DNA of 64,000 nucleotides from Phycisphaerae bacterium RAS1 (GCA_007859745.1 SMLU01000003.1:124001-188000), one strand, 5' to 3'. Shown: positions 1 to 64,000, counted from the stretch's first letter. The notes: generated by a model not told the origin, from the letters alone. A program made the numbers and translations.

Positions 1-48
1 TGGGGCATACGTCCACCGCAGGGCGGCGTTCGAACGGCATCGAGCGGG

Positions 49-1293
49 CTAGGCGCGCCGGAGCAGCGCCAGCCTCAGCCGGTTTAGAGCCGTCCGCGCC
101 GCCCTTTCGCGGATCACGTCACGCGGCGCATCCTCGCCGAATCGATATTCCTCGACTGCCACGCCCTCCGCCGCGGCGATGCCGAGGTAGACCAGCCCGA
201 CCGGCTTGTCGGGGCGCCCGCCGGAGGGGCCGGCGATTCCCGTCACCGAAACCGCGAAATCGGCGCTGAAGCGCCGCCGCGCGCCCTCGGCCATCGCCTC
301 CGCCGCCGGCCGGCTGACCGCGCCGTGCGCGTCCAGGACATCGCGCGGCACGTCGAGCAGCCGCTCCTTGGCCTCATTCGAATAGGCCACCACGCCGCCG
401 AGGTAGTACGCACTGCTGCCGGGCGTGGCGGTCAGCATCTGCCCGATCATCCCACCGGTGCAGGACTCCGCCGTTGCGAGCGTGGCGTGCCTCTTTTGGA
501 GAAGGTCCCCGACCGCGCCGGCGAGTGTTTCTTCATCGCGTCCGAACACCAGCTCGCCCAGCCGGCGGCGCACTTCGGCCTCGTCCGCGTCCAGCAGCCG
601 CAGCGCCGCCTGAACCGCATCGGCCGCCGCGTTGATTCGGATCCCGATTTCCCCGAGCTGCGCCGTCGTGCCCACCTCCGGGTTTCGGCCGCGGGCCATG
701 AGGTCGCGAATCGCGTCGCCGATTTCCGATTCGCCCCGGCCATAAGTGCTCAGCCGCCGGCTCAGAATGACGCCCCGGCTGCCGTCGAGATGCGCGGCAA
801 CCTGGTCGCGGAACATGACCCGCATCTCGAACGGCACGCCTGGAAGCGCGAAACAGGGCGTGCCGCGAAGCTCGATGAAGATGCCCGGCGCCGTGCCGCA
901 CGAGTTAGGCAGCGGGCGCGCCCCGCCGGGGATCATGGCCTGAATTCGGTTGCGCTCCGGCATGGGCCGCTTTCGCGCGGCGAAGAACGCCTCAAGCTGC
1001 GCCAGGCTGGCTGCGTGCAGCTCCAGCGGGGCGCCCGCGATGTCGGCCAGAACGAAGCGCGTCAGGTCGTCTTCGGTCGGGCCCAGTCCGCCGGTGAGCA
1101 GAATCACGTCTGCGCGCCGGGCCGCGGATTCCAGCGCGTCGCGCAGGTCCGCGGCGGCGTCGCCGACCGTGATGTGCCGCGCCGGGCGAATGCCGCGGCC
1201 GGCCAGCTCGCGCGACAACCAGGCGGAATTCGTGTCGATCGATTGGCCCAGCGTCAGTTCGCTGCCGCTGGAGATGATCCATGCCGTCTGCAT
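49..1293 (-). CDS. cinA: CinA family protein (nicotinamide-nucleotide amidase / competence-damage protein)
   Basis: 414 aa, the usual length for full-size CinA. The N-terminal half (about 1-170) is the molybdopterin-binding-like COG1058 domain, with the motifs SSGSELTLGQ and LTGGLGPTEDDLT. The C-terminal half (about 255-414) is the CinA amidase domain with TAESCTGG near residues 273-281 and VTGIAGPSGG further on. Known family role: deamidation of nicotinamide mononucleotide in pyridine nucleotide salvage, with an ADP-ribose pyrophosphatase activity in the N-terminal domain. The ATG is preceded by a purine-rich GGTAGAGG a few bases upstream. It is divergent from ygfZ; a palindromic repeat lies in the shared upstream region. 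High confidence in family, less in the exact substrate. Confidence 0.93.
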   Translation of the reverse strand: MQTAWIISSGSELTLGQSIDTNSAWLSRELAGRGIRPARHITVGDAAADLRDALESAARRADVILLTGGLGPTEDDLTRFVLADIAGAPLELHAASLAQLEAFFAARKRPMPERNRIQAMIPGGARPLPNSCGTAPGIFIELRGTPCFALPGVPFEMRVMFRDQVAAHLDGSRGVILSRRLSTYGRGESEIGDAIRDLMARGRNPEVGTTAQLGEIGIRINAAADAVQAALRLLDADEAEVRRRLGELVFGRDEETLAGAVGDLLQKRHATLATAESCTGGMIGQMLTATPGSSAYYLGGVVAYSNEAKERLLDVPRDVLDAHGAVSRPAAEAMAEGARRRFSADFAVSVTGIAGPSGGRPDKPVGLVYLGIAAAEGVAVEEYRFGEDAPRDVIRERAARTALNRLRLALLRRA

Positions 1294-1398
1294 CGCCTCT
1301 ACCTGAAACGTGGGCGCGATTGCCGACGAAGCGTGCCCGACGTACGCTCATTCTAAGCGCCCGTTTGGCGGACCGGCCTCTGAGCCTGTGAACATTGG

Positions 1399-1425
1399 GT
1401 GGGACGGGCGTCTCGCCCGTCCCGG
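1399..1425. repeat. REP-like palindrome, GACGGGCG/CGCCCGTC family
   Basis: A short perfect hairpin: GGGACGGGCG, a TCT loop, then CGCCCGTCCC, headed by GTGG. The same palindrome occurs in and beside the transposase embedded in ileS (7416-7442, 7984-8073) and inside ileS at 5494-5520. Degenerate halves are seen near 4395 and 61575. Located between divergent cinA and ygfZ. Confidence 0.85.
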
Positions 1426-1488
1426 CGGTCTCAGACTGGCCGCAGTCCTGTCCCGCCGGACTGACCCGGCGCCGATTCGGAAAGTGCC

Positions 1489-2577
1489 ATGCAGACCGAG
1501 AGCGCATTCCAGAACGCCGACGCCTTCCGCCCCGCCGCGTGGATTGAATATCGCGGCGTCCGACTTGCGGCGCGCTTTGGCGACGTCGCGGAGGAATTCC
1601 GCGCGGCGCGCGAGGGCGCAGCGCTCGTAGACCGCAGCGACCGCGGCGTTCTTGCCATCACGGGTAATGACCGCAAGGCGTGGGTTCACAACCTCGTGAC
1701 CAACGCCGTGAAGACGCTCGACGATCGCAGCGGCAACTACGCCTTCGCCTGCGACGTCCGCGGCCGCATTCAGTTTGACATGAACATCCTGGTGCTGCCC
1801 GACCGTCTGCTGCTCGACATCGACGCTGCGACGTGCGCATCCGCCGCGGCGCATTTTGAGCGCTACCTGATTACCGAAGACGCGAAGATCGAGGACGTTT
1901 CGGGTTTTTTCGCGCGGCTCGGCTGCTGCGGAGCTCGTGCGGACGCGGTCGCAGCGGCGCTGGGCGCGACGAACTTCTCCGCCATGGCGCAGCTCGGCAC
2001 ATTGGGCGTGACGGGCGGCGCCGAGCTTTTCAGGCATGATTTCGCCGGGACGCCGGGGTTCGAGCTGATCGTTCCGCGGACCGACGCACCGGCCTGGTGG
2101 CAGCGGCTGGCGGCGGCCGGGGCGACGCCCGCGGGATTCGCGGCGATTGACGCACTCCGGATCGAAGCGGGAATCCCGTGGCCGGGCCGCGACATTGACG
2201 ACAAGACGTTGCCGGCCGAAACGCAGCAAATCGAGCGGGCGATCAGCTTCAACAAGGGCTGCTATCTGGGCCAGGAAGTGGTCGAGCGCATGCGCTCGCA
2301 CGGGGCGCTGGCGCGGCGACTCGTTCGCCTGCGAATTGCGGGCCGCGCGGAACTCGCCCCGCCTGCAACCCTCCTGAAAGCGGGAGCGGATGTCGGCCGC
2401 GTCACGTCGGCGGCGCCGCACCCGGCGACCGATGAACTGCTGGCGCTGGGTTATCTGAAGACCTCGGCCCGCGATACGGCGGACATCACCGCCGGCGACC
2501 CGCCGCGGACGGTGACGATCGTCGCCGCCGCCGGCCGCTCCGAATTTCCGAACCCGCCGCGCCCAGCGGCGGGGTGA
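1489..2577 (+). CDS. ygfZ: YgfZ/GcvT-like folate-binding protein
   Basis: 362 aa. The diagnostic YgfZ motif K-G-C-Y-x-G-Q-E is present (KGCYLGQEVVERMRSHG, about residues 255-271), preceded by a GcvT-like fold. YgfZ is a tetrahydrofolate-dependent protein that helps maintain certain Fe-S enzymes; that is family knowledge, not shown here. The ATG at 1489 follows a spacer containing a REP palindrome. Oddity: the last residues, FPNPPRPAAG, and the TGA stop are encoded by the left arm of a family-A palindromic repeat (2546-2650), so the natural C-terminus has probably been replaced or extended by the repeat. Confidence 0.88.
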   Translation: MQTESAFQNADAFRPAAWIEYRGVRLAARFGDVAEEFRAAREGAALVDRSDRGVLAITGNDRKAWVHNLVTNAVKTLDDRSGNYAFACDVRGRIQFDMNILVLPDRLLLDIDAATCASAAAHFERYLITEDAKIEDVSGFFARLGCCGARADAVAAALGATNFSAMAQLGTLGVTGGAELFRHDFAGTPGFELIVPRTDAPAWWQRLAAAGATPAGFAAIDALRIEAGIPWPGRDIDDKTLPAETQQIERAISFNKGCYLGQEVVERMRSHGALARRLVRLRIAGRAELAPPATLLKAGADVGRVTSAAPHPATDELLALGYLKTSARDTADITAGDPPRTVTIVAAAGRSEFPNPPRPAAG

Positions 2578-2650
2578 CAATCGTGAGTGAGCGATGTCAC
2601 ATTGGCCGGAGACGTCAGCCCGCCGCTGGGCGCGGCGGGTTCGGACAGAT
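2546..2650. repeat. Family-A bipartite palindrome (copy 1), carries ygfZ stop
   Basis: Left arm TCCGAACCCGCCGCGCCCAG, right arm CTGGGCGCGGCGGGTTCGGA, separated by about 55 bases. The ygfZ stop codon (2575-2577) lies in the left arm. Other copies are at 12863, 18876, 23261, 24163, 28609 and 57468, with a half copy at 62661. Confidence 0.9.
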
Positions 2651-2703
2651 TGGCCCGCGGAGTTCGGACAGACGTGCCCGCCGGGACTTTCACATCACTC
2701 TCG

Positions 2704-3375
2704 TCACACCTGAAGTGACCTGACCACCGCGACGCTTGCAGACAACCCGAGCCGCGAGGCGCCCGCGGCAATCATCGCCTGCGCCGTCGGCAGATCGCGG
2801 ATGCCGCCGGAGGCTTTCACCTTGATCGGCGCCGCGTGCTTGTGCAGCAGGGCCACATGCGCGGCGCTGGCCCCGCCGGCGGGGTGGAAGCCGGTCGAGG
2901 TCTTGACGAAATCGGCCTGCGCCTCGGCGACGCAGCGACAGCCGAGAATGATCTGCTCGTCGCTCAGGGCCGCGGTTTCGAGAATCACCTTTACGAGCGC
3001 ATCCGGATTGACGCGCTTCGCGGCCTGCACGACGCCGGCGATGTCGCGGACCACCGTGTCCTTTCGAATCGCGACCAGGTCGCCGACGTGCACGACCATG
3101 TCCACCTCGCGCGCCCCTTGCTCGACCGCCAGCCGCGCCTCCAGCGCCTTGGCCTGCGGCAACGACGCACCGTGCGGAAACCCCGCCACGCTCGCGACGC
3201 ATACGCGGCTGCCGGCCAGCCGGCGTACGCAATGCTCGACCCACACGGGCTGCACACAGGCGCAGAAGAAGCCGAATTCAAGGCATTCGTCGCAGAGCGC
3301 GTCAATCTGCTTCTGCGTCGTTTCGGGCTTGAGGACGGTGTGGTCGATCATCGCCGCCAGTTCACGTCGCGTCAC
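2704..3375 (-). CDS. deoC: Deoxyribose-phosphate aldolase
   Basis: 223 aa from the GTG chosen here. It contains the class I aldolase signatures of DeoC: DHTVLKPETT at the N-terminus, FVKTSTGF with the Schiff-base lysine, and KASGGIRD with the second active-site lysine. The reaction is reversible cleavage of 2-deoxyribose-5-phosphate to acetaldehyde and glyceraldehyde-3-phosphate in deoxynucleoside catabolism. The frame stays open further upstream to 3465, but a GAGGAG ribosome-binding site sits six bases before the GTG at 3375, and the upstream extension reads through a 52-bp palindrome (3412-3463). The shorter start is therefore clearly preferred. Confidence 0.93.
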   Translation of the reverse strand: MTRRELAAMIDHTVLKPETTQKQIDALCDECLEFGFFCACVQPVWVEHCVRRLAGSRVCVASVAGFPHGASLPQAKALEARLAVEQGAREVDMVVHVGDLVAIRKDTVVRDIAGVVQAAKRVNPDALVKVILETAALSDEQIILGCRCVAEAQADFVKTSTGFHPAGGASAAHVALLHKHAAPIKVKASGGIRDLPTAQAMIAAGASRLGLSASVAVVRSLQV

Positions 3376-3411
3376 GGTGCTCTCCTCGGCGAAGCAGCGG
3401 CATTCCATTTC

Positions 3412-3463
3412 GGGGAGCATCGGCGTCTCGCCGGTGCGCACCGGCGGGACGCCGATGCTCCCC
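3412..3463. repeat. 52-bp palindrome, copy 1
   Basis: Begins GGGGAGCATCGGCGTC and ends GACGCCGATGCTCCCC around a GGTGCGCACC core. It lies just upstream of the deoC ribosome-binding site. An apparently identical 52-bp copy is at 54762-54813, downstream of thrC. Confidence 0.92.
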
Positions 3464-3490
3464 ACGAGAATATCGCCGTGTAATTGAACG

Positions 3491-4321
3491 CTACGTCGAG
3501 TTATCGCGCGGCTCGGCGTCGCCGGATGCGTCCTGATCGTCGTCGGCTTCTTCGCGCTGCTTGGCGGCGTAGTATTCCTCGATCGGGTTGGGCAGACGCT
3601 TGATCGTGCAGATCGCCTTCACGACCTCGTCGAAGCGGGCGACCTTCTGGTTGTCGAAGCGGAGTTTTCGCTCCTGCCCGCCGGCGCGATAGTACATGTC
3701 CACCACGCCCTTGCGATGATAGTCGCGGACGGACACCACCTCGCTCATCGGAATCGTCGCGCCGCCGTAGACGATCCCGTTTTCGTCGACGCGCACCCGC
3801 AGCGTCACGGCCTTGAAGATTTTCCACAGCGGAAACAGCGCGAACACGAGCGGGACGACCGCAAAATAGAGCTGGCCGACGACCTCCTCGCGCGTCTTGA
3901 ACCACTTCTTCCAGCTCACGAGCCGCGTCGCGTCAACCTGGCCGTTGCGCACGGCGACGCCGCCCATGCCGTAGATGCTGCCGAAATACTCAACCGTCTC
4001 GCCGGGCGCCACGGGGCGCACGTGCAACGGCTCGCCCAGCTTGCTGCGCACCGCGGCCGGGTCGGCGACGCCGTTCACGGCGGCGTCGAAATCCGCCTGG
4101 TCCATGGTGCGTCCGAGCTTGGCGATCAGCGCCTCGACGTTGACGCGGTCGGGCTTGTCCTGCATGCGGGCGACGATGTTCTTGCGGGCCTCGTCGATGC
4201 ACTTGTTCGGATAGCCCGAAAGCCCGTCGCGCACGAACCAGCCGGAAAACAGCAGGCAGGCGGTCAGCACGACCAGCCAGTAGTTCCGTTCGCCCTTTGC
4301 GGGGCCGCTTTCGATGGTCAT
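3491..4321 (-). CDS. Two-TM membrane protein with a PH-like C-terminal region, function unknown
   Basis: 276 aa. One hydrophobic segment near residues 14-30 (YWLVVLTACLLFSGWFV) and a second near 150-170 (LYFAVVPLVFALFPLW) flank an extracytoplasmic region of about 120 residues. The C-terminal part reads like a small beta-rich PH/DUF304-type domain (VRVDENGIVYGG, then IPMSEVVSVRDY and YRAGGQERKLRF). The tail is acidic (EEADDDQDASGDAEP). I do not recognise a named family with confidence. It lies between ileS and deoC on the same strand and might be cotranscribed, although the gap to deoC is repeat-rich. Confidence 0.7.
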   Translation of the reverse strand: MTIESGPAKGERNYWLVVLTACLLFSGWFVRDGLSGYPNKCIDEARKNIVARMQDKPDRVNVEALIAKLGRTMDQADFDAAVNGVADPAAVRSKLGEPLHVRPVAPGETVEYFGSIYGMGGVAVRNGQVDATRLVSWKKWFKTREEVVGQLYFAVVPLVFALFPLWKIFKAVTLRVRVDENGIVYGGATIPMSEVVSVRDYHRKGVVDMYYRAGGQERKLRFDNQKVARFDEVVKAICTIKRLPNPIEEYYAAKQREEADDDQDASGDAEPRDNST

Positions 4322-4473
4322 GGGGTTGGTGATCCTTATCCTGGTTCCGCCAGCGTATTATGCAGAGCGGCGTGGTGAATGTCTCGCCCGTCCCCGCGGC
4401 CTCAGGAGGGGGCAAGATGCCCGTTCCACGCAAAGAGACTACGGGCTCGGGCGCCCGCACTCCCCGACTTCTT

Positions 4474-7400
4474 TCAGGCCAGGCGCGTGACCGCCAGCCG
4501 GACCGGCGCGCCCTCAACGCTCAGCGCCGCCGCGCTCACCTGAGCCGGAATCGCGAATTCGATCCGGTCTGCGAGACATTCACTCCGCAGCAGTGCGTCA
4601 AAGCGGCGCACCGTCTCGCTGAACGCCGGCTCGGCTTCCAGATGGACGGCGATGCGCGCCTGGTAGGGCAGGTCGAGGTCCTTTCGCGCCGCCTGAATGT
4701 GGTGAATGAACTCGCGAATGACGCCCTCATCTCGCAGTTCGGGCGAGATCTCGGTGCTGACGACCACCACGGCCGCCGCGTCTTGTGCCGCCGACCAGCC
4801 GGGCCTGGCCTCCAGCCGCACGTCGACGTCCTGCTTTGTCAGCGTGACGGACTGGCCGTTGACGTCGAGCGTCAGGCGGTCGGACGAAAGCAGCGCCGTT
4901 CGCGCATCGGCCGCGTCGAGCTTCGCCAGCGCCGCGGAGATGGCGGGGGCGATCTTGCCGAACTTCGGGCCGATGGCCTTGAAGTCGGGCTTGATTGTGT
5001 AGGAAACGTAATGGTCGGCCGAGCGGATGAACTCCACTTTCTTGACGTTCAGCTCCTCGGCGATGAGCGCCTTATGGGCGTCCAGCCATGATTCGTGCTC
5101 GTGCCGTGCCAGGACGACCTCGACCTGCGCCAGCGGCTGGCGCACCTTCACCTTCGCCCCCGCCCGCGCCGCTCGGCCGGTGGAGACGATCTGCCGGACG
5201 AGGTCCATTTCCGCGGCGAGTTTCTCATCGATCAGCGACGCGTCGTGCTGCGGGTAGTCGCAGAGGTGGACGGAAAGTACCATCGTGGGAAAGTGGAAAT
5301 GTGGAAACGTGGGAACGTGCGCTTTGCTGTTCTCTGTTCCCTGTTCCCTGTTCCCTGTTCCCTGTTCGCCGTTCCCTTCGAGATTCTGGAACATCATCTC
5401 CGCAAAGAACGGCGTAAACGGCGCAATCAGCCGCGAGAGCGTCGTAAGGCATTCGTAGAGCGTGTTGTAGGCGTCCCACTTGTCCTGGTTCACGACGGGC
5501 GAGACGCCCGTCCCACCCGTACCCGTCTCACCCACCGCGCTCCAGAACCGGTCGCGGCTGCGGCGGACGTACCAGTTCGAAAGCGCGTCGACGAAGTCAT
5601 TGATGCGCCCCGCGGCGGGGAAGTTCTCGAACGCATCCATCTTCGCGCGAACGAAGGCGATCGTGCGATGCAGCTCGCTGATGATCCAGCGGTCCAACTC
5701 GCCGCGCTGCGCGACCGGCCGGAATCCGGTAGGGTGGGAACTGCCCACCGCTGCCGTCGGGTTGGCAACGCCGGCCGTTCCTGTTCCCTGTTCCCTGTTC
5801 CCTGTTCCCTGCCAGCAATGGTGGGCACGGCCCACGCTACAAAACCCGTCGATGTTGGCGTAGATCGTGAAGAAGCTCAGCACGTTGTAGAGCTTCACCA
5901 GGAACTCGCGCTGGCTGTCGCGGATGTTGGCTTCGGTGAAGCGCGTGCTGGTCCAGGGCGCCTGGCCGCTGAAGAAATACCAGCGCATCGCGTCCGCCCC
6001 GAGCGTGTCAAATATATAGCTCGGCTCCTTGTAATTGCGGAGCCGCTTGGACATCTTGTTGCCGTCTTCGCCGGCGATATGGCCGAGGACAATGCAGGTC
6101 TTATAGGGCAGCGGAAATTCCCCCGCCGCGCCGCTGAGCGAGCGAATCGGCTCGCGCAAGAGCGTGCTGATGGACAGCAGCCCGTAGAACCAGCCGCGCG
6201 TCTGATCGATCGCCTCGCTGATAAAATCCGCCGGCCAGCGCCGGGACACCTGTTCAACGCTACCCGGTGAATGCGGGAATCCCCATTGTGCAAACGGCAT
6301 GCTCCCCGCGTCCCACCAGCAGTCGATGACCTCCGTCACCCGCCGCATGCGGGCGCGACTTTCTGTTCCCTGTTCCCTGTTCCCTGTTCCCTTGTCGAAC
6401 GGGCTGTCATACGTCCACTCATCAATGTACGGCTTGTGAACGCGCAGATGCTCCGGCAACGGATGCCCCGCCGCCGCCGCCTCGGCACACTTGCGATCCC
6501 AGAAACCGCCGTCGGTCGCGCCGGGCTTCTTCTGCAATTCGTCGAATGAGCCGATCGACTCCATCCGGCCGGTCTTCTCGCACACCCAGATCGGCAGCGG
6601 CGTGCCCCAGTAGCGCTCGCGCGACAGGGCCCAATCCACGTTGTTCCGCAGGAAGTCGCCGAAGCGGCCTTCGCGAATGTGCTCCGGCAGCCACTGCACG
6701 GCGGCGTTGTTCTTCAGGAATTCGTCCTTGAAGCGGCTGGTGCGGACGAACCAACTCTTGCGGGCGTACTGGATCAGCGGGTCGTTTTCGGCCCGCGGGC
6801 AGAAGGGGTATTCGTGACGGTGCTGCTCCTGGTGATAGAGCAGGCCGCGCTCCTTCAGCTCACGCGTGATCTCCTTGTCGCACTCCTTGATCCAGCGGCC
6901 GCGGTATTTCTCCGGCGCGTCGGCGTTGAACGTGCCGTCCGGATTGACGGCGCACAGCAGGGGAATCGCATCAAAATCAACGAAGTGTGATCGTTCTTCC
7001 TGAAGTAGATTGAAGTCTACTTCGCCGAATGCGGGCGCCTCATGGACCAGCCCCGTGCCGCTCTCAAGTGTCACGAAATCGGCGGCCAGCACGCGCCAGC
7101 CGACGCTGGCCTCGCCGCCGGCCATCAGTTTCGCGGTCGTGTCGCCGAGCGTCTTAGCGTAGCAATCGAACGGCGGCTGGTAGCGCCGCCCAACCAGGTC
7201 ACTGCCCTTGCAGGTCGAAACGACCGTCAACTCGCGCTTCACCTTCTTGGCGATTGACTCGACCATCGCGGCGGCGATGTACAGGTGCTCGTTATCCACC
7301 GGATCATGCACCAGCGCATAGTCCAGCCCCGGATGCACGGCGGCGAAGTGATTGCTGACCAGCGTCCACGGCGTGGTGGTCCAGACCAGCAGCGAGACAC

Positions 7401-8730
7401 GGGCGTTCCCTGCGTGGGTGGGACGGGCGTCTCGCCCGTCCCTTGCCACTTGTCCCTCGACCCGTCGCTCCGTCGCAGCTTCATCCCAGACCCATTTGTA
7501 CGTCAGGTCGAGCCCGCGTTTCGCGGGATTGCCGAAGATGTATGCACGTTTCTCGTCAAAATCCGACTGCGTGCGGATGATGCGGTCGAAGTACTCGTCC
7601 TGCCACACGGCCGCATCGCCGGCGGCGCCCGCCGCTCGCCGCAGGTCTGCGATTTGCTTGCCAGAGAAACTCTTCACGCTGTGAAGCAGCTCGGCGAGCG
7701 ACCACCACACTCCGGGGCTTTTTTCGAGCGGCGTGATGAGCATGTGGACATGATCCGGCATGACGACGACCGAATGGACCAACATGCGCGTGGCGTCGAA
7801 GTGCACACAGGCGGAGAGAACGGCGTCGCGCTCGGCCTCTGAGAGTTCAGAGGATCGAACCGTTCCGTCGGCGTTTTTTCTTACACCACTCGTTCGGAAG
7901 GTGATGAAATAGGTATTCCCGCCGGCTTCCCAATGCGGCAGGTGGCGCTGACGGATGGTGAGTTTTTCAGAGACACCGGCGGCGGGGACGGGCGAGACGC
8001 CCGTCCCACCCGCTTGAACGGGCGAGACGCCCGTCCCACCCGCTTGAACGGGCGAGACGCCCGTCCCACCCACGCCCATCCCACCCGAATCTGCCAGTCG
8101 GAACTTCACAAACACCGACGGATCGTCCACCGTCCGGTACCCCTCGCCGACCTCCCCCGCCGACAGGGCTGTTCCGCCCTGGCACCACCACCAGACGACC
8201 TTGTGCCCCTGGTACAGCAATCCGCGGTCAAACAGCGTCTTCAGCGACCACCAGACGCTCTCCACGTAGCTCTGGTGATACGTGACGTAGGCGTCCTTCA
8301 GATTGACCCAGAAACCCAGCCGGTGCGTCAGGTCTTCCCACTGCTTCGTGTAGCGAAACACGCTCTCGATGCAGCGCAGCACGAACTTCTCGACGCCGAA
8401 TTTCTCGATCTCCTCCTTGGTATGGATGCCGAGCTCTTTGCAGACCTCGACCTCGACCGGCAGGCCGTGGGTGTCCCAGCCCGCCTTGCGCTCGACCAGG
8501 AAGCCGCACATCGTCTTGTAGCGGGGGAAGATGTCCTTGATCGCCCGCGTCAGGCAGTGTCCGGGGTGCGGCAGGCCGTTGGCCGTCGGCGGACCTTCGT
8601 AGAACACAAAGCGCGGCGCGTCTTTCCGCAATTCCAGCGAGCGATGGAAAACGTCCTGCTCATCCCAGAACGCCAGGATGCGCTTTTCGGATTCGGGGAA
8701 ACTGAACTTGCTCGGCAGCGGCTCGAACAT
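4474..8730 (-). CDS. ileS: Isoleucyl-tRNA synthetase interrupted in frame by five repeat/transposase insertions
   Basis: 1,418 aa against roughly 1,050-1,100 for the type-2 (eukaryote-like) IleRS family. Class I motifs are intact: HPGH near residues 55-58 and KMSKR near 892-896, the latter followed by LRNYKEP, typical of type 2. The editing-domain motif WTTTPWTL is present, as are DELDRWI-like and KVRQPL blocks. Extra segments sit between conserved blocks. About 216-439 holds a complete RAYT transposase plus palindromes, between VKF and WTTTPWTL. About 780-790 is GTGNREQGT. About 963-1005 is a composite. About 1069-1081 is GTGGTGVSPV. About 1119-1150 is heptamer-derived. No stop or frameshift occurs in 4.2 kb, so I infer a functional gene. 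GGAG lies eight bases before the ATG at 8730; an in-frame GTG at 8733 is the alternative. Confidence 0.93.
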   Translation of the reverse strand: MFEPLPSKFSFPESEKRILAFWDEQDVFHRSLELRKDAPRFVFYEGPPTANGLPHPGHCLTRAIKDIFPRYKTMCGFLVERKAGWDTHGLPVEVEVCKELGIHTKEEIEKFGVEKFVLRCIESVFRYTKQWEDLTHRLGFWVNLKDAYVTYHQSYVESVWWSLKTLFDRGLLYQGHKVVWWWCQGGTALSAGEVGEGYRTVDDPSVFVKFRLADSGGMGVGGTGVSPVQAGGTGVSPVQAGGTGVSPVPAAGVSEKLTIRQRHLPHWEAGGNTYFITFRTSGVRKNADGTVRSSELSEAERDAVLSACVHFDATRMLVHSVVVMPDHVHMLITPLEKSPGVWWSLAELLHSVKSFSGKQIADLRRAAGAAGDAAVWQDEYFDRIIRTQSDFDEKRAYIFGNPAKRGLDLTYKWVWDEAATERRVEGQVARDGRDARPTHAGNARVSLLVWTTTPWTLVSNHFAAVHPGLDYALVHDPVDNEHLYIAAAMVESIAKKVKRELTVVSTCKGSDLVGRRYQPPFDCYAKTLGDTTAKLMAGGEASVGWRVLAADFVTLESGTGLVHEAPAFGEVDFNLLQEERSHFVDFDAIPLLCAVNPDGTFNADAPEKYRGRWIKECDKEITRELKERGLLYHQEQHRHEYPFCPRAENDPLIQYARKSWFVRTSRFKDEFLKNNAAVQWLPEHIREGRFGDFLRNNVDWALSRERYWGTPLPIWVCEKTGRMESIGSFDELQKKPGATDGGFWDRKCAEAAAAGHPLPEHLRVHKPYIDEWTYDSPFDKGTGNREQGTESRARMRRVTEVIDCWWDAGSMPFAQWGFPHSPGSVEQVSRRWPADFISEAIDQTRGWFYGLLSISTLLREPIRSLSGAAGEFPLPYKTCIVLGHIAGEDGNKMSKRLRNYKEPSYIFDTLGADAMRWYFFSGQAPWTSTRFTEANIRDSQREFLVKLYNVLSFFTIYANIDGFCSVGRAHHCWQGTGNREQGTGTAGVANPTAAVGSSHPTGFRPVAQRGELDRWIISELHRTIAFVRAKMDAFENFPAAGRINDFVDALSNWYVRRSRDRFWSAVGETGTGGTGVSPVVNQDKWDAYNTLYECLTTLSRLIAPFTPFFAEMMFQNLEGNGEQGTGNREQGTENSKAHVPTFPHFHFPTMVLSVHLCDYPQHDASLIDEKLAAEMDLVRQIVSTGRAARAGAKVKVRQPLAQVEVVLARHEHESWLDAHKALIAEELNVKKVEFIRSADHYVSYTIKPDFKAIGPKFGKIAPAISAALAKLDAADARTALLSSDRLTLDVNGQSVTLTKQDVDVRLEARPGWSAAQDAAAVVVVSTEISPELRDEGVIREFIHHIQAARKDLDLPYQARIAVHLEAEPAFSETVRRFDALLRSECLADRIEFAIPAQVSAAALSVEGAPVRLAVTRLA
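5283..5375. repeat. TGTTCCC heptamer array plus GTGGAAA-type repeat inside ileS
   Basis: Four to six tandem TGTTCCC units (about 5328-5375), followed by a degenerate GTGGGAAAGTGGAAATGTGG-type run (5285-5325). Translated on the minus strand it gives NREQGT repeats and then AHVPTFPHFHFPT, inserted between the conserved IleRS blocks FFAEMMFQNLE and LSVHLCDYP. Confidence 0.88.
5494..5520. repeat. REP-like palindrome in frame inside ileS
   Basis: GACGGGCGAGACGCCCGTC hairpin followed by CCACCC. On the minus strand it encodes the segment GTGGTGVSPV between RRSRDRFWSAVG and DKWDAYNTLYE. Confidence 0.85.
5718..5843. repeat. Composite repeat insertion inside ileS
   Basis: Contains a GTAGGGTGGGAACTGCCCACC hairpin-like segment (from about 5729), a TGTTCCC heptamer array (5777-5812), and TGGTGGGCACGGCCCACGC (from about 5819). 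It encodes about 42 extra residues between YANIDGF and GELDRWIISEL of IleRS. The GTGGGC..GCCCAC palindrome recurs at 46577-46658. Confidence 0.85.
6362..6392. repeat. TGTTCCC heptamer array inside ileS
   Basis: About four TGTTCCC units encoding GTGNREQGTES on the minus strand, inserted between the IleRS blocks VHKPYIDEWTYDSPF and MRRVTEVIDCWWDAGSMP. The insertion keeps the frame. Confidence 0.88.
7416..7442. repeat. REP-like palindrome at the downstream side of the embedded RAYT
   Basis: GGGTGGGACGGGCG, a TCT loop, then CGCCCGTCCC. Same family as 1399-1425, in the opposite orientation to the triple copy at 7984-8073, so the transposase is bracketed by inverted palindromes. Confidence 0.9.
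7445..7967 (-). mobile_element. REP-associated tyrosine transposase (RAYT, Y1/HUH type) embedded in ileS
   Basis: About 170 residues, read in the same frame as ileS. RAYT hallmarks appear in order: RHLPHWEAGGNTYFITFR at the start, LSEAERDAVLSA, the HUH motif VVMPDHVHMLITPLEK, WWSLAELLHSVKSFSG, VWQDEYFDRIIR, and KRAYIFGNPAKRGL with the candidate catalytic tyrosine. Known role of the family: single-strand endonucleases that recognise and mobilise REP hairpins. It has no start or stop codon of its own that would be needed here; it is translated as part of IleRS. Palindromes of one family lie on both sides (7416-7442 and 7984-8073). Confidence 0.9.
7984..8073. repeat. Three tandem 30-bp REP-like units beside the RAYT
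   Basis: Three copies at a 30-base period of ACGGGCGAGACGCCCGT followed by CCCACCCGCTT. Each is a hairpin of the same family as 1399-1425. It is translated in frame in IleRS as a triplicated GGTGVSPVQA. A period of 30 preserves the frame. Confidence 0.92.
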
Positions 8731-8930
8731 CACGCAGGCTCCGTTGGCGAAACCCGGCAGGATACTTCGATCGCAAAGCGGAGGCTACTGCGCCGCTGAT
8801 CGCTGTCGTAACTGAATTGTAAATGTCCGGTCTTATCCACGTAGAAGTGTCGTCCGGCGCGATGGCGACTTCTACCGACCGGGAGTATGATAATTTCAAT
8901 TGGTTCTGAAACGTCACCCGGGAGCCCGGC

Positions 8931-9548
8931 ATGACCGCCGCCGTGGATGAAGCCAAGTCGATGCTCGTCCGACGCTGGGGTGAAATGGGCGGCTATTGGG
9001 GCATCAACCGCACCATGGCCGAGATCCACGCCTTGCTCTTCATCTCGACCCAGCCGCTGTGCACCGACGACGTGATGGAGCAGCTCCACGTCTCGCGCGG
9101 CAACGCCAGCATGAACCTGCGCAGCCTGGTCGACTGGGGGCTGGTGCAGCGGGTTCACCAGCTCGGCGACCGCAAGGAGTACTTCCAGGCCGATACGGAC
9201 GTCTGGAACATGTTCGGCACGATCATGCGCGAGCGCCGCCGCCGCGAGGTGGAGCCGATCATTGCCACGCTGCAGCGCTGCCGAACGCTGGTCGAGTCTC
9301 CCGCCCGACGCGACCCTGCGGCAGCCGCCGAGACCGACGAAGTCCGCCGCCGGCTCGACAGCCTGCAGAACTTCCTGAAGGCGATGGGTACGCTGTTTGA
9401 GCTGGTGCTGAACTTCGGCGAGGGGGGCATCGGACAACTCGCACAGCTCCTGACGTCGGATTCAGATTCTGACGTGGGCGCGCGCGACGCTCGCGCTTCC
9501 AAACAGATGACGACCGATCGCAAAGCCGCTCGAAAGGCCCCACGATGA
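8931..9548 (+). CDS. GbsR/MarR-type transcriptional regulator
   Basis: 205 aa. The N-terminal winged helix-turn-helix matches the GbsR branch of MarR regulators (COG1510): WGEMGGYWGINRTMAEIHALL, then the recognition region MEQLHVSRGNASMNLRSLVDWGLV and the wing QLGDRKEYFQADTDVWNMF. The C-terminal part (about 95-170) is helical, as expected for dimerisation. The stop overlaps the pyrE start by four bases (ATGA), so the two are almost certainly translationally coupled. The upstream region has an AT-rich patch (TATGATAATTTCAATTGG, about 8886-8903) that could hold the promoter or an operator. Members often sense osmolyte precursors; the ligand here is unknown. Confidence 0.85.
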   Translation: MTAAVDEAKSMLVRRWGEMGGYWGINRTMAEIHALLFISTQPLCTDDVMEQLHVSRGNASMNLRSLVDWGLVQRVHQLGDRKEYFQADTDVWNMFGTIMRERRRREVEPIIATLQRCRTLVESPARRDPAAAAETDEVRRRLDSLQNFLKAMGTLFELVLNFGEGGIGQLAQLLTSDSDSDVGARDARASKQMTTDRKAARKAPR

Positions 9549-10132
9549 ACGACCGCGAACTGGCGAAACTGCTGAGAGAAACCGCCCTGCTCGAGGGCGA
9601 ATTCACCTTGCGCTCCGGTCGCAAGAGCCGCTACTACCTGGACAAGTACCTGTTCGAGACGCAACCGGGCGTACTGCGCGAGCTGGCGAAGCGCTTCGCG
9701 ACGCACGTGACGCAGCGCACCGCCCGAATCGCGGGCGCGGAGCTCGGCGCGGTGGCGCTCGCGGCGGCGACGGCCCTGGAAACGGACAAGCCCTTCGTCA
9801 TCGTCCGAAACTCCCGGAAGGCGGATTACGGCACGGGTAAGCTGATTGAGGGCCGCCTCGAACGCGGCGAGGCGGTGCTGCTGGTCGAGGACATCGCCAC
9901 GTCGGGCGGGCAGGCCATCGAAGCGGCGCGCGTGCTGCGCGAAGCCGGCGCCGACGTGGAACGAATCGTCGCGGTGATCGACCGGCAGGAAGGCGCGCGA
10001 GCGGCGATCGAAGCCGCCGGGCTGCAATTCTCGTCGCTGTTCACGTCGGCTGATCTCGGAATCGTCAAAAGCTGTACGCGTGGCGCTACAGATATTCCCG
10101 GACCGGTGATTCAATCCGAGCCGCGCGCGTAA
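9545..10132 (+). CDS. pyrE: Orotate phosphoribosyltransferase
   Basis: 195 aa. The PRPP-binding motif VLLVEDIATSGGQ lies around residues 112-124, and the N-terminal block FTLRSGRKSRYYLDKY is typical of PyrE. It transfers ribose-5-phosphate from PRPP to orotate to make OMP in pyrimidine synthesis. It overlaps the upstream regulator gene by four bases. Oddity: the last residues, SEPRA, and the TAA stop are contributed by the left arm of a palindromic repeat (10116-10177) that also ends the convergent gene. Confidence 0.93.
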   Translation: MNDRELAKLLRETALLEGEFTLRSGRKSRYYLDKYLFETQPGVLRELAKRFATHVTQRTARIAGAELGAVALAAATALETDKPFVIVRNSRKADYGTGKLIEGRLERGEAVLLVEDIATSGGQAIEAARVLREAGADVERIVAVIDRQEGARAAIEAAGLQFSSLFTSADLGIVKSCTRGATDIPGPVIQSEPRA

Positions 10133-10177
10133 GTAAGCGGTTCCTTTAGGTTCCGCTCCCTCACGGTCGCGGCTCGG
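10116..10177. repeat. Family-B palindrome shared by the ends of two convergent genes
   Basis: Arms CCGAGCCGCG and CGCGGCTCGG around a GGTTCC-rich middle and CCGCTCCCTCACGGT. The pyrE stop (10130-10132) lies in the left arm and the stop of the convergent DUF3754 gene (10161-10163) in the right arm. It could act as a two-way terminator. Confidence 0.88.
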
Positions 10178-11423
10178 AAAAGCTCTGCGATGGGTTCCAG
10201 TGGTTTTCGTGCGCCGCGGCTTCGTGATAGCCGGCGGTGCGGCGCGCGGACCAGTGCTCGCGCAGCCGCGACAGCGCCGCGCTCGGCGGGATGACGCGCG
10301 GCTCGCCGCCGTTGGTCAGCCCCAGGCGCGAAAGTGTGTGCAGGGCGTCGCGCGTATCGAAGCGGCTGGACACGGCCAGTCGCGCATGAAGGTAGCTTTC
10401 GATCCGCTCCGCGAGCGCGTCCGGCTCAGCGCCGCCGCCGTTCAGCAGGATTGCGTATGCCAGGAGCGCCTCCTTGGTGTCTTCCTGCGCCACCATGGCG
10501 CTGAGGGCGTGAATGACGCCGGCGTTGTTGTCGAGATTCTGGTAGTAGAGATGCCGCGTCAGTTGCGACTCGCGTGACAGGCGCACGCTGCGGTATCCCA
10601 TGAGCAGGCGATAAAGCAGCAGCGCCACTCCCACCGTCAGCAGCCAGAGCAGTTGTGACACGACCAGCACGCCGCCCGCCAGCACGGTCAGCAGCTTTCC
10701 CGCCGCCGACCCCAGCGCCCCCGCGCCGCCGCTGAAGATTCGGATGCGGTCGTACCAGTGCATGATCACCTCGGCGTGCGGCAGCAGCACCTCGACGTCC
10801 TCGATCGGAATCTCCTTGAACATCTTGAGCCGTAGCGTCGTCTCATCTTTCAACTTCGAAACCGTCGCCAGTCGGCGATAGGTATCGACCGTCCGCGGCT
10901 CGCCGCGCAGCGGATGCCGCCAGGTGCGGCGGTGCAGCGTGGACTTGCCGCGGCCGCGGACCCAGACGCCCAGTTCCTCCAGGCGCGTCTTGTCGAGCCG
11001 CACGCGCAGGCCGTAGGAGTTGGCGGTGAGAATGGCCGCGTCGATCTGCGCGGGACTCAGTTGCTCAAAATTGGCTTTTCGCAGCAGATAGGCGATTTGC
11101 TCAAGCACCGCGCGCAGCGCTGCGGGCGTTCGCTGTGCGCCGGCGTTCGCCGACGAGAGCGTATCGGCGTCGGCATTGAAAGGCGCGTAGCGTTTGAGCA
11201 GAGCGCGCTCGAAGGCCGTGGTTTCCTGCTCGATCACGTCCTCGATCGCGCGGGCTACGTCCGTCAGCGGCGCGGCCGACTCCCGGAACGTCTCGCCGTC
11301 CGCCGCCAGGCGGGCCGCGAGGTCATCCACATGCAGCGGGACGAAACGATCCTCCAGATCGTGCAGCGACGCGGGTTCGGAGGGCGCTGCGCCGGGTGAT
11401 ACGTGAGCCGCAGCGGTGTCCAT
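10161..11423 (-). CDS. DUF3754/TMEM143-like membrane protein
   Basis: 420 aa. It matches the pattern I know for DUF3754 (TMEM143-like) proteins: MFKEIPIEDVEVLLPHAEVIMHWYDR, then paired hydrophobic segments (about 245-285, LLTVLAGGVLVVSQLLWLLTVGVALLLY), then HLYYQNLDNNAGVIHAL and DTKEALLAYAILL. Function is unknown; the family is found in bacteria and in mitochondrial or plastid proteins of eukaryotes. The final residues SFSEPRP and the TGA come from a family-B palindrome shared with pyrE. Confidence is good for the family, low for any role. Confidence 0.75.
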   Translation of the reverse strand: MDTAAAHVSPGAAPSEPASLHDLEDRFVPLHVDDLAARLAADGETFRESAAPLTDVARAIEDVIEQETTAFERALLKRYAPFNADADTLSSANAGAQRTPAALRAVLEQIAYLLRKANFEQLSPAQIDAAILTANSYGLRVRLDKTRLEELGVWVRGRGKSTLHRRTWRHPLRGEPRTVDTYRRLATVSKLKDETTLRLKMFKEIPIEDVEVLLPHAEVIMHWYDRIRIFSGGAGALGSAAGKLLTVLAGGVLVVSQLLWLLTVGVALLLYRLLMGYRSVRLSRESQLTRHLYYQNLDNNAGVIHALSAMVAQEDTKEALLAYAILLNGGGAEPDALAERIESYLHARLAVSSRFDTRDALHTLSRLGLTNGGEPRVIPPSAALSRLREHWSARRTAGYHEAAAHENHWNPSQSFSEPRP

Positions 11424-11611
11424 CGCGCGAATCGTATCGGTCGCCCGGCGGAGCCGCTACCATATCGCCCCGCATCGTGGCGGACGGCGCCGGCTGGGTG
11501 CGGGTGCGGCGGACGTTCCGGCTCGCTGCGCACCGGCGCCGCGGCGCGCCGCGTTGAACACGCGCGGCTCGTGCCCGGCGGACGCGAGATGGACGGTTCC
11601 GGCGAGGGCGC

Positions 11612-12823
11612 GTGATTCTCATTGCGGCGACCATTCTCTACCTCGTCGGTTTCCTGGCGATCCTGCAGGGGGTCGGGTCGCTCCTGCAAGGCGCTGCGTT
11701 TCTGCGATTCGTGCGGCGCGAGCTGGCCGCAACACCGCCCGCCTACGCGCCGCCGGCGAGCGTGCTGTTGCCTTGCAAAGGCCTGGACCCGCGGCTCACC
11801 CAGACTCTGGAGCGCGTGACGCGGCAGGACTATCCGTCGGCATACGAGGTTCTCTGTGCGGTCGAGTCGCCGACCGACGCTGCCGTCCCGGCCATTCAGG
11901 CCGTTGCCGCCCGGTCGCCCGTCCCGGTCAAGTGCGTGGTCGCGTCCGTGTCGCACGAGTGCTCGCAGAAGATCGTGAATCTGCTGGCCGCGCTTGAGAC
12001 GCTCGACCCCGCCTCGCAGGTTCTCGCGTTTCTCGACTCGGACGCCGTCCCGCACAGCCACTGGCTGGCGTCAATCGTCGCGCCGCTCTCCGACGAACGG
12101 GTCGGCGTCGTGACCGGCTACCGCTGGTACGATCCGGGCGGCGGGTGGGTCTGCCTGACGCGCTGCGTGTGGAACGCCATGACGCTGACACTGCTGGGCG
12201 ATCATCACTACAACTTCGTCTGGGGCGGGTCGGTCGGCATTCGCCGCGAGACGTTTGAGAAACTGGGCATCGCGACACGCTGGCGGCGCGTGCTCTCGGA
12301 AGATTACGAGGTGACGCGCACCGTCCGCGCTGCCGGCCTGGAAATCCGCTTCGCCCCGCGCTGCGTGATTCCGAATCACGACCTGGCGACCTGGTCGCAA
12401 TTCTGGACCTTCGCCCGCCGCCAGCTCATCATCACCCGCGTCTGCCATCGCACGGTCTGGACCATGGGTGCGATCATGAACATCGTGTTCAACATGGCCT
12501 TCTGGGGCCTGCTCTGGCTGGCAGTGACCGCCATCGCCTGCGGGGCGCGCGGCCTGGGTTACGCGGCCATCGCCGGGCTCGCCGTGATTTACGGGCTGGC
12601 GGTCGCCAAGAGCGTCGTCCGCCAGGCGGCCGTGGCGCTGCTGGTCGAGCCGTCGCATCGCTCGCGGGCGACCTACTGGGGCGACGTGCTCGGGCCGCCG
12701 CTCATCGGCGTGCTCAATTTCGCGCTGATGGTGGCGTCGGGTGTGAGCAGCCGATTCTGGTGGCGCGGCGTACGATACGAGATGCGCGCGATCGACTCGG
12801 TCCGCGTCATCGACCGAACGTAG
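11612..12823 (+). CDS. GT2 glycosyltransferase, ceramide-glucosyltransferase-like
   Basis: 403 aa. An N-terminal hydrophobic segment (about 1-28) is followed by the GT2 catalytic domain. VLLPCKGLDP is the nucleotide-binding strand, DSDA near residues 142-145 the metal-binding DXD, SEDYEVTR near 229-236 the catalytic acidic motif, and FARRQLIITR near 267-277 a Q-x-x-R-W-like motif of the GT21/HpnI branch. Two or more C-terminal membrane segments follow (MNIVFNMAFWGLLWLAVTAI, and about 345-370). It probably transfers a sugar from a nucleotide sugar to a lipid acceptor at the membrane; the acceptor cannot be told. The GTG start follows GCGAGGGCGC. Confidence 0.82.
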   Translation: MILIAATILYLVGFLAILQGVGSLLQGAAFLRFVRRELAATPPAYAPPASVLLPCKGLDPRLTQTLERVTRQDYPSAYEVLCAVESPTDAAVPAIQAVAARSPVPVKCVVASVSHECSQKIVNLLAALETLDPASQVLAFLDSDAVPHSHWLASIVAPLSDERVGVVTGYRWYDPGGGWVCLTRCVWNAMTLTLLGDHHYNFVWGGSVGIRRETFEKLGIATRWRRVLSEDYEVTRTVRAAGLEIRFAPRCVIPNHDLATWSQFWTFARRQLIITRVCHRTVWTMGAIMNIVFNMAFWGLLWLAVTAIACGARGLGYAAIAGLAVIYGLAVAKSVVRQAAVALLVEPSHRSRATYWGDVLGPPLIGVLNFALMVASGVSSRFWWRGVRYEMRAIDSVRVIDRT

Positions 12824-12862
12824 AATGAGGGCATGCCCAACAACCCGGGCAAGCGGGCCCGC

Positions 12863-12968
12863 TTTTCCGAACCCGTTGCGCCAAGCAGCGGGGTGATGTC
12901 CGCGGCCAGTGGGGCGCCGATCGCTAACAACCGTCAACCCGCCGCTCGGCGCGGCGGGTTCGGACAGA
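12863..12968. repeat. Family-A bipartite palindrome (copy 2)
   Basis: Starts TTTCCGAACCCGTTGCGCCA and ends GGCGCGGCGGGTTCGGACAG. It fills most of the gap between the glycosyltransferase gene and pabA. Confidence 0.88.
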
Positions 12969-13013
12969 AGAGCCGCCCGCCCGGAAAAATGGGAACACTA
13001 TAGAATGGCCGGC

Positions 13014-13592
13014 ATGATCGTCCTGATCGACAACTACGATTCATTCACCTACAACCTGGTGCAGCGCATCGGCGAACTGGACGCGACGCGCCCGATCCGG
13101 GTCTACCGCAACGACCGCGTCACGCTCGAGCAGATCGCGGCCGACCACCCGACGCATCTCATCATCTCGCCCGGTCCCTGCACGCCGCGCGAAGCCGGCA
13201 TCAGCAACGACGCCATCCGCCATTTTGCCGGGAAGCTCGCCATTCTCGGCGTCTGTCTGGGCCACCAATGCCTCGGGTTCACCAGCGGCGGGAACATCGT
13301 CCGCGCCCGCCGGCTGATGCACGGCAAGACCAGCATGATTCAACACGACGGCCGCGGCATATTCCGCGGTCTTTCCAATCCGTTTCAGGCGACGCGCTAT
13401 CACTCGCTGGTTATCGAGCCGGTCTCGCTGTCGGCGGATTTTGAAGTGAGCGCCACCGCGGACGACGATGCGACCGAGATCATGGCGATCCGGCATCGCA
13501 GCCTGCCGATTGAGGGCGTCCAATTCCACCCGGAGAGCTTCCTCACCCCGGAAGGCCCGAAACTGCTTGCGAATTTCCTGGGCATCGATTAG
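13014..13592 (+). CDS. pabA: Aminodeoxychorismate/anthranilate synthase glutamine amidotransferase subunit
   Basis: 192 aa. Class I glutamine amidotransferase: IDNYDSFTYNL at the start, GVCLGHQCLG with the nucleophile Cys81, and VQFHPESFLTPEG with the His of the triad. It supplies ammonia for chorismate amination in folate (PabA) or tryptophan (TrpG) synthesis; with no partner subunit nearby the two cannot be separated. The frame extends upstream into a palindromic repeat, so I take the ATG at 13014, which matches the family N-terminus; 13005 is an alternative. Confidence 0.9.
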   Translation: MIVLIDNYDSFTYNLVQRIGELDATRPIRVYRNDRVTLEQIAADHPTHLIISPGPCTPREAGISNDAIRHFAGKLAILGVCLGHQCLGFTSGGNIVRARRLMHGKTSMIQHDGRGIFRGLSNPFQATRYHSLVIEPVSLSADFEVSATADDDATEIMAIRHRSLPIEGVQFHPESFLTPEGPKLLANFLGID

Positions 13593-13602
13593 CTCTACGT
13601 CC

Positions 13603-14178
13603 ATGTTGCCAATGGCTCGCCGCTGGTCTGCGTTCGTCGTGCTCTGCGCTGCGCTGGTCGCGGCGAGCGGCTGCGCGCAGCGCCCGTCGGCAGTTACGGC
13701 CGCGCCGTCGCACGACGAATTACCCTCATCCGACGCGCAGCAGCGGGTCACGGCGGTCAGCGTGGCGGTCGAGCACGGCGATGACGTGCCGCGCGACGTG
13801 TGGCTGTCCGATTTCAAGCTTGAGTTGACGCCCGCGGAGCAGGCGTACCTCGATCGCCAGAGTCCCCCATATGACTTCCTGAAGCTCTACCCGCCGCCGG
13901 GCGGCCCCAATCAGCCGCTGATGCGATCCAGCGTGCGCGTCGACGTCAGCAACGGCGGGGTCAGGAAGGAGCTGTCCGGCACGCAGCGCAACTGGCTCGG
14001 ATCAGCGGCCCTGCTGGGTCCGCCCTCGCTGGTGGGGATCGACACGTTTCAGCGAGAGCGGGCGTCGTCTCGCGGGCACGCCAAGCATCTCTCGACCGCC
14101 GGGCAGAGCCAGCGTGTCTCGGTCGGCTACGGCCCACCCTCGACGAAGTCGGCGGCTCAGAAAAACTCCAAACCGTAG
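13603..14178 (+). CDS. Small lipoprotein, function unknown
   Basis: 191 aa from the first ATG (13603); a second ATG at 13612 gives a more typical signal peptide, MARRWSAFVVLCAALVAA, followed by the lipobox ASGC. The mature part is hydrophilic and Ser/Pro-rich, with LTPAEQAYLDRQSPPYDFL and LYPPPGGPNQP, and a basic low-complexity tail. I recognise no domain. It starts 11 bases after pabA and may be cotranscribed with it. Confidence 0.65.
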   Translation: MLPMARRWSAFVVLCAALVAASGCAQRPSAVTAAPSHDELPSSDAQQRVTAVSVAVEHGDDVPRDVWLSDFKLELTPAEQAYLDRQSPPYDFLKLYPPPGGPNQPLMRSSVRVDVSNGGVRKELSGTQRNWLGSAALLGPPSLVGIDTFQRERASSRGHAKHLSTAGQSQRVSVGYGPPSTKSAAQKNSKP

Positions 14179-14638
14179 CCGCGAATCCGGCCGCCGACTT
14201 GTGCGATTTGCCCCAGTCGTGCGTGCTTTTCCCCGGCTACGAAACCGCACGAAGTTCGGATGAAACCAGGGTGGATAATTCTCCGGCCGGATGACGGGTC
14301 CGCGGGCGTTCGTCGTAAGTGTGTGTAATTAAATAAGTTAATTAACTATCATTGCTTTCCCGGGGGGCAGAAGCAAGAGTCTGCAAATGCCTGGCGGCGC
14401 TGTTCCGCAGGCTTCAAAACACCCGGCGCATCTGCTAGAATTGTGGCACGGGACGTGCTTGGTCTGACTCTGGAGGGTCGAACGGAGGCGTCTCCCCCTA
14501 ACTGCACGGTCGCGCCGCGCCGGCTTACTCCGTTCGCATCGGCGCAGCGGCCAGAAGCGCTTTCAGCGCACGTTGTTTTGCATTCGCCCGATTCCGGCGA
14601 AGCGGAATTGTACGAGTCCTTTTTCAGGAGTGAGTGAA
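14179..14638. other. 460-base gap with an AT-rich island
   Basis: No convincing gene. It contains an AT-rich island around 14325-14350, strikingly unlike its surroundings, with the perfect 12-bp palindrome AGTTAATTAACT at 14336-14347. This could be a promoter or operator for the exported protein downstream, which would then have a long leader. Nothing else is recognised. Confidence 0.5.
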
Positions 14639-17167
14639 ATGAAGAACTTTCTGCGTTGTCTGACGCCGACGCTGGCGCTGTGTAGCGCCGCGCTGGCTCA
14701 GACGCCGACCATCGACGGGACGGCGGATCCCCTGTACTGCGAGGCCGTCGTGATTCAGGACACCTCGACCGGATTCGGGAATGCCAATAACGGCCAGGTG
14801 GGGATCTGCAATGGCTCAGAGCTGGACCAGGCGTTCGCGTATGTCAATGGCGGCACGCTGTACCTCGTGTTTGCGGGCAATCTCGAGCACAACTTCAACA
14901 AGCTGGAAATCTTCTTTGATACCATTGCGGGCGGACAGAACCAGCTTCGCAACGACAACGGGACCGGCGGCGTCAACGACGGCGTGAACCGCATGGGCGG
15001 CGGCTTGCCCGCCAACCCGCCCGGCCCGGGTCTGAAGTTCGACGCGGGTTTCGACGCCGACTACTGGATCAGCGTGACCGGCGGCCCGAACAACCCGGCG
15101 ACGTACAGCATCTTCCTGGACTACGCCCGCTTGCGCCCGAACGTCGGCGACGCGGGAGAGACCTACTACCTCGGGCAGGGCCAGGAAGCCAGTGAAACCG
15201 TCGGCGGGGCGCTCACCGGCGGCACCAATCCGAACAACATTCTCGCGACGATCGACAACAGCAACGTCGCAGGCGTCGCCGGCGGAAACGGCGGCCTCGA
15301 CAGCGGCGCCGGCGTCCGCACGGGCGTCGAGCTGGCGATCCCGCTGGCGGCGATTGGAACTCCGACCGGCACGTTCAAAATCTGTGCATTCATCAACGGA
15401 CAACAGCACGATTTCTGCTCGAACCAGTTCCTTGGCGGAACATTCGGCGCCGCCAACCTGGGCGAGCCGCGCAACCTCGATCTGACCGCCGCGCCCGTTG
15501 ATTTCACTGATCAGAACTTCTCCGTGTCGCTGGTCACGCCCCCCTGCGGCGCGTGCTGCGACCTGGGCGCTCAGACGTGCTCACAAACGACGCAGGTCAA
15601 CTGCGCCGGCGGCGGCTTCCAGTGGACCGCCAACCTGAGCTGCGACGGCAACCCGTGCGACAACGTCGTCACCGGCGCTTGCTGCCTCGGAACGAATTGC
15701 TCAATCGACACGGCCACCGGCTGCACGAACCAGGGCGGCATCTACGCCGGCGATGGCAGCACCTGTGCCACGTTCCCGTGTGCGAACGTCGGCGCTTGCT
15801 GCAACGGCACGAGCTGCTCGATCGTGATCGATGCGCCGGCTTGCACCGGCGGCGGCGGCGAGTATCTCGGCATCGGCACCAACTGCGACGCCAGCCCCTG
15901 CGCCACGGGCGCCTGCTGCGTCAACGGCGGCTGCCAGACGCTTCGCGAGGAACAGTGCCTCAACCTCGACGGCGACTACTTCGGCGACGGCTCGACTTGC
16001 GGCACGATTGTCTGCGATCTCGGCCGCTGCTGCATCGATGACAAGTGCTTCGTCATCCGCGGCGACGAGTGCACCGCCCTTGGCGGCGCTTTCGCGGTCG
16101 GCCTCGACTGCACCGGCAATCCCTGCGGCACGCCGGTCGGCCAGCCGGAAGTGGACGGCCTGCTCGACCTCAGCTACACCGGACCGTGGGCCGTGCAGGA
16201 CACAGAGACCGGATTCGGCAACGCAACCGGCGGCCTGATCGACTTCGCCGGCGGCTCTGAGCTTGACGTGGCCTGGGCCGCGATCAAGGGCGGCAAGCTG
16301 TACCTGCTGCTGGCGGGCAACCTCGAGTCCAACTTCAACAAGCTCGAAGTGTTCTTCGACACGATCCCCGGTGGCCAGAACCAGCTCCGCAACGACAACC
16401 CGGACGTTGATTTCAACGGCCTGAACCGCATGGGCACCGACACGGTCGATCCGATTCTGAACCCCGGTCTCAAGTTCGACGCCGGCTTTGAGCCGGATTA
16501 CTACTTCACCTGCACGCACGGCGGGCAGGCGAATCGCCCGTCGACCAGCATCTTCGCCAACTTCGTCCGCATGCGCACCAGCGACACGGATCCGGGCGAA
16601 GGCTACTTCCTCGGCGAAGGCCGCGCCGCCAACTACACCCGCGGCGGCCTGCTGAACCGCAACCCGGGCGGCAATAACCCGTTCGGCATCATGTGCACGC
16701 TCGACAACAGCAACATCCTGGGCGTGATCGGCGGCTTCGCCGCCGGTGACGGTTCCGGCGTCACCACCGGCGTCGAAATCTGCATCCCGCTCTCGGCGAT
16801 CGGCGACCCGACCGGCGTGATCAAGGTCTGTGCGTTCATCAACGGACAGGGCCATGACTTCGCCGCAAACCAGTTCCTGGCGGGCGAAGGCGCGTTCAAC
16901 GGCAACAACTACGGCGAGCCGCGGCGCATCGACCTGACGCTCACCCCCGGCGATCAGTTCTTCCTCATCTACCGCCAGGGCGACATGAACTGCGACGGCG
17001 CCGTGAACATCCTCGACATCAACGCGTTCGTGCAGGCTCTGGCCGATCCGGCGGGCTACGCCCTGACGTACCCGGACTGCTCGATCGAGCTGGCGGATAT
17101 CAACAAGGACGGCGATGTGAACGTCCTGGATATCAACTTCTTCGTGGCCCTGCTGTCGGGCGGTTGA
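14639..17167 (+). CDS. Large exported protein: two homologous lobes, five Cys-rich modules, dockerin-like C-terminus
   Basis: 842 aa, with AGGAG eight bases before the ATG and a signal peptide ending near SAALAQ. Residues about 22-300 and 500-780 are clearly duplicated lobes (VIQDTSTGFGNA against AVQDTETGFGNA; FFDTIAGGQNQLRND against FFDTIPGGQNQLRND). Between them lie five modules of about 40 residues, each starting GACC or GRCC and carrying six or so cysteines with a G-x-Y/F-x-G-x-G-x-x-C pattern. The C-terminal 60 residues form a double calcium-loop motif, GDMNCDGAVNILDIN and DINKDGDVNVLDIN, typical of planctomycete exported proteins. I infer an extracellular structural or adhesive role; no enzyme motif is visible. 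Confidence 0.8.
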   Translation: MKNFLRCLTPTLALCSAALAQTPTIDGTADPLYCEAVVIQDTSTGFGNANNGQVGICNGSELDQAFAYVNGGTLYLVFAGNLEHNFNKLEIFFDTIAGGQNQLRNDNGTGGVNDGVNRMGGGLPANPPGPGLKFDAGFDADYWISVTGGPNNPATYSIFLDYARLRPNVGDAGETYYLGQGQEASETVGGALTGGTNPNNILATIDNSNVAGVAGGNGGLDSGAGVRTGVELAIPLAAIGTPTGTFKICAFINGQQHDFCSNQFLGGTFGAANLGEPRNLDLTAAPVDFTDQNFSVSLVTPPCGACCDLGAQTCSQTTQVNCAGGGFQWTANLSCDGNPCDNVVTGACCLGTNCSIDTATGCTNQGGIYAGDGSTCATFPCANVGACCNGTSCSIVIDAPACTGGGGEYLGIGTNCDASPCATGACCVNGGCQTLREEQCLNLDGDYFGDGSTCGTIVCDLGRCCIDDKCFVIRGDECTALGGAFAVGLDCTGNPCGTPVGQPEVDGLLDLSYTGPWAVQDTETGFGNATGGLIDFAGGSELDVAWAAIKGGKLYLLLAGNLESNFNKLEVFFDTIPGGQNQLRNDNPDVDFNGLNRMGTDTVDPILNPGLKFDAGFEPDYYFTCTHGGQANRPSTSIFANFVRMRTSDTDPGEGYFLGEGRAANYTRGGLLNRNPGGNNPFGIMCTLDNSNILGVIGGFAAGDGSGVTTGVEICIPLSAIGDPTGVIKVCAFINGQGHDFAANQFLAGEGAFNGNNYGEPRRIDLTLTPGDQFFLIYRQGDMNCDGAVNILDINAFVQALADPAGYALTYPDCSIELADINKDGDVNVLDINFFVALLSGG

Positions 17168-17182
17168 TTCGCGCGTGACTCC

Positions 17183-17215
17183 GGCGGCGCCGGTAGAGAG
17201 GCCGGCGCCGCCTTT
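17183..17215 (+). terminator. Rho-independent-like hairpin
   Basis: GGCGGCGCCGG, a seven-base loop, then CCGGCGCCGCC followed by TTT. It lies 15 bases after the exported-protein stop codon and before the next gene's ribosome-binding site. Confidence 0.75.
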
Positions 17216-17267
17216 CACATATTGCGTAGGTTTTTTTGCTTTTCGTCTTGAGAGGAGAAGAGAGACT

Positions 17268-18062
17268 ATGAAGAAGTTCCTTCTGTCGACGGCGGCTGCG
17301 GCCATGCTGTCGACGCCCGCCCTGGCGGCGCTGATCGACACGCGTGTCGACACGACGCCCGGCGGAGCCACGATCGACGGCGCCATCAGCGCCGACGAGT
17401 ACGGGCTGGGCAATTCGTACAGCTATGGCGGCGGCGGCGGCGGCTTCGGCGGCACGCTCGGCGCCGGCACGCTGTACATGAACAGCACGAACACCGACCT
17501 TCAGATCGGGTTCCAGCCCGGCAACAACCTGAACGACAACGTCGTCATCTTCCTTGACACCCGCGCCGGCGGATTCACCGACGCCATGATGGGCGACCGC
17601 GCCGACGGCGGTCGCCGCGGCTCGTCGGAAATTTCGCTCGACGGCAACGATTCCTTCGATCCGGGCTTCCTCCCCGATTTCAGTATCGTCATCGGGAACT
17701 TTGGCATCGTCACGTTCGAGCTGGCCGCGGGCGGCGACGGAAGCCTGATCTTCGTCGACTACAACGGCACGTTCACTGGCTCGGCCCCGACGCCGCGAGA
17801 GTACAACATCGGTCTCGCGGCCATCGCCTCAGGGCCAGCCGCGAACATCGACTTCTTCGCCGCGTATACATCCGACTCGGCCTTCGCCTCGAACGAGTCG
17901 ATTCCGGCCTGGGACCCGCTGAACGTCGGCGGAAACCCCGGCTTCGGAACAGCCGGCACCGAAAACCCGGGCTACGGCAACTATGACCGCTTCGTGACAG
18001 CCCCGGAGCCGGCCTCGCTGGCCCTGCTCGGCCTGGCGGCCCTGGCGATTCGCCGCCGCTAG
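17268..18062 (+). CDS. PEP-CTERM exported protein
   Basis: 264 aa. The ATG is preceded by GAGAGGAGAAGAGAG. The signal peptide is MKKFLLSTAAAAMLSTPALA. The body is Gly/Asp-rich (YSYGGGGGGFGGTLG). The C-terminus is a classical PEP-CTERM sorting tail: APEPASLALLGLAALA then IRRR. Such tails are recognised by exosortase-type transpeptidases; none is in this window. The N-terminal region (IDGAISADEYG, then QIGFQPGNNLNDNVVIFLDT) resembles the lobes of the preceding exported protein in style, suggesting related surface roles. Confidence 0.85.
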   Translation: MKKFLLSTAAAAMLSTPALAALIDTRVDTTPGGATIDGAISADEYGLGNSYSYGGGGGGFGGTLGAGTLYMNSTNTDLQIGFQPGNNLNDNVVIFLDTRAGGFTDAMMGDRADGGRRGSSEISLDGNDSFDPGFLPDFSIVIGNFGIVTFELAAGGDGSLIFVDYNGTFTGSAPTPREYNIGLAAIASGPAANIDFFAAYTSDSAFASNESIPAWDPLNVGGNPGFGTAGTENPGYGNYDRFVTAPEPASLALLGLAALAIRRR

Positions 18063-18148
18063 TCCGCGTTTTTCGATCTGCGCGCTGTGGATTCAGATGC
18101 TTCGAGCCGTCGCGGTCACTGACTGCGGCGGCTCGAACGCTTTTATCC

Positions 18149-18204
18149 GTGAGGGAGCGCTCTCCCAGCATTTCCGAGCCGCGACCGTGAGGGAGCGGTT
18201 CCGT
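18149..18204. repeat. Family-B repeat halves
   Basis: GTGAGGGAGCGCTC followed by CCGAGCCGCGACCGTGAGGG, a direct repeat of the family-B arm seen at 26075-26099. Confidence 0.75.
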
Positions 18205-18235
18205 AAGTCAGCCTGCGCAACGCCGGAGCGCCAGC

Positions 18236-18321
18236 AGAGCCCCAAGCGCAAGCGCGCGGGCATTCGTTCGCAGCGCCGTCGATCGGCAGGAAACACCCAC
18301 GCGCTCGCGCTTGGGGCTCTG
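18236..18321. repeat. Inverted repeat, AAGCGCAAGCG family (copy 1)
   Basis: Left arm AGAGCCCCAAGCGCAAGCGC, right arm GCGCTCGCGCTTGGGGCTCT, about 40 bases apart. It ends just before the stop of the Nudix gene. A related element is at 35211-35326. Confidence 0.85.
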
Positions 18322-18341
18322 AAATTCTCATCGCGTGGACG

Positions 18342-18749
18342 TCAAGCCGGCGCGCGGAAATACGCCTCGAGAATCGCGGCATTGACCTCCGGCATCGCCA
18401 GCCGGCGCAACTCCTCCGTCGTCACCCAGCCGCACTCCTCGCTGGCAAGCGGGCGGGCTTCGCCGCTTACCCAGCGGCACGCCACCGGCGCCAGGTCAAT
18501 CACGCGGTCGCCATAGTCGCAGCGGATGGACGCGAGCGTGCGATCCGCCGCCACCACGACGCCGCATTCTTCAAGCGCTTCGCGGACGGCGGCCTCTGCG
18601 GGCGTTTCGCCCGTTTCGCACTTTCCTCCGGGAAACTCCCACAATCCCCCGAGGTGCACGTCGCGCGGCCGGCGCGCAACGAGCCATAGCCCATCGCGCC
18701 GGATGATCGCCAGGGCGACGGGTTGTGGAACGACTGCGCGCGGCTGCAT
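18342..18749 (-). CDS. Nudix hydrolase, MutT-like
   Basis: 135 aa. A full Nudix box lies at residues 42-64 (G-x5-E-x7-RE-x2-EE-x-G), preceded by [10 protein letters not shown]. MutT-type enzymes hydrolyse oxidised nucleoside triphosphates such as 8-oxo-dGTP; the close match of [13 protein letters not shown] to MutT/YfcD-like proteins supports this, but substrate cannot be read from sequence. Gene neighbours give no further clue. Confidence 0.85.
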
Positions 18750-18875
18750 TTACGATGACTCTTGTCGCGAAGTCTAGGCCACGCGTGCCGCTCGCGCCAA
18801 ACGCCCGCCGGCCTCTCGAACGGGGTCCGGCACGGCGTGGCCAGGATTTTGGCAGATGCCGCCGGTAAGGCCGCT

Positions 18876-18980
18876 TTTCCGAACCCGCGGCGCCAAGCGG
18901 CGGGTTGACGATCGTAAGCGGGTGGCGCCTCACAGGCGTGGGACGTCGACCCGCCGCTTGGCGCGGCGGGTTCGGACAGA
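18876..18980. repeat. Family-A bipartite palindrome (copy 3) in the 378-base Nudix-gyrB gap
   Basis: Left arm TTTCCGAACCCGCGGCGCCA, right arm GGCGCGGCGGGTTCGGACAG. The rest of the gap 18750-19127 between divergent Nudix and gyrB genes shows no gene or clear promoter. Confidence 0.88.
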
Positions 18981-19127
18981 TATGCCCGCCGAGCCTGCCC
19001 AAACCCGTGGTCACACCCCGCACTAGCGGACCCCGCCCCGGCATGACGTGGCGGCGGTTTCCCGGTAAAATCCGGCGTTGTTCCGTCGTTTGTCATGGAT
19101 GACCCTGGGCCTGGCGCGGTGATGTAG

Positions 19128-21578
19128 ATGACCGTTATGAGCGTTCCTCCGGCGGGTTCATACGACGAGGCGAACATTCAGATGCTGGAGGGCGTGGATC
19201 ACATCCGCGCCCGCCCCAGCATGTACATCGGCGACACCGCCGCCTACGGCCTGCATCACCTGGTTTACGAAGTCGTCGACAACTCGATCGACGAGGCGAT
19301 GGCGGGCGTCTGCAAGAACATCACGGTCGCGCTGCGCGGCGATGGCGGCGTGTGCGTCGAGGACGACGGCCGCGGCATCCCCATCGGCTTCAAGGAAGAA
19401 TACGGCATGACCGCCATCGAGCTGGTCATGACCAAAATCGGCTCGGGAGGGAAGTTCGACCGCGACGCCTACAAGGTCTCCGGCGGGCTGCACGGCGTGG
19501 GCGTCACGGCCGTGAATGCGCTCTCCGAGTGGCTCGAGGCGCAGAGCATCCGGGACGGCAAGATCTGGTCGATCCGCTTCGAGCGCGGCAAGACCGTCCG
19601 GCCGCTGGAAGCCATCGGCGGCGCCGCGAGTCGCACGGGCACGGTTGTCACGTTCAAGCCGGACGCCGATATCTTCTCGGTGACGGCGTTCAGCCACGAC
19701 ATCATCGCCCGCCGGCTGCGCGAGCTGGCGTACTTGAACTCCGGCGTACGCATCACGTTCATCGATGAGCGCGAGGGCTCGCGCGAGGAGTTCTGCTTTG
19801 AGAACGGCATCAAGCAGTTCGTGCAGCACCTGAACGAGGGCAAGGAGGCCCTGCACGACGCGGTCTATTTCAAGCGCGACGATGCTGCCACCCGGCTGAT
19901 CTGCGAGATCGCCTTTCAGTATTCCGACGGCTACGACGAGACGACGCTCTCGTTTGCCAACAATATCAACACCAAGGAGGGCGGGACGCACCTGTCGGGC
20001 TTCCGCGCGGCGCTGACGCGCGTCATCAACGCCTACGCCCGCAAGAGCAACCTGCTGAAGGAAAAGGAGCCGACGCCGACGGGCGAGGACATCCGCGAGG
20101 GGCTGTGCGCGGTCGTCTCCGTCAAGGTGCCCGAGCCGCAGTTCGAAGGCCAGACCAAGACCAAGCTCGGCAACGGCGACGTCGGCACGTTCGTCGAAAC
20201 GACGGTGAACGAGCTGCTGGGCAACTACCTCGAAGAGCATCCGGCCGAGGCCAAGCGCATCGTGCAGAAGGCGGTGCAGGCGGCGATCGCCCGCGAAGCG
20301 GCGCGCAAGGCGCGTGAGACGGCCCGCAAGTCGGCCATGTCCGGCGGCGGGCTGTCGCGCAAACTGGTCGATTGCTCCAGCCGCGACGTCGAGTCCACCG
20401 AGCTGTTCATCGTGGAGGGCGATTCGGCGGCCGGCTCGGCCAAGGGTTATCGCGACTCGGCCACGCAGGCGATTCTGCCGATCCGCGGCAAGATTCTGAA
20501 CGTCGAGAAGGCGCGGCTGCACAAGGTGCTCAGCCACGAGGAAATCCTGGAGATCATCAAGGCGCTGGGCACGGGCATCGGGGCAGAAGAGTTCGACCTC
20601 GGCAAGCTGCGCTACGGCAAGATCATCCTGATGACCGACGCCGACGTGGACGGCTCGCACATCCGCACGCTGCTGCTCACGTTCTTCTTCCGCCAGATGC
20701 GCCCGCTGATCGAGGCCGGGCGGATCTACATCGCCCAGCCGCCGCTGTATCAACTGGCCAGGGCCAAGAAACGTGAGTACGTGCTGGATGATCCGGCGCT
20801 GAACCGCAAGACGTCGGAGCTCGGGCTGGAAGGGGCGGTGCTGCGGGTGCAGCGCGACGGCGAGCCGCCGCGCGAAATCGCCGATGGCGAGTTGCGCGAG
20901 CTGATGGCGCTGCTGGACGACATCGAGCGGCACGGCAAGGTGCTTTCGCGCCGCGGCATTTCGCTGCGGGCGCTGTGCGACCTGCGCTCGCCGACCGGCG
21001 GTTTGCCGATCGTCCGCGGCAGCAGCGGCGAGGACGAGCGTTTCTTCTACTCCGACGAGGAATTCGAGGCCTGGCGCCGCGAGCGGGCGGCGATCGGCGA
21101 GACGGCGACGCGCACCGAGCTGGTCGGGGCGCGCACGCTGCAGAAAGCCATCGTGCGGCTGGCCGATTTCGGCTGCGACATCGACGACCTGTTCCTGAAA
21201 CGCGAGGAACTGATCACCGGCGAGCGCACCGCCGCGGTCTTCATGCTGCGCAGTTCGGGCGGCGAACCGGTCGAGCTGGAGAACCTCGCCGCCGTGACCG
21301 ACGGCGTGCGGACGCTCGGCGCCGGAGGCTGGGAGATCAAGCGCTTCAAGGGGCTGGGCGAGATGAACAAGGAAGAGCTGTGGGAAACGACGATGGACCC
21401 GGCCAACCGCGTGATGCGCAAGGTCATCATCAGCGAGACCGACGCCGACCCGGAGCAGCTCGACATCGACGCGCGCGAGGCGAACATCATGTTCAGCATT
21501 CTCATGGGCGAAGACGTCGAGAAGCGAAAGGGCTTCATCGAAGAGAACGCGATTCACGTCAAGAATCTGGACGTTTAG
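19128..21578 (+). CDS. gyrB: DNA gyrase subunit B
   Basis: 816 aa, close to the Gram-negative GyrB length. GHKL ATPase motifs: EVVDNSIDEAMAG, EDDGRGIPIG and GGLHGVGVTAVNALS. TOPRIM motifs: FIVEGDSAAGSAK and MTDADVDGSHIRTLLLTFFFR. The C-terminal GyrB motif is IKRFKGLGEMN. With GyrA it introduces negative supercoils using ATP. gyrA is not in the window. Two in-frame ATGs (19128, 19137) precede the conserved start; no strong ribosome-binding site separates them. Confidence 0.96.
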   Translation: MTVMSVPPAGSYDEANIQMLEGVDHIRARPSMYIGDTAAYGLHHLVYEVVDNSIDEAMAGVCKNITVALRGDGGVCVEDDGRGIPIGFKEEYGMTAIELVMTKIGSGGKFDRDAYKVSGGLHGVGVTAVNALSEWLEAQSIRDGKIWSIRFERGKTVRPLEAIGGAASRTGTVVTFKPDADIFSVTAFSHDIIARRLRELAYLNSGVRITFIDEREGSREEFCFENGIKQFVQHLNEGKEALHDAVYFKRDDAATRLICEIAFQYSDGYDETTLSFANNINTKEGGTHLSGFRAALTRVINAYARKSNLLKEKEPTPTGEDIREGLCAVVSVKVPEPQFEGQTKTKLGNGDVGTFVETTVNELLGNYLEEHPAEAKRIVQKAVQAAIAREAARKARETARKSAMSGGGLSRKLVDCSSRDVESTELFIVEGDSAAGSAKGYRDSATQAILPIRGKILNVEKARLHKVLSHEEILEIIKALGTGIGAEEFDLGKLRYGKIILMTDADVDGSHIRTLLLTFFFRQMRPLIEAGRIYIAQPPLYQLARAKKREYVLDDPALNRKTSELGLEGAVLRVQRDGEPPREIADGELRELMALLDDIERHGKVLSRRGISLRALCDLRSPTGGLPIVRGSSGEDERFFYSDEEFEAWRRERAAIGETATRTELVGARTLQKAIVRLADFGCDIDDLFLKREELITGERTAAVFMLRSSGGEPVELENLAAVTDGVRTLGAGGWEIKRFKGLGEMNKEELWETTMDPANRVMRKVIISETDADPEQLDIDAREANIMFSILMGEDVEKRKGFIEENAIHVKNLDV

Positions 21579-21594
21579 CCGCGGGCCTGTCGGA

Positions 21595-21696
21595 TTGAAC
21601 CACGGAGTCACGGAGACACGGAGAATACCATTGGTATCGGAATTCCCCGTCTTCGTGTTTTCCGAATCTCCGTGACTCCGTGACTCCGTGGTTCAA
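21595..21696. repeat. Long inverted repeat between convergent gyrB and ALDH genes
   Basis: Left arm TTGAACCACGGAGTCACGGA, right arm TCCGTGACTCCGTGGTTCAA; inner ACGGAGA/TCTCCGT repeats extend the stem. It lies between the two stops and may terminate transcription both ways. Confidence 0.88.
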
Positions 21697-21705
21697 TTCG
21701 GTTTA

Positions 21706-23160
21706 CTACGCGACCTCCCGCGACTGAAACGCCCGCTGGTGGTACAGCAGTTCAAACAGGTTTCCCTCATGCGGCTGGTCCCAGGCGAGCTGCCAGGTGG
21801 GAATCGGGCCGATGTTCAGCCGGTCCACGTTCGCGGAAGCCATCAGCGCCTCGATGAATCGCTTGTCGCGCGTGATTGCGGTGACCACCAGCGACGAACC
21901 GATCTCGCCCGGGATGTGCTTCGCCGGGCGCTCCACGACGGAGGCGAAAGGGAACAGGAACTCGCGGTTCGCCAACGGGTGCGGCTCATCCGCGGCGCGT
22001 GGGGCCGCCGAGCCCGCCGCCGGGTCGATCCAGATGATCGTGGGAAGAAGCCAGGCGCAGCGGCCGCGTTTCACGAGTCGCCGCGATCCGCGCAGCGCTT
22101 CGGTCAGGTCGGCGGCGCCGGGCTCTCGCAAGCCGGCGTCGATCGTCAGTGAGATGCGCTCCGCCATGTCGGCGTTTGCGAAGGCGGCAATCTCGGCCCG
22201 GCCGTCGTCGGCGGGCAGCGCTTCGACCTTGGCCAGCCGCGCCGCGAGGGCGTCGGCGATTTTCCTGCCGTGCCGCGGCGTCCAGACAGCCGATGCGTTG
22301 ATGCACGATCGGCCGGCGTTGGCGCTGATCGACGAGACCATCACGTCGATGTGCCGCTCCCATTCATCCGCCGCGTCCGGGCCGAGGATCACCTTGCTGT
22401 AGCCGGGGCCGTGCAGCTCGATGCGGCGGTCGTTGGCGTAGGGCCGCGTGGTGCTGGCGTCGCCGAAGAGCATGGCGCGATCGACGCTTCGCAGCAGCTC
22501 GCCGGCGCCGGCGTGGTCGGTCGGATAAAAGCCGAACGCCTCCGCCGGGAAACCCGCCGCGATCAGCGCCGCGATGATCCGCAGCGGCGTCCAGGGTTCC
22601 TCGCGGCCGGGTTTGAGGACGATCGGGGCTTTCAGCACTACGGCGGGAATCCAGAGGGCGTGCACTCCGGGTGAGTTGCTGGGTAGGACCGCTCCGAAGA
22701 TGCGGCCTTCACGATAGAAGCTGACGGTTCGGCCTTCGGTGACGCCGTGGCCGCGGTCGAGGATTTCGAGGTCGAGCCCGCGCGTCAGGCCGGCCAGGAC
22801 GGTGTTGATGTTCGCCATGACGTGCCGGATCTTTCCGGCGTTGGTGTGGCAGTAAGTTACGGGCATGCCGGTCGTGGCGGAAAGGCAGCGAACGTAGTCG
22901 TCGAACGACTGCGCAGCGTCGCCGAGGGGCAGTGCCGCGGTCGCGAATAACTCCGCGGCGCGTTTGCAGCGGGCGATGAGGTCCGCCGTCGAGAACCGCT
23001 CGAGAATGGTGTCATCGAGCTGATGAATGTCGCGGACCAGCAGGCCGCTGTTGGCGAGGCTGAGGCTGGCGATCGGCTCGCCGGTCGCGTGGTGAACAAG
23101 CGTTGTCTTCTCGACACTTTCGTAAGGCGTGCCGCGGCGGAGCAGGGGGATGTGGATCAT
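21706..23160 (-). CDS. Aldehyde dehydrogenase family protein
   Basis: 484 aa from the ATG at 23160; the frame runs further upstream only through repeat DNA. ALDH features: GAVLPSNSPGVHALW and ALKAPIVLKPGREEPWTP in the NAD-binding region, and NAGRSCINAS with the expected catalytic Cys286. The usual ELGGK glutamate motif is replaced by the looser IELHGPGYSKVILG, and the C-terminal EEIFGP motif reads REFLFPFASVV, so this is a divergent branch. Substrate unknown. An acylating or CoA-linked activity is possible but unproven. Confidence 0.8.
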   Translation of the reverse strand: MIHIPLLRRGTPYESVEKTTLVHHATGEPIASLSLANSGLLVRDIHQLDDTILERFSTADLIARCKRAAELFATAALPLGDAAQSFDDYVRCLSATTGMPVTYCHTNAGKIRHVMANINTVLAGLTRGLDLEILDRGHGVTEGRTVSFYREGRIFGAVLPSNSPGVHALWIPAVVLKAPIVLKPGREEPWTPLRIIAALIAAGFPAEAFGFYPTDHAGAGELLRSVDRAMLFGDASTTRPYANDRRIELHGPGYSKVILGPDAADEWERHIDVMVSSISANAGRSCINASAVWTPRHGRKIADALAARLAKVEALPADDGRAEIAAFANADMAERISLTIDAGLREPGAADLTEALRGSRRLVKRGRCAWLLPTIIWIDPAAGSAAPRAADEPHPLANREFLFPFASVVERPAKHIPGEIGSSLVVTAITRDKRFIEALMASANVDRLNIGPIPTWQLAWDQPHEGNLFELLYHQRAFQSREVA

Positions 23161-23260
23161 GGTGAGGCTGATTGTAGCGGCGGCGGCGGCGCGGGGACTC
23201 GATGTGGCAGCCGGCACGGGACGAGTGATGTGCCCAGAAATCCGGGCAAGCCGGCCGGCT

Positions 23261-23364
23261 TGTCCGAACCCGCCGCGCCAAGCGGCGGGTCGACGTCCCC
23301 GGCCTGTGAGGCGCCGCTCGCTTTCGAACGTCAACCCGCCGCTTGGCGCGGCGGGTTCGGACGG
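23261..23364. repeat. Family-A bipartite palindrome (copy 4)
   Basis: Left arm TCCGAACCCGCCGCGCCAAG, right arm CTTGGCGCGGCGGGTTCGGA. It lies between the same-strand ALDH and membrane-protein genes. Confidence 0.9.
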
Positions 23365-23402
23365 AGCGCGACGTCGGCCGCGCGCTAGCAGTCCGCGCGT
23401 GA

Positions 23403-23957
23403 CTACGAGTGCATGCGATCCGGCAACGTGCTGACCGAAGTCCGCCAGTGGTGCAGCAGCGTCAGGATGCCGAAGAGCGTGGCGATCGTATAGACCGACG
23501 CCGCTCCGTAGAACAGCCACCAGGTTCCGCTGTTCGGGTCGTCCATCGCTTCGACATACAGTCGGTGCAGGGCCAGCGCGATCAACAGGAAGTAAAAAAG
23601 GAAGAACAGCATGATCAGCGAGCCGGCGTACTGCCGGTCCATGACGCGGAAATCCGGGCGGGACTCGATCCAGGCTTCCCAGCTTGGCTGATACGGAACC
23701 TGCGTCTCGATGTGCTCGCGGATATATCGTCCGGCCCGCATCATGTGATTCTGCTCGGCCAGGAACAGCACGATCAGGACCAGCAGAAAAAACGGCAGCA
23801 CCATCCAGATGGGAATGGTCGCCGTCATCAGGAAGTAGCTCAGCGTCGGAATGCCCAGAAGCCCGATGACCACGATCCAGAACGCCCGCAACTGGTGCCC
23901 CTCGATCTCGCGGCGGAGCGTGGCGAACTGTTGCGACAGGTACTCATTCTTATCCAT
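23403..23957 (-). CDS. Four-TM membrane protein, function unknown
   Basis: 184 aa. The ATG at 23957 has GGAGA about six bases upstream. An amphipathic N-terminal helix (NEYLSQQFATLRREIEGHQL) precedes two adjacent membrane segments (about 25-72). A soluble loop follows (HIETQVPYQPSWEAWIESRP), then two more membrane segments (about 118-140 and 155-175). No known family recognised. Confidence 0.7.
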   Translation of the reverse strand: MDKNEYLSQQFATLRREIEGHQLRAFWIVVIGLLGIPTLSYFLMTATIPIWMVLPFFLLVLIVLFLAEQNHMMRAGRYIREHIETQVPYQPSWEAWIESRPDFRVMDRQYAGSLIMLFFLFYFLLIALALHRLYVEAMDDPNSGTWWLFYGAASVYTIATLFGILTLLHHWRTSVSTLPDRMHS

Positions 23958-24162
23958 TGGTTTCTCCGCATGGTGACGCACGGCAGCGACGGGCGCCGAC
24001 GCGGCCGTGCCGCGCCGAACGCTCCAAGCGAGCGCCGCGCGGCCGGATTAGGCAACCCGCGGCATGGCCCACAGGTCAAGCGCCCCTCGCCTGGAACTGC
24101 TGTGTCATTATCCACCGCGGGGCGGCGCGCGACAAGCGCCGCCGCCGGAAAGGCCCGGTTAA

Positions 24163-24329
24163 GGGTGCATCCCGGTCGAGGTTGCGAGTCGGCGGCGTCA
24201 TTCCGAACCCGCCGCGCCAAGCGGCGGGTTGACGATCGGTGGCGATCGGCGCCCCACGAGCCGCGGTCATCACCCCGCCGCTTGGCGCGGCGGGTTCGGA
24301 CGGATCGCCACCTGAAAACGGATGCACCC
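24163..24329. repeat. 167-bp MITE-like element containing a family-A palindrome (copy 5)
   Basis: Outer inverted ends GGGTGCATCC and GGATGCACCC enclose the family-A core (24200-24303). A second 167-bp example is at 28609-28775. It fills much of the 412-base gap 23958-24369 between divergent genes; the remainder of that gap shows no gene. Confidence 0.88.
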
Positions 24330-24369
24330 CCCGGTTAGAATCTCCTGACGATTGAGCGAAACTCGCACC

Positions 24370-26091
24370 ATGGGAGACAAGCGCCGACGACTCACGGCGG
24401 CGAGCGTGCTGACGCTGCTGGCGCTGGCCGCGTACGCCAATTCACTCACGGCGCCGTTCATTTTCGACGACCTCAACGGCATCGTGGACAACGCCCACGT
24501 CCGGCGTCTGCTTCCGCTTTCCGTCTCGATGTCGGCCCGCCCGGACACGGCCGCAGCCGGTCGGCCGATCCTGAGCCTGACCCTGGCCCTGAACTACGCC
24601 ATCGGAGGCTACAACGTTCTGGGCTATCACGTCGCCAATCTCGCCATTCATCTTGCGGCGGGGCTGGCGCTCTATGGCGTCGTTCGCCGGACGCTCGCCG
24701 TGTGCCAAGTGATCCCGGCGGCGCCGCTGGCGCTGACGGCGGCGGCGATCTGGGTAGTTCACCCGCTGAACACCGAGGCGGTCACGTACGTCATCAAGCG
24801 CAATGAGTCGCTCATGGCGTTCTTCTACTTAGTGACGCTCTACTCGGCGATCCGTGCGGCGCAGGCCGCCGGCGCGCGGGCGGCTGCATGGCAGGCTGCC
24901 GCGGTTCTGGCTTGCGTTCTGGGGATGGGAGTCAAGGAGACGATGGCGACCGCGCCGCTGATCGTCTTTCTGCACGATCTCATTTTTTTCGGCCGCGGAG
25001 TAGGCGCTGTGCTTCGGCGCCGGGTGTTCATGTACGCAGGCCTGGCGGCGAGCTGGGAATGGCTGGCGTACCTCGTGGCCGCGGCGCCGCGCAGCGTGAC
25101 GACCGGATTCGACCTGAATGCACTGACGCCATGGACCTACCTGGTGACCCAGGCGGGGGTGATCGCCCATTATCTGCGGCTGGCGGTCTGGCCGGTGGGG
25201 CAGTGCCTGGACTACGGCTGGCCGGCGGCGCGAAGCCTCATCGAGGTGGCGCGGCCCGGCGCGGCGGTGCTTTCGCTGTTGGCGCTGACGGGCGTGATGC
25301 TCTGGCGTCGGCCGAGGCTGGGTTACCTGGGGCTGTCTTTCTTCGTAACGCTCGCTCCTTCGAGCAGCGTCGTGCCGATCCGCGAAATTGCGTGCGAATA
25401 TCGCATGTACCTGCCGCTCACGAGTCTGTGCGTGGCGGTGACGCTGGCCGGCTACGGCGCGGCGGCGCGGCTGAGGTCACACTCTCTCTACGCGCGCGCC
25501 GCTCCCGCCCGAGTCGGCTGCATCGCCGGCGGCCTGGTCGTCCTGCTGCTGACCGCCACGACGATCCGCCGAAACTACGACTATCGCTCGGCCGAGGCGA
25601 TCTGGAGCGACACGGTCCGCAAGGCGCCGCACCATGCGCGTCCGCACAACCTGCTGGCCAACACGCTGGCCCGCGCGGGGAAGATGGAGCCTGCGGAACG
25701 CGAGTTTCGCGCGGCGCTGGCGATCGACCCGGGCTATGTGCCGTCCATGACCGGTCTGGCGAATGCACTCGCCATCGGCGGCCGGCTGGACGAAGCGGCC
25801 GCGGAGCACCGCCGCGTGCTCGAAATCCGGCCGAATTACTGGCCGGCGCACGCGAACCTGGCGGCGCTGCTGCTGCAGATGGACCAGCCGGACGCGGCGC
25901 TGCGCAGCGCCGCGCGGGCGGCCGAGCTGGAATCGCGGGCGGTCGCGCCGCGGATTACGGCGGCCGAGGCGCTGGCGAAGCTGGGACGTCTCGATGAGGC
26001 GCGGCGGTGGTACGAGGAGGCGATGTTTCTTGATCCGGCTGAGCCGCGGGCGCGCGCGGGATTGAGAGCCTTATCCGAGCCGCGACCGTGA
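24370..26091 (+). CDS. TPR-containing polytopic membrane protein (TMTC/O-mannosyltransferase-like)
   Basis: 573 aa from the ATG at 24370. The N-terminal 400 residues are polytopic. They carry the pattern of GT39/DUF1736-like TPR proteins: LTAPFIFDDLNGIVDN, then RPILSLTLALNYAIGGYNVLGYHVANLAIH, then a luminal-type IREIACEYRMYLP. The C-terminal 150 residues are tetratricopeptide repeats (ANTLARAGKMEPAERE, LANALAIGGRLDEAAAEH). Eukaryotic relatives are O-mannosyltransferases; in planctomycetes these are widespread with unproven roles. The end SEPRP and the TGA stop are encoded by a family-B repeat. Confidence 0.78.
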   Translation: MGDKRRRLTAASVLTLLALAAYANSLTAPFIFDDLNGIVDNAHVRRLLPLSVSMSARPDTAAAGRPILSLTLALNYAIGGYNVLGYHVANLAIHLAAGLALYGVVRRTLAVCQVIPAAPLALTAAAIWVVHPLNTEAVTYVIKRNESLMAFFYLVTLYSAIRAAQAAGARAAAWQAAAVLACVLGMGVKETMATAPLIVFLHDLIFFGRGVGAVLRRRVFMYAGLAASWEWLAYLVAAAPRSVTTGFDLNALTPWTYLVTQAGVIAHYLRLAVWPVGQCLDYGWPAARSLIEVARPGAAVLSLLALTGVMLWRRPRLGYLGLSFFVTLAPSSSVVPIREIACEYRMYLPLTSLCVAVTLAGYGAAARLRSHSLYARAAPARVGCIAGGLVVLLLTATTIRRNYDYRSAEAIWSDTVRKAPHHARPHNLLANTLARAGKMEPAEREFRAALAIDPGYVPSMTGLANALAIGGRLDEAAAEHRRVLEIRPNYWPAHANLAALLLQMDQPDAALRSAARAAELESRAVAPRITAAEALAKLGRLDEARRWYEEAMFLDPAEPRARAGLRALSEPRP

Positions 26092-26145
26092 GGGAGCGGT
26101 AGCTGCTCGAGCTTCGAAGACCGCTCCCTCACGGTCGCGGCTCGG
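26075..26145. repeat. Family-B palindrome carrying the TPR gene stop
   Basis: Perfect 25-bp inverted arms beginning CCGAGCCGCGACCGTGAGGG, separated by 21 bases. The stop TGA (26089-26091) is part of ACCGTGAGGG in the left arm. Confidence 0.92.
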
Positions 26146-26183
26146 ATCGCACCGCGCAGACGAGATCGTGAGCGCCCGCGCGA

Positions 26184-28484
26184 TCAGGGTCCCGACAGCA
26201 GCGCGATGAACGGGTTGATGTCGAGTACGTCGATATTCCCGTCGTCGTTCACGTCGCCGTTGGTAATATCGCAGGCCGGGAACGCGATGGAGTATCCGAC
26301 GGGGTCGCTGAGCGCGAGCGTGAAGGGGTTGATGTCGAGAATATCAACCACGCCGTCGCAGTTCATGTCGCCGAGCAGCGACTGGGCGCAATCGAATGAC
26401 GCGATGACCACGTCGTCCACGCCGCCTTCCGTAACCGAGTTGTTCGGCTGATCGGCGATGCTGAATCGCAGCCGCATCTGGCTGGTCGGCGCCACGAAAT
26501 CGCTGACGCGGAAGCTGCGATAGGTCCACGCGTTCTGATGGCCGGCGGTTTCGAGCGTCGTCCACGACCCGCCGTTGTTGTTCGAGATTTCGACCACCAT
26601 CGTGTCCTCGCCGGTGGAGCAGTAGACCCAGCGGTAGTAACTGACGCGCGGGTCGTTCAACGCGGACATGTCGTAGGTCGGCGAAACCAGGCGCGTCGGG
26701 CCGCCGTCGAGGTCCGCCGCCGCGGCGCCGCCGCCGACCGTGCCCTGGCCGGTGATGTAGCACATCGTCCCGGTCGCGGTGTTGTCGTTTTCCGGCTGGG
26801 CGGGCTGGCCGGCGTTGGCGGTGCCGTTCGGATCGACGCGCGTCCAGGCGCCGGTGCTGACGGACTCGTTGATCACCGTCCACGAGCCGGCGGCCTCAAA
26901 CGTCTCGCTCACGCTGACGCTCAGCGTTCCCACCGGAGCATCGTTCAAAAAGGCGGGCGCGCCGGTCGGTGCGTAGGCCGTGTGGCCCTGCATGCTCGTC
27001 GCCGCGACGTACCACTCCGTCGCCGGGCCGCAGCCGCGGGCGGGGAAGGTGGCGCGGTAGTTGTCACCGCCCAGCCACTGAAGCGGTACGGCCGTGAACG
27101 AGCCGGCGGGCGAGGTGCGGTAGTACAGCGCGGCGTTATTCGTGTCGGCCGTGTCGGTTCCGGCGACGACGCGCACGTCCATGTCCGTCGGGGTGCTCGG
27201 CTCGAAGTGATCCGGGACGCCGCTCGGGAAGTCGATCCGTAGCGCGGCGCTCACAAAATCCGCGTAGTACATCAGCGCCGGGAAGACCTCCTCGCAGTTG
27301 GGCAGAATCTGGTCCGCCGGAAGCGTGAAGCCGTTGGTGCCCGTGTCGCGCAGCTCGTAGGTGAACGCGAGAATTCCCTGGGCGCCATACCCGTAATCGA
27401 CGGACGTGCCGGAGGCCGGGTAGATCGTGGTGTAGATCGGACCATCGACGTACGTCTGGCCGTGCACAGAGAAGACGATATTGCGCATCTGCGTGCCGAT
27501 CACATCCATCACGGCGTTGTCGGGCGCCAGCGCCGCCTGGTAGCCCCAGGCCCACATAATGAGCTGCGAATAGCTGTGAATGTCGCAGTAGGCGACGATT
27601 TCGGGGTGGGCGTTCATGAAGTCGCGCACCCGCTGCGTCTCCGGCTCGGAGAATGCCGACGGGCCGCGATAGGTTTCGTTGCTGGGCGTGGCGCTGGCGC
27701 CTTCGCCGCCCCACTGGAAGCCGAAGTTGCGGTTCAGATCGACGCCGATCGATCCATCGCCGTTGACGCGGCGGTTCTTACGCCACATGCGGTTGGGTCC
27801 CCAGGTGTACACGTAGCCGTCGACGTTCAGCACCGGGACGATGCGGAATTCGCAGCGGTCGACCAGGTCGTGAATAAACGGATCGGTGTCATAGTTGCGG
27901 ACGAGCTGATCGGCGACGTAGAGCGTTACCGGGACGGTGATCCACTCACGGGCGTGAATCCCGCCGTGGAAGAAGACCATGGGCTTGGTGCCGCCGCCGG
28001 GGCCGGTGATCCGCAGGCCGTTGATCGGCCGCAGCTCGAGCGAGGCCCCCAGCGAGAAGGACGAAGCCAGGTCCGGCCGCAGAGCGATGAGCTGATTCAT
28101 ATACGCTTCGACCGTGGCCAGGTCCATGTACGAATCCCACGGCGTCGCCAGCCCGCGCTGATAGGCGGCCTCGATCTGCGCCCGCTCGGCGTCGATTTTG
28201 GCCTGCACATTATCGATCAGCACCTCGTAGGGCAGGTGAGACACTTCGAGCAGGGCGAATTGCTCGGGCGTCATGCGCACGTCGTTTTGACCGATTCCCG
28301 GACCATGGCACTCCCACACCTCGTCGGTGATTTTCAGCAGCCGGTCCAGTTCGCTTTCATCGCCGACCCAGACGCGGACAATCCGGTGGCCGTCAAACGT
28401 GGCGGATTGGGCGAAAGCGGCGCCGGCAAACGCCAGACAGAGCGCCAGCGGCGCAATAAACAAGCGGAAACTACGGCGTGTCAT
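26184..28484 (-). CDS. Secreted M14 zinc carboxypeptidase with dockerin-like C-terminus
   Basis: 766 aa. The ATG at 28484 is preceded by AGAGGA, and the signal peptide ends GAAFAQ. An M14 propeptide-like region (about 26-115) is followed by the catalytic domain. Zinc ligands His177 and Glu180 are in GGIHAREW, the third ligand is in YCDIHSYSQL, substrate-binding DLNRNFGFQWGG is present, and the catalytic Glu377 is in FTYELRD. After it come a beta-rich module (about 560-700, with YDMSALNDPRVSYYRW) and the double loop GDMNCDGVVDILDIN / GDVNDDGNIDVLDIN ending at the C-terminus. I infer an extracellular enzyme cleaving C-terminal residues from peptides. Confidence 0.92.
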   Translation of the reverse strand: MTRRSFRLFIAPLALCLAFAGAAFAQSATFDGHRIVRVWVGDESELDRLLKITDEVWECHGPGIGQNDVRMTPEQFALLEVSHLPYEVLIDNVQAKIDAERAQIEAAYQRGLATPWDSYMDLATVEAYMNQLIALRPDLASSFSLGASLELRPINGLRITGPGGGTKPMVFFHGGIHAREWITVPVTLYVADQLVRNYDTDPFIHDLVDRCEFRIVPVLNVDGYVYTWGPNRMWRKNRRVNGDGSIGVDLNRNFGFQWGGEGASATPSNETYRGPSAFSEPETQRVRDFMNAHPEIVAYCDIHSYSQLIMWAWGYQAALAPDNAVMDVIGTQMRNIVFSVHGQTYVDGPIYTTIYPASGTSVDYGYGAQGILAFTYELRDTGTNGFTLPADQILPNCEEVFPALMYYADFVSAALRIDFPSGVPDHFEPSTPTDMDVRVVAGTDTADTNNAALYYRTSPAGSFTAVPLQWLGGDNYRATFPARGCGPATEWYVAATSMQGHTAYAPTGAPAFLNDAPVGTLSVSVSETFEAAGSWTVINESVSTGAWTRVDPNGTANAGQPAQPENDNTATGTMCYITGQGTVGGGAAAADLDGGPTRLVSPTYDMSALNDPRVSYYRWVYCSTGEDTMVVEISNNNGGSWTTLETAGHQNAWTYRSFRVSDFVAPTSQMRLRFSIADQPNNSVTEGGVDDVVIASFDCAQSLLGDMNCDGVVDILDINPFTLALSDPVGYSIAFPACDITNGDVNDDGNIDVLDINPFIALLSGP

Positions 28485-28608
28485 TGGATGAAATCCTCTG
28501 GTCCCAAGCGCGTAATCACACGAGCCGTTGGGAGACGGCTTCGCGACGCCACCCATTCTACGACCGCCGCCAGTCAACTCCAAGCGGCATTTAGACGGTC
28601 GGGTGGCA

Positions 28609-28775
28609 GGGTGCGCATCCCGATCGAGGTTGCGATTGGCGGCGCCTTTCCGAACCCGCCGCGCCAGGCGGCGGGTTGACCATCGCCAGCGATCGGCGCC
28701 CCATCGGCCGCGGACGTCACCCCGCCGCTTGGCGCGGCGGGTTCGGACGGATCGTCACCTGGACCGGATGCACCC
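28609..28775. repeat. 167-bp MITE-like element with family-A core (copy 6)
   Basis: Outer ends GGGTGCGCATCC and GGATGCACCC. The core arms are CCGAACCCGCCGCGCC and GGCGCGGCGGGTTCGG. Same length and organisation as 24163-24329. Confidence 0.88.
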
Positions 28776-28779
28776 GAAG

Positions 28780-28974
28780 TCAGGGTCGGTCGGGCGCGCC
28801 CGCGGCCCTGAGCAGCGACATCATCGGGCACCAGTTTGTGAAGGCCGACTGGAACAGGTTCAGCCCGACAAACGCCGTAAACGCAAGAAACCAGGGGCTG
28901 ACCCACCAGCCCAGTGCGACGCTGAGCACGACGAACGCGCCCGCGATGAGGCGCAGATAACGATCTACTGTCAT
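28780..28974 (-). CDS. DUF2892/YgaP-like small membrane protein
   Basis: 64 aa. Matches the DUF2892 pattern: a basic start, DRYLRLIAGAFVVLSVALGW, a second hydrophobic stretch LAFTAFVGLNLFQSAFTNW, then CPMMSLLRAAG, where the family has a CP motif. Two short transmembrane helices. In some bacteria this domain is fused to rhodanese; here it stands alone, so its role is open. GAGG lies eight bases before the ATG. Confidence 0.85.
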   Translation of the reverse strand: MTVDRYLRLIAGAFVVLSVALGWWVSPWFLAFTAFVGLNLFQSAFTNWCPMMSLLRAAGAPDRP

Positions 28975-29043
28975 GGCTTTGCCTCACTCTCCCCCGCAGG
29001 CCGCGGCCGCATCCGGGTCACAGCCGCTACAATTGTCGCGCCG

Positions 29044-30105
29044 ATGAACGCCGACGCCAATCGGATCGTAGACGTCAATTTCAACCGGACGCGGGAAGCG
29101 CTGCGCGTACTCGAGGACTACGCGCGATTTGTTCTCGACGACCGGACAATCGCAGCCACGGTCAAGCAAGCCCGCCATGACTTGGCAGCGGCCGTCGCCG
29201 CCGCGGGCCCGGAGCAACTGCTGGCGGCGCGGGACATCGCCGGAGATGTCGGACGAGCATCGAAGACTCCGACGGAGCTGAGCCGCCCGGACGCGCAGGC
29301 GGTGCTCCGGTCGGCGTTCGGACGGCTGACCGAAAGTGCGCGGAGTTTGGGCGAATTTGGCAAGTTGATCTCGGCCGATCTGGCGGCGGCGGCCGAGGCG
29401 CTGCGTTACCGGGCGTATGAGTGGGAACAGGTCATGCTGGGCCGCGGCGAACTGCGGGCGCGCTTCCGCGCCGTGCGGCTCTACGTGATCATCACCGAGG
29501 CGCTCTGCAAGCGTGATTGGCTGGCGACGGCCGAGGCCGCTATACGGGGCGGGGCGGCTTGCGTTCAACTTCGCGAGAAGTCGCTGCCGGACGGCGAATT
29601 GCTGAGCCGGGCCCGTCGGCTGAGAGAGCTGACCGCGCCGCAGGGCGTGCTCTTCATCGTCAACGATCGGCCCGACATCGCCCGGCTGGCGCACGCCGAC
29701 GGTGTTCACGTCGGACAGGACGATGTGTCCGTGAACGACGCGCGGCGGGTTCTGGGCGGCGACCGGCTGATAGGCAAGAGCACGCACTCGCTCGAACAGG
29801 TTGCGGCGGCGATCGCCGAGAATCCGGACTACATCGCCGTCGGTCCGATGTTCGCGTCGACCACGAAGCCGCAGGAGCATGTGCCCGGAACGGCGTTGCT
29901 GGCGCGGGCGGCGGAGCGGACGGCGTTGCCTCGCGTGGCGATCGGCGGCATCACGCCGCTCAATGTGGCGGCGGTCACGGCGGCGGGGGCGAGCGCCGTG
30001 TGCGTCTGCGCGGCGGTCATCAGCGCGGATGATCCCGCCGCGGCGGCGGCAGCGATTCTCGCAGCGGCGGGCCGGACCGCCCCGGCCGGCTTGCAGGTGA
30101 AATGA
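29044..30105 (+). CDS. thiE: Thiamine-phosphate synthase with N-terminal ThiD2 domain
   Basis: 353 aa. The N-terminal 130 residues match ThiD2 (VDVNFNRTREALRVLEDYARFVLDD), a proposed HMP-phosphate kinase-like domain. The C-terminal 215 residues are ThiE: GGAACVQLREKS, IVNDRPDIARLAHADGVHVGQDD, IGKSTHS, YIAVGPMFASTTK and VAIGGITPLN. ThiE joins HMP-PP and thiazole phosphate to give thiamine phosphate. The frame is open upstream, but the ATG at 29044 matches the domain start. It overlaps dgt by four bases (ATGA). Confidence 0.92.
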   Translation: MNADANRIVDVNFNRTREALRVLEDYARFVLDDRTIAATVKQARHDLAAAVAAAGPEQLLAARDIAGDVGRASKTPTELSRPDAQAVLRSAFGRLTESARSLGEFGKLISADLAAAAEALRYRAYEWEQVMLGRGELRARFRAVRLYVIITEALCKRDWLATAEAAIRGGAACVQLREKSLPDGELLSRARRLRELTAPQGVLFIVNDRPDIARLAHADGVHVGQDDVSVNDARRVLGGDRLIGKSTHSLEQVAAAIAENPDYIAVGPMFASTTKPQEHVPGTALLARAAERTALPRVAIGGITPLNVAAVTAAGASAVCVCAAVISADDPAAAAAAILAAAGRTAPAGLQVK

Positions 30106-31157
30106 TGCTCGAACTATTACGCGAGTATCCCGACCCGCAGCACGCCGCGCTCCCGCCGCTGGTGCTCGACCGGCAGCGTGTGATTCACTGCGCCTCCTTC
30201 CGCCGGCTGGAGTACAAGACGCAGGTCTTTCTGGCTCTTGAGGGCGATCACTACCGCACGCGCCTGACGCACACACTCGAGGTGGCGCACCTGGCCCGCT
30301 GCCTGGCGGCGGCGCTGAATCTCGACGCCGACCTGGCCGAAGTCGTGTCCCTCGCTCATGACCTGGGTCACGCTCCCTTCGGCCACGCCGGTGAGCGGGC
30401 GCTGAACGACTGCATGAAGTCGCACGGCGGCTTCGAGCACAATTCGCACTCGCTGCGGGTGGTCGAGTTCATCGAACACCCCTACCCGGCCTTTCGCGGT
30501 CTCAACCTCACGCGCGCGGTGCGTGAGTGCCTGGCCAAGCACACGACGCGCTACGACCAGCCCGGCCCGCACGCGCTGCAGGACGGCCGGCCGCCGCCGC
30601 TCGAAGGCGAAATCGCCGACCTGGCCGACCAGCTCGCCTACGGCCTGCACGACTTGCAGGACGGCCTGTACGCCGGGCTCTTCGATCCGGCGGCGCTGGC
30701 GGCGGTCGAGCTATGGGAAGATCACTTCGACGGCGCCGGCGACGCTTCGGCGGACGTCCGCGCAAACCTGCGGCCGACGATCGAGCGCATTCAGCACGCA
30801 TTGCTGCAGGACGCGATCGAGAACTCGCACCGCCTGATCGCCGCGCCGCAGCCGGGCGCCCGGCGGATCGCGCTCTCCCCAGGGATGCAGGCGCGGCTTG
30901 AAGCGCTCCAGGAGTTCCTCTACGCCAACGTCTATCGCAATCCGCGGCTGGTGCGGATGGACAGCAAGGCGCGGCGGGTGGTGACGGCGCTGTTCGACGC
31001 CTATGTCGGCGAGCCGCGGCTGCTGCCGATCCGCTACCTGAAGCGAGTGGAGAAGCTGGGCGTGCAGCGCGTCGCCGCCGACTACATCGCCGGCATGACC
31101 GACCGCTTCGCGCTGGCGGAGCATGAGGAGCTGTTTGATCCAGGGATCCACGGGTGA
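30102..31157 (+). CDS. dgt: dGTPase-like HD-domain phosphohydrolase
   Basis: 351 aa. HD-domain motifs: RRLEYKTQVF, DHYRTRLTHTLEVAHLAR with the first metal-binding His, AHDLGHAPFGHAGE with His86-Asp87, and the later YAGLFDPAALA. Matches the deoxyguanosinetriphosphate triphosphohydrolase-like family, which cleaves dNTPs to deoxynucleosides and triphosphate. It is shorter than E. coli Dgt and fits the common bacterial dGTPase-like group. Coupled to thiE by a four-base overlap, an unusual partner. Confidence 0.9.
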   Translation: MMLELLREYPDPQHAALPPLVLDRQRVIHCASFRRLEYKTQVFLALEGDHYRTRLTHTLEVAHLARCLAAALNLDADLAEVVSLAHDLGHAPFGHAGERALNDCMKSHGGFEHNSHSLRVVEFIEHPYPAFRGLNLTRAVRECLAKHTTRYDQPGPHALQDGRPPPLEGEIADLADQLAYGLHDLQDGLYAGLFDPAALAAVELWEDHFDGAGDASADVRANLRPTIERIQHALLQDAIENSHRLIAAPQPGARRIALSPGMQARLEALQEFLYANVYRNPRLVRMDSKARRVVTALFDAYVGEPRLLPIRYLKRVEKLGVQRVAADYIAGMTDRFALAEHEELFDPGIHG

Positions 31158-31170
31158 ACGCGGCATGCCG

Positions 31171-31193
31171 ATCCGAGCCGCGACCGTCAGGTC
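31171..31193. repeat. Family-B half repeat
   Basis: CCGAGCCGCGACCGTCAGG downstream of dgt; the mirror arm is absent or decayed. Confidence 0.65.
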
Positions 31194-31329
31194 CGTCACG
31201 GCCGGGGCCGTTTTTCGAGCTTGACATTCGCGTGACGCCGCATCGTAGTATTCAGCGCGCGGTCTGAATCCGGTTCGTCCGGCAACTCACTTGCGCTTCC
31301 GGCGACAATAGCGAAAGGGCGATCTAGGT

Positions 31330-32922
31330 GTGCAGCGTATCGGCGACATCGGTGCCTCGAGCAGCGTCATGCTGATTCGCGCCGCACTGTGCGCGGTGGC
31401 GGCGATCTCCGTGGCGGCGCCGGGCGTTTGTTCGGCTTCGGCGAAAACAGCCGCGGCGCCGACGCGGGCGCAGCGTGAGACGACGACGGCGCCCGCGTCC
31501 ACGGCACCGGCGACGACGCGCCCGACGACATCAGCGCTGGCGACGACGCAAGCCGCGAGCCAGCCGGCGGGCAAACCGAAAGCCCCGCCCCCCTATCTCT
31601 ACACGCGCTTCGAGGAAGACTACCGCTGGCTCGACAGTCCGCCGGGGACCTACGCCACCGACTTCACCGACGCACTTAAGAACGTGCATCTCGGCGAAAA
31701 CTGGCGGCTGAGCATCGGCGGCGAGATGCGGCTGCGCTGGGAGTATGAGAAGAACAAGACGCTTCTGCGGCAGAAGGCCAGCCAGGACAAGTTTCTACTG
31801 GAGCGCTACTGGCTGTGGGGCGACCTGCGGTTGCGCGACGACCTGCGCTTCTTCGTCGAGGGCGAGACCGAGTACGAAGAAGGGGTCGATCTTTACCCGA
31901 CGGCGTCGAATATCGAGAACCGAACCGATCTGAAGCAGCTCTTCGGCGATTTCCGCCTCGTCTCGGGCGCGCAGCCTTTGACGCTGCGCCTCGGGCGGCA
32001 GGAACTGACCTACGGAAACCGGCGCATCCTGTCGTCGGGCAACTTTTCGAACCTGCGGCGCCGTTTTGACGCGGTGAAGCTGATGTGGCGTCCCGCGCCG
32101 TGGGACGTGGATGTGTTCTGGGGCCGGCCGCTGGATACGTCTTACGCGCTGGGGCGCGACAAGGCCCATGACCGCAATGACGAGGACACCGACCTTTTCG
32201 GCGTGTATTCCACCTTTCACGGCATCCCCAAGCACACGCTGGACGCCTACATCGTCGCGTTCACGAACAACCGCCCGCCGCGAAACGCCAACGGCGTCGG
32301 CGTGCAGCAGCAGATTTACACGATCGGCGGGCGCTTCGAGGGCAAGCAGAGCGAATGGGACTACGAGGTCGAGAGCGCCTTGCAGACCGGCGAATGGGGC
32401 GACGATCAGGTGGCGGCGTGGTTTCTGACGACCGTGCTGGGCCACACTTTCGAGAAGGCGCCCATGACGCCGCGGCTGTGGACGTCGTTCGAGTACGCCA
32501 GCGGCGACAGGAACCCGGTGGATCACAAGCACGAGAGCTTCAACCGGGTCTTTCCGAGCGGGCATTCGTTTTTCGGGGCGGCGGACCTGGTCGGCCGCTC
32601 GAACATCATTGATCCGCAAGTGGGCGTGACGCTGAAGCCGCTGAAGAACGTGACGTTTTTCGCGGAGCATCATCTGTTCTATCTTGCCCGCGAGAAGGAC
32701 GCGCTCTACGCGGTGAGCGGATCGCCGACGCGCCGCGACCGCACCGGCGACGCCGGGCGCTACGTCGGACACGAGATCGATCTGAAGGTGCAGTACGCGC
32801 TGGATCGGCATTCGGCGTTCGAGGCCGGCTATTCGCATTTTGAGGGCGGCTCGTTTCTGCAGAAGACTGGCCCGGAACGGGCGGTGGAGTTCGTTTATGT
32901 TCAGTACACGCTCAAGTTCTGA
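31330..32922 (+). CDS. Alginate-export-like outer membrane beta-barrel
   Basis: 530 aa from a GTG with AAGGGCG upstream; the ATG at 31369 is an alternative that gives a tighter signal peptide (LIRAALCAVAAISVAAPG). A Thr/Ala/Pro-rich linker follows (about 40-85). The rest has alternating beta strands in the style of the Alginate_exp barrel family: WRLSIGGEMRLRWEYEKN, LRLGRQELTYGNRR, RRFDAVKLMW and a terminal VYVQYTLKF with the C-terminal Phe expected of outer membrane barrels. I infer a solute channel; the solute is unknown. Confidence 0.85.
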   Translation: MQRIGDIGASSSVMLIRAALCAVAAISVAAPGVCSASAKTAAAPTRAQRETTTAPASTAPATTRPTTSALATTQAASQPAGKPKAPPPYLYTRFEEDYRWLDSPPGTYATDFTDALKNVHLGENWRLSIGGEMRLRWEYEKNKTLLRQKASQDKFLLERYWLWGDLRLRDDLRFFVEGETEYEEGVDLYPTASNIENRTDLKQLFGDFRLVSGAQPLTLRLGRQELTYGNRRILSSGNFSNLRRRFDAVKLMWRPAPWDVDVFWGRPLDTSYALGRDKAHDRNDEDTDLFGVYSTFHGIPKHTLDAYIVAFTNNRPPRNANGVGVQQQIYTIGGRFEGKQSEWDYEVESALQTGEWGDDQVAAWFLTTVLGHTFEKAPMTPRLWTSFEYASGDRNPVDHKHESFNRVFPSGHSFFGAADLVGRSNIIDPQVGVTLKPLKNVTFFAEHHLFYLAREKDALYAVSGSPTRRDRTGDAGRYVGHEIDLKVQYALDRHSAFEAGYSHFEGGSFLQKTGPERAVEFVYVQYTLKF

Positions 32923-33181
32923 GTTGCGCCGCGTCGGGACGGCCTCGACGCGGCGAACGAAGCGGCCGGCGGCGGCGGCGGTCCTGTTGATCGCGCTGCT
33001 GTGCTGCGGCTGCGACGAGCTGACCGATCCGGAGGTTCGCGGCGCGCTGGCCGGCTCGGCCACCGCCGTCACCGCGGGCGCCGTGAACACCGCGTTCACG
33101 TCGCTGGGCGGGGGGCTGTTGCAGCGCGTGCTGGGCCGGCTGTTCAATAACCTGCTGGGGATCGATCCGATTCTGACCTGA
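32897..33181 (+). CDS. Small lipoprotein, paralogue 1
   Basis: 94 aa if the ATG at 32897 is used, overlapping the barrel gene by 26 bases; a TTG at 32924, two bases after the barrel stop, is an alternative. A hydrophobic signal (VLLIALLCC) ends in a cysteine followed by DELTDPEVRGALAGSAT. The mature part is about 50 residues. It is clearly similar to the next gene: GCDELTDPEVR against GCDQLTETELR, and AVNTAFTSLGGGLLQ against AVNTAFTSFFGELLK. Function unknown; the position suggests a link to the barrel protein. Confidence 0.65.
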   Translation: MFSTRSSSELRRVGTASTRRTKRPAAAAVLLIALLCCGCDELTDPEVRGALAGSATAVTAGAVNTAFTSLGGGLLQRVLGRLFNNLLGIDPILT

Positions 33182-33234
33182 CGAAACAGCGCTGCGGCGT
33201 TTCGCGCCGGCGGCGCCATTCTGGAGGCGAAACC

Positions 33235-33483
33235 ATGAAGAAGTTCTCGCGGTCCCGCCGGTGCGGCGTCGTTGGCGCGTGTCTCGCCGCGGTGGGGCTG
33301 CTGATCGGAAACGCCGGCTGCGACCAGCTTACGGAGACGGAGCTGCGCACCATCGCAGCCGGGAGCGCCACGACGACGACCGTGACGGCGGTCAACACGG
33401 CGTTTACGAGCTTTTTCGGCGAGCTGCTGAAGAACGCGTTGGGCGATATTTTCAAGGAAGTGTTCAACGTGCCGCCGACCTGA
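33235..33483 (+). CDS. Small lipoprotein, paralogue 2
   Basis: 82 aa. The signal peptide MKKFSRSRRCGVVGACLAAVG continues to the lipobox-like GNAGC. The mature part contains DQLTETELRTIAAGSAT and AVNTAFTSFFGELLKNALGD, matching paralogue 1. The ATG is preceded by GGAGGCGAAACC. The C-terminal amphipathic helix FFGELLKNALGDIFKEVF is conspicuous. Function unknown; no family recognised. Confidence 0.72.
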   Translation: MKKFSRSRRCGVVGACLAAVGLLIGNAGCDQLTETELRTIAAGSATTTTVTAVNTAFTSFFGELLKNALGDIFKEVFNVPPT

Positions 33484-33561
33484 GCGGGCCGGGCGAGTAG
33501 ATCGTCGTGCTCGGTTGGGATCGGCGCTGCGCGAGTCGCGCAGGCTTGGTATTATTCCGCC

Positions 33562-34251
33562 GTGTGGACGAGCAGTGATTGGCGCGGTCTCCTCGGCGTT
33601 GCCGCGATCATCGGCGGTATGCTCGGTCTGGGCGCGGTCATCCTCCCTATTCGAGACGCCCTAGAGCGCCGGCGGCTGAGGCTGCTGGAGGCGGCGGCCG
33701 AGCGGCTGGGCATGGCGTTCAGCCAGAAGGGCGAGCACATTATCGAGCAGCCGTTCGCCGCGCTGCCGCTCTTCTCGTTGGGGCGCGAGCGGAAGGCGAC
33801 GGCAGTGCTGGCCAATCGGATGGTGCGCGGCGACCGGCAGACGTTCGTCTTTGACTACAGCTTCGTCACCGGGCATGGAAAAGGCCGCCATACGCACCGT
33901 CAAACCGTGGCCGCGGTCCGGCTGGGGCGCGACCGCGTGCCGCACTTCACGCTGCAGCCGGAGGGGCTCCTTCACTCCATTGCGGCGGCGTTCGGGTATG
34001 ACGACATCGACCTTGGCTCGTCTCCGGAATTCTCGCAACACTGGCTGCTGCGTCGTCCGGACGAAGATGCGATCCGGCGGTATTTCGACGACCGGCAGGT
34101 GCATGCGCTGGAGGCGGAGCGGCCGCTGAACATTGAGGGCGGCGGGGAGTGGCTGCTCGTGTATCGGGCGGAGTCGCGCGTGGCGCCGGAGCGGATCGGG
34201 GAATTCATCGAGCAGGCGCGCGGGCTGGCGCTGCATTTTTCGCGGAGCTGA
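33562..34251 (+). CDS. Membrane-anchored protein of unknown function
   Basis: 229 aa from a GTG. One N-terminal membrane segment (LLGVAAIIGGMLGLGAVILP) is followed by a basic helix (RRRLRLLEAAAERLGM) and a cytoplasmic or periplasmic domain. That domain carries FVFDYSFVTGHGKGRHTHRQTVAAV and ERIGEFIEQARGLALHF. The layout (TM, then RMxxGxxxxVFDY.. and a closing helix) resembles small DUF-type regulators of enzyme quality, but I cannot name the family. It lies 190 bases upstream of pspA on the same strand. Confidence 0.7.
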   Translation: MWTSSDWRGLLGVAAIIGGMLGLGAVILPIRDALERRRLRLLEAAAERLGMAFSQKGEHIIEQPFAALPLFSLGRERKATAVLANRMVRGDRQTFVFDYSFVTGHGKGRHTHRQTVAAVRLGRDRVPHFTLQPEGLLHSIAAAFGYDDIDLGSSPEFSQHWLLRRPDEDAIRRYFDDRQVHALEAERPLNIEGGGEWLLVYRAESRVAPERIGEFIEQARGLALHFSRS

Positions 34252-34440
34252 GCCGAGCCGTTCCAAATCGCCGGGCGTTTTGTAGTTCGTGATCGCGTTG
34301 ACACTGCTGCGCCCGGCCTCTATACCAGCCGCGACCGTTCGTCGGTGTTTGAAAGGGACTCCGCGCTGCCGGCGTTTGGGCTGATGGGCGCGCTCATTCG
34401 GCGCCGGCGCCGCGGCGGACAAGCTCCACGAGGTGCAAGG

Positions 34441-35190
34441 ATGATCTTCGGAAAAATGTGGCGGGCGCTTCAGGCGCAGCTCAACAAGCTGGCCAACCTG
34501 TTCTGGACGGCCGATCCGATCGCGCAGATGCAGTACGAATACGACCTGGCGGTCGAGCAGATGAAGACCGGGCGCGAGGGGCTGGAGCAGTATCGCGGGC
34601 TGGTGGAGCGCGTCACGGCGCAGGTCATCCGCGACAAGCAGCACGTCGCCAGCCTGGAGGCCAAGATCAAGGCGTATCTTCAGGCCGGCGAACGCGAAAC
34701 GGCCGCCCGCTTCGCGCTGGAGCTTCAGAAGGCCAAGCAGGAACTGGCCGACAACGAGGCCCAGCTCAAGATGCACGAGGAGGCCTACAACAACAACCTC
34801 ACCAAGATCAAGCACGCCAGCGGCAAGCTCGCCAAGGTCCGCCAGAACATCGCCAAGTACGACGCCGAACTGAAAATGAGCCGGGCCGAGGCGGAGATGG
34901 CGAAGGTAGCCGGAACGCTGAACGTCGATGTCACCACCGATTTCGGCCAGATCGAGCAGGTCATTCAGGACCAGATCAGCAAGAACCGCGGCAAGGCGCG
35001 CGTCGCCGCCGATTTGTCGAGCGACGGCGTGATCGACGTGAAGCGCGAGCAGGCGGCGGAGGCGGCCCTGGCGGACGTGGCCTTGCGCGATTTCGAAGTG
35101 CAGATGGGGCTGGTGACGCCGGATACGGCGAAGGTGTCGGCCGCTGCGAAGGAGCTGGGGCCAGCGGAAAAGGCCAAGGAAACGGCGTGA
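34441..35190 (+). CDS. pspA: PspA/IM30 (Vipp1) family protein
   Basis: 249 aa. The ATG follows GAGGTGCAAGG. Nearly all alpha-helical coiled coil, as in PspA: an N-terminal amphipathic helix (GKMWRALQAQLNKLANLF), then long charged helices (RETAARFALELQKAKQEL, HEEAYNNNLTKIKHASGKL). PspA and Vipp1 are bacterial relatives of ESCRT-III and assemble on membranes under envelope stress. The spacing to the AAA+ gene downstream is 166 bases, occupied by an inverted repeat. Confidence 0.85.
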   Translation: MIFGKMWRALQAQLNKLANLFWTADPIAQMQYEYDLAVEQMKTGREGLEQYRGLVERVTAQVIRDKQHVASLEAKIKAYLQAGERETAARFALELQKAKQELADNEAQLKMHEEAYNNNLTKIKHASGKLAKVRQNIAKYDAELKMSRAEAEMAKVAGTLNVDVTTDFGQIEQVIQDQISKNRGKARVAADLSSDGVIDVKREQAAEAALADVALRDFEVQMGLVTPDTAKVSAAAKELGPAEKAKETA

Positions 35191-35210
35191 TGCGAGAGCG
35201 CCGATACGGG

Positions 35211-35326
35211 TCAGAACGCGAAGCGCAAGCGAGCGCACGGTCAGAATGCGAAGCGCAAGCGAGCGCGGCCGGCGGTGGCGTTGAGGTCTGCTCACGGCTG
35301 CGCTCGCTTGCGCTTCGCGTTCTGAC
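35211..35326. repeat. Inverted repeat, AAGCGCAAGCG family (copy 2)
   Basis: Two direct left arms GTCAGAACGCGAAGCGCAAG / GTCAGAATGCGAAGCGCAAG and one right arm CTTGCGCTTCGCGTTCTGAC. It lies between pspA and the AAA+ gene. Confidence 0.9.
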
Positions 35327-35356
35327 AATCGAGCGGCTCACACGGAGCGGCCGCTG

Positions 35357-37129
35357 ATGGACGCCGAATCGCCGGCTGCGCGTTCAACGATGAGCCTCCC
35401 CGCCTGGTATCCGGGCTGGGCGGCATCGCTCGGCGAGGCGTATTTCGCGGGGACGTCGTGCGTTTTCCTGCTCCACGGCAATGTGCACGACTTGACGCCG
35501 CGCGAGCCGGCGGCGGCGGAGCGGTACTCCAGTCTTCCCGATTTCCTCGCCTCGCAGGTCTTCGGCAAGTGGGACATTGTCCTCAGCTACGACCTCGGCC
35601 GCGGGCTGAAGCCGATGCCCGGCGGCGACCCGGCGCGGCTTCAAGAAATGGTGAAGTACCTCACCGCCCGCGTGGGCGATCTGAACGCCGTCCCGCGCGA
35701 TCCGGAGAATGTGCTGCTGCTGCTCGACCGGCTGCTGGAGCGGAATCTCCTCGAAGACGACGCCGCGAAGCGAAAGAGCATCGCGATCGTGCTGCCCTAT
35801 GCCCAGTATCTCGTCCCGGCCGGCGACGTGGGCGGCATGGCTCGCGGACAGGGGGCGAACCTGGTTCGTCTGCTGAGCTGGGCCCAGAATCCTTATCTCA
35901 AGCGGCTGAACGTCGCGTTCGTGCTCATCGCCGAGCGGCTGCCTGAGTTGAATGATCGGCTCGTGCAGAATCCGCACGTCACGACCGTCGAAGTGCCCAT
36001 GCCCGATCGGACCGCGCGGCTGGCGTTTGTTCAATCCGCGTCCGCCGGCGCGAAGCTGGAGGACATCGCCGAGTTCACCGGCGAGCAGCTCGCCGACGTG
36101 TCGAACGGCCTGAGTCTGGTCAGTCTCAACATCCTGCTCTCACAGGCCAGACAATCGGGCAGGAAGCTCGATGCCACGCGCTTTAAGCAGCTCAAGAAGG
36201 CGATGATCGAGCGGCAGTGCCAGGGCTTGATCGAGTTCATCGAGCCGCCGCATAAGCTCGACCTGCTGGTCGGCCAGGAAGCGGCCAAGAAGCGGCTGGC
36301 CGACGACGCGGCGCTGATCCTCAAGGGCCGGCTCGACACGGCCCCAATGGGATATCTCTTCTGCGGCCCGGTCGGCACCGGCAAGACGTTCCTGGCCGAG
36401 TGCTACGCCGGCTCGATCGGAATCCCGTGCGTCAAGCTGCTCAATTTCCGCTCGAAGTACGTAGGCGAGAGCGAGGCGAACCTGCAGCAGGTGCTGGGCG
36501 TGCTGCGCTCGCTCGGGCCGGTGGTCGTCATCATCGACGAGGCCGACGCGGCGCTGGGCGACCGCAGCAGCGGCGGCGATTCGGGCACATCGAGCCGCAT
36601 CTTCAGCATGATCGCCAGCCAGATGGGCGACACGCGCTACCGCGGCAAGATCATCTGGATGCTGCTCACCAGCCGGCCGGACCTGCTGCCGATCGACCTG
36701 AAGCGCCAGGGTCGGGCGGAGGTGCACATTCCGCTTTTCTATCCGCAGGATGCGGCGGAATTGAAGGCGATGGTGCTGGCCATGGCGAAAAAGAACAAGG
36801 TGAAGCTGGCGGCTGACGCCGTGGACGTGCTGAAGCCGCAGCAGAACCTGAGCGGGTCGGACATTGAGAGCGTGGTGCTGGCGGCCAATCGGCTGGGGCT
36901 GGCGGCGGGGCGCGAAGAGGTGACGCGCGCTGACATTGAGGCGGCGTTTGGCGAGTTTGTGCCGTCGGCTCAGGGATTGGAGAAACAGTTGCAGGAAATC
37001 GCCGCTGTGCTGGAATGCACGCAGCTCTCGTTCTTGCCGAAGGCGTGGCGCGAGCAGGTGGAGAAGCCCGGCGGGCGCGGGTCGCTGCAGCATCGGTTGG
37101 TGGAGCTGCGCCGGGAGATTGAATCGTAG
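35357..37129 (+). CDS. AAA+ ATPase with an N-terminal degenerate AAA-like half
   Basis: 590 aa. The C-terminal half is a full AAA+ module: GPVGTGKT at 337-344, a pore-like FRSKYVGESEANLQQ, VVVIIDEADAALG with DEAD at 394-397, a sensor-1 Asn-less region MLLTSRPDLL and an LSGSDIE sensor-2 area. The N-terminal half (about 15-290) also looks AAA-like but lacks Walker motifs (IAIVLPYAQYL, NVAFVLIAERLPELNDRL, VPMPDRTARLAFV). FtsH/Cdc48/Vps4-type remodellers are the closest style. Following pspA, I infer it may act on PspA assemblies. The TAG stop is the TAG of a GTAG-headed repeat. Confidence 0.82.
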   Translation: MDAESPAARSTMSLPAWYPGWAASLGEAYFAGTSCVFLLHGNVHDLTPREPAAAERYSSLPDFLASQVFGKWDIVLSYDLGRGLKPMPGGDPARLQEMVKYLTARVGDLNAVPRDPENVLLLLDRLLERNLLEDDAAKRKSIAIVLPYAQYLVPAGDVGGMARGQGANLVRLLSWAQNPYLKRLNVAFVLIAERLPELNDRLVQNPHVTTVEVPMPDRTARLAFVQSASAGAKLEDIAEFTGEQLADVSNGLSLVSLNILLSQARQSGRKLDATRFKQLKKAMIERQCQGLIEFIEPPHKLDLLVGQEAAKKRLADDAALILKGRLDTAPMGYLFCGPVGTGKTFLAECYAGSIGIPCVKLLNFRSKYVGESEANLQQVLGVLRSLGPVVVIIDEADAALGDRSSGGDSGTSSRIFSMIASQMGDTRYRGKIIWMLLTSRPDLLPIDLKRQGRAEVHIPLFYPQDAAELKAMVLAMAKKNKVKLAADAVDVLKPQQNLSGSDIESVVLAANRLGLAAGREEVTRADIEAAFGEFVPSAQGLEKQLQEIAAVLECTQLSFLPKAWREQVEKPGGRGSLQHRLVELRREIES

Positions 37130-37195
37130 CGTCGGACCTCCGCGTCCGACGGCGTGTAGCCCGGCCGCCCCCGGCCGGGCCGTAGCACCGGCCCG
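37126..37195. repeat. GTAG-headed REP palindromes carrying the AAA+ gene stop
   Basis: CGTAGCGTCGGACCTCCGCG continuing to TCCGACG, then GTAGCCCGGCCG..CGGCCGGGC and GTAGC again. The AAA+ stop is the first TAG (37127-37129). The first hairpin matches the inverted copy at 54845-54872. Confidence 0.9.
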
Positions 37196-37240
37196 TTGTG
37201 ACCGACGGCGATTTGTTGAAAACTCTGAATGGAGCCTCAA

Positions 37241-37633
37241 ATGGCAAAGAAGTCGGCCCCGTCGAAGAAACCCGCAAAGGTCGCCGCCAAGCCGGCAAGC
37301 CGCGCCGTCAAGCCCGCCAAGGCATCCCCGGCCGGCGTCTCAGCCAAGCGCCTCAGTTGGCTGGACGCCTCCGGCAAGTCTTCGCAGATCGACACCTACG
37401 CCAAGAACATGAAGTCATTCATCGACGCCATGGCCGATGGCAAAGTCGATCAGCATGAGGTCGCCGATCAGGAACGCCGCCTGGTCGCGCTCATGAAGAA
37501 ACTGGAGCCGAAACTCGACGACGCCGCGCACGCCGCCGTCACCGAGCTGCTGTGCGAAATGGCCGTCTACGACCTGATGCAGGTGCTGCACTCGATGTAC
37601 GCCGCCCGCCCGCAGACCGCGTTCCGCGGGTAG
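37241..37633 (+). CDS. Small protein with basic Ala/Lys tail, function unknown
   Basis: 130 aa. N-terminal 35 residues are low-complexity Lys/Ala/Pro (AKKSAPSKKPAKVAAKPASR), then a compact helical domain: IDTYAKNMKSFIDAMADGKV, QHEVADQERRLVALMKKLEP, and AAVTELLCEMAVYDLMQVLH. The ATG at 37241 has GGAG seven bases upstream; an in-frame upstream start is less likely. The DGKVDQHE stretch recalls TerB-like or EF-hand-like loops, but I do not claim either. Its place behind pspA and the AAA+ gene makes it a candidate adaptor. Confidence 0.7.
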   Translation: MAKKSAPSKKPAKVAAKPASRAVKPAKASPAGVSAKRLSWLDASGKSSQIDTYAKNMKSFIDAMADGKVDQHEVADQERRLVALMKKLEPKLDDAAHAAVTELLCEMAVYDLMQVLHSMYAARPQTAFRG

Positions 37634-37647
37634 CGCCGCGCCGCCGC

Positions 37648-37995
37648 TCAGCGCAGCAATGCCAGCGCGTCGGCCACCGTCTCCGCTTGTTCGAAGAAGC
37701 GGTTCAGCCGAGTGGTTTCCAGCAGCCCCGCCAGGAAAGGCGGAGCGGCGGCGAGGACGATCCGCTGTTCCTGGACATTCGCCCGCGCCACGAGGTTGAT
37801 CAGTTCGCTCAGTCCGGTCGAGCTGAGAAACACCAGCCCGCTCAGGTCAAGCACCGCCCGGCCGCCGCGCTGCGTCAGCGCCGCAGCCACAGCGCCGGCC
37901 GCGGTCTCGTCGCTGTCCGACACGCCGCCCAGTTCCCCTCGAAAGCGGAAGACGTAGATATCGTTGTGACGCTCGGTGACGATTTCAGCGCTCAT
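37648..37995 (-). CDS. STAS-domain protein (anti-anti-sigma factor-like)
   Basis: 115 aa. A single STAS domain: VFRFRGELGGVSDSD, then VLDLSGLVFLSSTGLSELINL with the serine that is normally phosphorylated by an anti-sigma kinase, then LETTRLNRFFEQAETVADAL. Probable role in partner-switching regulation of a sigma factor or other target. The start codon overlaps the stop of the upstream nuclease gene (ATGA), so both are coupled. Confidence 0.85.
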   Translation of the reverse strand: MSAEIVTERHNDIYVFRFRGELGGVSDSDETAAGAVAAALTQRGGRAVLDLSGLVFLSSTGLSELINLVARANVQEQRIVLAAAPPFLAGLLETTRLNRFFEQAETVADALALLR

Positions 37996-38762
37996 GGGTC
38001 GTGATCCGCGGCACGGTGCGGTTCGATCTCAAAGTCCACAATAACCGGAAGGTGGTCGCTGGCAACCCGCGCCACGCGCGAGCGGCCCGCGTGCGCCGAC
38101 AGTCGCTGCAGCGGCCCGCGGCAAAACACGCGGTCCAGCCCGCCGGTCGGAGCGAAGCTCGGGTAGCTGCGAATCGCCCACTTTGATCCGGGGCGGCGCG
38201 TCGTGGCACAACTGAAGCCCGCGGGTGCGAGCTGCCTCCGCAACAGCCCGCGCCAGTCATTCGTGTCGCCGGCGACGACGCACGCGTCGGATTCGTCCAG
38301 CGCCGCCATGTCCGGGCAGGTCAGCAGCCGTTGTACCTGCGTCCTTCGCAGCCCGGCCAGCAGGCTGAGATGGACGTTGAACACGTCGAGATAGTAGTGC
38401 CGACGGGCCGCGTCCGTCAGATGGATGCGCGTGTGCTGCGCCCCGCGGCGTTTTCGTCCGCCGATGGTCAGGTCGATGTTCCGCTGCCGGCCGATCGGAA
38501 ATCGCGACAGCGTCGCGTTGCCGTAACGCCCCGTTTTCATGACCACGTTCATCCCGACCGCGCGGTAGTGATACTTCAGCTCCCGCCCCAGGTAGGACGC
38601 CAGGTCAAGGTGATCCGAGCGCGGATGCCCGCGATCCACCTCCTGCAGCAGGACGATGTCCGCGTCGTGCTCCTCCAGCACGGCCACGATGCGCTCCGGC
38701 GCGAACTTGCGATCCACGCCGATCGCCTTGTGAATGTTGTACGTCATCAGCCGGAAACGCAT
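37992..38762 (-). CDS. Endonuclease/exonuclease/phosphatase (EEP) family protein
   Basis: 256 aa from the ATG at 38762. EEP motifs: LMTYNIHKAIGVD, the metal-binding VLLQEVDRG, LDVFNVHLSLLAG, CVVAGDTNDWRG and ASDHLPVIVDFEI with the catalytic Asp-His. Members cleave phosphodiesters in DNA, RNA or lipids (for example cardiolipin-synthase-linked YbhP-type nucleases); substrate not determinable. The frame extends upstream to 38825 only by reading a palindromic repeat. Coupled to the STAS gene by overlap. Confidence 0.88.
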   Translation of the reverse strand: MRFRLMTYNIHKAIGVDRKFAPERIVAVLEEHDADIVLLQEVDRGHPRSDHLDLASYLGRELKYHYRAVGMNVVMKTGRYGNATLSRFPIGRQRNIDLTIGGRKRRGAQHTRIHLTDAARRHYYLDVFNVHLSLLAGLRRTQVQRLLTCPDMAALDESDACVVAGDTNDWRGLLRRQLAPAGFSCATTRRPGSKWAIRSYPSFAPTGGLDRVFCRGPLQRLSAHAGRSRVARVASDHLPVIVDFEIEPHRAADHDP

Positions 38763-38792
38763 GCAGCGACGATGATAGGAACCGCGGTGCGG

Positions 38793-38910
38793 AGGGATCA
38801 AGGGATTAAGGGATAAAGGGATCAAGGGATCGAGGGATCGAGGGATCGAGGGACCAAGCCCCGCGCACCCTTTATCCCTTGATCCCTTTATCCCTTAATC
38901 CCTTGTTCCT
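38793..38910. repeat. AGGGATN heptamer inverted array
   Basis: Left arm with seven or eight AGGGATC/AGGGATA units, right arm with the complement (TATCCCTTGATCCCTTTATC). It supplies the stop and last residues of the acyltransferase gene on the minus strand. Confidence 0.9.
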
Positions 38911-41568
38911 ATGCAGGCTTGTTCCTTCAATCTCCAGCGTCGCCCTCAGCGCCCGGTAATCCGTCTTACCGGTTCCGAGCACCGGAATCGCGTCCAGCCG
39001 CACGACGCGCGTGATGTTGTGCAGGGCCGAGAGCTGGGCCGCGCGGATGTGCGTGTTGGCCGTCTGGCGGTCGATGTCGCGCGTGGTGAACAGCACGATT
39101 TCCGGATGTTCTTCGCTGGCGGTGGCGTCGACGGCCAGCACCGGCCCCTCGTCGGATTCGCTCGCGAAGTGTTTTTCGAGCACCGCCTCGATCGCCGGCA
39201 GCGAGATCATCTCCCCGCCGAGCTTCACGAAGCGTTTCAGCCGGCCGCGGAACGTCAGGATGCCGCGCTCGTCCTCGCTCACCAGGTCGCCGGTGCGATA
39301 CCAGTCCTTGCCTTCGCGACGCACAAAAGGCGACGCGACATCCGCGTTCAGATAACCCGAGAAAACGCTCGGCCCGCGCACCAGCAGCAGGCCCGTGCGG
39401 CCGGTCGGCACATCCTGCCCGCTGTCCGGATCGACGATCGCGTGCCGAAGCGACGGCAGAATCCGGCCGATCGTGCCAGGTATCGCCAGGTCCTGCGAGT
39501 GGGCCGACACGATCGGCGAGCACTCGGTGATCCCATAGCCCTCGATGATGACGGCGCTCGGGCACTTGGCCGCCAGCGCCTCGTACGTCCGCGGCGGGCA
39601 TTTTTCCGCCCCCGTGACCGCGATGCGCAGCGACCGCAGTGCGTCGTCCGGCGCCGCCCGCACGATGCCGTACAGAAACGTCGGCGTGCCCATCAGCACG
39701 GTCGCGCGATACGCGCGGATGAGCTGCGCGATGACCGCCGCCTCGGTCGGGTTACTGTGATACACCGCCCGCAATCCCAGCAGCATCGGGAGAAGCGTCG
39801 TCACCACCAGCCCGAACGAGTGAAACGGCGGCAGAAAGCCGATGATGCAGTCGTCCGGCTGCAGGCGGACGAGCGTCACCACGTCGCGCAGGTTGGTCAG
39901 GACGTTCCGGTGCGTCAGCGGCACGGCCTTCGGCAGCGCTTCGGAGCCGCTGGTCAGCAGGATCGCCGCAATGTCCGGCGGTGTGGCCCGCTCCAGCTCG
40001 CCCCACGACAGCCGCGCCCGCGCCGCCGCGGCCAGCTTCTTTCCGGTCGAAAAACCCGCGGCGATCTTGTCGAGAAACGTGAGCCGCGGCATGATCGGCC
40101 CAAGATCGGTTCCCTGCATTTCGATCCGCGCCACAAGCGGCGCGACGGTGATGATGCGCTGGGCGCCGGTCACCTCGAGCGCATGGGCCAGGTTTCGCAC
40201 GCCGGTCGTCCAGTTCAGCATCACCGGCGTTTTCCCCGCGAAGAGCGTCGCCAGGTAGACGACGTTGGCGGCCGCGGACGCGGGCAACATGATGCCGACG
40301 CGCTGGCCCGGCAGCGCCGCAATGTGCGGCCGAAGCAGCAGGATGCCGGTGATCACGTCGCGATAGCTCCGCACGCCGCCGAGCTGATCGGCGATCGCCG
40401 CGCGGCCGGCCGAGGCCCGTGCCTGAGCGAGAAAGACCTGCGTGATCGTGTCGCCCGGCGGAATCGCCGGTGGTCGCGTCGCCCGATGGCGCGACCAGCG
40501 GCGCGGCACGGGCTTCAGCTCGACCGCGCGTCCGCCGCCGGCCTGCCCGCGGGCCGCCAGCATCACGTCTCCGACGGTTTGCAGCGCCGCCACGTCGGAG
40601 ACCTGCGAACCGAACTCGCGCGAGAGCCAGAGCAGCAGCTCCGCCCGCGCCAGACTGTCGAGATTCAGGTCGTGCGCCAGGCGGTCGCTGTCGCGGATCG
40701 CCGTGGCCCCGGCGGCCTGCTTCAGGTGTTCCAGCACAAGCTGCCGCGTCGTCTCGGGCACCTCCGCCGGCGATCCGTCGATCTGCACTTGCGGCGGATC
40801 GGGCAGCTCCCGCGGCCGGCTGCCCTGCCAGAAGTAGTAGGGCACGCGCGTCTGCGGCGGGGCATCCTCGTTGTAAAACCGCTCAATGTACGCATTAAGC
40901 GCCGTGCGCCCCTCGCGTCGCGGCAGGTCCGGCGGCTCAAACAGCTCGATCGACACGCGCCGCCGCGGCGTCAGGATCAGGCCGTTGGCCAGCGTGACGC
41001 CCACGCCGCGTCGCAGGCTGCGCGTGAAATCGGGCATTCTTCCTGCGCCGCAGCCGAAGCTGCTGCCCCAAAGCCCGCGTGTGCGAATCAGCACGATGCG
41101 CAGGTCGGGCAGCTCGCTGAGGATCATCTCGACGGCGCTGTTGCCGCGCAGGTCTTCCAGCCGCGTTCGGTAAATGTGTCCCGACGGATAGAGAAGGATG
41201 TTGTTTCCCGTCCGCAGCTCGTCGATGCACCCGCGGACGACCTGCTCGACCGCGCCTTTGGCCGCCGGCCCGTGATCAGCCATGCTCAGAATCGGCCGCA
41301 CGCCGACGCGCCGCAGCAGCCAGCGGAACCCGGGCGTCTCGGTCTGCTCGCGGTCGGCCAGCGCGTGCGGTGCGAAATCCCGGTGCAGCACGGTCATGAT
41401 GATGACCGGGTCGATCAGCGCGGGGTGGTTCGGCAGGAACAGAATCGACGAGCGGCCGCGCTGCCGCACCGCGTCAAGGCCGCTGACGCGGATGCGGTAG
41501 CGCAGCGAGAGAATCGCGCGGACGCCGCCTCGCAGCAGGGGGTCAATCACGCCGGCCTCCGTCGTCAT
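38872..41568 (-). CDS. PlsC acyltransferase - acyl carrier - AMP-ligase fusion
   Basis: 898 aa from the ATG at 41568. Domains in order: a PlsC-type acyltransferase (about 20-240) with FLPNHPALIDP as the HX4D motif; a carrier domain (about 275-340) with HDLNLDSLARAEL, where Ser of DSL would carry phosphopantetheine; an AMP-binding ligase (about 380-885) with LLTSGSEALPKAVPLTHRN, IIEGYGITECSP, WYRTGDLV and a C-terminal GTGKTDYRALR. This resembles Aas-type lysophospholipid acylation with an ACP built in. The tail NKGLRDKGIKG and TAA are encoded by the heptamer repeat. The upstream open frame enters the IS end and is unlikely to be coding. Confidence 0.88.
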   Translation of the reverse strand: MTTEAGVIDPLLRGGVRAILSLRYRIRVSGLDAVRQRGRSSILFLPNHPALIDPVIIMTVLHRDFAPHALADREQTETPGFRWLLRRVGVRPILSMADHGPAAKGAVEQVVRGCIDELRTGNNILLYPSGHIYRTRLEDLRGNSAVEMILSELPDLRIVLIRTRGLWGSSFGCGAGRMPDFTRSLRRGVGVTLANGLILTPRRRVSIELFEPPDLPRREGRTALNAYIERFYNEDAPPQTRVPYYFWQGSRPRELPDPPQVQIDGSPAEVPETTRQLVLEHLKQAAGATAIRDSDRLAHDLNLDSLARAELLLWLSREFGSQVSDVAALQTVGDVMLAARGQAGGGRAVELKPVPRRWSRHRATRPPAIPPGDTITQVFLAQARASAGRAAIADQLGGVRSYRDVITGILLLRPHIAALPGQRVGIMLPASAAANVVYLATLFAGKTPVMLNWTTGVRNLAHALEVTGAQRIITVAPLVARIEMQGTDLGPIMPRLTFLDKIAAGFSTGKKLAAAARARLSWGELERATPPDIAAILLTSGSEALPKAVPLTHRNVLTNLRDVVTLVRLQPDDCIIGFLPPFHSFGLVVTTLLPMLLGLRAVYHSNPTEAAVIAQLIRAYRATVLMGTPTFLYGIVRAAPDDALRSLRIAVTGAEKCPPRTYEALAAKCPSAVIIEGYGITECSPIVSAHSQDLAIPGTIGRILPSLRHAIVDPDSGQDVPTGRTGLLLVRGPSVFSGYLNADVASPFVRREGKDWYRTGDLVSEDERGILTFRGRLKRFVKLGGEMISLPAIEAVLEKHFASESDEGPVLAVDATASEEHPEIVLFTTRDIDRQTANTHIRAAQLSALHNITRVVRLDAIPVLGTGKTDYRALRATLEIEGTSLHRNKGLRDKGIKG

Positions 41569-41657
41569 CGTCGTCGCGCATCCGGCGCGACTCGCGGAGA
41601 TGATAACTGGTCGTGCTCGACCGCAGGGGGCGTTCAGCGCAGCGATCCCACCCATCC

Positions 41658-43071
41658 GGGTCGGCATCAACTTAGTGGGTAGTTTTCAGGCGACCCTGGC
41701 TAACGGTCGCGTGTTCCAGACGCGCTCCCAGTCGCTGTTGAGGTGGGCGACGCGGAGCGAGAGGACGTTTTGGGATCCGGCCTTGGACCAGCGCATTCCG
41801 CAGCGTTTCATCCGCAGGGCGACCACGTGCTTGCAGGCCGCTTCGACCCGGCCCGAGCCGATGTCCAGGCCCATCTCTCGGAAGCGGTCGTAGGCCAGTC
41901 GATCGTCCTGGTTCTCGATGTAGGTGATCAGGGCTTGTAACGCCGCCCGCTTGTTCTTGGCGCGCGTGCCGCAGCGCTCGGCCTTCAACTGGTCGAGAAT
42001 CGCGCGCACCTGCCCGTCCCACAGCAGCGTTTCGATCGATTTCACCCAGCTCGCCGTTTCCGGCGTTTGCTCGCCCCCCAGGGCCCGCCCGCAGGTCCAC
42101 ACGTGCTCCATCGCGTGATACCAGTCCACGATGCAGACCGCCTCTTTCAACAACCCGCCGATGTGCTCCCAGATCCACCGCGCCCCGTCGCCCAGCAGCA
42201 CCACGCGCCGGGCCCGCTCCAGGCCGCAGCGACAGGCCAATTCCCAGACAAACGACACGAACGCCGCCGCGCCTTCAAACCGCACCCCGTAGCGCACTTC
42301 GCGATCCACGCCGGCGGGCTGGCCGGGCTGATCCCAATAGCACGCCACGCACTTGGCTTCGTGCCAGCCGTCCGCCTGGTGCACCTGCACGCCGTCCACG
42401 GTCACATAGAACGTCTCCGGCGACGCCTCCGCCGGCGGCGCTTTCCACTCCGCCATGGCCGCGGCCCGCTGCTGCTCCTGCTGCGCCGCCACCCCGCCCA
42501 CCCGCTCCGTCAGCCGCTCAATCGTCGCTTCGCTCAGCCGCTGACCGGTCAGCGCGTGCAACGTGGACGCGGCGCTGGCAAACGTGTTCTCAATCCCCAA
42601 GAGCGCCGCCGCCTTCGCCAGACCGACGCTCTCGGCCCCCGCCCCCAACCCCACCCGCTCGTCGTACGGCAACGCCGACCGGCCGCAAGACCGGCAGCGG
42701 TAGTACGCACGCCGAATCCCGATCTGACCCATCTGCGTCGCAATCAGCTTGGGCCGCTGATCCACAAACCGCTGCGCCCCGCCGCACCCGCACACCCGGC
42801 TGGTTCCCTCATACCCCAGCTTCTGCCGCCCCAAATGAAGCTCGACCGCTCTTGCCCCGATCCGCCGAACCGCCTCCAGAACCGCCGTTTCCACCTGCGT
42901 CAGATCGTCCGACAGAATCGCCCCATCCTCCCCGCAAAACGCCAACACCTGCTCGGCAACGCTGGTAAGATCCACGTTTGGCCCTCCTTGGCCAATGGCT
43001 CGCTCAAACCCCACGCCATTGAAACCGAGGCCAGGGCCTTTGTCTTTTGCCCACTAAGTTGATGCCGACCC
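41658..43071. mobile_element. Insertion sequence, ISKra4 type, 1,414 bp
   Basis: Bounded by a 22-bp perfect inverted repeat: 41658-41679 begins GGGTCGGCATCAACTTAG and 43050-43071 is its complement. It contains one transposase gene. No target-site duplication is obvious (flanks CCATCC and CAACCC). It sits between the acyltransferase gene and the KAP NTPase gene and does not visibly break a gene. Confidence 0.93.
41686..42975 (-). CDS. ISKra4-family transposase
   Basis: 429 aa from a GTG at 42975 that has AAGGAGGG six bases upstream; a longer frame to 43014 lacks such a site. N-terminal zinc-binding region RVCGCGGAQRF and YYRCRSCGRSALPYD. DDE-type catalytic domain with FYVTVDGVQVH, VVLLGDGARWIWEH, CIVDWYHAMEHVW and GSGRVEAACKHVVALRMKR, all typical of ISKra4. 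The frame is intact and the terminal repeats are perfect, so the element may be active or recently arrived. Confidence 0.93.
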   Translation of the reverse strand: MDLTSVAEQVLAFCGEDGAILSDDLTQVETAVLEAVRRIGARAVELHLGRQKLGYEGTSRVCGCGGAQRFVDQRPKLIATQMGQIGIRRAYYRCRSCGRSALPYDERVGLGAGAESVGLAKAAALLGIENTFASAASTLHALTGQRLSEATIERLTERVGGVAAQQEQQRAAAMAEWKAPPAEASPETFYVTVDGVQVHQADGWHEAKCVACYWDQPGQPAGVDREVRYGVRFEGAAAFVSFVWELACRCGLERARRVVLLGDGARWIWEHIGGLLKEAVCIVDWYHAMEHVWTCGRALGGEQTPETASWVKSIETLLWDGQVRAILDQLKAERCGTRAKNKRAALQALITYIENQDDRLAYDRFREMGLDIGSGRVEAACKHVVALRMKRCGMRWSKAGSQNVLSLRVAHLNSDWERVWNTRPLARVA

Positions 43072-43215
43072 CAACCCTGCCGTGGACTAGATTTCGCTTG
43101 CTGCTGGGTCGCGGCCTCACGATACTGCTGGTCTCAGATCCTGGGTCGAGAACCGCCGCGAATGCCGTTGGGTTCGGGGCTGCCGCGCGAACGGCGACGG
43201 CGGCGAGGGCAAGCG

Positions 43216-46215
43216 ATGCAACTCAATGAACCGGGCGAATTGAAGCAGCCTCGGTCCGAACCGCCGCCGGAGGCGAGCGCGGCTACTCCGAGCGAGGCCC
43301 CCGGCTCCGAGCTGCCGGAATTCCAGCGGCTAGCCGCGCTGCCGGCGTGGGCGTTGCGAGGCGCGGTGGCGCGGGCGCTGATTCGCGAGTTGATGTACCA
43401 CTGGCCGCGGCCGTCACCGGCGCCGAGCAAGGCCGAAGGTGAGTTGATCGAGGTCATCCTGCTTTCGGTGCTGCAGACCGGCCGAAACAGGTTCATACTG
43501 GGCGATGGACTTCTCCTGCTTTGGGCCCAACGGCTTGCCGCGGCGTTCGGCCGCGACAACGACTTCTTTTCAATGCTGTACGGCGTCGCGAGCTTCCGGG
43601 GTCCGGAGCAGTCGCCGAACATCCTGCTCGCGCGACGTATCGAGTCGTTGTTCAAGCTGCGGTCGTTCGGCCGCAGGGGAACGATATGCGTGCGTCACGA
43701 TTTGAACAGCGCGGAGTCGCTTGATGAGGAGCGCTTCTACAACCAACCGCTGTTTCCCAGCGCTCTCTGGCAGAAGATCTCGCGGGAATTCGAAGCGTGG
43801 GTATCTGGGATTTCGGCGATCAATTCGCGCCTGGCGGTCACGCTGGCTGCGCTGCGTTCCGGCGAGGGCGTGCCGTGGGACTCGTTCCGTGAGATCGTTG
43901 CCCGATGGGCCGAGGAGAACGGCGCGCCGCTTCCGGATGCTGAGTCCGGCACATCAAGCTCATCCGCAGCGCGCGGTGGAGGAACATTCGCGACCGTCCC
44001 TCCTTACACCGTCCACCCCTCCTTCGAATCTGACGTATCCCCGGTGATTGGAGCTGCGCCGACGCCTCCCGCCCAAGACGCCACGCGGACCGAGGCGCGC
44101 GCGATCTCGGATGCACCCCTCGACGACGACAGAGCTGATCGGCTCGATTTCGCGACCTACGCCGCCGCGCTTTCCGCGATCATCACGAATCCGGAGACGG
44201 CCACGCCATTGACCATCGCGATTCACGCCCCGTGGGGCGCGGGGAAGACGTCGCTGGCGAACCTCGTCAAGCAGCGGATCATCGATTCAATGCAGTTGGA
44301 GTTTGACCGGCGGCACGTGACCTGCTGGTTCAACGCCTGGCTGCACGACGACGCGCCGAACCTGGCGACGGCGCTGGCCGGGCGCGTCGCGCAGGTCGCG
44401 GATGAGCACCGGCCGTGGTGGCGGCGGATTTTCAATCCGCTGCCGACGGCGCTGCGATCGGCGGAGCGGCAGACGCGGGCTCGATTCCGGCGTCTGGCGG
44501 GCAGCGTCATCCTGGCACTTGCCGCCGCGGTCGCGGCCGTCTGGGTCGCGCCGCTGTGGACCGAGAGTGTGATTGCCCGAATCGGCGAATGGCTGAAGGC
44601 GTTCGCCAGCGACGACGCAGCCAAGCTCTCGGCGAAGCTCGGCATCTTCAGTTCGCTGGTCCTGGCGATTCAGGGTGCGCAGGCGCTGCTCAAGCACCTC
44701 TGGCCAGTTGCGAGCAGCGTGGCCGCGTATGTGCGCGATCCCGCGGGAGCGGCCGCGGGCGGGGCGCTGGCCGATGTCAGCCGGCAGCTTGGCGAACTGA
44801 TCCGGCAGGCGACGCCGGGGGGCGGCCGGTTTGTCGTGTTCATCGATGACCTGGAGCGCTGCCAGCCGCCGCGGCCGGTTGATGCGCTTGAAGCGGTCAA
44901 CCAGCTTCTGGACCACGAGGGCGTAGTGACGGTGATTCTGGCGGACATGGCGGCGGTCTGCGCGACGGCGGACCTGAAGTACGAAAAGCTGGCGAAAATC
45001 TACCATCCGACGGCAATGGACCCGGTCGCCGCGCAGGCTCGCGGCGGATCGTTCGGCCGGGCGTATGTGCGGAAGATCATTCAGTTGCAATTTGAGCTGC
45101 CGGCGATTCGGCGTGCCAGCGCAAAGGAAGATGAAGCACTGCTGAGAGCGATCACGCAGGAGCGGCCGCCAACGACTTGGCCCTCGAGCGACGCCGCGCG
45201 CCGGACGCGGCGATCACTTCTCTCAACGATCGAGCGTGCTCGGCCGGTCCGCGGGCTATTGGAGGTGATCCGCAACCCTCCCGCTGATCTACGCTTGCCG
45301 GCCTGGGCCCGCGTACTTTGGGGCATACCGATCTCGGTCTGGCGCCAGGTTCCGCGTCTCCCCCTCAGCCGCGCGCGCCGTTTCGCCTACGCTGTGATTG
45401 CCGCGGTGATTCCGACGGGATTCATCTGGCTCGCTTTCAGATTACTTCCACGCGCAAGTCCCAACGGCGTATCAGGTTTGTTCGTCCTGGCTGCCTTCAT
45501 TGTTGCGATCCCGTGGGTATTCACGCCGGCAGGCGCTCTGCTCCAGGTCCTGGAACGCCGCCGCGAGAAGCGCTATCGCGCACGGCGCGAGTTCGAACTC
45601 GCGGACAGGCTGGCCCAGACCAAGCTCGCCAGCCCACGAGAGCAGGCCGACGCCGTGCTCCGACAGGATCCTGCACTGCTGGAACTTGATCGGCAGCTTA
45701 TCGAACGCAACGTGGAGCGCGCTCTGCTCTCGGATTCGAAGTTGCTCAACGCCGCGCTGGAGGAAATGCAGCCCTATCGCCCTCCGACGTTGCGCTCGAC
45801 CAAGCGAATCCTCAATCACCTCCGCCTGAGCCTCTTCATCGCCGATCGGCGCGGCATGTTGAAGGATGATCCGCGGGCCGTCGCGCGGCGGTTCGGCAAG
45901 TGGGTGACGCTGACGGAGCGCTGGCCCGAGCTGGCGCGCGTGCTCAGCATGCGGCCGGCCCTGATGCGAGAGCTGGAGACGCTGGCCGTCGCGCCGCCGG
46001 GCGAGGCGGTTGCACAGCGCCCGCGGCGGGAGGCGGCGTTACGCAAACGCGTGAATGAGCTGGCCGGCGGCTTGGGCGAGGATCATGATCTGCGGGCGCT
46101 GCTCGCGACGCCGACCCGACTGGGGGATGCGCTGGTGAGTTTGCTCACGTATACGCCGCTTGCGTTGGCGGCGGCCGGTGCAGAAGGCAAGAGAGAAGCG
46201 TCGTCAGTTTCGTAG
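43216..46215 (+). CDS. KAP-family P-loop NTPase with membrane segments
   Basis: 999 aa from the ATG at 43216 (43162 is an alternative). A Pro/Glu-rich N-terminal region precedes the KAP domain: APWGAGKTSL at 338-347 (Walker A), CWFNAWLHDD, and FVVFIDDLERC at 539-549 (Walker B). Membrane segments are inserted in the NTPase (about 425-442 and 475-492) and near 735-800, as in KAP proteins. The C-terminal 200 residues are helical. KAP NTPases act at membranes and several are linked to phage exclusion; a defence role here is only suggested by the neighbouring IS and repeats. The TAG stop is part of a GTAG-headed repeat. Confidence 0.85.
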   Translation: MQLNEPGELKQPRSEPPPEASAATPSEAPGSELPEFQRLAALPAWALRGAVARALIRELMYHWPRPSPAPSKAEGELIEVILLSVLQTGRNRFILGDGLLLLWAQRLAAAFGRDNDFFSMLYGVASFRGPEQSPNILLARRIESLFKLRSFGRRGTICVRHDLNSAESLDEERFYNQPLFPSALWQKISREFEAWVSGISAINSRLAVTLAALRSGEGVPWDSFREIVARWAEENGAPLPDAESGTSSSSAARGGGTFATVPPYTVHPSFESDVSPVIGAAPTPPAQDATRTEARAISDAPLDDDRADRLDFATYAAALSAIITNPETATPLTIAIHAPWGAGKTSLANLVKQRIIDSMQLEFDRRHVTCWFNAWLHDDAPNLATALAGRVAQVADEHRPWWRRIFNPLPTALRSAERQTRARFRRLAGSVILALAAAVAAVWVAPLWTESVIARIGEWLKAFASDDAAKLSAKLGIFSSLVLAIQGAQALLKHLWPVASSVAAYVRDPAGAAAGGALADVSRQLGELIRQATPGGGRFVVFIDDLERCQPPRPVDALEAVNQLLDHEGVVTVILADMAAVCATADLKYEKLAKIYHPTAMDPVAAQARGGSFGRAYVRKIIQLQFELPAIRRASAKEDEALLRAITQERPPTTWPSSDAARRTRRSLLSTIERARPVRGLLEVIRNPPADLRLPAWARVLWGIPISVWRQVPRLPLSRARRFAYAVIAAVIPTGFIWLAFRLLPRASPNGVSGLFVLAAFIVAIPWVFTPAGALLQVLERRREKRYRARREFELADRLAQTKLASPREQADAVLRQDPALLELDRQLIERNVERALLSDSKLLNAALEEMQPYRPPTLRSTKRILNHLRLSLFIADRRGMLKDDPRAVARRFGKWVTLTERWPELARVLSMRPALMRELETLAVAPPGEAVAQRPRREAALRKRVNELAGGLGEDHDLRALLATPTRLGDALVSLLTYTPLALAAAGAEGKREASSVS

Positions 46216-46540
46216 GCTGGGCTGAGCTCGCGAAGCCCAGCCTTGGCGCGCGGCGCGCCGCCCTCGATTCTGGCTGGGCTTCGGGTACTCAGCCCAGCCT
46301 ACGCGCTGAGCCCAGCCTACGCGCTCAGCCCAGCCTACGCGCTACGCGCTACGCGCTCAGTTTCGTAGGCTGGGCTGAGCTCGCGAAGCCCAGCCTTGGC
46401 GCGCGGCGCGCCGCCCTCGATTCTGGCTGGGCTTCGGGTACTCAGCCCAGCCTACGCGCTACGCGCTGAGCCCAGCCTACGCGCTGAGCTCGCGAAGCCC
46501 AGCCTACGCGCTACGCGCTACGCGCTCAGCCTACGCGCCG
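46205..46540. repeat. GTAG-headed repeat cluster with a 100-bp direct duplication
   Basis: CGTAGGCTGGGCTGAGCTCG..GAAGCCCAGCC hairpins, with a ~100-base block at 46205 repeated at 46358, and tandem CTACGCGCT units. The KAP gene stop (46213-46215) is the TAG of the first GTAG. This occupies most of the 458-base gap before top6A. Confidence 0.92.
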
Positions 46541-46576
46541 CCCACGCTTTCCGCGGATCGATGATCGCCGCGTTTG

Positions 46577-46658
46577 AGCGGTGGGCACGGCCCACCCTAC
46601 ACTGCCAAGCTGGTGGGCGGCGCCCACTCTACGATTGGTGGGCGGCGCCCGCCCTACA
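46577..46658. repeat. GTGGGCNNNGCCCAC palindromes, three copies
   Basis: GGTGGGCACGGCCCACCCTAC, then GGTGGGCGGCGCCCACTCTAC and GGTGGGCGGCGCCCGCCCTAC, each ending CTAC (GTAG in reverse). It lies directly before the top6A ribosome-binding site. A related hairpin is inserted in ileS near 5819. Confidence 0.9.
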
Positions 46659-46673
46659 TGGAAGGAAATCAAC

Positions 46674-47828
46674 GTGGCGAACTCACGGACGAAACGCACC
46701 GCGGCCGGCAAGCGCGACCGCGGCAGCGCCGGCAAGAACATCGAAAAACTGGCCAGCGACGTCGTCGGGCTGATTCACAAGAAGACCGACCCCTTCGTCG
46801 ACATCCCCTCGCGCACGCTCAGCAACGTCAAATTCAACGAAAAACGCGGCATCATCGAGATGCTCGATGGCCGACAGCGGCGCTCGTTCTTCAGCCTGCT
46901 CGGCCGTCGCGGCGGCGAAGGCTCGCAGGCTAAGAAATTCATGCAGACGCTCAAAGTCGCGGAGGTCTGCAAGCGGCTGATCGACGAAAACATCAGCACC
47001 AGCCTGCGTGACGTGTTCTACAACCTGAAGGTGCCGGTGAAGGGCAGCAAGGAACTGATCTTCTACGACCAGGAGGAGAGCGACCCGATTCTCGAAGACG
47101 TCGAGGTGTCCGTGAACGCGCTGCGCGAGGAGCTCGGCCTGCACGCCGAACCGAAGGGCGCGATGGTCGGGCCGATGACCATCATCGACAGCGGCGACAC
47201 GATCGATCTGACCGCGGTCGGCTCCGGCGGCTGGCAGGTGCCCAGCATCGTCGAGCCGGATGTGATCCAATTCAAGAAGAACAACGCCGAGTTCATTCTG
47301 CTGATCGAAAAAGGCGCGCAGTGGCAGCGCTTCAACCAGGATCGCTTCTGGGAAAAACACAAGTGCATGATCATCCACGGCGGCGGCCAGCCGCCGCGCG
47401 GCGTGCGGCGGCTGATGCACCGCATGAACGCCGAGTTGAAGCTGCCAGTGTACGTGCTGGTGGACAACGACCCGTGGGGCTACTACATCTACAGCGTCGT
47501 CAAGCAGGGATCGATCAACCTCGCGTTCGAAAGCCAGCGCATGGCGATCCCCGCGGCGCGTTTCATCGGCATGAGCAGCTACGACGCCGACAAGTTCCAG
47601 ATTCCGCCGCAGATTCCGATGCAGCTTGAAGAGACCGACGTGCGGCGCGCGAAGGAAATCCTGGAATATCCGTGGTTTCAGAGCAAGGAGTGGCAGAAGG
47701 AGATCAAGCACATGCTGTCGCTGGGGGTGAAGCTGGAGCTGGAAGCCTTCGCGGCGAAGGGGAATTTTCGGTACATCACGAGCGAGTATGTGCCGAGGAA
47801 GATGAGGGAGAGGGATTGGCTGGATTAG
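46674..47828 (+). CDS. top6A: DNA topoisomerase VI subunit A (Spo11-like)
   Basis: 384 aa from a GTG at 46674 with GGAAGGAAA upstream; the frame extends upstream only through palindromes. The 5Y-CAP domain carries TSLRDVFYNLKV with the catalytic Tyr116. TOPRIM motifs are FILLIEKGAQWQRF with Glu212 and YVLVDNDPWGYYIYS with Asp264 and Asp266. Topo VI is an A2B2 type IIB topoisomerase of archaea, plants and scattered bacteria, relaxing DNA by double-strand passage. No top6B is in this window, although the neighbour upstream is a different ATPase (KAP). Confidence 0.93.
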   Translation: MANSRTKRTAAGKRDRGSAGKNIEKLASDVVGLIHKKTDPFVDIPSRTLSNVKFNEKRGIIEMLDGRQRRSFFSLLGRRGGEGSQAKKFMQTLKVAEVCKRLIDENISTSLRDVFYNLKVPVKGSKELIFYDQEESDPILEDVEVSVNALREELGLHAEPKGAMVGPMTIIDSGDTIDLTAVGSGGWQVPSIVEPDVIQFKKNNAEFILLIEKGAQWQRFNQDRFWEKHKCMIIHGGGQPPRGVRRLMHRMNAELKLPVYVLVDNDPWGYYIYSVVKQGSINLAFESQRMAIPAARFIGMSSYDADKFQIPPQIPMQLEETDVRRAKEILEYPWFQSKEWQKEIKHMLSLGVKLELEAFAAKGNFRYITSEYVPRKMRERDWLD

Positions 47829-47849
47829 TCTGGATTAGTCTGGTTTTGC

Positions 47850-48215
47850 AGGCGCTGAAAGGCTGTGGCACCAGTATCACACTACTGTGGCACCGGTTTC
47901 CAACCGGTGCCGGCGGCGATACGTTGGGGTGTGGCCATCTATTTTGGCAAGCGCGAAATGGCAAGCTTTTCGCCCGGAGGGCGCACGTTCGTTGCCAGGG
48001 ACTTTAGTCCCTGGGCGATGGGACCTCTCGAGTATATCCCGCCCGGAGGGCGGACGAAGCGGCCGAGTTTCGTCCTCCCTCCGGGCGGAAATGCAGTAGC
48101 GGCGCCTGGTTGCCAGGGGCTCGAAGCCCCTGGCAACGAACGTGCGCCCTCCGGGCGAAGAGCGGTTGCAAGAACCGGTGGCCACATCGATACGTCGTCG
48201 GTCACGGAGGACCGA
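47850..48215. repeat. Palindrome cluster in the 453-base top6A-DUF433 gap
   Basis: Contains GTGGCACCGGTTTCC/AACCGGTGCC, two CGCCCGGAGGGCG hairpins and complements, and inverted TTGCCAGGGACTTTAGTCCC / GGCTCGAAGCCCCTGGCAAC. These are several nested repeat types with no coding sequence that I trust. Confidence 0.85.
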
Positions 48216-48281
48216 CGCTACGGTTGTGTGGCGGCCTGTTACAATGAGCTGATTGAGATATCGAAAAATCGGAGCACGTTC

Positions 48282-48521
48282 ATGCCGCGAACCGATTGGA
48301 AACAGCGCGTCACCGTCGATCCCGACGTGCATCACGGCGATCCCTGCATCGCCGGAACGCGCGTGCCGGTCGCGATGATCGTCGGCAGCTTGGCGGACGG
48401 GCTGACGGAGGAGGCCGTGCTCGCCCAGTATCCGCAACTGAAGAGCGCGGACATTCGGGCCGCGCTGGCGTACGCTGCCGAGGTTCTGCGGCAAGAGCCG
48501 CTCCTGCCGCTTGCTCCGTGA
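48282..48521 (+). CDS. DUF433 family protein (antitoxin-like), orphan
   Basis: 79 aa. Family pattern: RVTVDPDVHHGDPCIAGTRVPV, then IVGSLADGLTEEAVLAQYPQL and DIRAALAYAAEVLR. DUF433 proteins are usually the antitoxin of a pair with a DUF5615 PIN-like toxin. No DUF5615 gene follows here, only unrelated small genes, so it may be solitary or a remnant. GGAG lies nine bases before the ATG. A complete pair is found 2.1 kb downstream. Confidence 0.85.
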   Translation: MPRTDWKQRVTVDPDVHHGDPCIAGTRVPVAMIVGSLADGLTEEAVLAQYPQLKSADIRAALAYAAEVLRQEPLLPLAP

Positions 48522-48695
48522 GATCGTGGCAACAACGCAGCGCCGAAATCGCGACTCGTTTCAATCGGCCAAGCCATCTACACCGAGTTCATCGCATGAA
48601 GCATGCCGAACGCCAACGCGAAATGAGGTTTGGCGGGTGCCTGCGAGCGTCAGGAAACGCAGCGGCCTCGTGCGGAAGGAAAGGTGAGCCGTCTC

Positions 48696-48911
48696 ATGCC
48701 GAAGCAGACAATGCCTGCCGAAGAGCGCACACGGGGCCGAATGAAAAGCGTCTACAACACTCAAAAGCTGGACGCTGACGGATGGGCCGATTGGGGGATA
48801 TATACGGCGCATGTTGTTCACGGATTGATTGAGGAAGTCGCATCGCTCCGAGCCACACTGGTTGCCGAAGGCGTTGATCTTGGGCCGGAACGCGACCCAT
48901 TCGAGACGTAA
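48696..48911 (+). CDS. Small hypothetical protein
   Basis: 71 aa, ATG preceded by AAGGTGAG. Contains KSVYNTQKLDADGWADWGIY and GLIEEVASLRATLVAEGV. No recognised family; a single helical segment near the C-terminus. It sits four bases before the next gene's start, which favours a real gene in a small operon. Confidence 0.5.
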   Translation: MPKQTMPAEERTRGRMKSVYNTQKLDADGWADWGIYTAHVVHGLIEEVASLRATLVAEGVDLGPERDPFET

Positions 48912-48915
48912 TCAC

Positions 48916-49629
48916 ATGTCGATCCCGATGCGCTATCTGGCGCTTCTATTGAGTTGCTTTTCAGCCGCGGGCTGCACACGCGTCGAGTCCCGCGTCACGG
49001 CGTACCTGTCGCATGAATTGCCCTTCCCAGTGCCCACAGAGACAAGCACAGTAGCCGTGATCGCGAAGACCACACCGGAAGAACCGCTGCTTGAGCGTGA
49101 GGTCGGCAGGAAAATCGAAGCTCTGCTGCGACAGCGGGGTTACAGAATCAACCCGGTAGGAGAGGCGAACCACGTGCTGTTCGCGTACTTCGCGATCGAT
49201 TCGGGGAACACCGTGAACGGAACATATAACGCGTACGTACCCGGCGGGACTGCGTACACGAACGTGTACACAAGCACGGGACAATGGGCGACTGCCACCA
49301 CGCGGCTTCCTGGTCGGACGGAGCAACGGTCGTACTCGTACACGTTTTTCACACGGTATCTTGGCGCGACGCTTTACGATCACAAGCGATTCATCGCTTC
49401 TACCGCCGAGAAGAAGGACGACGCCGTGGTCTGGCGCGCGACGACTACGAGCGCCGGCAGCAGTTCGGACTTGCGATCCGTGATCGACTATCTGCTCGTG
49501 GCAACATTCGAGCATTTCGGAAGCGACACGGGCAAGCAAGTTAGAGAAACGCTGGGTGAGGCGGACAAGCGCGTGAAGGCGCTACGCGAGAGCGTGCAGG
49601 CCCCTCCGGACGCCGGTTCCGCCAAGTAA
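48916..49629 (+). CDS. Lipoprotein, DUF4136-like
   Basis: 237 aa. The signal (RYLALLLSCFSAAGC) ends in a clear lipobox. The mature protein has TSTVAVIAKTTPEEPLLERE, LLRQRGYRINPVGEANHVLF and a Tyr/Thr-rich stretch (NGTYNAYVPGGTAYTNVYTS), then VVWRATTTSAGSSSDLRSVI. The order of elements resembles DUF4136-type envelope lipoproteins. Base composition is less GC-rich than in the flanks, in keeping with an accessory segment. Function unknown. Confidence 0.65.
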   Translation: MSIPMRYLALLLSCFSAAGCTRVESRVTAYLSHELPFPVPTETSTVAVIAKTTPEEPLLEREVGRKIEALLRQRGYRINPVGEANHVLFAYFAIDSGNTVNGTYNAYVPGGTAYTNVYTSTGQWATATTRLPGRTEQRSYSYTFFTRYLGATLYDHKRFIASTAEKKDDAVVWRATTTSAGSSSDLRSVIDYLLVATFEHFGSDTGKQVRETLGEADKRVKALRESVQAPPDAGSAK

Positions 49630-49865
49630 GTTCCCTTCGTGGCTCCGTGGCTGTGTGGCTTCGTCGCTCCAATCACCGGCAAGATGCTGGTGCATCAAGT
49701 GCTGACTAGCGATACTCAGGTCACGGGCGAGCGACAACAACGATGAAGAAAGCGACAGCAATCATGAAGAACAGGAAGAGCCGTTCGAAGGAAGGAAAAG
49801 GAGGAGACTCCCCCTCTCGGTTGAAAGTTGCGAGCATCAAGAACACGTCGGCGCGAGCCACGACA

Positions 49866-50558
49866 ATGAAGCTGTACAAGTTCCGACCGCTTGGTGATGA
49901 TTTGTCATTCTGCCGCGCCAAGGAGATTCTTCGAACTGGTCAATTCTGGTGTTCGCGGTTCTGGGAGTTGAACGATCCGATGGAGGGAGTCTATTCGTTC
50001 CCTGCCGCTGATAAAGTTCGAATCGAAGACTTGTTCTCAAACAAGGCGCGGCGCGTGATCTGCTCGTTCTCCGGTCCGGAAGCCTTCTCGAATCCCGTGA
50101 TCTGGGGCTACTACGCCAACGGCTTCAAGGGCATGGCGATCGAAATCGAAATGTCGGCTGACGAAGTCCAGAAGATCAAGAAGATGACGTATGCGAAGGA
50201 TGTCGCCGAGTGGTCGAAAACGGATGGGGCCAACCGCGTCACGAAGATTCTGACGACCAAGCTGAGTCGATGGAAGCACGAGGACGAGTATCGATATCTC
50301 TGTAACTCGGTTGAACCCGTAGAAAAGCGAATTGGCAGAATCACCACGGTCCACTTCGGCGACCCATACGGAATGACCGTCAATCGCTGTCAGATCATTG
50401 AGAAATCAACAGAGCTGCGTGCCTTCCTTGCCTATCGATCAGAACTCCAATCATTGGCGAAGTCCAAGGACATCGCTTGCAGTTTCGTGACCGTGTCAGT
50501 TGGGAAAGTCACAGCCAATTGTCCGACGAACGCTGACGAGCGATACTCAAGCGGGTAG
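49866..50558 (+). CDS. DUF2971-like protein
   Basis: 230 aa from the ATG at 49866, where the family pattern begins: LYKFRPLGDD, then FWCSRFWELNDPMEG, VICSFSGPEAFSNPVIWGYYANG and RWKHEDEYRYLCNS. DUF2971 proteins occur in accessory and defence-rich regions; their function is unknown. The frame is open further upstream to an ATG at 49743 with a Lys/Ser-rich extension, so the start is uncertain. GC content is visibly lower than in the core genes, suggesting transfer. Confidence 0.72.
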   Translation: MKLYKFRPLGDDLSFCRAKEILRTGQFWCSRFWELNDPMEGVYSFPAADKVRIEDLFSNKARRVICSFSGPEAFSNPVIWGYYANGFKGMAIEIEMSADEVQKIKKMTYAKDVAEWSKTDGANRVTKILTTKLSRWKHEDEYRYLCNSVEPVEKRIGRITTVHFGDPYGMTVNRCQIIEKSTELRAFLAYRSELQSLAKSKDIACSFVTVSVGKVTANCPTNADERYSSG

Positions 50559-50632
50559 GGCAGGTCGCGGCCGGTTGCGACCTGCCGCGTTCGCCGAGGT
50601 TGGCGCAGCAGTGAACCATCGGAGCGTGACTC

Positions 50633-50863
50633 ATGTTTGATCGCATCGCCACCAATCCGGCCGTTCTCTCCGGCAAGCCGTGCATCAAGGGCACGCGGAT
50701 TAGCGTGGAGTTCATACTCGAGTTGGTTGCCTCTGGCGCGAGCCGGGCGGACATCCTCCGTGCCTATCCGCACCTGGTGACTGAGGACGTTGAGCAGGCG
50801 TTGCGCTACGCGGCCGAATCGCTGAAGAACGACGTCGTGCTCACCGCCGAGGTCGGTCCGTGA
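50633..50863 (+). CDS. DUF433 antitoxin
   Basis: 76 aa. Family pattern: IATNPAVLSGKPCIKGTRIS, VEFILELVASGASRADILRA, then YPHLVTEDVEQALRYAAES. DUF433 is a compact helix-turn-helix-like antitoxin. The stop overlaps the next gene's GTG by four bases (GTGA), the usual arrangement for the DUF433-DUF5615 pair. Confidence 0.88.
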   Translation: MFDRIATNPAVLSGKPCIKGTRISVEFILELVASGASRADILRAYPHLVTEDVEQALRYAAESLKNDVVLTAEVGP

Positions 50864-51243
50864 AGCTCCGCGAGTTCGGCCTGTTGACGAACGAGAACAT
50901 CCCTGCCACGGTCGTCGATTGGCTGCGCGAAAGCGGATTTAACGTCGTTACGGCGTTCGATGCTCGGCGCGTCGGCGCCGAAGACCGGGCGGTGTTGCAG
51001 CGTGCGGCGGGTGAGCATCGGATCGTCGTTACGCACGACGCCGATTGCGGCAGGCTTGCGATCGCCGCGGGGGAGCCGGTTTGCGGCATTCTCTACCTCC
51101 GTCCCGGCCACATCGAGGCGGCTTTCACGATCGCGAGCCTGGAGGCGTTGGTGAATCTGGATCCAGACGTCGCACCACCGTTTGTGATCGTGGCTCGCCG
51201 CGCTGGCGCGCGCGTTAGTATCCGGGTGCGGGCGATCGTGTGA
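50860..51243 (+). CDS. DUF5615 PIN-like toxin
   Basis: 127 aa. Matches DUF5615: LTNENIPATVVDWLRESGF at the start with a metal-binding acidic residue, VVTAFDARRVGAEDRAVLQRA, then RIVVTHDADCGRLAI and ILYLRPGH. The acidic residues of a PIN-like nuclease (EN.. at the start, HDADCG) are present. Predicted ribonuclease toxin paired with the upstream DUF433 protein; activity is inferred from the family only. Confidence 0.87.
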   Translation: MKLREFGLLTNENIPATVVDWLRESGFNVVTAFDARRVGAEDRAVLQRAAGEHRIVVTHDADCGRLAIAAGEPVCGILYLRPGHIEAAFTIASLEALVNLDPDVAPPFVIVARRAGARVSIRVRAIV

Positions 51244-51290
51244 CCGAGGCCGCTGGAAGTTTCGGAGTCTCGTAGTAGTCTCGTAGTCTC

Positions 51291-51378
51291 GTAGGGTAGG
51301 TTGAGCGAAGCGAAACCCACCACTTCTGCCACCGCCATTCGCCGGTGGTGGGTTTCGCTTCGCTCAACCCACCCTACC
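51291..51378. repeat. GTAG-headed inverted repeat
   Basis: GTAGGGTAGGTTGAGCGAAG and GAAACCCACCA, mirrored by TGGTGGGTTTCGCTTCGCTC and AACCCACCCTAC. Preceded by short GTAGT/CTCGTAGT repeats. It lies between the toxin gene and the hydrolase gene. Confidence 0.9.
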
Positions 51379-51486
51379 ACTGCCACTTGGCGGGCGCTTT
51401 CTCGCGGAGCGCCCTGCGTGATACACGCGCGTGGAAATTCCCCTTTTCTCCGGTTCTAATCCCGCTCGTCTCGTACGGAGAAGACG

Positions 51487-52275
51487 ATGCTGCTTTCGCC
51501 CGCCGTGTTGTTGCCGTCGCTGGTACTGGTGATGCCGCTGATCCAACCGCCTGGGGCCGACGCGAAGCCTGAGCCGACCGGATTCCTGTTCAAGACCGTG
51601 TCGATCGGCACGGAAACCTACAACTACAGCGTCTACGTCCCGCCGGAGTACGACGCCGACGCCGCCTGGCCCTGCGTGCTCTTTCTGCACGGCTCCGGCG
51701 AGCGCGGCTCGGACGGGCTTCTCCAGACCGAGGTCGGCATCGGCTCGGCCATCCGCCGCAATCGCGCCCTGATTCCGGCCATCGTGGTCATGCCGCAGTG
51801 CCGGCCGGGGATGACGTGGACCGGTCCGATGGCGGAGATGGCGCTGCGCTGCGTGGAGGAGACCTCGCGGACCTACCACCTCGACCCCGACCGCATCTAC
51901 CTGACCGGGCTGTCGCTGGGCGGGCACGGGGCGTGGTTCATCGCCGCGCGCATGCCGGACGCCTTCGCCGCGATCGTGCCGATTTGCGGCTTCGGCGAGC
52001 CGAAGGAAGTTGCGACGCTGACGAAGATGCCGTGCTGGTGTTTCCACGGCACCGCGGACGAGGCCGTTCCGGTGCAGCGCTCGCGCGACCTGATCGAGGC
52101 GGTCAGGAAGGCCGGCGGTGATCCGAAATTCACGGAAATCGAAGGCGGCCCGCACAACGTCTGGGATCGCGTGTATGGCGATCCGGAGATGTGGAAGTGG
52201 CTGCTGACGCAGCGCCGCGGACCCTCGGCCGCGGCGCCGGCGCCGGAGTTGAAGCCCGCGCGAAAGAAGAAGTGA
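51487..52275 (+). CDS. Exported alpha/beta hydrolase (feruloyl-esterase/phospholipase-like)
   Basis: 262 aa. An N-terminal hydrophobic signal (SPAVLLPSLVLVMPLI) is followed by an alpha/beta hydrolase fold: YSVYVPPEYD, VLFLHGSGERG as the oxyanion region, YLTGLSLGGHGAW with nucleophile Ser143, CFHGTADEAVPV with Asp191 and GGPHNVWDRVY with His223. Members of this group cleave esters on the cell surface or in the periplasm; substrate unknown. The C-terminus is basic (PARKKK). Confidence 0.88.
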   Translation: MLLSPAVLLPSLVLVMPLIQPPGADAKPEPTGFLFKTVSIGTETYNYSVYVPPEYDADAAWPCVLFLHGSGERGSDGLLQTEVGIGSAIRRNRALIPAIVVMPQCRPGMTWTGPMAEMALRCVEETSRTYHLDPDRIYLTGLSLGGHGAWFIAARMPDAFAAIVPICGFGEPKEVATLTKMPCWCFHGTADEAVPVQRSRDLIEAVRKAGGDPKFTEIEGGPHNVWDRVYGDPEMWKWLLTQRRGPSAAAPAPELKPARKKK

Positions 52276-52310
52276 CGCGCCGGAACTTCGCGAGGCGCGG
52301 GTGGGGAGCG

Positions 52311-52475
52311 GAGCCGCGCGCGTAAGCAAGCGGTTCCTGGGACACCGCTCCCTCACGGTCGCGGCTCGGAAAGCAGAATCGCTCCCTCACGGTCGCGGCT
52401 CGGAAAGCAGAATCGCTCCCTCACGGTCGCGGCTCGGAAAGCAGAATCGCTCCCTCACGGTCGCGGCTCGGAAAT
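52311..52475. repeat. Family-B repeat: one hairpin plus four tandem 34-bp units
   Basis: GAGCCGCGCGCGTAAGCAAG is mirrored by the first of four tandem units starting at 52346, 52380, 52414 and 52448. Each unit reads CGCTCCCTCACGGTCGCGGC then TCGGAAAGCAGAAT, at exactly 34-base spacing. Confidence 0.92.
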
Positions 52476-52533
52476 AGGAGCCGCACCCCGCCGACGCGGC
52501 CCGGGCCCCGTCCCGCGCCGATAGAGTATCTGC

Positions 52534-53478
52534 ATGAGCCCATCCGCCGCGCGTTCCGCCCGCGCCCGCGCCTACAGCTCGATCGGCAACGTCGGCCACG
52601 GCTTCGACGTCTTCGGACTCTGCGTCGATGCGATGTTCGACGAGGTCGACGCGAGCCTCAGCGGCGGCTCGTTGTCGCTGACGATGGACGTCGCGAGTGA
52701 AATTCGCGCGTGGCTCGATCCGCTGGCAAACACCGCCGGCCGCGCCGCCGACGCGCTGCTTCGAGACTGCGGAATCGACGCCGGCGCTTCGCTGCATGTT
52801 CGGAAAGGCACACGCTCCGGCAGCGGCCTGGGTTCCAGCGCCGCCAGCGCCGCGGCCGCGGTGGTGGCGCTCGACGCGCTTTTCGGACTTCGCCTGCCGC
52901 GCAAGCGGCTGACGCTCTACGCCGCCGAAGGCGAACGGGCGGCGGCGGGCGCGGCGCACGTGGATAACGTCGCGGCGGCGATCTACGGCGGCTTTGTGAT
53001 TTTCAGCCCGGACGATCCGCCGCAGGTGTTTCATGTGCCATCGCCGCCGGTGCGCTTCGTGCTCGCGTTGCCGGAGATCGAGGTGAAGACCAGCGCCGCG
53101 CGGGCGGTTGTGCCGAAGGCGCTGGATGTCTCGGATTATTCCCGCGGGGCGGCGCGGGCTGCGATCACGGCCGCTGCGCTGGAGCGCGGCGACGTTGCGG
53201 GCTTCGCCCGCGCCGTCGAAGGGGCATTTCAGGAAACCGCGAGAGCAAGTCTGATTCCTGGATTCAACGAGACCTGTGCGGCCGCTCGTCGAGCCGGCGC
53301 GCTGGCCGCATTCATGAGCGGCGCCGGGCCCGCGATTGCGGCCGTCGTCGATGATCCGGCGAAGGAAGGCGCGGTCGGCGACGCGATGCGAGCGGCGCTG
53401 GCCGCGGTGGGTGTTGACTCGGCGACGTTCAGCGCCGGCGTCGGACCGGCGGCGCACTTGGTGGAGGAGCGGGCTTGA
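52534..53478 (+). CDS. thrB: Homoserine kinase
   Basis: 314 aa. GHMP kinase signatures: SIGNVGHGFDVFGLCVD, the ATP-binding RSGSGLGSSAASAAAAV near residues 94-110, VDNVAAAIYGG, and AAFMSGAGPAIAAVV near the C-terminus. Phosphorylates homoserine for threonine synthesis. It overlaps thrC by four bases (TTGA), giving a thrB-thrC operon. Confidence 0.93.
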   Translation: MSPSAARSARARAYSSIGNVGHGFDVFGLCVDAMFDEVDASLSGGSLSLTMDVASEIRAWLDPLANTAGRAADALLRDCGIDAGASLHVRKGTRSGSGLGSSAASAAAAVVALDALFGLRLPRKRLTLYAAEGERAAAGAAHVDNVAAAIYGGFVIFSPDDPPQVFHVPSPPVRFVLALPEIEVKTSAARAVVPKALDVSDYSRGAARAAITAAALERGDVAGFARAVEGAFQETARASLIPGFNETCAAARRAGALAAFMSGAGPAIAAVVDDPAKEGAVGDAMRAALAAVGVDSATFSAGVGPAAHLVEERA

Positions 53479-54734
53479 TTCAACGGTGCATTCAGTGCGG
53501 CGCAACGTATCCGCTTGAACGGGTCCTCTACACATGCGCGGCGTGCGGTGATTTGTTGGAGATCGCGGTGGACGCGGAGGACGTGAGGCGGTTGCCGACC
53601 GGCGCGGCTTCGGGAGAGGTGGCTGGCGGACCACGGCCGGCACGGGGGCCGGCCACTACCTTGGCGGCGGGCAGCGCCGGTGCTGCCGGCGGGGTCTGGC
53701 GGTATGCGGCCGCGTTGCCCGTTGAGGCGGCGCAGGCGATTTCTTTGGGCGAGGGTGCAACGCGACTGCATCGCTGCGAGCGGCTGGGTCGCGAGCTGGG
53801 CGTCGATGCGCTGTACGTGAAAACCGAAGGCGACAACCCGACGGGTTCGTTCAAGGATCGCGGCATGACGGTCGGCGTCACGCAGGCACGGCGGATCGGC
53901 GCGCAGTCGGTCGCGTGCGCGTCGACCGGCAACACGTCGGCGTCGATGGCGGCGTACGCGGCCAAGGCAGGGTTGGAGGCAGTCGTGCTGGTGCCCGACG
54001 GCAAGATCGCGATGGGCAAGCTCGCCCAGGCGGTCGCCCACGCGGCGCGGATCGTGCAGATCGCCGGAAATTTCGACGACGCCATGCGGCTTGTTCAGGA
54101 ATTGTCGAGCGGCGACGGCCGGACGTACCTGCTGAACTCGATCAACCCGTTCCGGCTCGAAGGACAAAAGACGCTCGCGTACGAAGTGTGCGATACGCTC
54201 GGCGACGCGCCGGACACGATCGTGCTTCCGCTCGGCAACGCCGGCAACATCAGCGCGATCTGGAAAGGCATTTGCGAGTTCCACCTCGCCGGGCGAATCT
54301 CGCGTCGCCCGCGAATGATCGGCGTGCAGGCGGCCGGGGCGGCGCCGCTGGCGGCATTCCTTCGCGGCCAGTGCCGTGAGCCGAGGATGGCCGATCCGGA
54401 GACGATCGCCAGCGCCATTCGCATCGGCGCGCCGGTGAGCTGGAAAAAGGCGGCCGCGGCAATCACCGATTCGCGCGGCTCCGCCGAGTCGGTCACGGAC
54501 GAGGAAATCCTGCGGGCGCAGCGCGACCTGGCGCGGCTCGAAGGGCTGTTTGTCGAGCCCAGTTCGGCGACGCCGATCGCCTGGCTGCGCCGCGAGCGGC
54601 CGACGGGGCTGGGGACGGTTGTGTGCGTGGCGACCGGGCACGGGCTGAAAGACCCGGATGCGGTGTTGCGCGAGGCCCCGAACATCACGAAAGCCGGGGC
54701 GACGCTGACCGAGCTCCGCTCGGCGCTGGGCTAG
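53475..54734 (+). CDS. thrC: Threonine synthase
   Basis: 419 aa from a TTG that overlaps the thrB stop. The N-terminus has a zinc-ribbon-like CIQCGATYPLERVLYTCAACG. PLP lysine is Lys127 in NPTGSFKDRGM; the phosphate loop reads LPLGNAGNISA. Converts phosphohomoserine to threonine. Between the zinc ribbon and GVWRYAAALP is a Gly/Pro/Ala-rich stretch (SGEVAGGPRPARGPATT) encoded by a GTAG-headed palindrome (53618-53661), an in-frame repeat insertion like those in ileS. Confidence 0.92.
   Translation: MIQRCIQCGATYPLERVLYTCAACGDLLEIAVDAEDVRRLPTGAASGEVAGGPRPARGPATTLAAGSAGAAGGVWRYAAALPVEAAQAISLGEGATRLHRCERLGRELGVDALYVKTEGDNPTGSFKDRGMTVGVTQARRIGAQSVACASTGNTSASMAAYAAKAGLEAVVLVPDGKIAMGKLAQAVAHAARIVQIAGNFDDAMRLVQELSSGDGRTYLLNSINPFRLEGQKTLAYEVCDTLGDAPDTIVLPLGNAGNISAIWKGICEFHLAGRISRRPRMIGVQAAGAAPLAAFLRGQCREPRMADPETIASAIRIGAPVSWKKAAAAITDSRGSAESVTDEEILRAQRDLARLEGLFVEPSSATPIAWLRRERPTGLGTVVCVATGHGLKDPDAVLREAPNITKAGATLTELRSALG
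53618..53661. repeat. GTAG-headed palindrome in frame inside thrC
   Basis: On the minus strand it reads GGTAGTGGCCGGCCCCCGTG and ends GGTCCGCCAGCCACC, with near-complementary arms GTGGCTGGC / GCCGGCCAC. It encodes part of the extra N-terminal linker of threonine synthase without breaking the frame. Confidence 0.75.
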
Positions 54735-54761
54735 TGTTCCGTCACACGGTGGTTTTCTTGC

Positions 54762-54813
54762 GGGGAGCATCGGCGTCTCGCCGGTGCGCACCGGCGGGAC
54801 GCCGATGCTCCCC
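54762..54813. repeat. 52-bp palindrome, copy 2
   Basis: Same 52 bases as 3412-3463, GGGGAGCATCGGCGTC to GACGCCGATGCTCCCC. It lies between convergent thrC and the DsbD-like gene. Confidence 0.92.
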
Positions 54814-54844
54814 GAGGTTGGAGCAGGCGCCAGACCCTTGGGAG

Positions 54845-54872
54845 ACGTCGGACGCGGAGGTCCGACGCTACC
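54845..54872. repeat. GTAG-headed REP palindrome carrying the DsbD-like gene stop
   Basis: On the minus strand GGTAGCGTCGGACCTCCGCG then TCCGACGT, the same hairpin as at 37126. The DsbD-like gene's TAG stop (54868-54870) is the TAG of this GTAG. Confidence 0.9.
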
Positions 54873-57285
54873 GTCGTGCGACCGTCGCCGCCGGCGCGGC
54901 CTGTTTCAGCCGCGGCGGCGGCGGGTCGGCGCTTGACGCGCCCGCCCGTCTGAGGGCATCCGAGACCACGCCCGACGTGAGGACCTCCGGCAGCACAATC
55001 GCCGTCTCCGGCTTCCCGGCCGGCACAACGATATTCAGCGGCACGCCGTTCTTTCCAAACTCGCGAAGCTGCGCGAGGATCGCGGCGTCCTTCTTGGTGA
55101 AGTCGGCCTTGAGCGCGATGATCTTGTCGCGCGCGAAACGGTTTTCGATCGGCTCGGAGTGCAGCACCAGCTTCTTGTTGGTCTGGCAGGTCAGGCACCA
55201 GGCGGCGGTGAAATCGACGTAGACCGTGTAGCCGTCGCGCGACAGGTCCTGATCCAGCCCCGGCCGCCAGTCGTACCAGACAATCTGCGACGACGCCGGC
55301 TCCGACAGCCATCGGAAGCTCACCCACCAGCCGGCGGCGAGCACTGCCGCCGACGCAGCGTGAATCGACACGCTTCGCACGGCGCTGTCGCTGAGTGTGA
55401 CCTTGCCGATCGCCCAGCAGGCGACGCCTACAAAACCGAGAAACGCGATGGTCGAAATCAGCGTCGCCGCCGGCACCATTTCTTTCAGAATCGTCAGCAG
55501 CCAGACGATCGTCGCCAGCAGGACAAAACCCATGATCTGCTTGAACGTGACCATCCACTTGCCGGGCCGGGGCACATAGCGCAACCATTTCGGAAACGCC
55601 GTCAGCAGCACATAGGGCGCCGCCAGGCCGACGCCGACCATCATAATCCCCGCGCCGGCCACCAGCGGCGGAAGCTGAACCAGCACTCCGACGGCCGAGC
55701 CGAGGAACGGCCCGACGCAGGGCGTCGCCAGCGCGGTGGCCATGATGCCGTTCAGAAACGCCCCGCCGTAGCCTTCGCGCGTGGTCGCGGCGCCGGCGAC
55801 GTTTTCCACGACGCCCGGCAGGCGCAGCTCGAACACGCCCAGCAAGCTCAGGCCGAATGCGAAGACGGCGGCGATCAACCCGATGATGTACTCGGGCTTC
55901 TGCATCAGGCTGCCCCAGGCCGTCTTGCCGGTGACCATGAAGACCGCGAGAACCGCGAAGCTGGCCAGAATGCCGGCGGCGTACACCAGCCCCATTCGCA
56001 GAATGCGGCCTGGCTCGTCCTGGGCCTGCTGCATGAAGCTGAAGATCTTCAGCGAGAGCACCGGCAAGACGCAGGGCATGATGTTCAGAATCGCCCCGCC
56101 CAGCAGCGCGCTCAGGAAGACCCACCAGAGCGACATGGCGCCGCCGGCGGCCTGACCGCTGACGTCGATGATCTGATTGAACCGGGTTGCGGCCGCGCCG
56201 CCTGACTCGCCCGCGCCGCCCGACGCTGTCGCACCGTCGTCGCCGGCCGAGGCAACCGTCGGATTCGCGATCGGATCGTCGCTGTGCGTGACGACCGGGA
56301 TCACGGTACCCGTTGGAGACGCGCCCGCGGCGCCGGGCGTTTCCGCCTCAAACCGGACGATCGCTTCGGCCGTCTCCGGCGCGTAGCACTCGCCGCGATC
56401 GTTGCAGCACTGGTACGAAAAGAGCACGCGCAGATCGACCGGACCCGCGGGGAACTTCTCATCGCTGATGGAGATCGGCGCGGTGACCTTGAACTCGCCA
56501 GCCTGCTCGCGGACCGTGCCGAAGACCTTGGTCTGGTGGATTTGAGCCTTCGGCCAGCGCTGCTCGCCGACCTTCACGCCGTCGAGCGATTCGATGTAGA
56601 GCCGCGACGCAATGAGCTCCTTGCTGCCGGGGTCGCGGTCCTGAACGTGGTGGCCGGACTTGACCTTGATCGTCGCAACCAGCTCCGCCGTGTCGTTCAG
56701 GCCGAGTTTGCGCTTCGAAATCTCGATGCGGCTGCCTTCGAGATAGGGCGCCTTGGCGATCGGCGGCGGAAGCGCGTCCCGGGCTTTCTTGAAAACGTCG
56801 GCATTCACGGGTGGGCCGAGCTCGCTCTTCACCGGCAGGGAGAGCGTCGGGCTCAGCTCGACCGGGACACAACCCTTCTCGTTTGCGCAAGCGATGCCCT
56901 CGACCCGCGCCCGAATCTGAACCGGCTTGCTCGCGTCGGCGTTGGCCGCCAGCTCGACCGAGGTCAGCAGGATCAGCTTGTCCGCGAAGCCAAGGTACTC
57001 GAAGCCCTCAAACACTCCCAACTCGGGAACTGGAAAAGCGATCGGCCCGAAAGTCGCGCCGGGCGTGGCTTCGAACGAAACCAGCGTCGGCGCGCCGGCC
57101 GAAAGCTGGATCGGGTGGTACATGTGCCAGTGCTTTTCGATGCTGATTTCGATCGCCAGGTCGGCGCGCGTCCCCGGGGCGATGACTTCATGGGCGGCGA
57201 TGAGCCGGGCGGTGATTTTCGGCGCTGCGGAGGCCGGTGCGGGTTGCAGAAGCGTCAGGATCGGCAGGAGAACGGCTGCGAACAT
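54868..57285 (-). CDS. dsbD: DsbD/ScsB-like thiol:disulfide interchange protein
   Basis: 805 aa from the ATG at 57285, preceded by GAGGTGAAG. An exported N-terminal region (about 25-370) includes a DsbD-alpha-like domain. A polytopic domain (about 395-650) has the two membrane cysteines in NIMPCVLPVLSLK and ATPCVGPFLGSAVG. The C-terminal thioredoxin-like domain has AAWCLTCQTN with Cys697 and Cys700. Such proteins pass electrons from cytoplasmic thioredoxin across the membrane to reduce exported proteins. A partner is not visible nearby. The TAG stop is supplied by a repeat. Confidence 0.92.
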   Translation of the reverse strand: MFAAVLLPILTLLQPAPASAAPKITARLIAAHEVIAPGTRADLAIEISIEKHWHMYHPIQLSAGAPTLVSFEATPGATFGPIAFPVPELGVFEGFEYLGFADKLILLTSVELAANADASKPVQIRARVEGIACANEKGCVPVELSPTLSLPVKSELGPPVNADVFKKARDALPPPIAKAPYLEGSRIEISKRKLGLNDTAELVATIKVKSGHHVQDRDPGSKELIASRLYIESLDGVKVGEQRWPKAQIHQTKVFGTVREQAGEFKVTAPISISDEKFPAGPVDLRVLFSYQCCNDRGECYAPETAEAIVRFEAETPGAAGASPTGTVIPVVTHSDDPIANPTVASAGDDGATASGGAGESGGAAATRFNQIIDVSGQAAGGAMSLWWVFLSALLGGAILNIMPCVLPVLSLKIFSFMQQAQDEPGRILRMGLVYAAGILASFAVLAVFMVTGKTAWGSLMQKPEYIIGLIAAVFAFGLSLLGVFELRLPGVVENVAGAATTREGYGGAFLNGIMATALATPCVGPFLGSAVGVLVQLPPLVAGAGIMMVGVGLAAPYVLLTAFPKWLRYVPRPGKWMVTFKQIMGFVLLATIVWLLTILKEMVPAATLISTIAFLGFVGVACWAIGKVTLSDSAVRSVSIHAASAAVLAAGWWVSFRWLSEPASSQIVWYDWRPGLDQDLSRDGYTVYVDFTAAWCLTCQTNKKLVLHSEPIENRFARDKIIALKADFTKKDAAILAQLREFGKNGVPLNIVVPAGKPETAIVLPEVLTSGVVSDALRRAGASSADPPPPRLKQAAPAATVARR

Positions 57286-57720
57286 CTTCACCTCGGCGGC
57301 GCGCCGACACCGCGGCGTGCATGGATTCAGATGCGATGAACACTTCATGGTAACCAACCCAACCCGAACCGCTATTCCGAGCGACCGATAATTGCCGCGC
57401 GGAGTGTTCCCATTTTTTCGTGCGGCGGTATGAGCGTGTGGTTCCAGCGCGGAGACACGGCGGCGTCTTTCCGAACCCGCCGCGCCAACCGGCGGGGTGA
57501 CAATTGTCAGTGATCGTCGCCCGACAGGCTGCAGAGGTCACCCCGCCGCTTGGCGCGGCGGGTTCGGACGGATCGCCACCTGAAACCGGATGCGCCCCCC
57601 GGCCGCTGTCTCCCGACATCGTCCGTTGCAAATCACGCCCTCTGGCATAAAATGCGGAATTCGACGCAGAAATCGACCTCGCCGGGCGACAGTCGAGAGT
57701 CCCCGGGCCGGAGTAAATAA
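57286..57720. other. 435-base divergent gap holding a family-A element
   Basis: Between the DsbD-like gene and the phosphofructokinase gene, divergently transcribed. It contains the family-A palindrome (57468-57571) and its outer flank to GGATGCGCCCC at 57598. No gene and no promoter I can assign. Confidence 0.6.
57468..57598. repeat. Family-A element (copy 7)
   Basis: Core arms TTTCCGAACCCGCCGCGCCA and TTGGCGCGGCGGGTTCGGAC, with the right-hand outer end GGATGCGCCCC as in the 167-bp elements; the left outer end is not clear. Confidence 0.85.
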
Positions 57721-59118
57721 ATGCACGCCGAAATGAAGCGCCTCGGAATCGTGGTCGGGGGCGGCCCGGCGCCGGGCATCAACGCCGTCATCAGCGCCGC
57801 CACGATTCAGGCCATCAATATGGGCTTCACCGTCATCGGCTTTTACGACGGCTTCAAGTGGCTGGCCTCCGACCGCTTCGACGCCCCCGTGCACGCGACA
57901 CGCCTCGATATCAACGGCGTCGCCCGCATTCACTTTGACGGCGGGTCGATTCTGCGCATTTCCCGAACCAACCTGCTCGACGAAGAGAGCCTGAAAACCA
58001 GCCCCGTGGTCCGGCCCGATCCGGAGAAAGTCCGCCGCGTGATCGCCAACCTGCGCGAGCTGGGCGTGGGCTATCTCCTGGTCATCGGTGGTGACGATAC
58101 GGCCCTCTCCGGGCGTTTCATCGGCGAGGCCGCGGGCAAGGCGATCAAGGTCGTGGCCGTTCCCAAGACCATCGACAACGACCTGCCGCTCCCGCATAAC
58201 CTGTCGACCTTTGGCTTCTCGACCGCCCGCTTCATCGGCACCGGGCTGGTTAAGAACCTGATGCGCGATTCGCAGACCACCGGCCGCTGGTACCTGATCA
58301 CCTGCATGGGCCGCCGGGCCGGGTCGCTGGCCTTGTCGATCGGCCAATCCGCCGGCGCGACATTGACGCTGATTCCCGAGGAGTTCCAGGATCACACCAC
58401 GGTCCAGCAAATCGCGGACGTGCTGGAAGGCGCCATGTTGAAGCGCAGCGTCATGGGCCGGCCCGACGGCGTGGCCCTGATCGCCGAGGGACTGGCGTAC
58501 AAGCTGGGCGACCGGGCCGAGCTGGAGCGACTGCTGGGCCGCGAGGTGCCGATGGATGCGGCCGGGCATCCGCGCCTGGCGGACGTCCCGCTCGGCGAGC
58601 TGCTCCGCAAAGAGCTGGAACGCCGCGCCAAGTCCCGATCCGAGAAGTTCAGTATGGTCACGCACATGCTCGGGTACGAGCTCCGCTCGGCCGACCCGAC
58701 GCCGCACGACATGGGCTACTGCCGCAGCCTGGGCTACCACAGCATCCGGCTGTTCACGGACGGACAGATGCCGGATGACGGGGCGGTGCTGGTCACGCTG
58801 GTGAACGGGAACCTGCGGCCGATGCCGCTGAAGGAGCTGATCGACCCGGCTACCAACCGCATTCGCACGCGCGAGGTGGACATCCGCTCGGACGTGTATG
58901 AAGTCGCCCGGGCCTACATGATCCGGCTGGAGCGGCGCGACCTGGAAAGCCCGGAGATGCTGGCCAAGCTGGCAGCCGCGGCGAAGATGCCGATCAGCGA
59001 CTTCCGGCAGCGATACACGCGCGCCGCGCTGCGGCGGTGGGAACTGGACGAGGCCGGCGCCGCCGCAACGGCGCAGCTCGTCACGCCGGCGGCGGGGACG
59101 AAACAGGCCGTGGCATAA
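57721..59118 (+). CDS. pfp: 6-phosphofructokinase, PPi-dependent type
   Basis: 465 aa. PFK signatures: GGGPAPGINAVI, then GGDDTALSG with Gly123-Gly124-Asp125-Asp126, and PKTIDNDLP (148-156). The GGDD and PKTIDND combination is characteristic of pyrophosphate-dependent enzymes, ATP enzymes having GGDGS/T. Phosphorylates fructose-6-phosphate (or the reverse) using PPi in glycolysis/gluconeogenesis. The ATG follows GGAGTAAATAA. Downstream, 14 bases away, is a PreT-like gene. Confidence 0.9.
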   Translation: MHAEMKRLGIVVGGGPAPGINAVISAATIQAINMGFTVIGFYDGFKWLASDRFDAPVHATRLDINGVARIHFDGGSILRISRTNLLDEESLKTSPVVRPDPEKVRRVIANLRELGVGYLLVIGGDDTALSGRFIGEAAGKAIKVVAVPKTIDNDLPLPHNLSTFGFSTARFIGTGLVKNLMRDSQTTGRWYLITCMGRRAGSLALSIGQSAGATLTLIPEEFQDHTTVQQIADVLEGAMLKRSVMGRPDGVALIAEGLAYKLGDRAELERLLGREVPMDAAGHPRLADVPLGELLRKELERRAKSRSEKFSMVTHMLGYELRSADPTPHDMGYCRSLGYHSIRLFTDGQMPDDGAVLVTLVNGNLRPMPLKELIDPATNRIRTREVDIRSDVYEVARAYMIRLERRDLESPEMLAKLAAAAKMPISDFRQRYTRAALRRWELDEAGAAATAQLVTPAAGTKQAVA

Positions 59119-59132
59119 CACGCAGGATCACC

Positions 59133-60470
59133 GTGACGGCACCTGGCAACGCTGAAAACGTCGGCGCCGCGTTCGCCGAAATACACCCGCCGCTTTCGGA
59201 GAGCCAGGCCGCGGTCGAGGCGGCCCGCTGTCTTTATTGCTACGACGCACCCTGCACGCGCGCCTGCCCGACGCACATCGACATTCCGCGTTTTATCCGC
59301 CAAATTCTGCACAGAGACCCGATCGGCGCGGCGGGGACGATCCTGGCGGCGAACATCTTCGGCGGCTCGTGTGCGCGGGCGTGCCCGGTCGAGGTTCTGT
59401 GCGAGGGGGCGTGCGTCGAAAACACCCACCTGAAGCTCCCGATCAGGATCGGCGCCCTGCAACGCTTTGCGTGCGATACGGCACACGAGATCAGCACCGG
59501 CTTTTTCGAGGCGGGGCCCGACACCGGCCGCAAAATTGCAATCACCGGCGCCGGGCCGGCGGGCCTGACCTGCGCCCATGAGCTGCGAAAACGGGGCCAC
59601 GCGGTGACGATCTTCGAAGCCCGCGCGCTGCCCGGAGGGCTGAACACGGTAGGAATCGCGGCCTACAAGATCAGCACGGAATTCGCACTGGCGGAGGTGC
59701 AGCGCGTGCAGGCCATCGGCGGCATCGACTTGCGCCTCGCTTCACCGATCGACGGCTCGAAACTCGCTGAGTTGCTGAACCAGTTCGATGCCGTCTTCCT
59801 GGCCGTCGGCCTCGGCCGGACGGCCCCGCTGCACATCCCCGGCGAGCAGGCGGCCGGCGTGCTCGAATCGCTGGATTTCATCGCCCGCACGCACGCCCCG
59901 TCGCCCGGGCGGCTTCGTATCGGCCGGCACGTCGTCGTCATCGGCGGCGGAAACACCGCGCTTGACTGTGCCAACGCCGCGGTGCGGCTTGGCGCCGAGC
60001 GCGTCACTCTGGCCTATCGCCGCAGCCGCGAAGCCATGCCCGGTTTTGCGCATGAGACGGCCCTGGCCGAGGCGAGCGGCGTGCGGTTCGAATGGAATGC
60101 GCTTCCGACCGAGATTCTGAGCGAGAGCGGAAAGGCGGCCTGTGTGCGATTCGTGCGGACTCGTGCAACCAGCGACCGCCACGCTCCGCCGCAGACCATT
60201 CCGAATTCGGAGTTCGTCATCGCCGCCGACACGGTGATCAAGGCGCTCGGGCAGGAAACGATGGACGAGCTGTTGCGGGCGATCCCGGGCCTGCAGCTTT
60301 CCGGCGGTGGTCGGGTGCTCGCCGATCCGCGGACGGGCGCGACCAGTGTTCCCAGACTCTTCGCCGGCGGCGATTGCCAGCAGGGAGCGAAAGAGGAAGT
60401 CGTGAATGCGGTTCAGGCGGGGAAGATCGCTGCGGCGGGGATCCACGAGTTCCTGAAACAAGCCTACTAA
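59133..60470 (+). CDS. PreT/GltD-like FAD/NAD(P)H-binding Fe-S oxidoreductase subunit
   Basis: 445 aa from a GTG at 59133 with AGGA seven bases upstream. N-terminal Fe-S domain: CLYCYDAPCTRACPTHIDI and CARACPVEVLCEGACV. FAD motif GAGPAGLTCAHELRKRG, NAD(P) motif VVVIGGGNTALDCANAA, and closing LFAGGDCQQGAKEEVVNAV. Matches the NADH-linked small subunit of dihydropyrimidine dehydrogenase (PreT) and GltD. The catalytic partner is absent from the window. Short spacing to pfp suggests an operon. Confidence 0.87.
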   Translation: MTAPGNAENVGAAFAEIHPPLSESQAAVEAARCLYCYDAPCTRACPTHIDIPRFIRQILHRDPIGAAGTILAANIFGGSCARACPVEVLCEGACVENTHLKLPIRIGALQRFACDTAHEISTGFFEAGPDTGRKIAITGAGPAGLTCAHELRKRGHAVTIFEARALPGGLNTVGIAAYKISTEFALAEVQRVQAIGGIDLRLASPIDGSKLAELLNQFDAVFLAVGLGRTAPLHIPGEQAAGVLESLDFIARTHAPSPGRLRIGRHVVVIGGGNTALDCANAAVRLGAERVTLAYRRSREAMPGFAHETALAEASGVRFEWNALPTEILSESGKAACVRFVRTRATSDRHAPPQTIPNSEFVIAADTVIKALGQETMDELLRAIPGLQLSGGGRVLADPRTGATSVPRLFAGGDCQQGAKEEVVNAVQAGKIAAAGIHEFLKQAY

Positions 60471-60510
60471 CGATCAGAATCCCAGACGCTTCGGACCATA
60501 AAAAGGAGAA

Positions 60511-60540
60511 GCCCGCAGGCACATTAACCTGCGGGCTTTA
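60511..60540. terminator. Bidirectional terminator
   Basis: GCCCGCAGG, eight-base loop, CCTGCGGGC, then TTTA; preceded by AAAAAGGAGAA which serves as the U-tract on the other strand. It separates convergent genes. Confidence 0.85.
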
Positions 60541-60577
60541 AGTTCCTTAAGCAAACAAACGTGGCGCTAAGCGAGGC

Positions 60578-61138
60578 TTAGCGGCGGCGAAGCAGCATCG
60601 CGCCGAGGCCGAGCAGGGCCAGGCTGGCCGGCTCGGGAATCGGGTTGACACCGACCACAAACTTGTAGTCGTAGTTTTCGCCATGGTTGCCGACGAAACC
60701 GCCGTCACCAAAGCCGCTGATCGCGAACGCGTACGTGCCGCTGGTCGGCGCGTAGAAGTGGATCGCGGACAGGAAGCCCGGACCCGCGTCGTCATCGATG
60801 TCGGCCAGAGCGCCGCCGGGGGCGAAAACGCCCATGAACGAGTCATTATCGATGACTTCGTTGCCGTCGTTGTTCAGGCCGTCAAGCGGCAGAGCGGTCC
60901 AGTCGTAAATCGCGGCGGTGATGTAGTCACCGGCGACAAAGTCAAACGAGATGAAATCCACGTCGCCGGGGGCGATGTGGCCATCACGGGCCACGCCGCC
61001 GAACGGATACGTGAACTTCGGCGTGAAGTTCGCTGTCGGGTACGTGTTGTTGGGCTCAGCTTCGACGAGCGGCGGATTCGCGAGCGCCGCAATCGAAGAG
61101 AGGCCAAGCACGGCCGCAGCTCCGAGTACCTTCTTCAT
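60578..61138 (-). CDS. PEP-CTERM exported protein with a PPC-like domain
   Basis: 186 aa. GGAGGCAGGT lies before the ATG. Signal peptide MKKVLGAAAVLGLSSIAALA. The N-terminal EAEPNNTYPTAN, then GDVDFISFDFVAGDYI and YAPTSGTYAFAISG, are typical of the bacterial pre-peptidase (PPC) beta domain. The C-terminus NPIPEPASLALLGLGAMLLRRR is a PEP-CTERM tail. Likely anchored or processed by an exosortase encoded elsewhere. Confidence 0.87.
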   Translation of the reverse strand: MKKVLGAAAVLGLSSIAALANPPLVEAEPNNTYPTANFTPKFTYPFGGVARDGHIAPGDVDFISFDFVAGDYITAAIYDWTALPLDGLNNDGNEVIDNDSFMGVFAPGGALADIDDDAGPGFLSAIHFYAPTSGTYAFAISGFGDGGFVGNHGENYDYKFVVGVNPIPEPASLALLGLGAMLLRRR

Positions 61139-61781
61139 ACCTGCCTCCGAATAAGAAGTAACGACTCAGGTCGGCAGCCGCCTGTTCACTGACGAATCGG
61201 GGTCCGAGTCCGAATCGACACCAGCCCGTAAAACCGGGCTGCAAGCGTACACGCCGCCAACCATCGACCCGCTCTCTCCCAAAGCGGATCAGCCAAGATG
61301 CCGCGCGCCGGAGTACAGCGCGCGGCGGCTCGCATCAACGGGGTTCAATATAGTCCGCGGAACCGGCCCGGGTCAATGTTTCTCTCAAAATAAATGTGTC
61401 GGGACCGCGCCCGGGACAGTTGCTATCGTCCCATAAGTTGGAGTTGCTTTCGGGTTTCTCTTGCGGGCCCGTTTTCGAATCAATCACCCGTGCGTCCGGT
61501 GACTCGCGGACTTCCGGGCCATGTGCGTTTCTGAAGGTAGAGCGGGGATCTTGCCCGGTTCCTAGCCCGTGGAGACGGGCGAGACGCCCACCCCACCCAA
61601 ATGTGGTTGAGCTCTCCGGCCTGACGGTGCGGGCGGGACGCCCGCATTCCCCCGTTTTGTCTTCACCGCGCGTGCGCCGGCGCGGTCGGCGGCGCAATTA
61701 CCGCCTGCGCCGCTGGACAGGTTCGTATGAGCCGATACAGTTGGGAGAGGCAGGCGACGGCGCGGCGGCATCTCGGAGACC
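61139..61781. other. 643-base divergent gap with few signals
   Basis: Between a PEP-CTERM gene and a STAS gene, divergently transcribed. Contains a degenerate REP palindrome at about 61571-61602 (GAGACGGGCGAGACGCCCA), a GCGGGCGGGACGCCCGC hairpin near 61629-61645 and a mildly AT-rich patch near 61378-61392. No gene is convincing. Confidence 0.5.
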
Positions 61782-62165
61782 ATGATGGCCGATTCGAGTC
61801 TCTCAATTTCCGACCAGAGCGGCGTGCACGTTGTCGGTTTTCGCGACAACTCCATTCTCGACGTTCTGACCATTCAGAAGATCGGCCGCGAGCTGTACGA
61901 GCTGGTGGAGAAGGACGGCAAGCTCAAGATCGTGCTCGATTTTGAGAATGTGCGCTTCCTTTCCTCCCAGGCGCTCGGCGTGCTGCTGACGCTGAAGCGC
62001 AAGGCCGACAAGGCCGGGGCCGCGGTGGTGCTGGCGCGCTTGCGGCCGGAGTTGGCGCGGGTTTTCAAGATCACGAATCTCGACAAGATGTTCGCGTTCT
62101 TCGATTCGCAGGATGCCGCCCTCGCTCACTTCGGCGTCCAGCCGGCGCGCGAAGAGAAGAAATAA
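61782..62165 (+). CDS. STAS-domain protein (anti-anti-sigma factor)
   Basis: 127 aa, GGAGACC before the ATG. STAS pattern: VVGFRDNSILDVLTIQKIG, LKIVLDFENVRFLSSQALGVLLTL with the phosphorylatable Ser, then RPELARVFKITNLDKMFAFF. Second STAS protein of the window; neither has an anti-sigma kinase beside it. Confidence 0.87.
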   Translation: MMADSSLSISDQSGVHVVGFRDNSILDVLTIQKIGRELYELVEKDGKLKIVLDFENVRFLSSQALGVLLTLKRKADKAGAAVVLARLRPELARVFKITNLDKMFAFFDSQDAALAHFGVQPAREEKK

Positions 62166-62247
62166 GCCGCATGGCGCGGCGCTGATTGGATCGGCGGGGA
62201 ATCGCTCTGGTTGGTTGCCGCGGCGAACGGTTTTCGCAAGCAGCCGC

Positions 62248-62475
62248 CTACTTCTGGCGGTACACGATGCGGCCGCGCTTCAGGTCATAGGGTGAGAGCT
62301 CGACCGTGACGCGATCGCCGGGGAGGATTCGGATGAAGTTCTTTCGCATTCGGCCCGAGACGTGAGCAAGCACCTCGTGCTTGGTCGCGCCGAGTTCGGC
62401 TTCGACCAGAAACATCGCGTTGGGCAGCGCCTTGATGACGACTGCCTCCATCTGAAGTGCTTCCTGTTTCGACAA
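62248..62475 (-). CDS. infA: Translation initiation factor IF-1
   Basis: 75 aa. IF-1 S1-fold pattern: [56 protein letters not shown]. The start is a TTG at 62475, six bases after a perfect AAGGAG; an internal ATG would remove conserved residues. Binds the 30S A site during initiation. Standing alone, not in a ribosomal protein cluster. Confidence 0.9.
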
Positions 62476-62559
62476 TCGGGCTCCTTCGACGTTCAGCAAT
62501 GCCCCGACGCGCCGGCGAATGCGCGAAATCCGAGCCGGGTCGGTATCTTACGAAGCGAG

Positions 62560-63819
62560 ATGACGAGCGTCAACCAGCGGCTCCATTGCAGGGCAACCGC
62601 ATCCTCTCGGAACCGGCCGGGTGTGACCGCAGATTCTGGCGGACTCGCCGGACCTACCCGTCCGAATCCGCCGGGCCAAGCGGCGGAGCGGCGTCCCCCG
62701 CCGCGGTGGCGCAGCTCGCTCCCGATTGTCCTGCTGATAACCGCCCTGCCGAGCGCCGCCGCCCACGACTTCTCAATCACCGATGTCCTCGCAATCTTCA
62801 AGAGTGACGAAACCTACTGCGTCGACATAACCTGCGACTTGGATGCGTTGGCGCTCGGCGTGGGATCGGAGCAGCAGCCCGCGGTCCTCGCCGAGGTGCT
62901 CCGGAATCTGCCGCCTGAAGAGCAATCGCAACGGGCAGCCAACTTGCGGGCCCTGATCGAAAAACGCGTCCGCATCCGCTTTGACGCACGGCCCGCGGAG
63001 TATGCGGTGAGTTTTCCAGACCCGACTTTGCCACCATCCGCCGCTGCGTCGCCGACGTTCCTGGGGGTGACGGCGCGGCTATCGGGCCGGGCGCCGCGCG
63101 AAGCGCGCGAGGTGGTCATCTGGCTGTCGCGCGCGTTCGGCCCCGTCCGGCTCACGCTCGTGCACCAACAGCACGGCGTGGTTGTGCGGCAGGTGCTCGG
63201 TCCGGGGGAGGAGAGCCGCGCTTTCCGGCTCGACGTCCCGCTGATCGACGCGGCCTCCCGGCCGGAGGTCGCGTGGCAGTACGCGCGTCTCGGGTTTGAA
63301 CACATCCTGCCCCGCGGGCTGGATCACATCCTCTTCGTGTTGGCGCTTTTTCTGCTCAGCGTACGCCTGCGGCCGCTGCTCTGGCAGGTGACGGCGTTCA
63401 CGCTGGCCCACACGACCACCCTGGCGCTGGCGATGTACGGAGTGTTCTCATTGCCGCCGGCTGTGGTGGAGCCGCTGATCGCTGCATCCATCGCGTACGC
63501 CGCGATCGAAAATGTGCTGACCGCGGAGATGAAGCCGTGGCGGCCGGCGCTGGTGTTCGGATTCGGCCTGCTGCACGGCATGGGCTTCGCGGGCGTGCTG
63601 ACGGCGCTGGGCGTGCCGCGCAGCGAATTCGTGACGGCGCTCGTGTCGTTCAACGCCGGCGTGGAGCTTGGCCAGCTTGCCGTCATTCTCCTGGCCCTGG
63701 CGATCGTCGGCTGGTGGCGCCGGCGGCGCTGGTACCGGGCGGCGATCGTGATCCCGGCGTCGGCGGCGATCGCCGCGGTCGGCCTCTTCTGGGCGGTGCA
63801 GCGTACATTCGGGTTGTGA
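62560..63819 (+). CDS. HupE/UreJ-like membrane protein
   Basis: About 419 aa if the ATG at 62560 is used; the true start is uncertain. A signal-like LPIVLLITALPSAAA is followed by a periplasmic beta domain (about 70-245) and a polytopic C-terminal domain with FEHILPRGLDHILFVLALFL, FTLAHTTTLALAMYGVF and FGFGLLHGMGFAGVL, hallmarks of the HupE/UreJ_2 group (possible metal transport). The N-terminal RPNPPGQAAERRPPP preceding the signal is encoded by a half family-A repeat (62661-62686), as if the repeat has invaded the gene's start. Confidence 0.75.
   Translation: MTSVNQRLHCRATASSRNRPGVTADSGGLAGPTRPNPPGQAAERRPPPRWRSSLPIVLLITALPSAAAHDFSITDVLAIFKSDETYCVDITCDLDALALGVGSEQQPAVLAEVLRNLPPEEQSQRAANLRALIEKRVRIRFDARPAEYAVSFPDPTLPPSAAASPTFLGVTARLSGRAPREAREVVIWLSRAFGPVRLTLVHQQHGVVVRQVLGPGEESRAFRLDVPLIDAASRPEVAWQYARLGFEHILPRGLDHILFVLALFLLSVRLRPLLWQVTAFTLAHTTTLALAMYGVFSLPPAVVEPLIAASIAYAAIENVLTAEMKPWRPALVFGFGLLHGMGFAGVLTALGVPRSEFVTALVSFNAGVELGQLAVILLALAIVGWWRRRRWYRAAIVIPASAAIAAVGLFWAVQRTFGL
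62661..62686. repeat. Family-A half repeat at the HupE-like gene start
   Basis: TCCGAATCCGCCGGGCCAAG then CGGCGG, the left arm of the family-A palindrome; no right arm follows. Confidence 0.75.
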
Positions 63820-63849
63820 GCGCTGCGTCCAGCGCATACCATCCGGTCC

Positions 63850-64000
63850 ATGTCACGCGAGATCATCGCCGAATCGCAGGGGCAGATCGGCCTTGTCCGC
63901 ATCAACCGCCCCGAAGTCCTGAATGCGCTCAATCTGGCCACGATGGAGCAGCTCGTCAGCGCCATGGAGCGCTTCGACGAGGACGCTGAAATCCGTTGCA
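63850..64000 (+). CDS. Enoyl-CoA hydratase/isomerase family protein, 5' part
   Basis: The first 50 residues only; the gene runs off the window. SREIIAESQGQIGLVRINRP followed by EVLNALNLATMEQLVSAMER is the crotonase N-terminus. Acts on enoyl-CoA substrates in fatty-acid breakdown or related pathways. Confidence 0.85.
   Translation, partial: MSREIIAESQGQIGLVRINRPEVLNALNLATMEQLVSAMERFDEDAEIRC

Follow-up and report, generated by a model that had tools for sequence, protein, structure and literature searches.

We found in the window, that is the whole analyzed stretch of 64,000 nucleotides from Phycisphaerae bacterium RAS1, a gene for PspA followed by genes for a tandem AAA ATPase and a small helical protein. 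Comparison with related genomes points to PspA as a membrane-bound polymer of the ESCRT-III superfamily with a dedicated AAA motor, which would recycle it by reading a tag in its C-terminal tail; we give this reading an even chance. The first-pass annotation of this DNA had linked PspA to the ATPase by gene order only. The link now has four lines of comparative evidence, namely conserved order, co-occurrence, retention of operon parts after their dispersal and a PspA tag that tracks the AAA gene, and because of these an ESCRT-III/Vps4-like working mode of PspA and the AAA protein is plausible. The ESCRT-III/Vps4-like module proposed earlier therefore stands as a plausible way of working, while ESCRT/Vps4 by descent was refuted. 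The best reading is that the action would be Vps4-like and that the protein is not Vps4.

The three-gene locus

The pspA gene (34441..35190, plus strand) encodes a 249-aa protein of the PspA/IM30 family (ESCRT-III superfamily), which matched Pfam PF04012 (PspA_IM30) over residues 1-206 with E 5.9e-11 and 42.8 bits, above the curated cut-off of 33.9. It was the sole match of the P0001 search in the source genome. The PspA family profile gave no sequence match in the PDB up to E 0.01. Other PspAs polymerise on membranes (PMC11746142, PMC8281802).

The genes of the tandem AAA ATPase (35357..37129, plus strand, 590 aa) and of the small helical protein (37241..37633, plus strand, 130 aa) follow. 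All three genes were placed exactly, and they lie on one strand, as had been noticed before. Packing of the genes is loose here: a REP/BIME-like palindromic repeat (35209..35326, no strand), with 28-nt perfect and 32-nt 94% inverted repeats, separates pspA from the AAA gene. Its 23-nt core is present in 96 + 89 genomic copies (approximately 185), and the reversed control in 0. The repeat might influence how far pspA and the AAA gene are expressed together. The flanking genes (an unassigned one at 33562-34251, and a STAS gene at 37648-37995 on the opposite strand) were not found in the loci of the two nearest relatives.

The tandem AAA ATPase

The ATPase was assigned from Pfam AAA and from a structural model. 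The Pfam AAA match was confined to residues 334-459. We obtained an AlphaFold2 model from 66 aligned sequences (mean pLDDT 87.8, pTM 0.82), which in Foldseek and VIA-align superposed over residues 18-572 on the tandem AAA proteins NVL, p97, Rix7 and Afg2 (approximately 460 residues aligned, Z approximately 23, identity approximately 20%). VIA-align gave Z 23.6 for NVL (461 aligned residues, spanning 19-553); for Rix7 (7swl_A) 459 residues were aligned with rmsd of 5.4. Vps4 structures covered the C-terminal half of the model only.

The N-terminal AAA-like half (approximately residues 18-290; 35408..36226, plus strand) aligned with the first tier of NVL, p97 and Rix7. We did not find a P-loop in this half in any of 81 homologues (0/81). 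In place of Walker A there is F-x-x-H-G-N-V-x-D (residues 37-45), kept by most of the 81. The inactive N-terminal half recognized in the first-pass annotation is confirmed by the superposition of the model on tandem AAA proteins together with these missing P-loops.

The C-terminal half (36227..37126, plus strand), which had been described as active, probably is so, judging by the residues retained in the 81 homologues. It carries Walker A (G337-T344, 36365-36388), Walker B (D394/E395), the pore-loop aromatic Y368 and arginine fingers R450 and R453. The P-loop K343, D394/E395, R440, R450 and R453 were invariant in the 81 homologues, T344 varied between T and S, and residue 368, which belongs to the pore loop K-[YF]-V-G-E, was aromatic (Y/F) in 81/81. 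The sensor-1 position 439 was Ser, Cys or Ala and never Asn (81/81), therefore the ATPase activity of this protein could be unusual. We infer that the tandem AAA assembles as a ring.

Bacterial AAA proteins that we take for Ycf46-like, distant relatives of the tandem AAA, have a degenerate N-terminal half and 26-33% identity over the C-terminal part. Such proteins sit in more distant members of the class (L013-L017). The P0001 search of the class genomes that carry the closest Ycf46-like proteins gave no match.

Conservation of gene order and co-occurrence

When GTDB genomes were scanned, 508 relatives came up, and we read the best 80 of the 508 loci. The isolate Aquisphaera insulae JC669 (L059) has all three genes. 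We observed that the three-gene order, checked across Planctomycetota, is conserved: among these best 80 of 508, pspA was directly upstream in 56 of the 61 Planctomycetota loci (median gap 125 nt), and pspA, AAA and small gene stood in order in 48/61. Five Planctomycetota loci were without adjacent pspA; one of these is cut by a contig end, and three of the four others have the same PspA type elsewhere. The 19 loci with other labels among the best 80 of 508 (Acidobacteria, Myxococcota/Deltaproteobacteria, Gemmatimonadetes and others) had pspA 4.4-4.9 kb upstream in 16 cases and the small gene directly downstream in 14. Since the order is kept in dozens of loci, the association of these genes exceeds chance.

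For co-occurrence, one set of 246 genomes of the phylum was searched with both PF04012 and the AAA profile. PspA matching PF04012 was present in 29/35 AAA genomes (Fisher p = 5.7e-15, with shared descent ignored). No PspA was found in G161, G181, G198 and G226, which are genomes with a related AAA.

We considered whether nothing more than common regulation or inherited synteny links the genes, PspA and the AAA protein having no direct functional contact. The evidence is entirely comparative, and the AAA protein is part of a larger group with a degenerate N-terminal half, some members of which are in genomes without PspA. However, the order outlives phylum boundaries and rearrangement of the operon, PspA persists where its gene has moved elsewhere, and there is a dedicated clade of PspAs. 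We regard synteny without contact as very unlikely.

The AAA-partnered PspA clade and its C-terminal tag

The PspAs of AAA loci were 48-78% identical to the window PspA among relatives. In a tree computed without the last 40 residues, the AAA-partnered PspAs, to which the window PspA belongs, were all in a single deep 100/100 clade of 44 rows, and the other 51 PspAs were outside. The second PspA copies of AAA genomes also fell outside this clade.

At their end the AAA-linked PspAs have a variable tail, in which a short K-x-L-G-P-A is conserved; in the window PspA it is K237-E-L-G-P-A242 (35149..35166, plus strand). We used the strict pattern [KR]-x-[LMI]-G-[PE] because the looser [KR]x[LMI]G[PESHRQD] had several chance matches in canonical PspAs. 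The strict tag was present in 26/39 PspAs of AAA genomes versus 2/48 of genomes without AAA (p = 1.9e-10), and its expected frequency in shuffled tails was approximately 1%. These counts cover nearly all PspA ends of the 246 genomes, plus 3 rows from an earlier class sample. Ten PspAs of AAA genomes were without even the looser motif, 7 of which were the second copy in their genome, canonical and with an ordinary C-terminus. The p-values overstate independence, as the tagged PspAs are related by descent. More weight lies with the persistence of the tag beyond non-alignable linkers and in PspAs only approximately 30% identical to that of the window.

There were exceptions. Inside the AAA-partnered clade, G067 had neither AAA nor tag, and in G220 (79% complete) no AAA and no convincing tag were found. 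Two incomplete genomes, G247 (82% complete) and G299 (81%), had a tagged PspA with no AAA found. The strict motif is weakened by KTIGE, KTIGH and KTIGK variants in one group. The tag may be a mere clade marker, or a site for another partner.

The K-T-[IL]-G-[EKH] form of the tag was seen in G264, G291, G250, G235, G140, G303, G278 and G324. In the same genomes the AAA protein fits the profile only up to approximately 481-495 of 579, and its C-terminal region differs. The tag and the end of the AAA protein may have changed together in this group.

The position of the tag bears on the main rival explanation, in which PspA regulates the AAA protein and is not its substrate. In E. coli PspA is also paired with an AAA+ protein, the activator PspF, which it binds and inhibits. 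This contact is known: titles of works cited in PMC8281802 and PMC11746142 term PspA an AAA+ adaptor and speak of PspA1-144 as a PspF-binding domain. However, PspF activates transcription, has a single AAA+ tier and carries a DNA-binding domain, whereas the protein in the window is a tandem classical AAA without such a domain, and we found no PspF-like protein in the operon. Moreover, PspF contacts PspA within residues 1-144, but the feature that tracks the AAA protein here is C-terminal. Although this is the main rival, regulation of the AAA protein by PspA seems to us unlikely.

The long operon and its dispersal

In Acidobacteria, Myxococcota and Gemmatimonadetes, pspA, the AAA gene and the small gene lie inside a longer operon. 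It codes also for a solute-binding (NMT1-like)/OmpA protein, for a permease and an ATPase of ABC type and for a coiled-coil protein of the membrane; a vWA gene is present in some cases. Both arrangements, with pspA adjacent or 4.4-4.9 kb away, share the same accompanying genes. The solute-binding/OmpA, permease, ABC ATPase and coiled-coil genes were in the operon at approximately half of the loci among the best 80 of 508. The nearest relatives, G095 and G031, have one eight-gene operon including pspA, aaa and the small gene, and in the relatives L109 and L110 the long operon is undivided. In the source genome the operon is split in three places and every part is retained: pspA, aaa and the small gene are at the locus described above, the vWA and solute-binding/OmpA genes (L115) are at C3:390707, and the permease, ABC ATPase and coiled-coil genes (L116) at approximately C1:1405-1408 kb. 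The retention of all parts after dispersal suggests that they still function together.

The coiled-coil protein (L025-L104) has at its C-terminus a conserved motif of its own, P-x-[IL]-[LM], which could be a second tail for the same machinery. We rejected this protein as a second PspA/ESCRT-III, as it had no detectable similarity to the window PspA (hhalign probability 0.2%).

The AAA protein might work mainly on the transporter of the long operon or on the coiled-coil protein, while PspA would only be the pathway's sensor of membrane stress. The presence of the transporter and coiled-coil genes at approximately half of the loci, their persistence in dispersed form in the source genome and the C-terminal motif of the coiled-coil protein speak for this. 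Yet many Planctomycetota keep next to the AAA gene no more than pspA, alone or together with the small gene, and it is the tag on PspA that tracks the AAA protein. We hold a transporter or coiled-coil substrate to be improbable.

The small third protein

The small protein had no family match in Pfam or NCBIfam. Its predicted fold consists of two short helices and a long helical hairpin (71-91, 94-121). We rejected a known adaptor fold, as Foldseek gave a single match with E 5.0. Pfam searches with the members of the family gave weak scattered matches only, and those to VPS28 (3/65 members, best E 0.0087) we took as chance similarity of helical bundles. The Lys/Ala tail pointed out in the first-pass annotation is present in the window protein; it is, however, N-terminal and restricted to certain lineages. 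Most homologues, which begin with MAR-x-SWLD or similar, are without it, and we rejected it as a conserved functional part.

No small gene was found in 15/80 loci (best 80 of 508), and most of these were not cut by a contig end, therefore we consider the gene common but dispensable. The role of an adaptor suggested earlier for its product was unsupported.

Comparison with known systems

As in ESCRT-III with Vps4 or CdvC, there is here a protein of the ESCRT-III superfamily and a putatively active classical AAA whose pore loop carries an aromatic residue; by analogy, the short C-terminal motif on PspA would be MIM-like. Vps4 and CdvC have an MIT domain, which binds ESCRT-III tails, a Vps4_C domain for oligomerisation and one AAA, whereas the AAA protein in the window has neither domain and two tiers. 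We rejected its membership of Vps4, as there was no Pfam MIT, no Vps4_C match and the AAA is tandem. At the N-terminus, where Vps4 has its MIT domain, an AAA-like half is predicted instead (residues 18-290). In NCBIfam the PAN and CDC48 models were nearest, with scores far below their cut-offs, and the CdvC model NF041006 scored lower than these (38.3 bits, cut-off 650), which also opposes an ESCRT/Vps4 module by descent.

The best structural and sequence matches were Cdc48/p97, NVL/Rix7 and Afg2, which likewise have two AAA tiers in one chain. Unlike in Cdc48-type proteins, the first tier is here without a P-loop, and in comparison with all of these the model starts straight at the first AAA-like tier.

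An association of PspA with a protein that has two AAA+ domains, of which the N-terminal one is inactive, has been described by Ravi et al. 2024 (mSystems, PMC11237479), with AEY64321.1 and OGG56892.1 as examples. They also described longer operons with an ABC ATPase, a permease and a PBPB-OmpA protein, and proposed an ESCRT-like role. PspA beside a tandem AAA with an inactive N-terminal copy is common to their association and to the window, and their long operon is single in L109/L110 and complete but split three ways in the source genome. The association and the long operon are therefore already published, and the window holds a well-conserved new member. In the main text of Ravi et al. 2024 there is nothing on Planctomycetota, and neither the small protein, the vWA protein nor the PspA tail tag comes up, although its supplements may have some of these. 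As far as that main text shows, what is added here is the tail tag, the third subunit, the vWA member and the breadth in Planctomycetota. The TM-Snf7 protein in the same text may or may not be our coiled-coil protein.

Proposed mechanism

In the motor reading, PspA would form a polymer on the membrane. Either the inactive upper AAA tier or the small protein would recognize K-x-[L/M/I]-G-P on the flexible PspA tail, which would bring PspA and the AAA protein into contact. The active lower tier, using ATP, would then extract PspA subunits from the polymer or remodel it, which is the direction of action that we favor, and the membrane coat would thereby be turned over or constricted. The solute-binding/OmpA, ABC permease and ATPase, coiled-coil and vWA genes of the operon suggest that a sensor or transporter spanning the envelope is linked to this remodelling. 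Many PspAs elsewhere function without such an AAA protein, which counts against a motor.

More broadly, we tentatively propose, with somewhat less than even confidence, a distinct bacterial pair of ESCRT-III and motor with a recognition code of its own: a deep PspA clade whose C-terminal tag is read by an AAA with a dead upper tier, together with a small subunit and coupling to a transporter. It would be a solution independent of MIT-MIM/Vps4, which do this job in archaea and eukaryotes. If this is true, bacteria too recycle coats of ESCRT-III type by a motor, but use another motor and another tag for it. Planctomycetota are a phylum noted for elaborate internal membranes. Whether PspA/Vipp1 polymers have a Vps4-equivalent ATPase was left open by Liu et al. 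2021 (PMC8281802), who stated this for PspF and Vipp1. With a widespread conserved pair of PspA and AAA and a candidate recognition tag, the question of a Vps4 counterpart becomes one of simple binding and disassembly tests.

Other features of the window

We observed two small lipoprotein-like ORFs (32840-33181 and 33235-33483), seemingly tandem copies of one another, with the common motifs C-D-x-L-T-[DE]-x-E-[VL]-R ... V-N-T-A-F-T-S. A 442-aa ORF at 41686-43014 (minus strand) resembles what we take to be a transposase of ISKra4 type.
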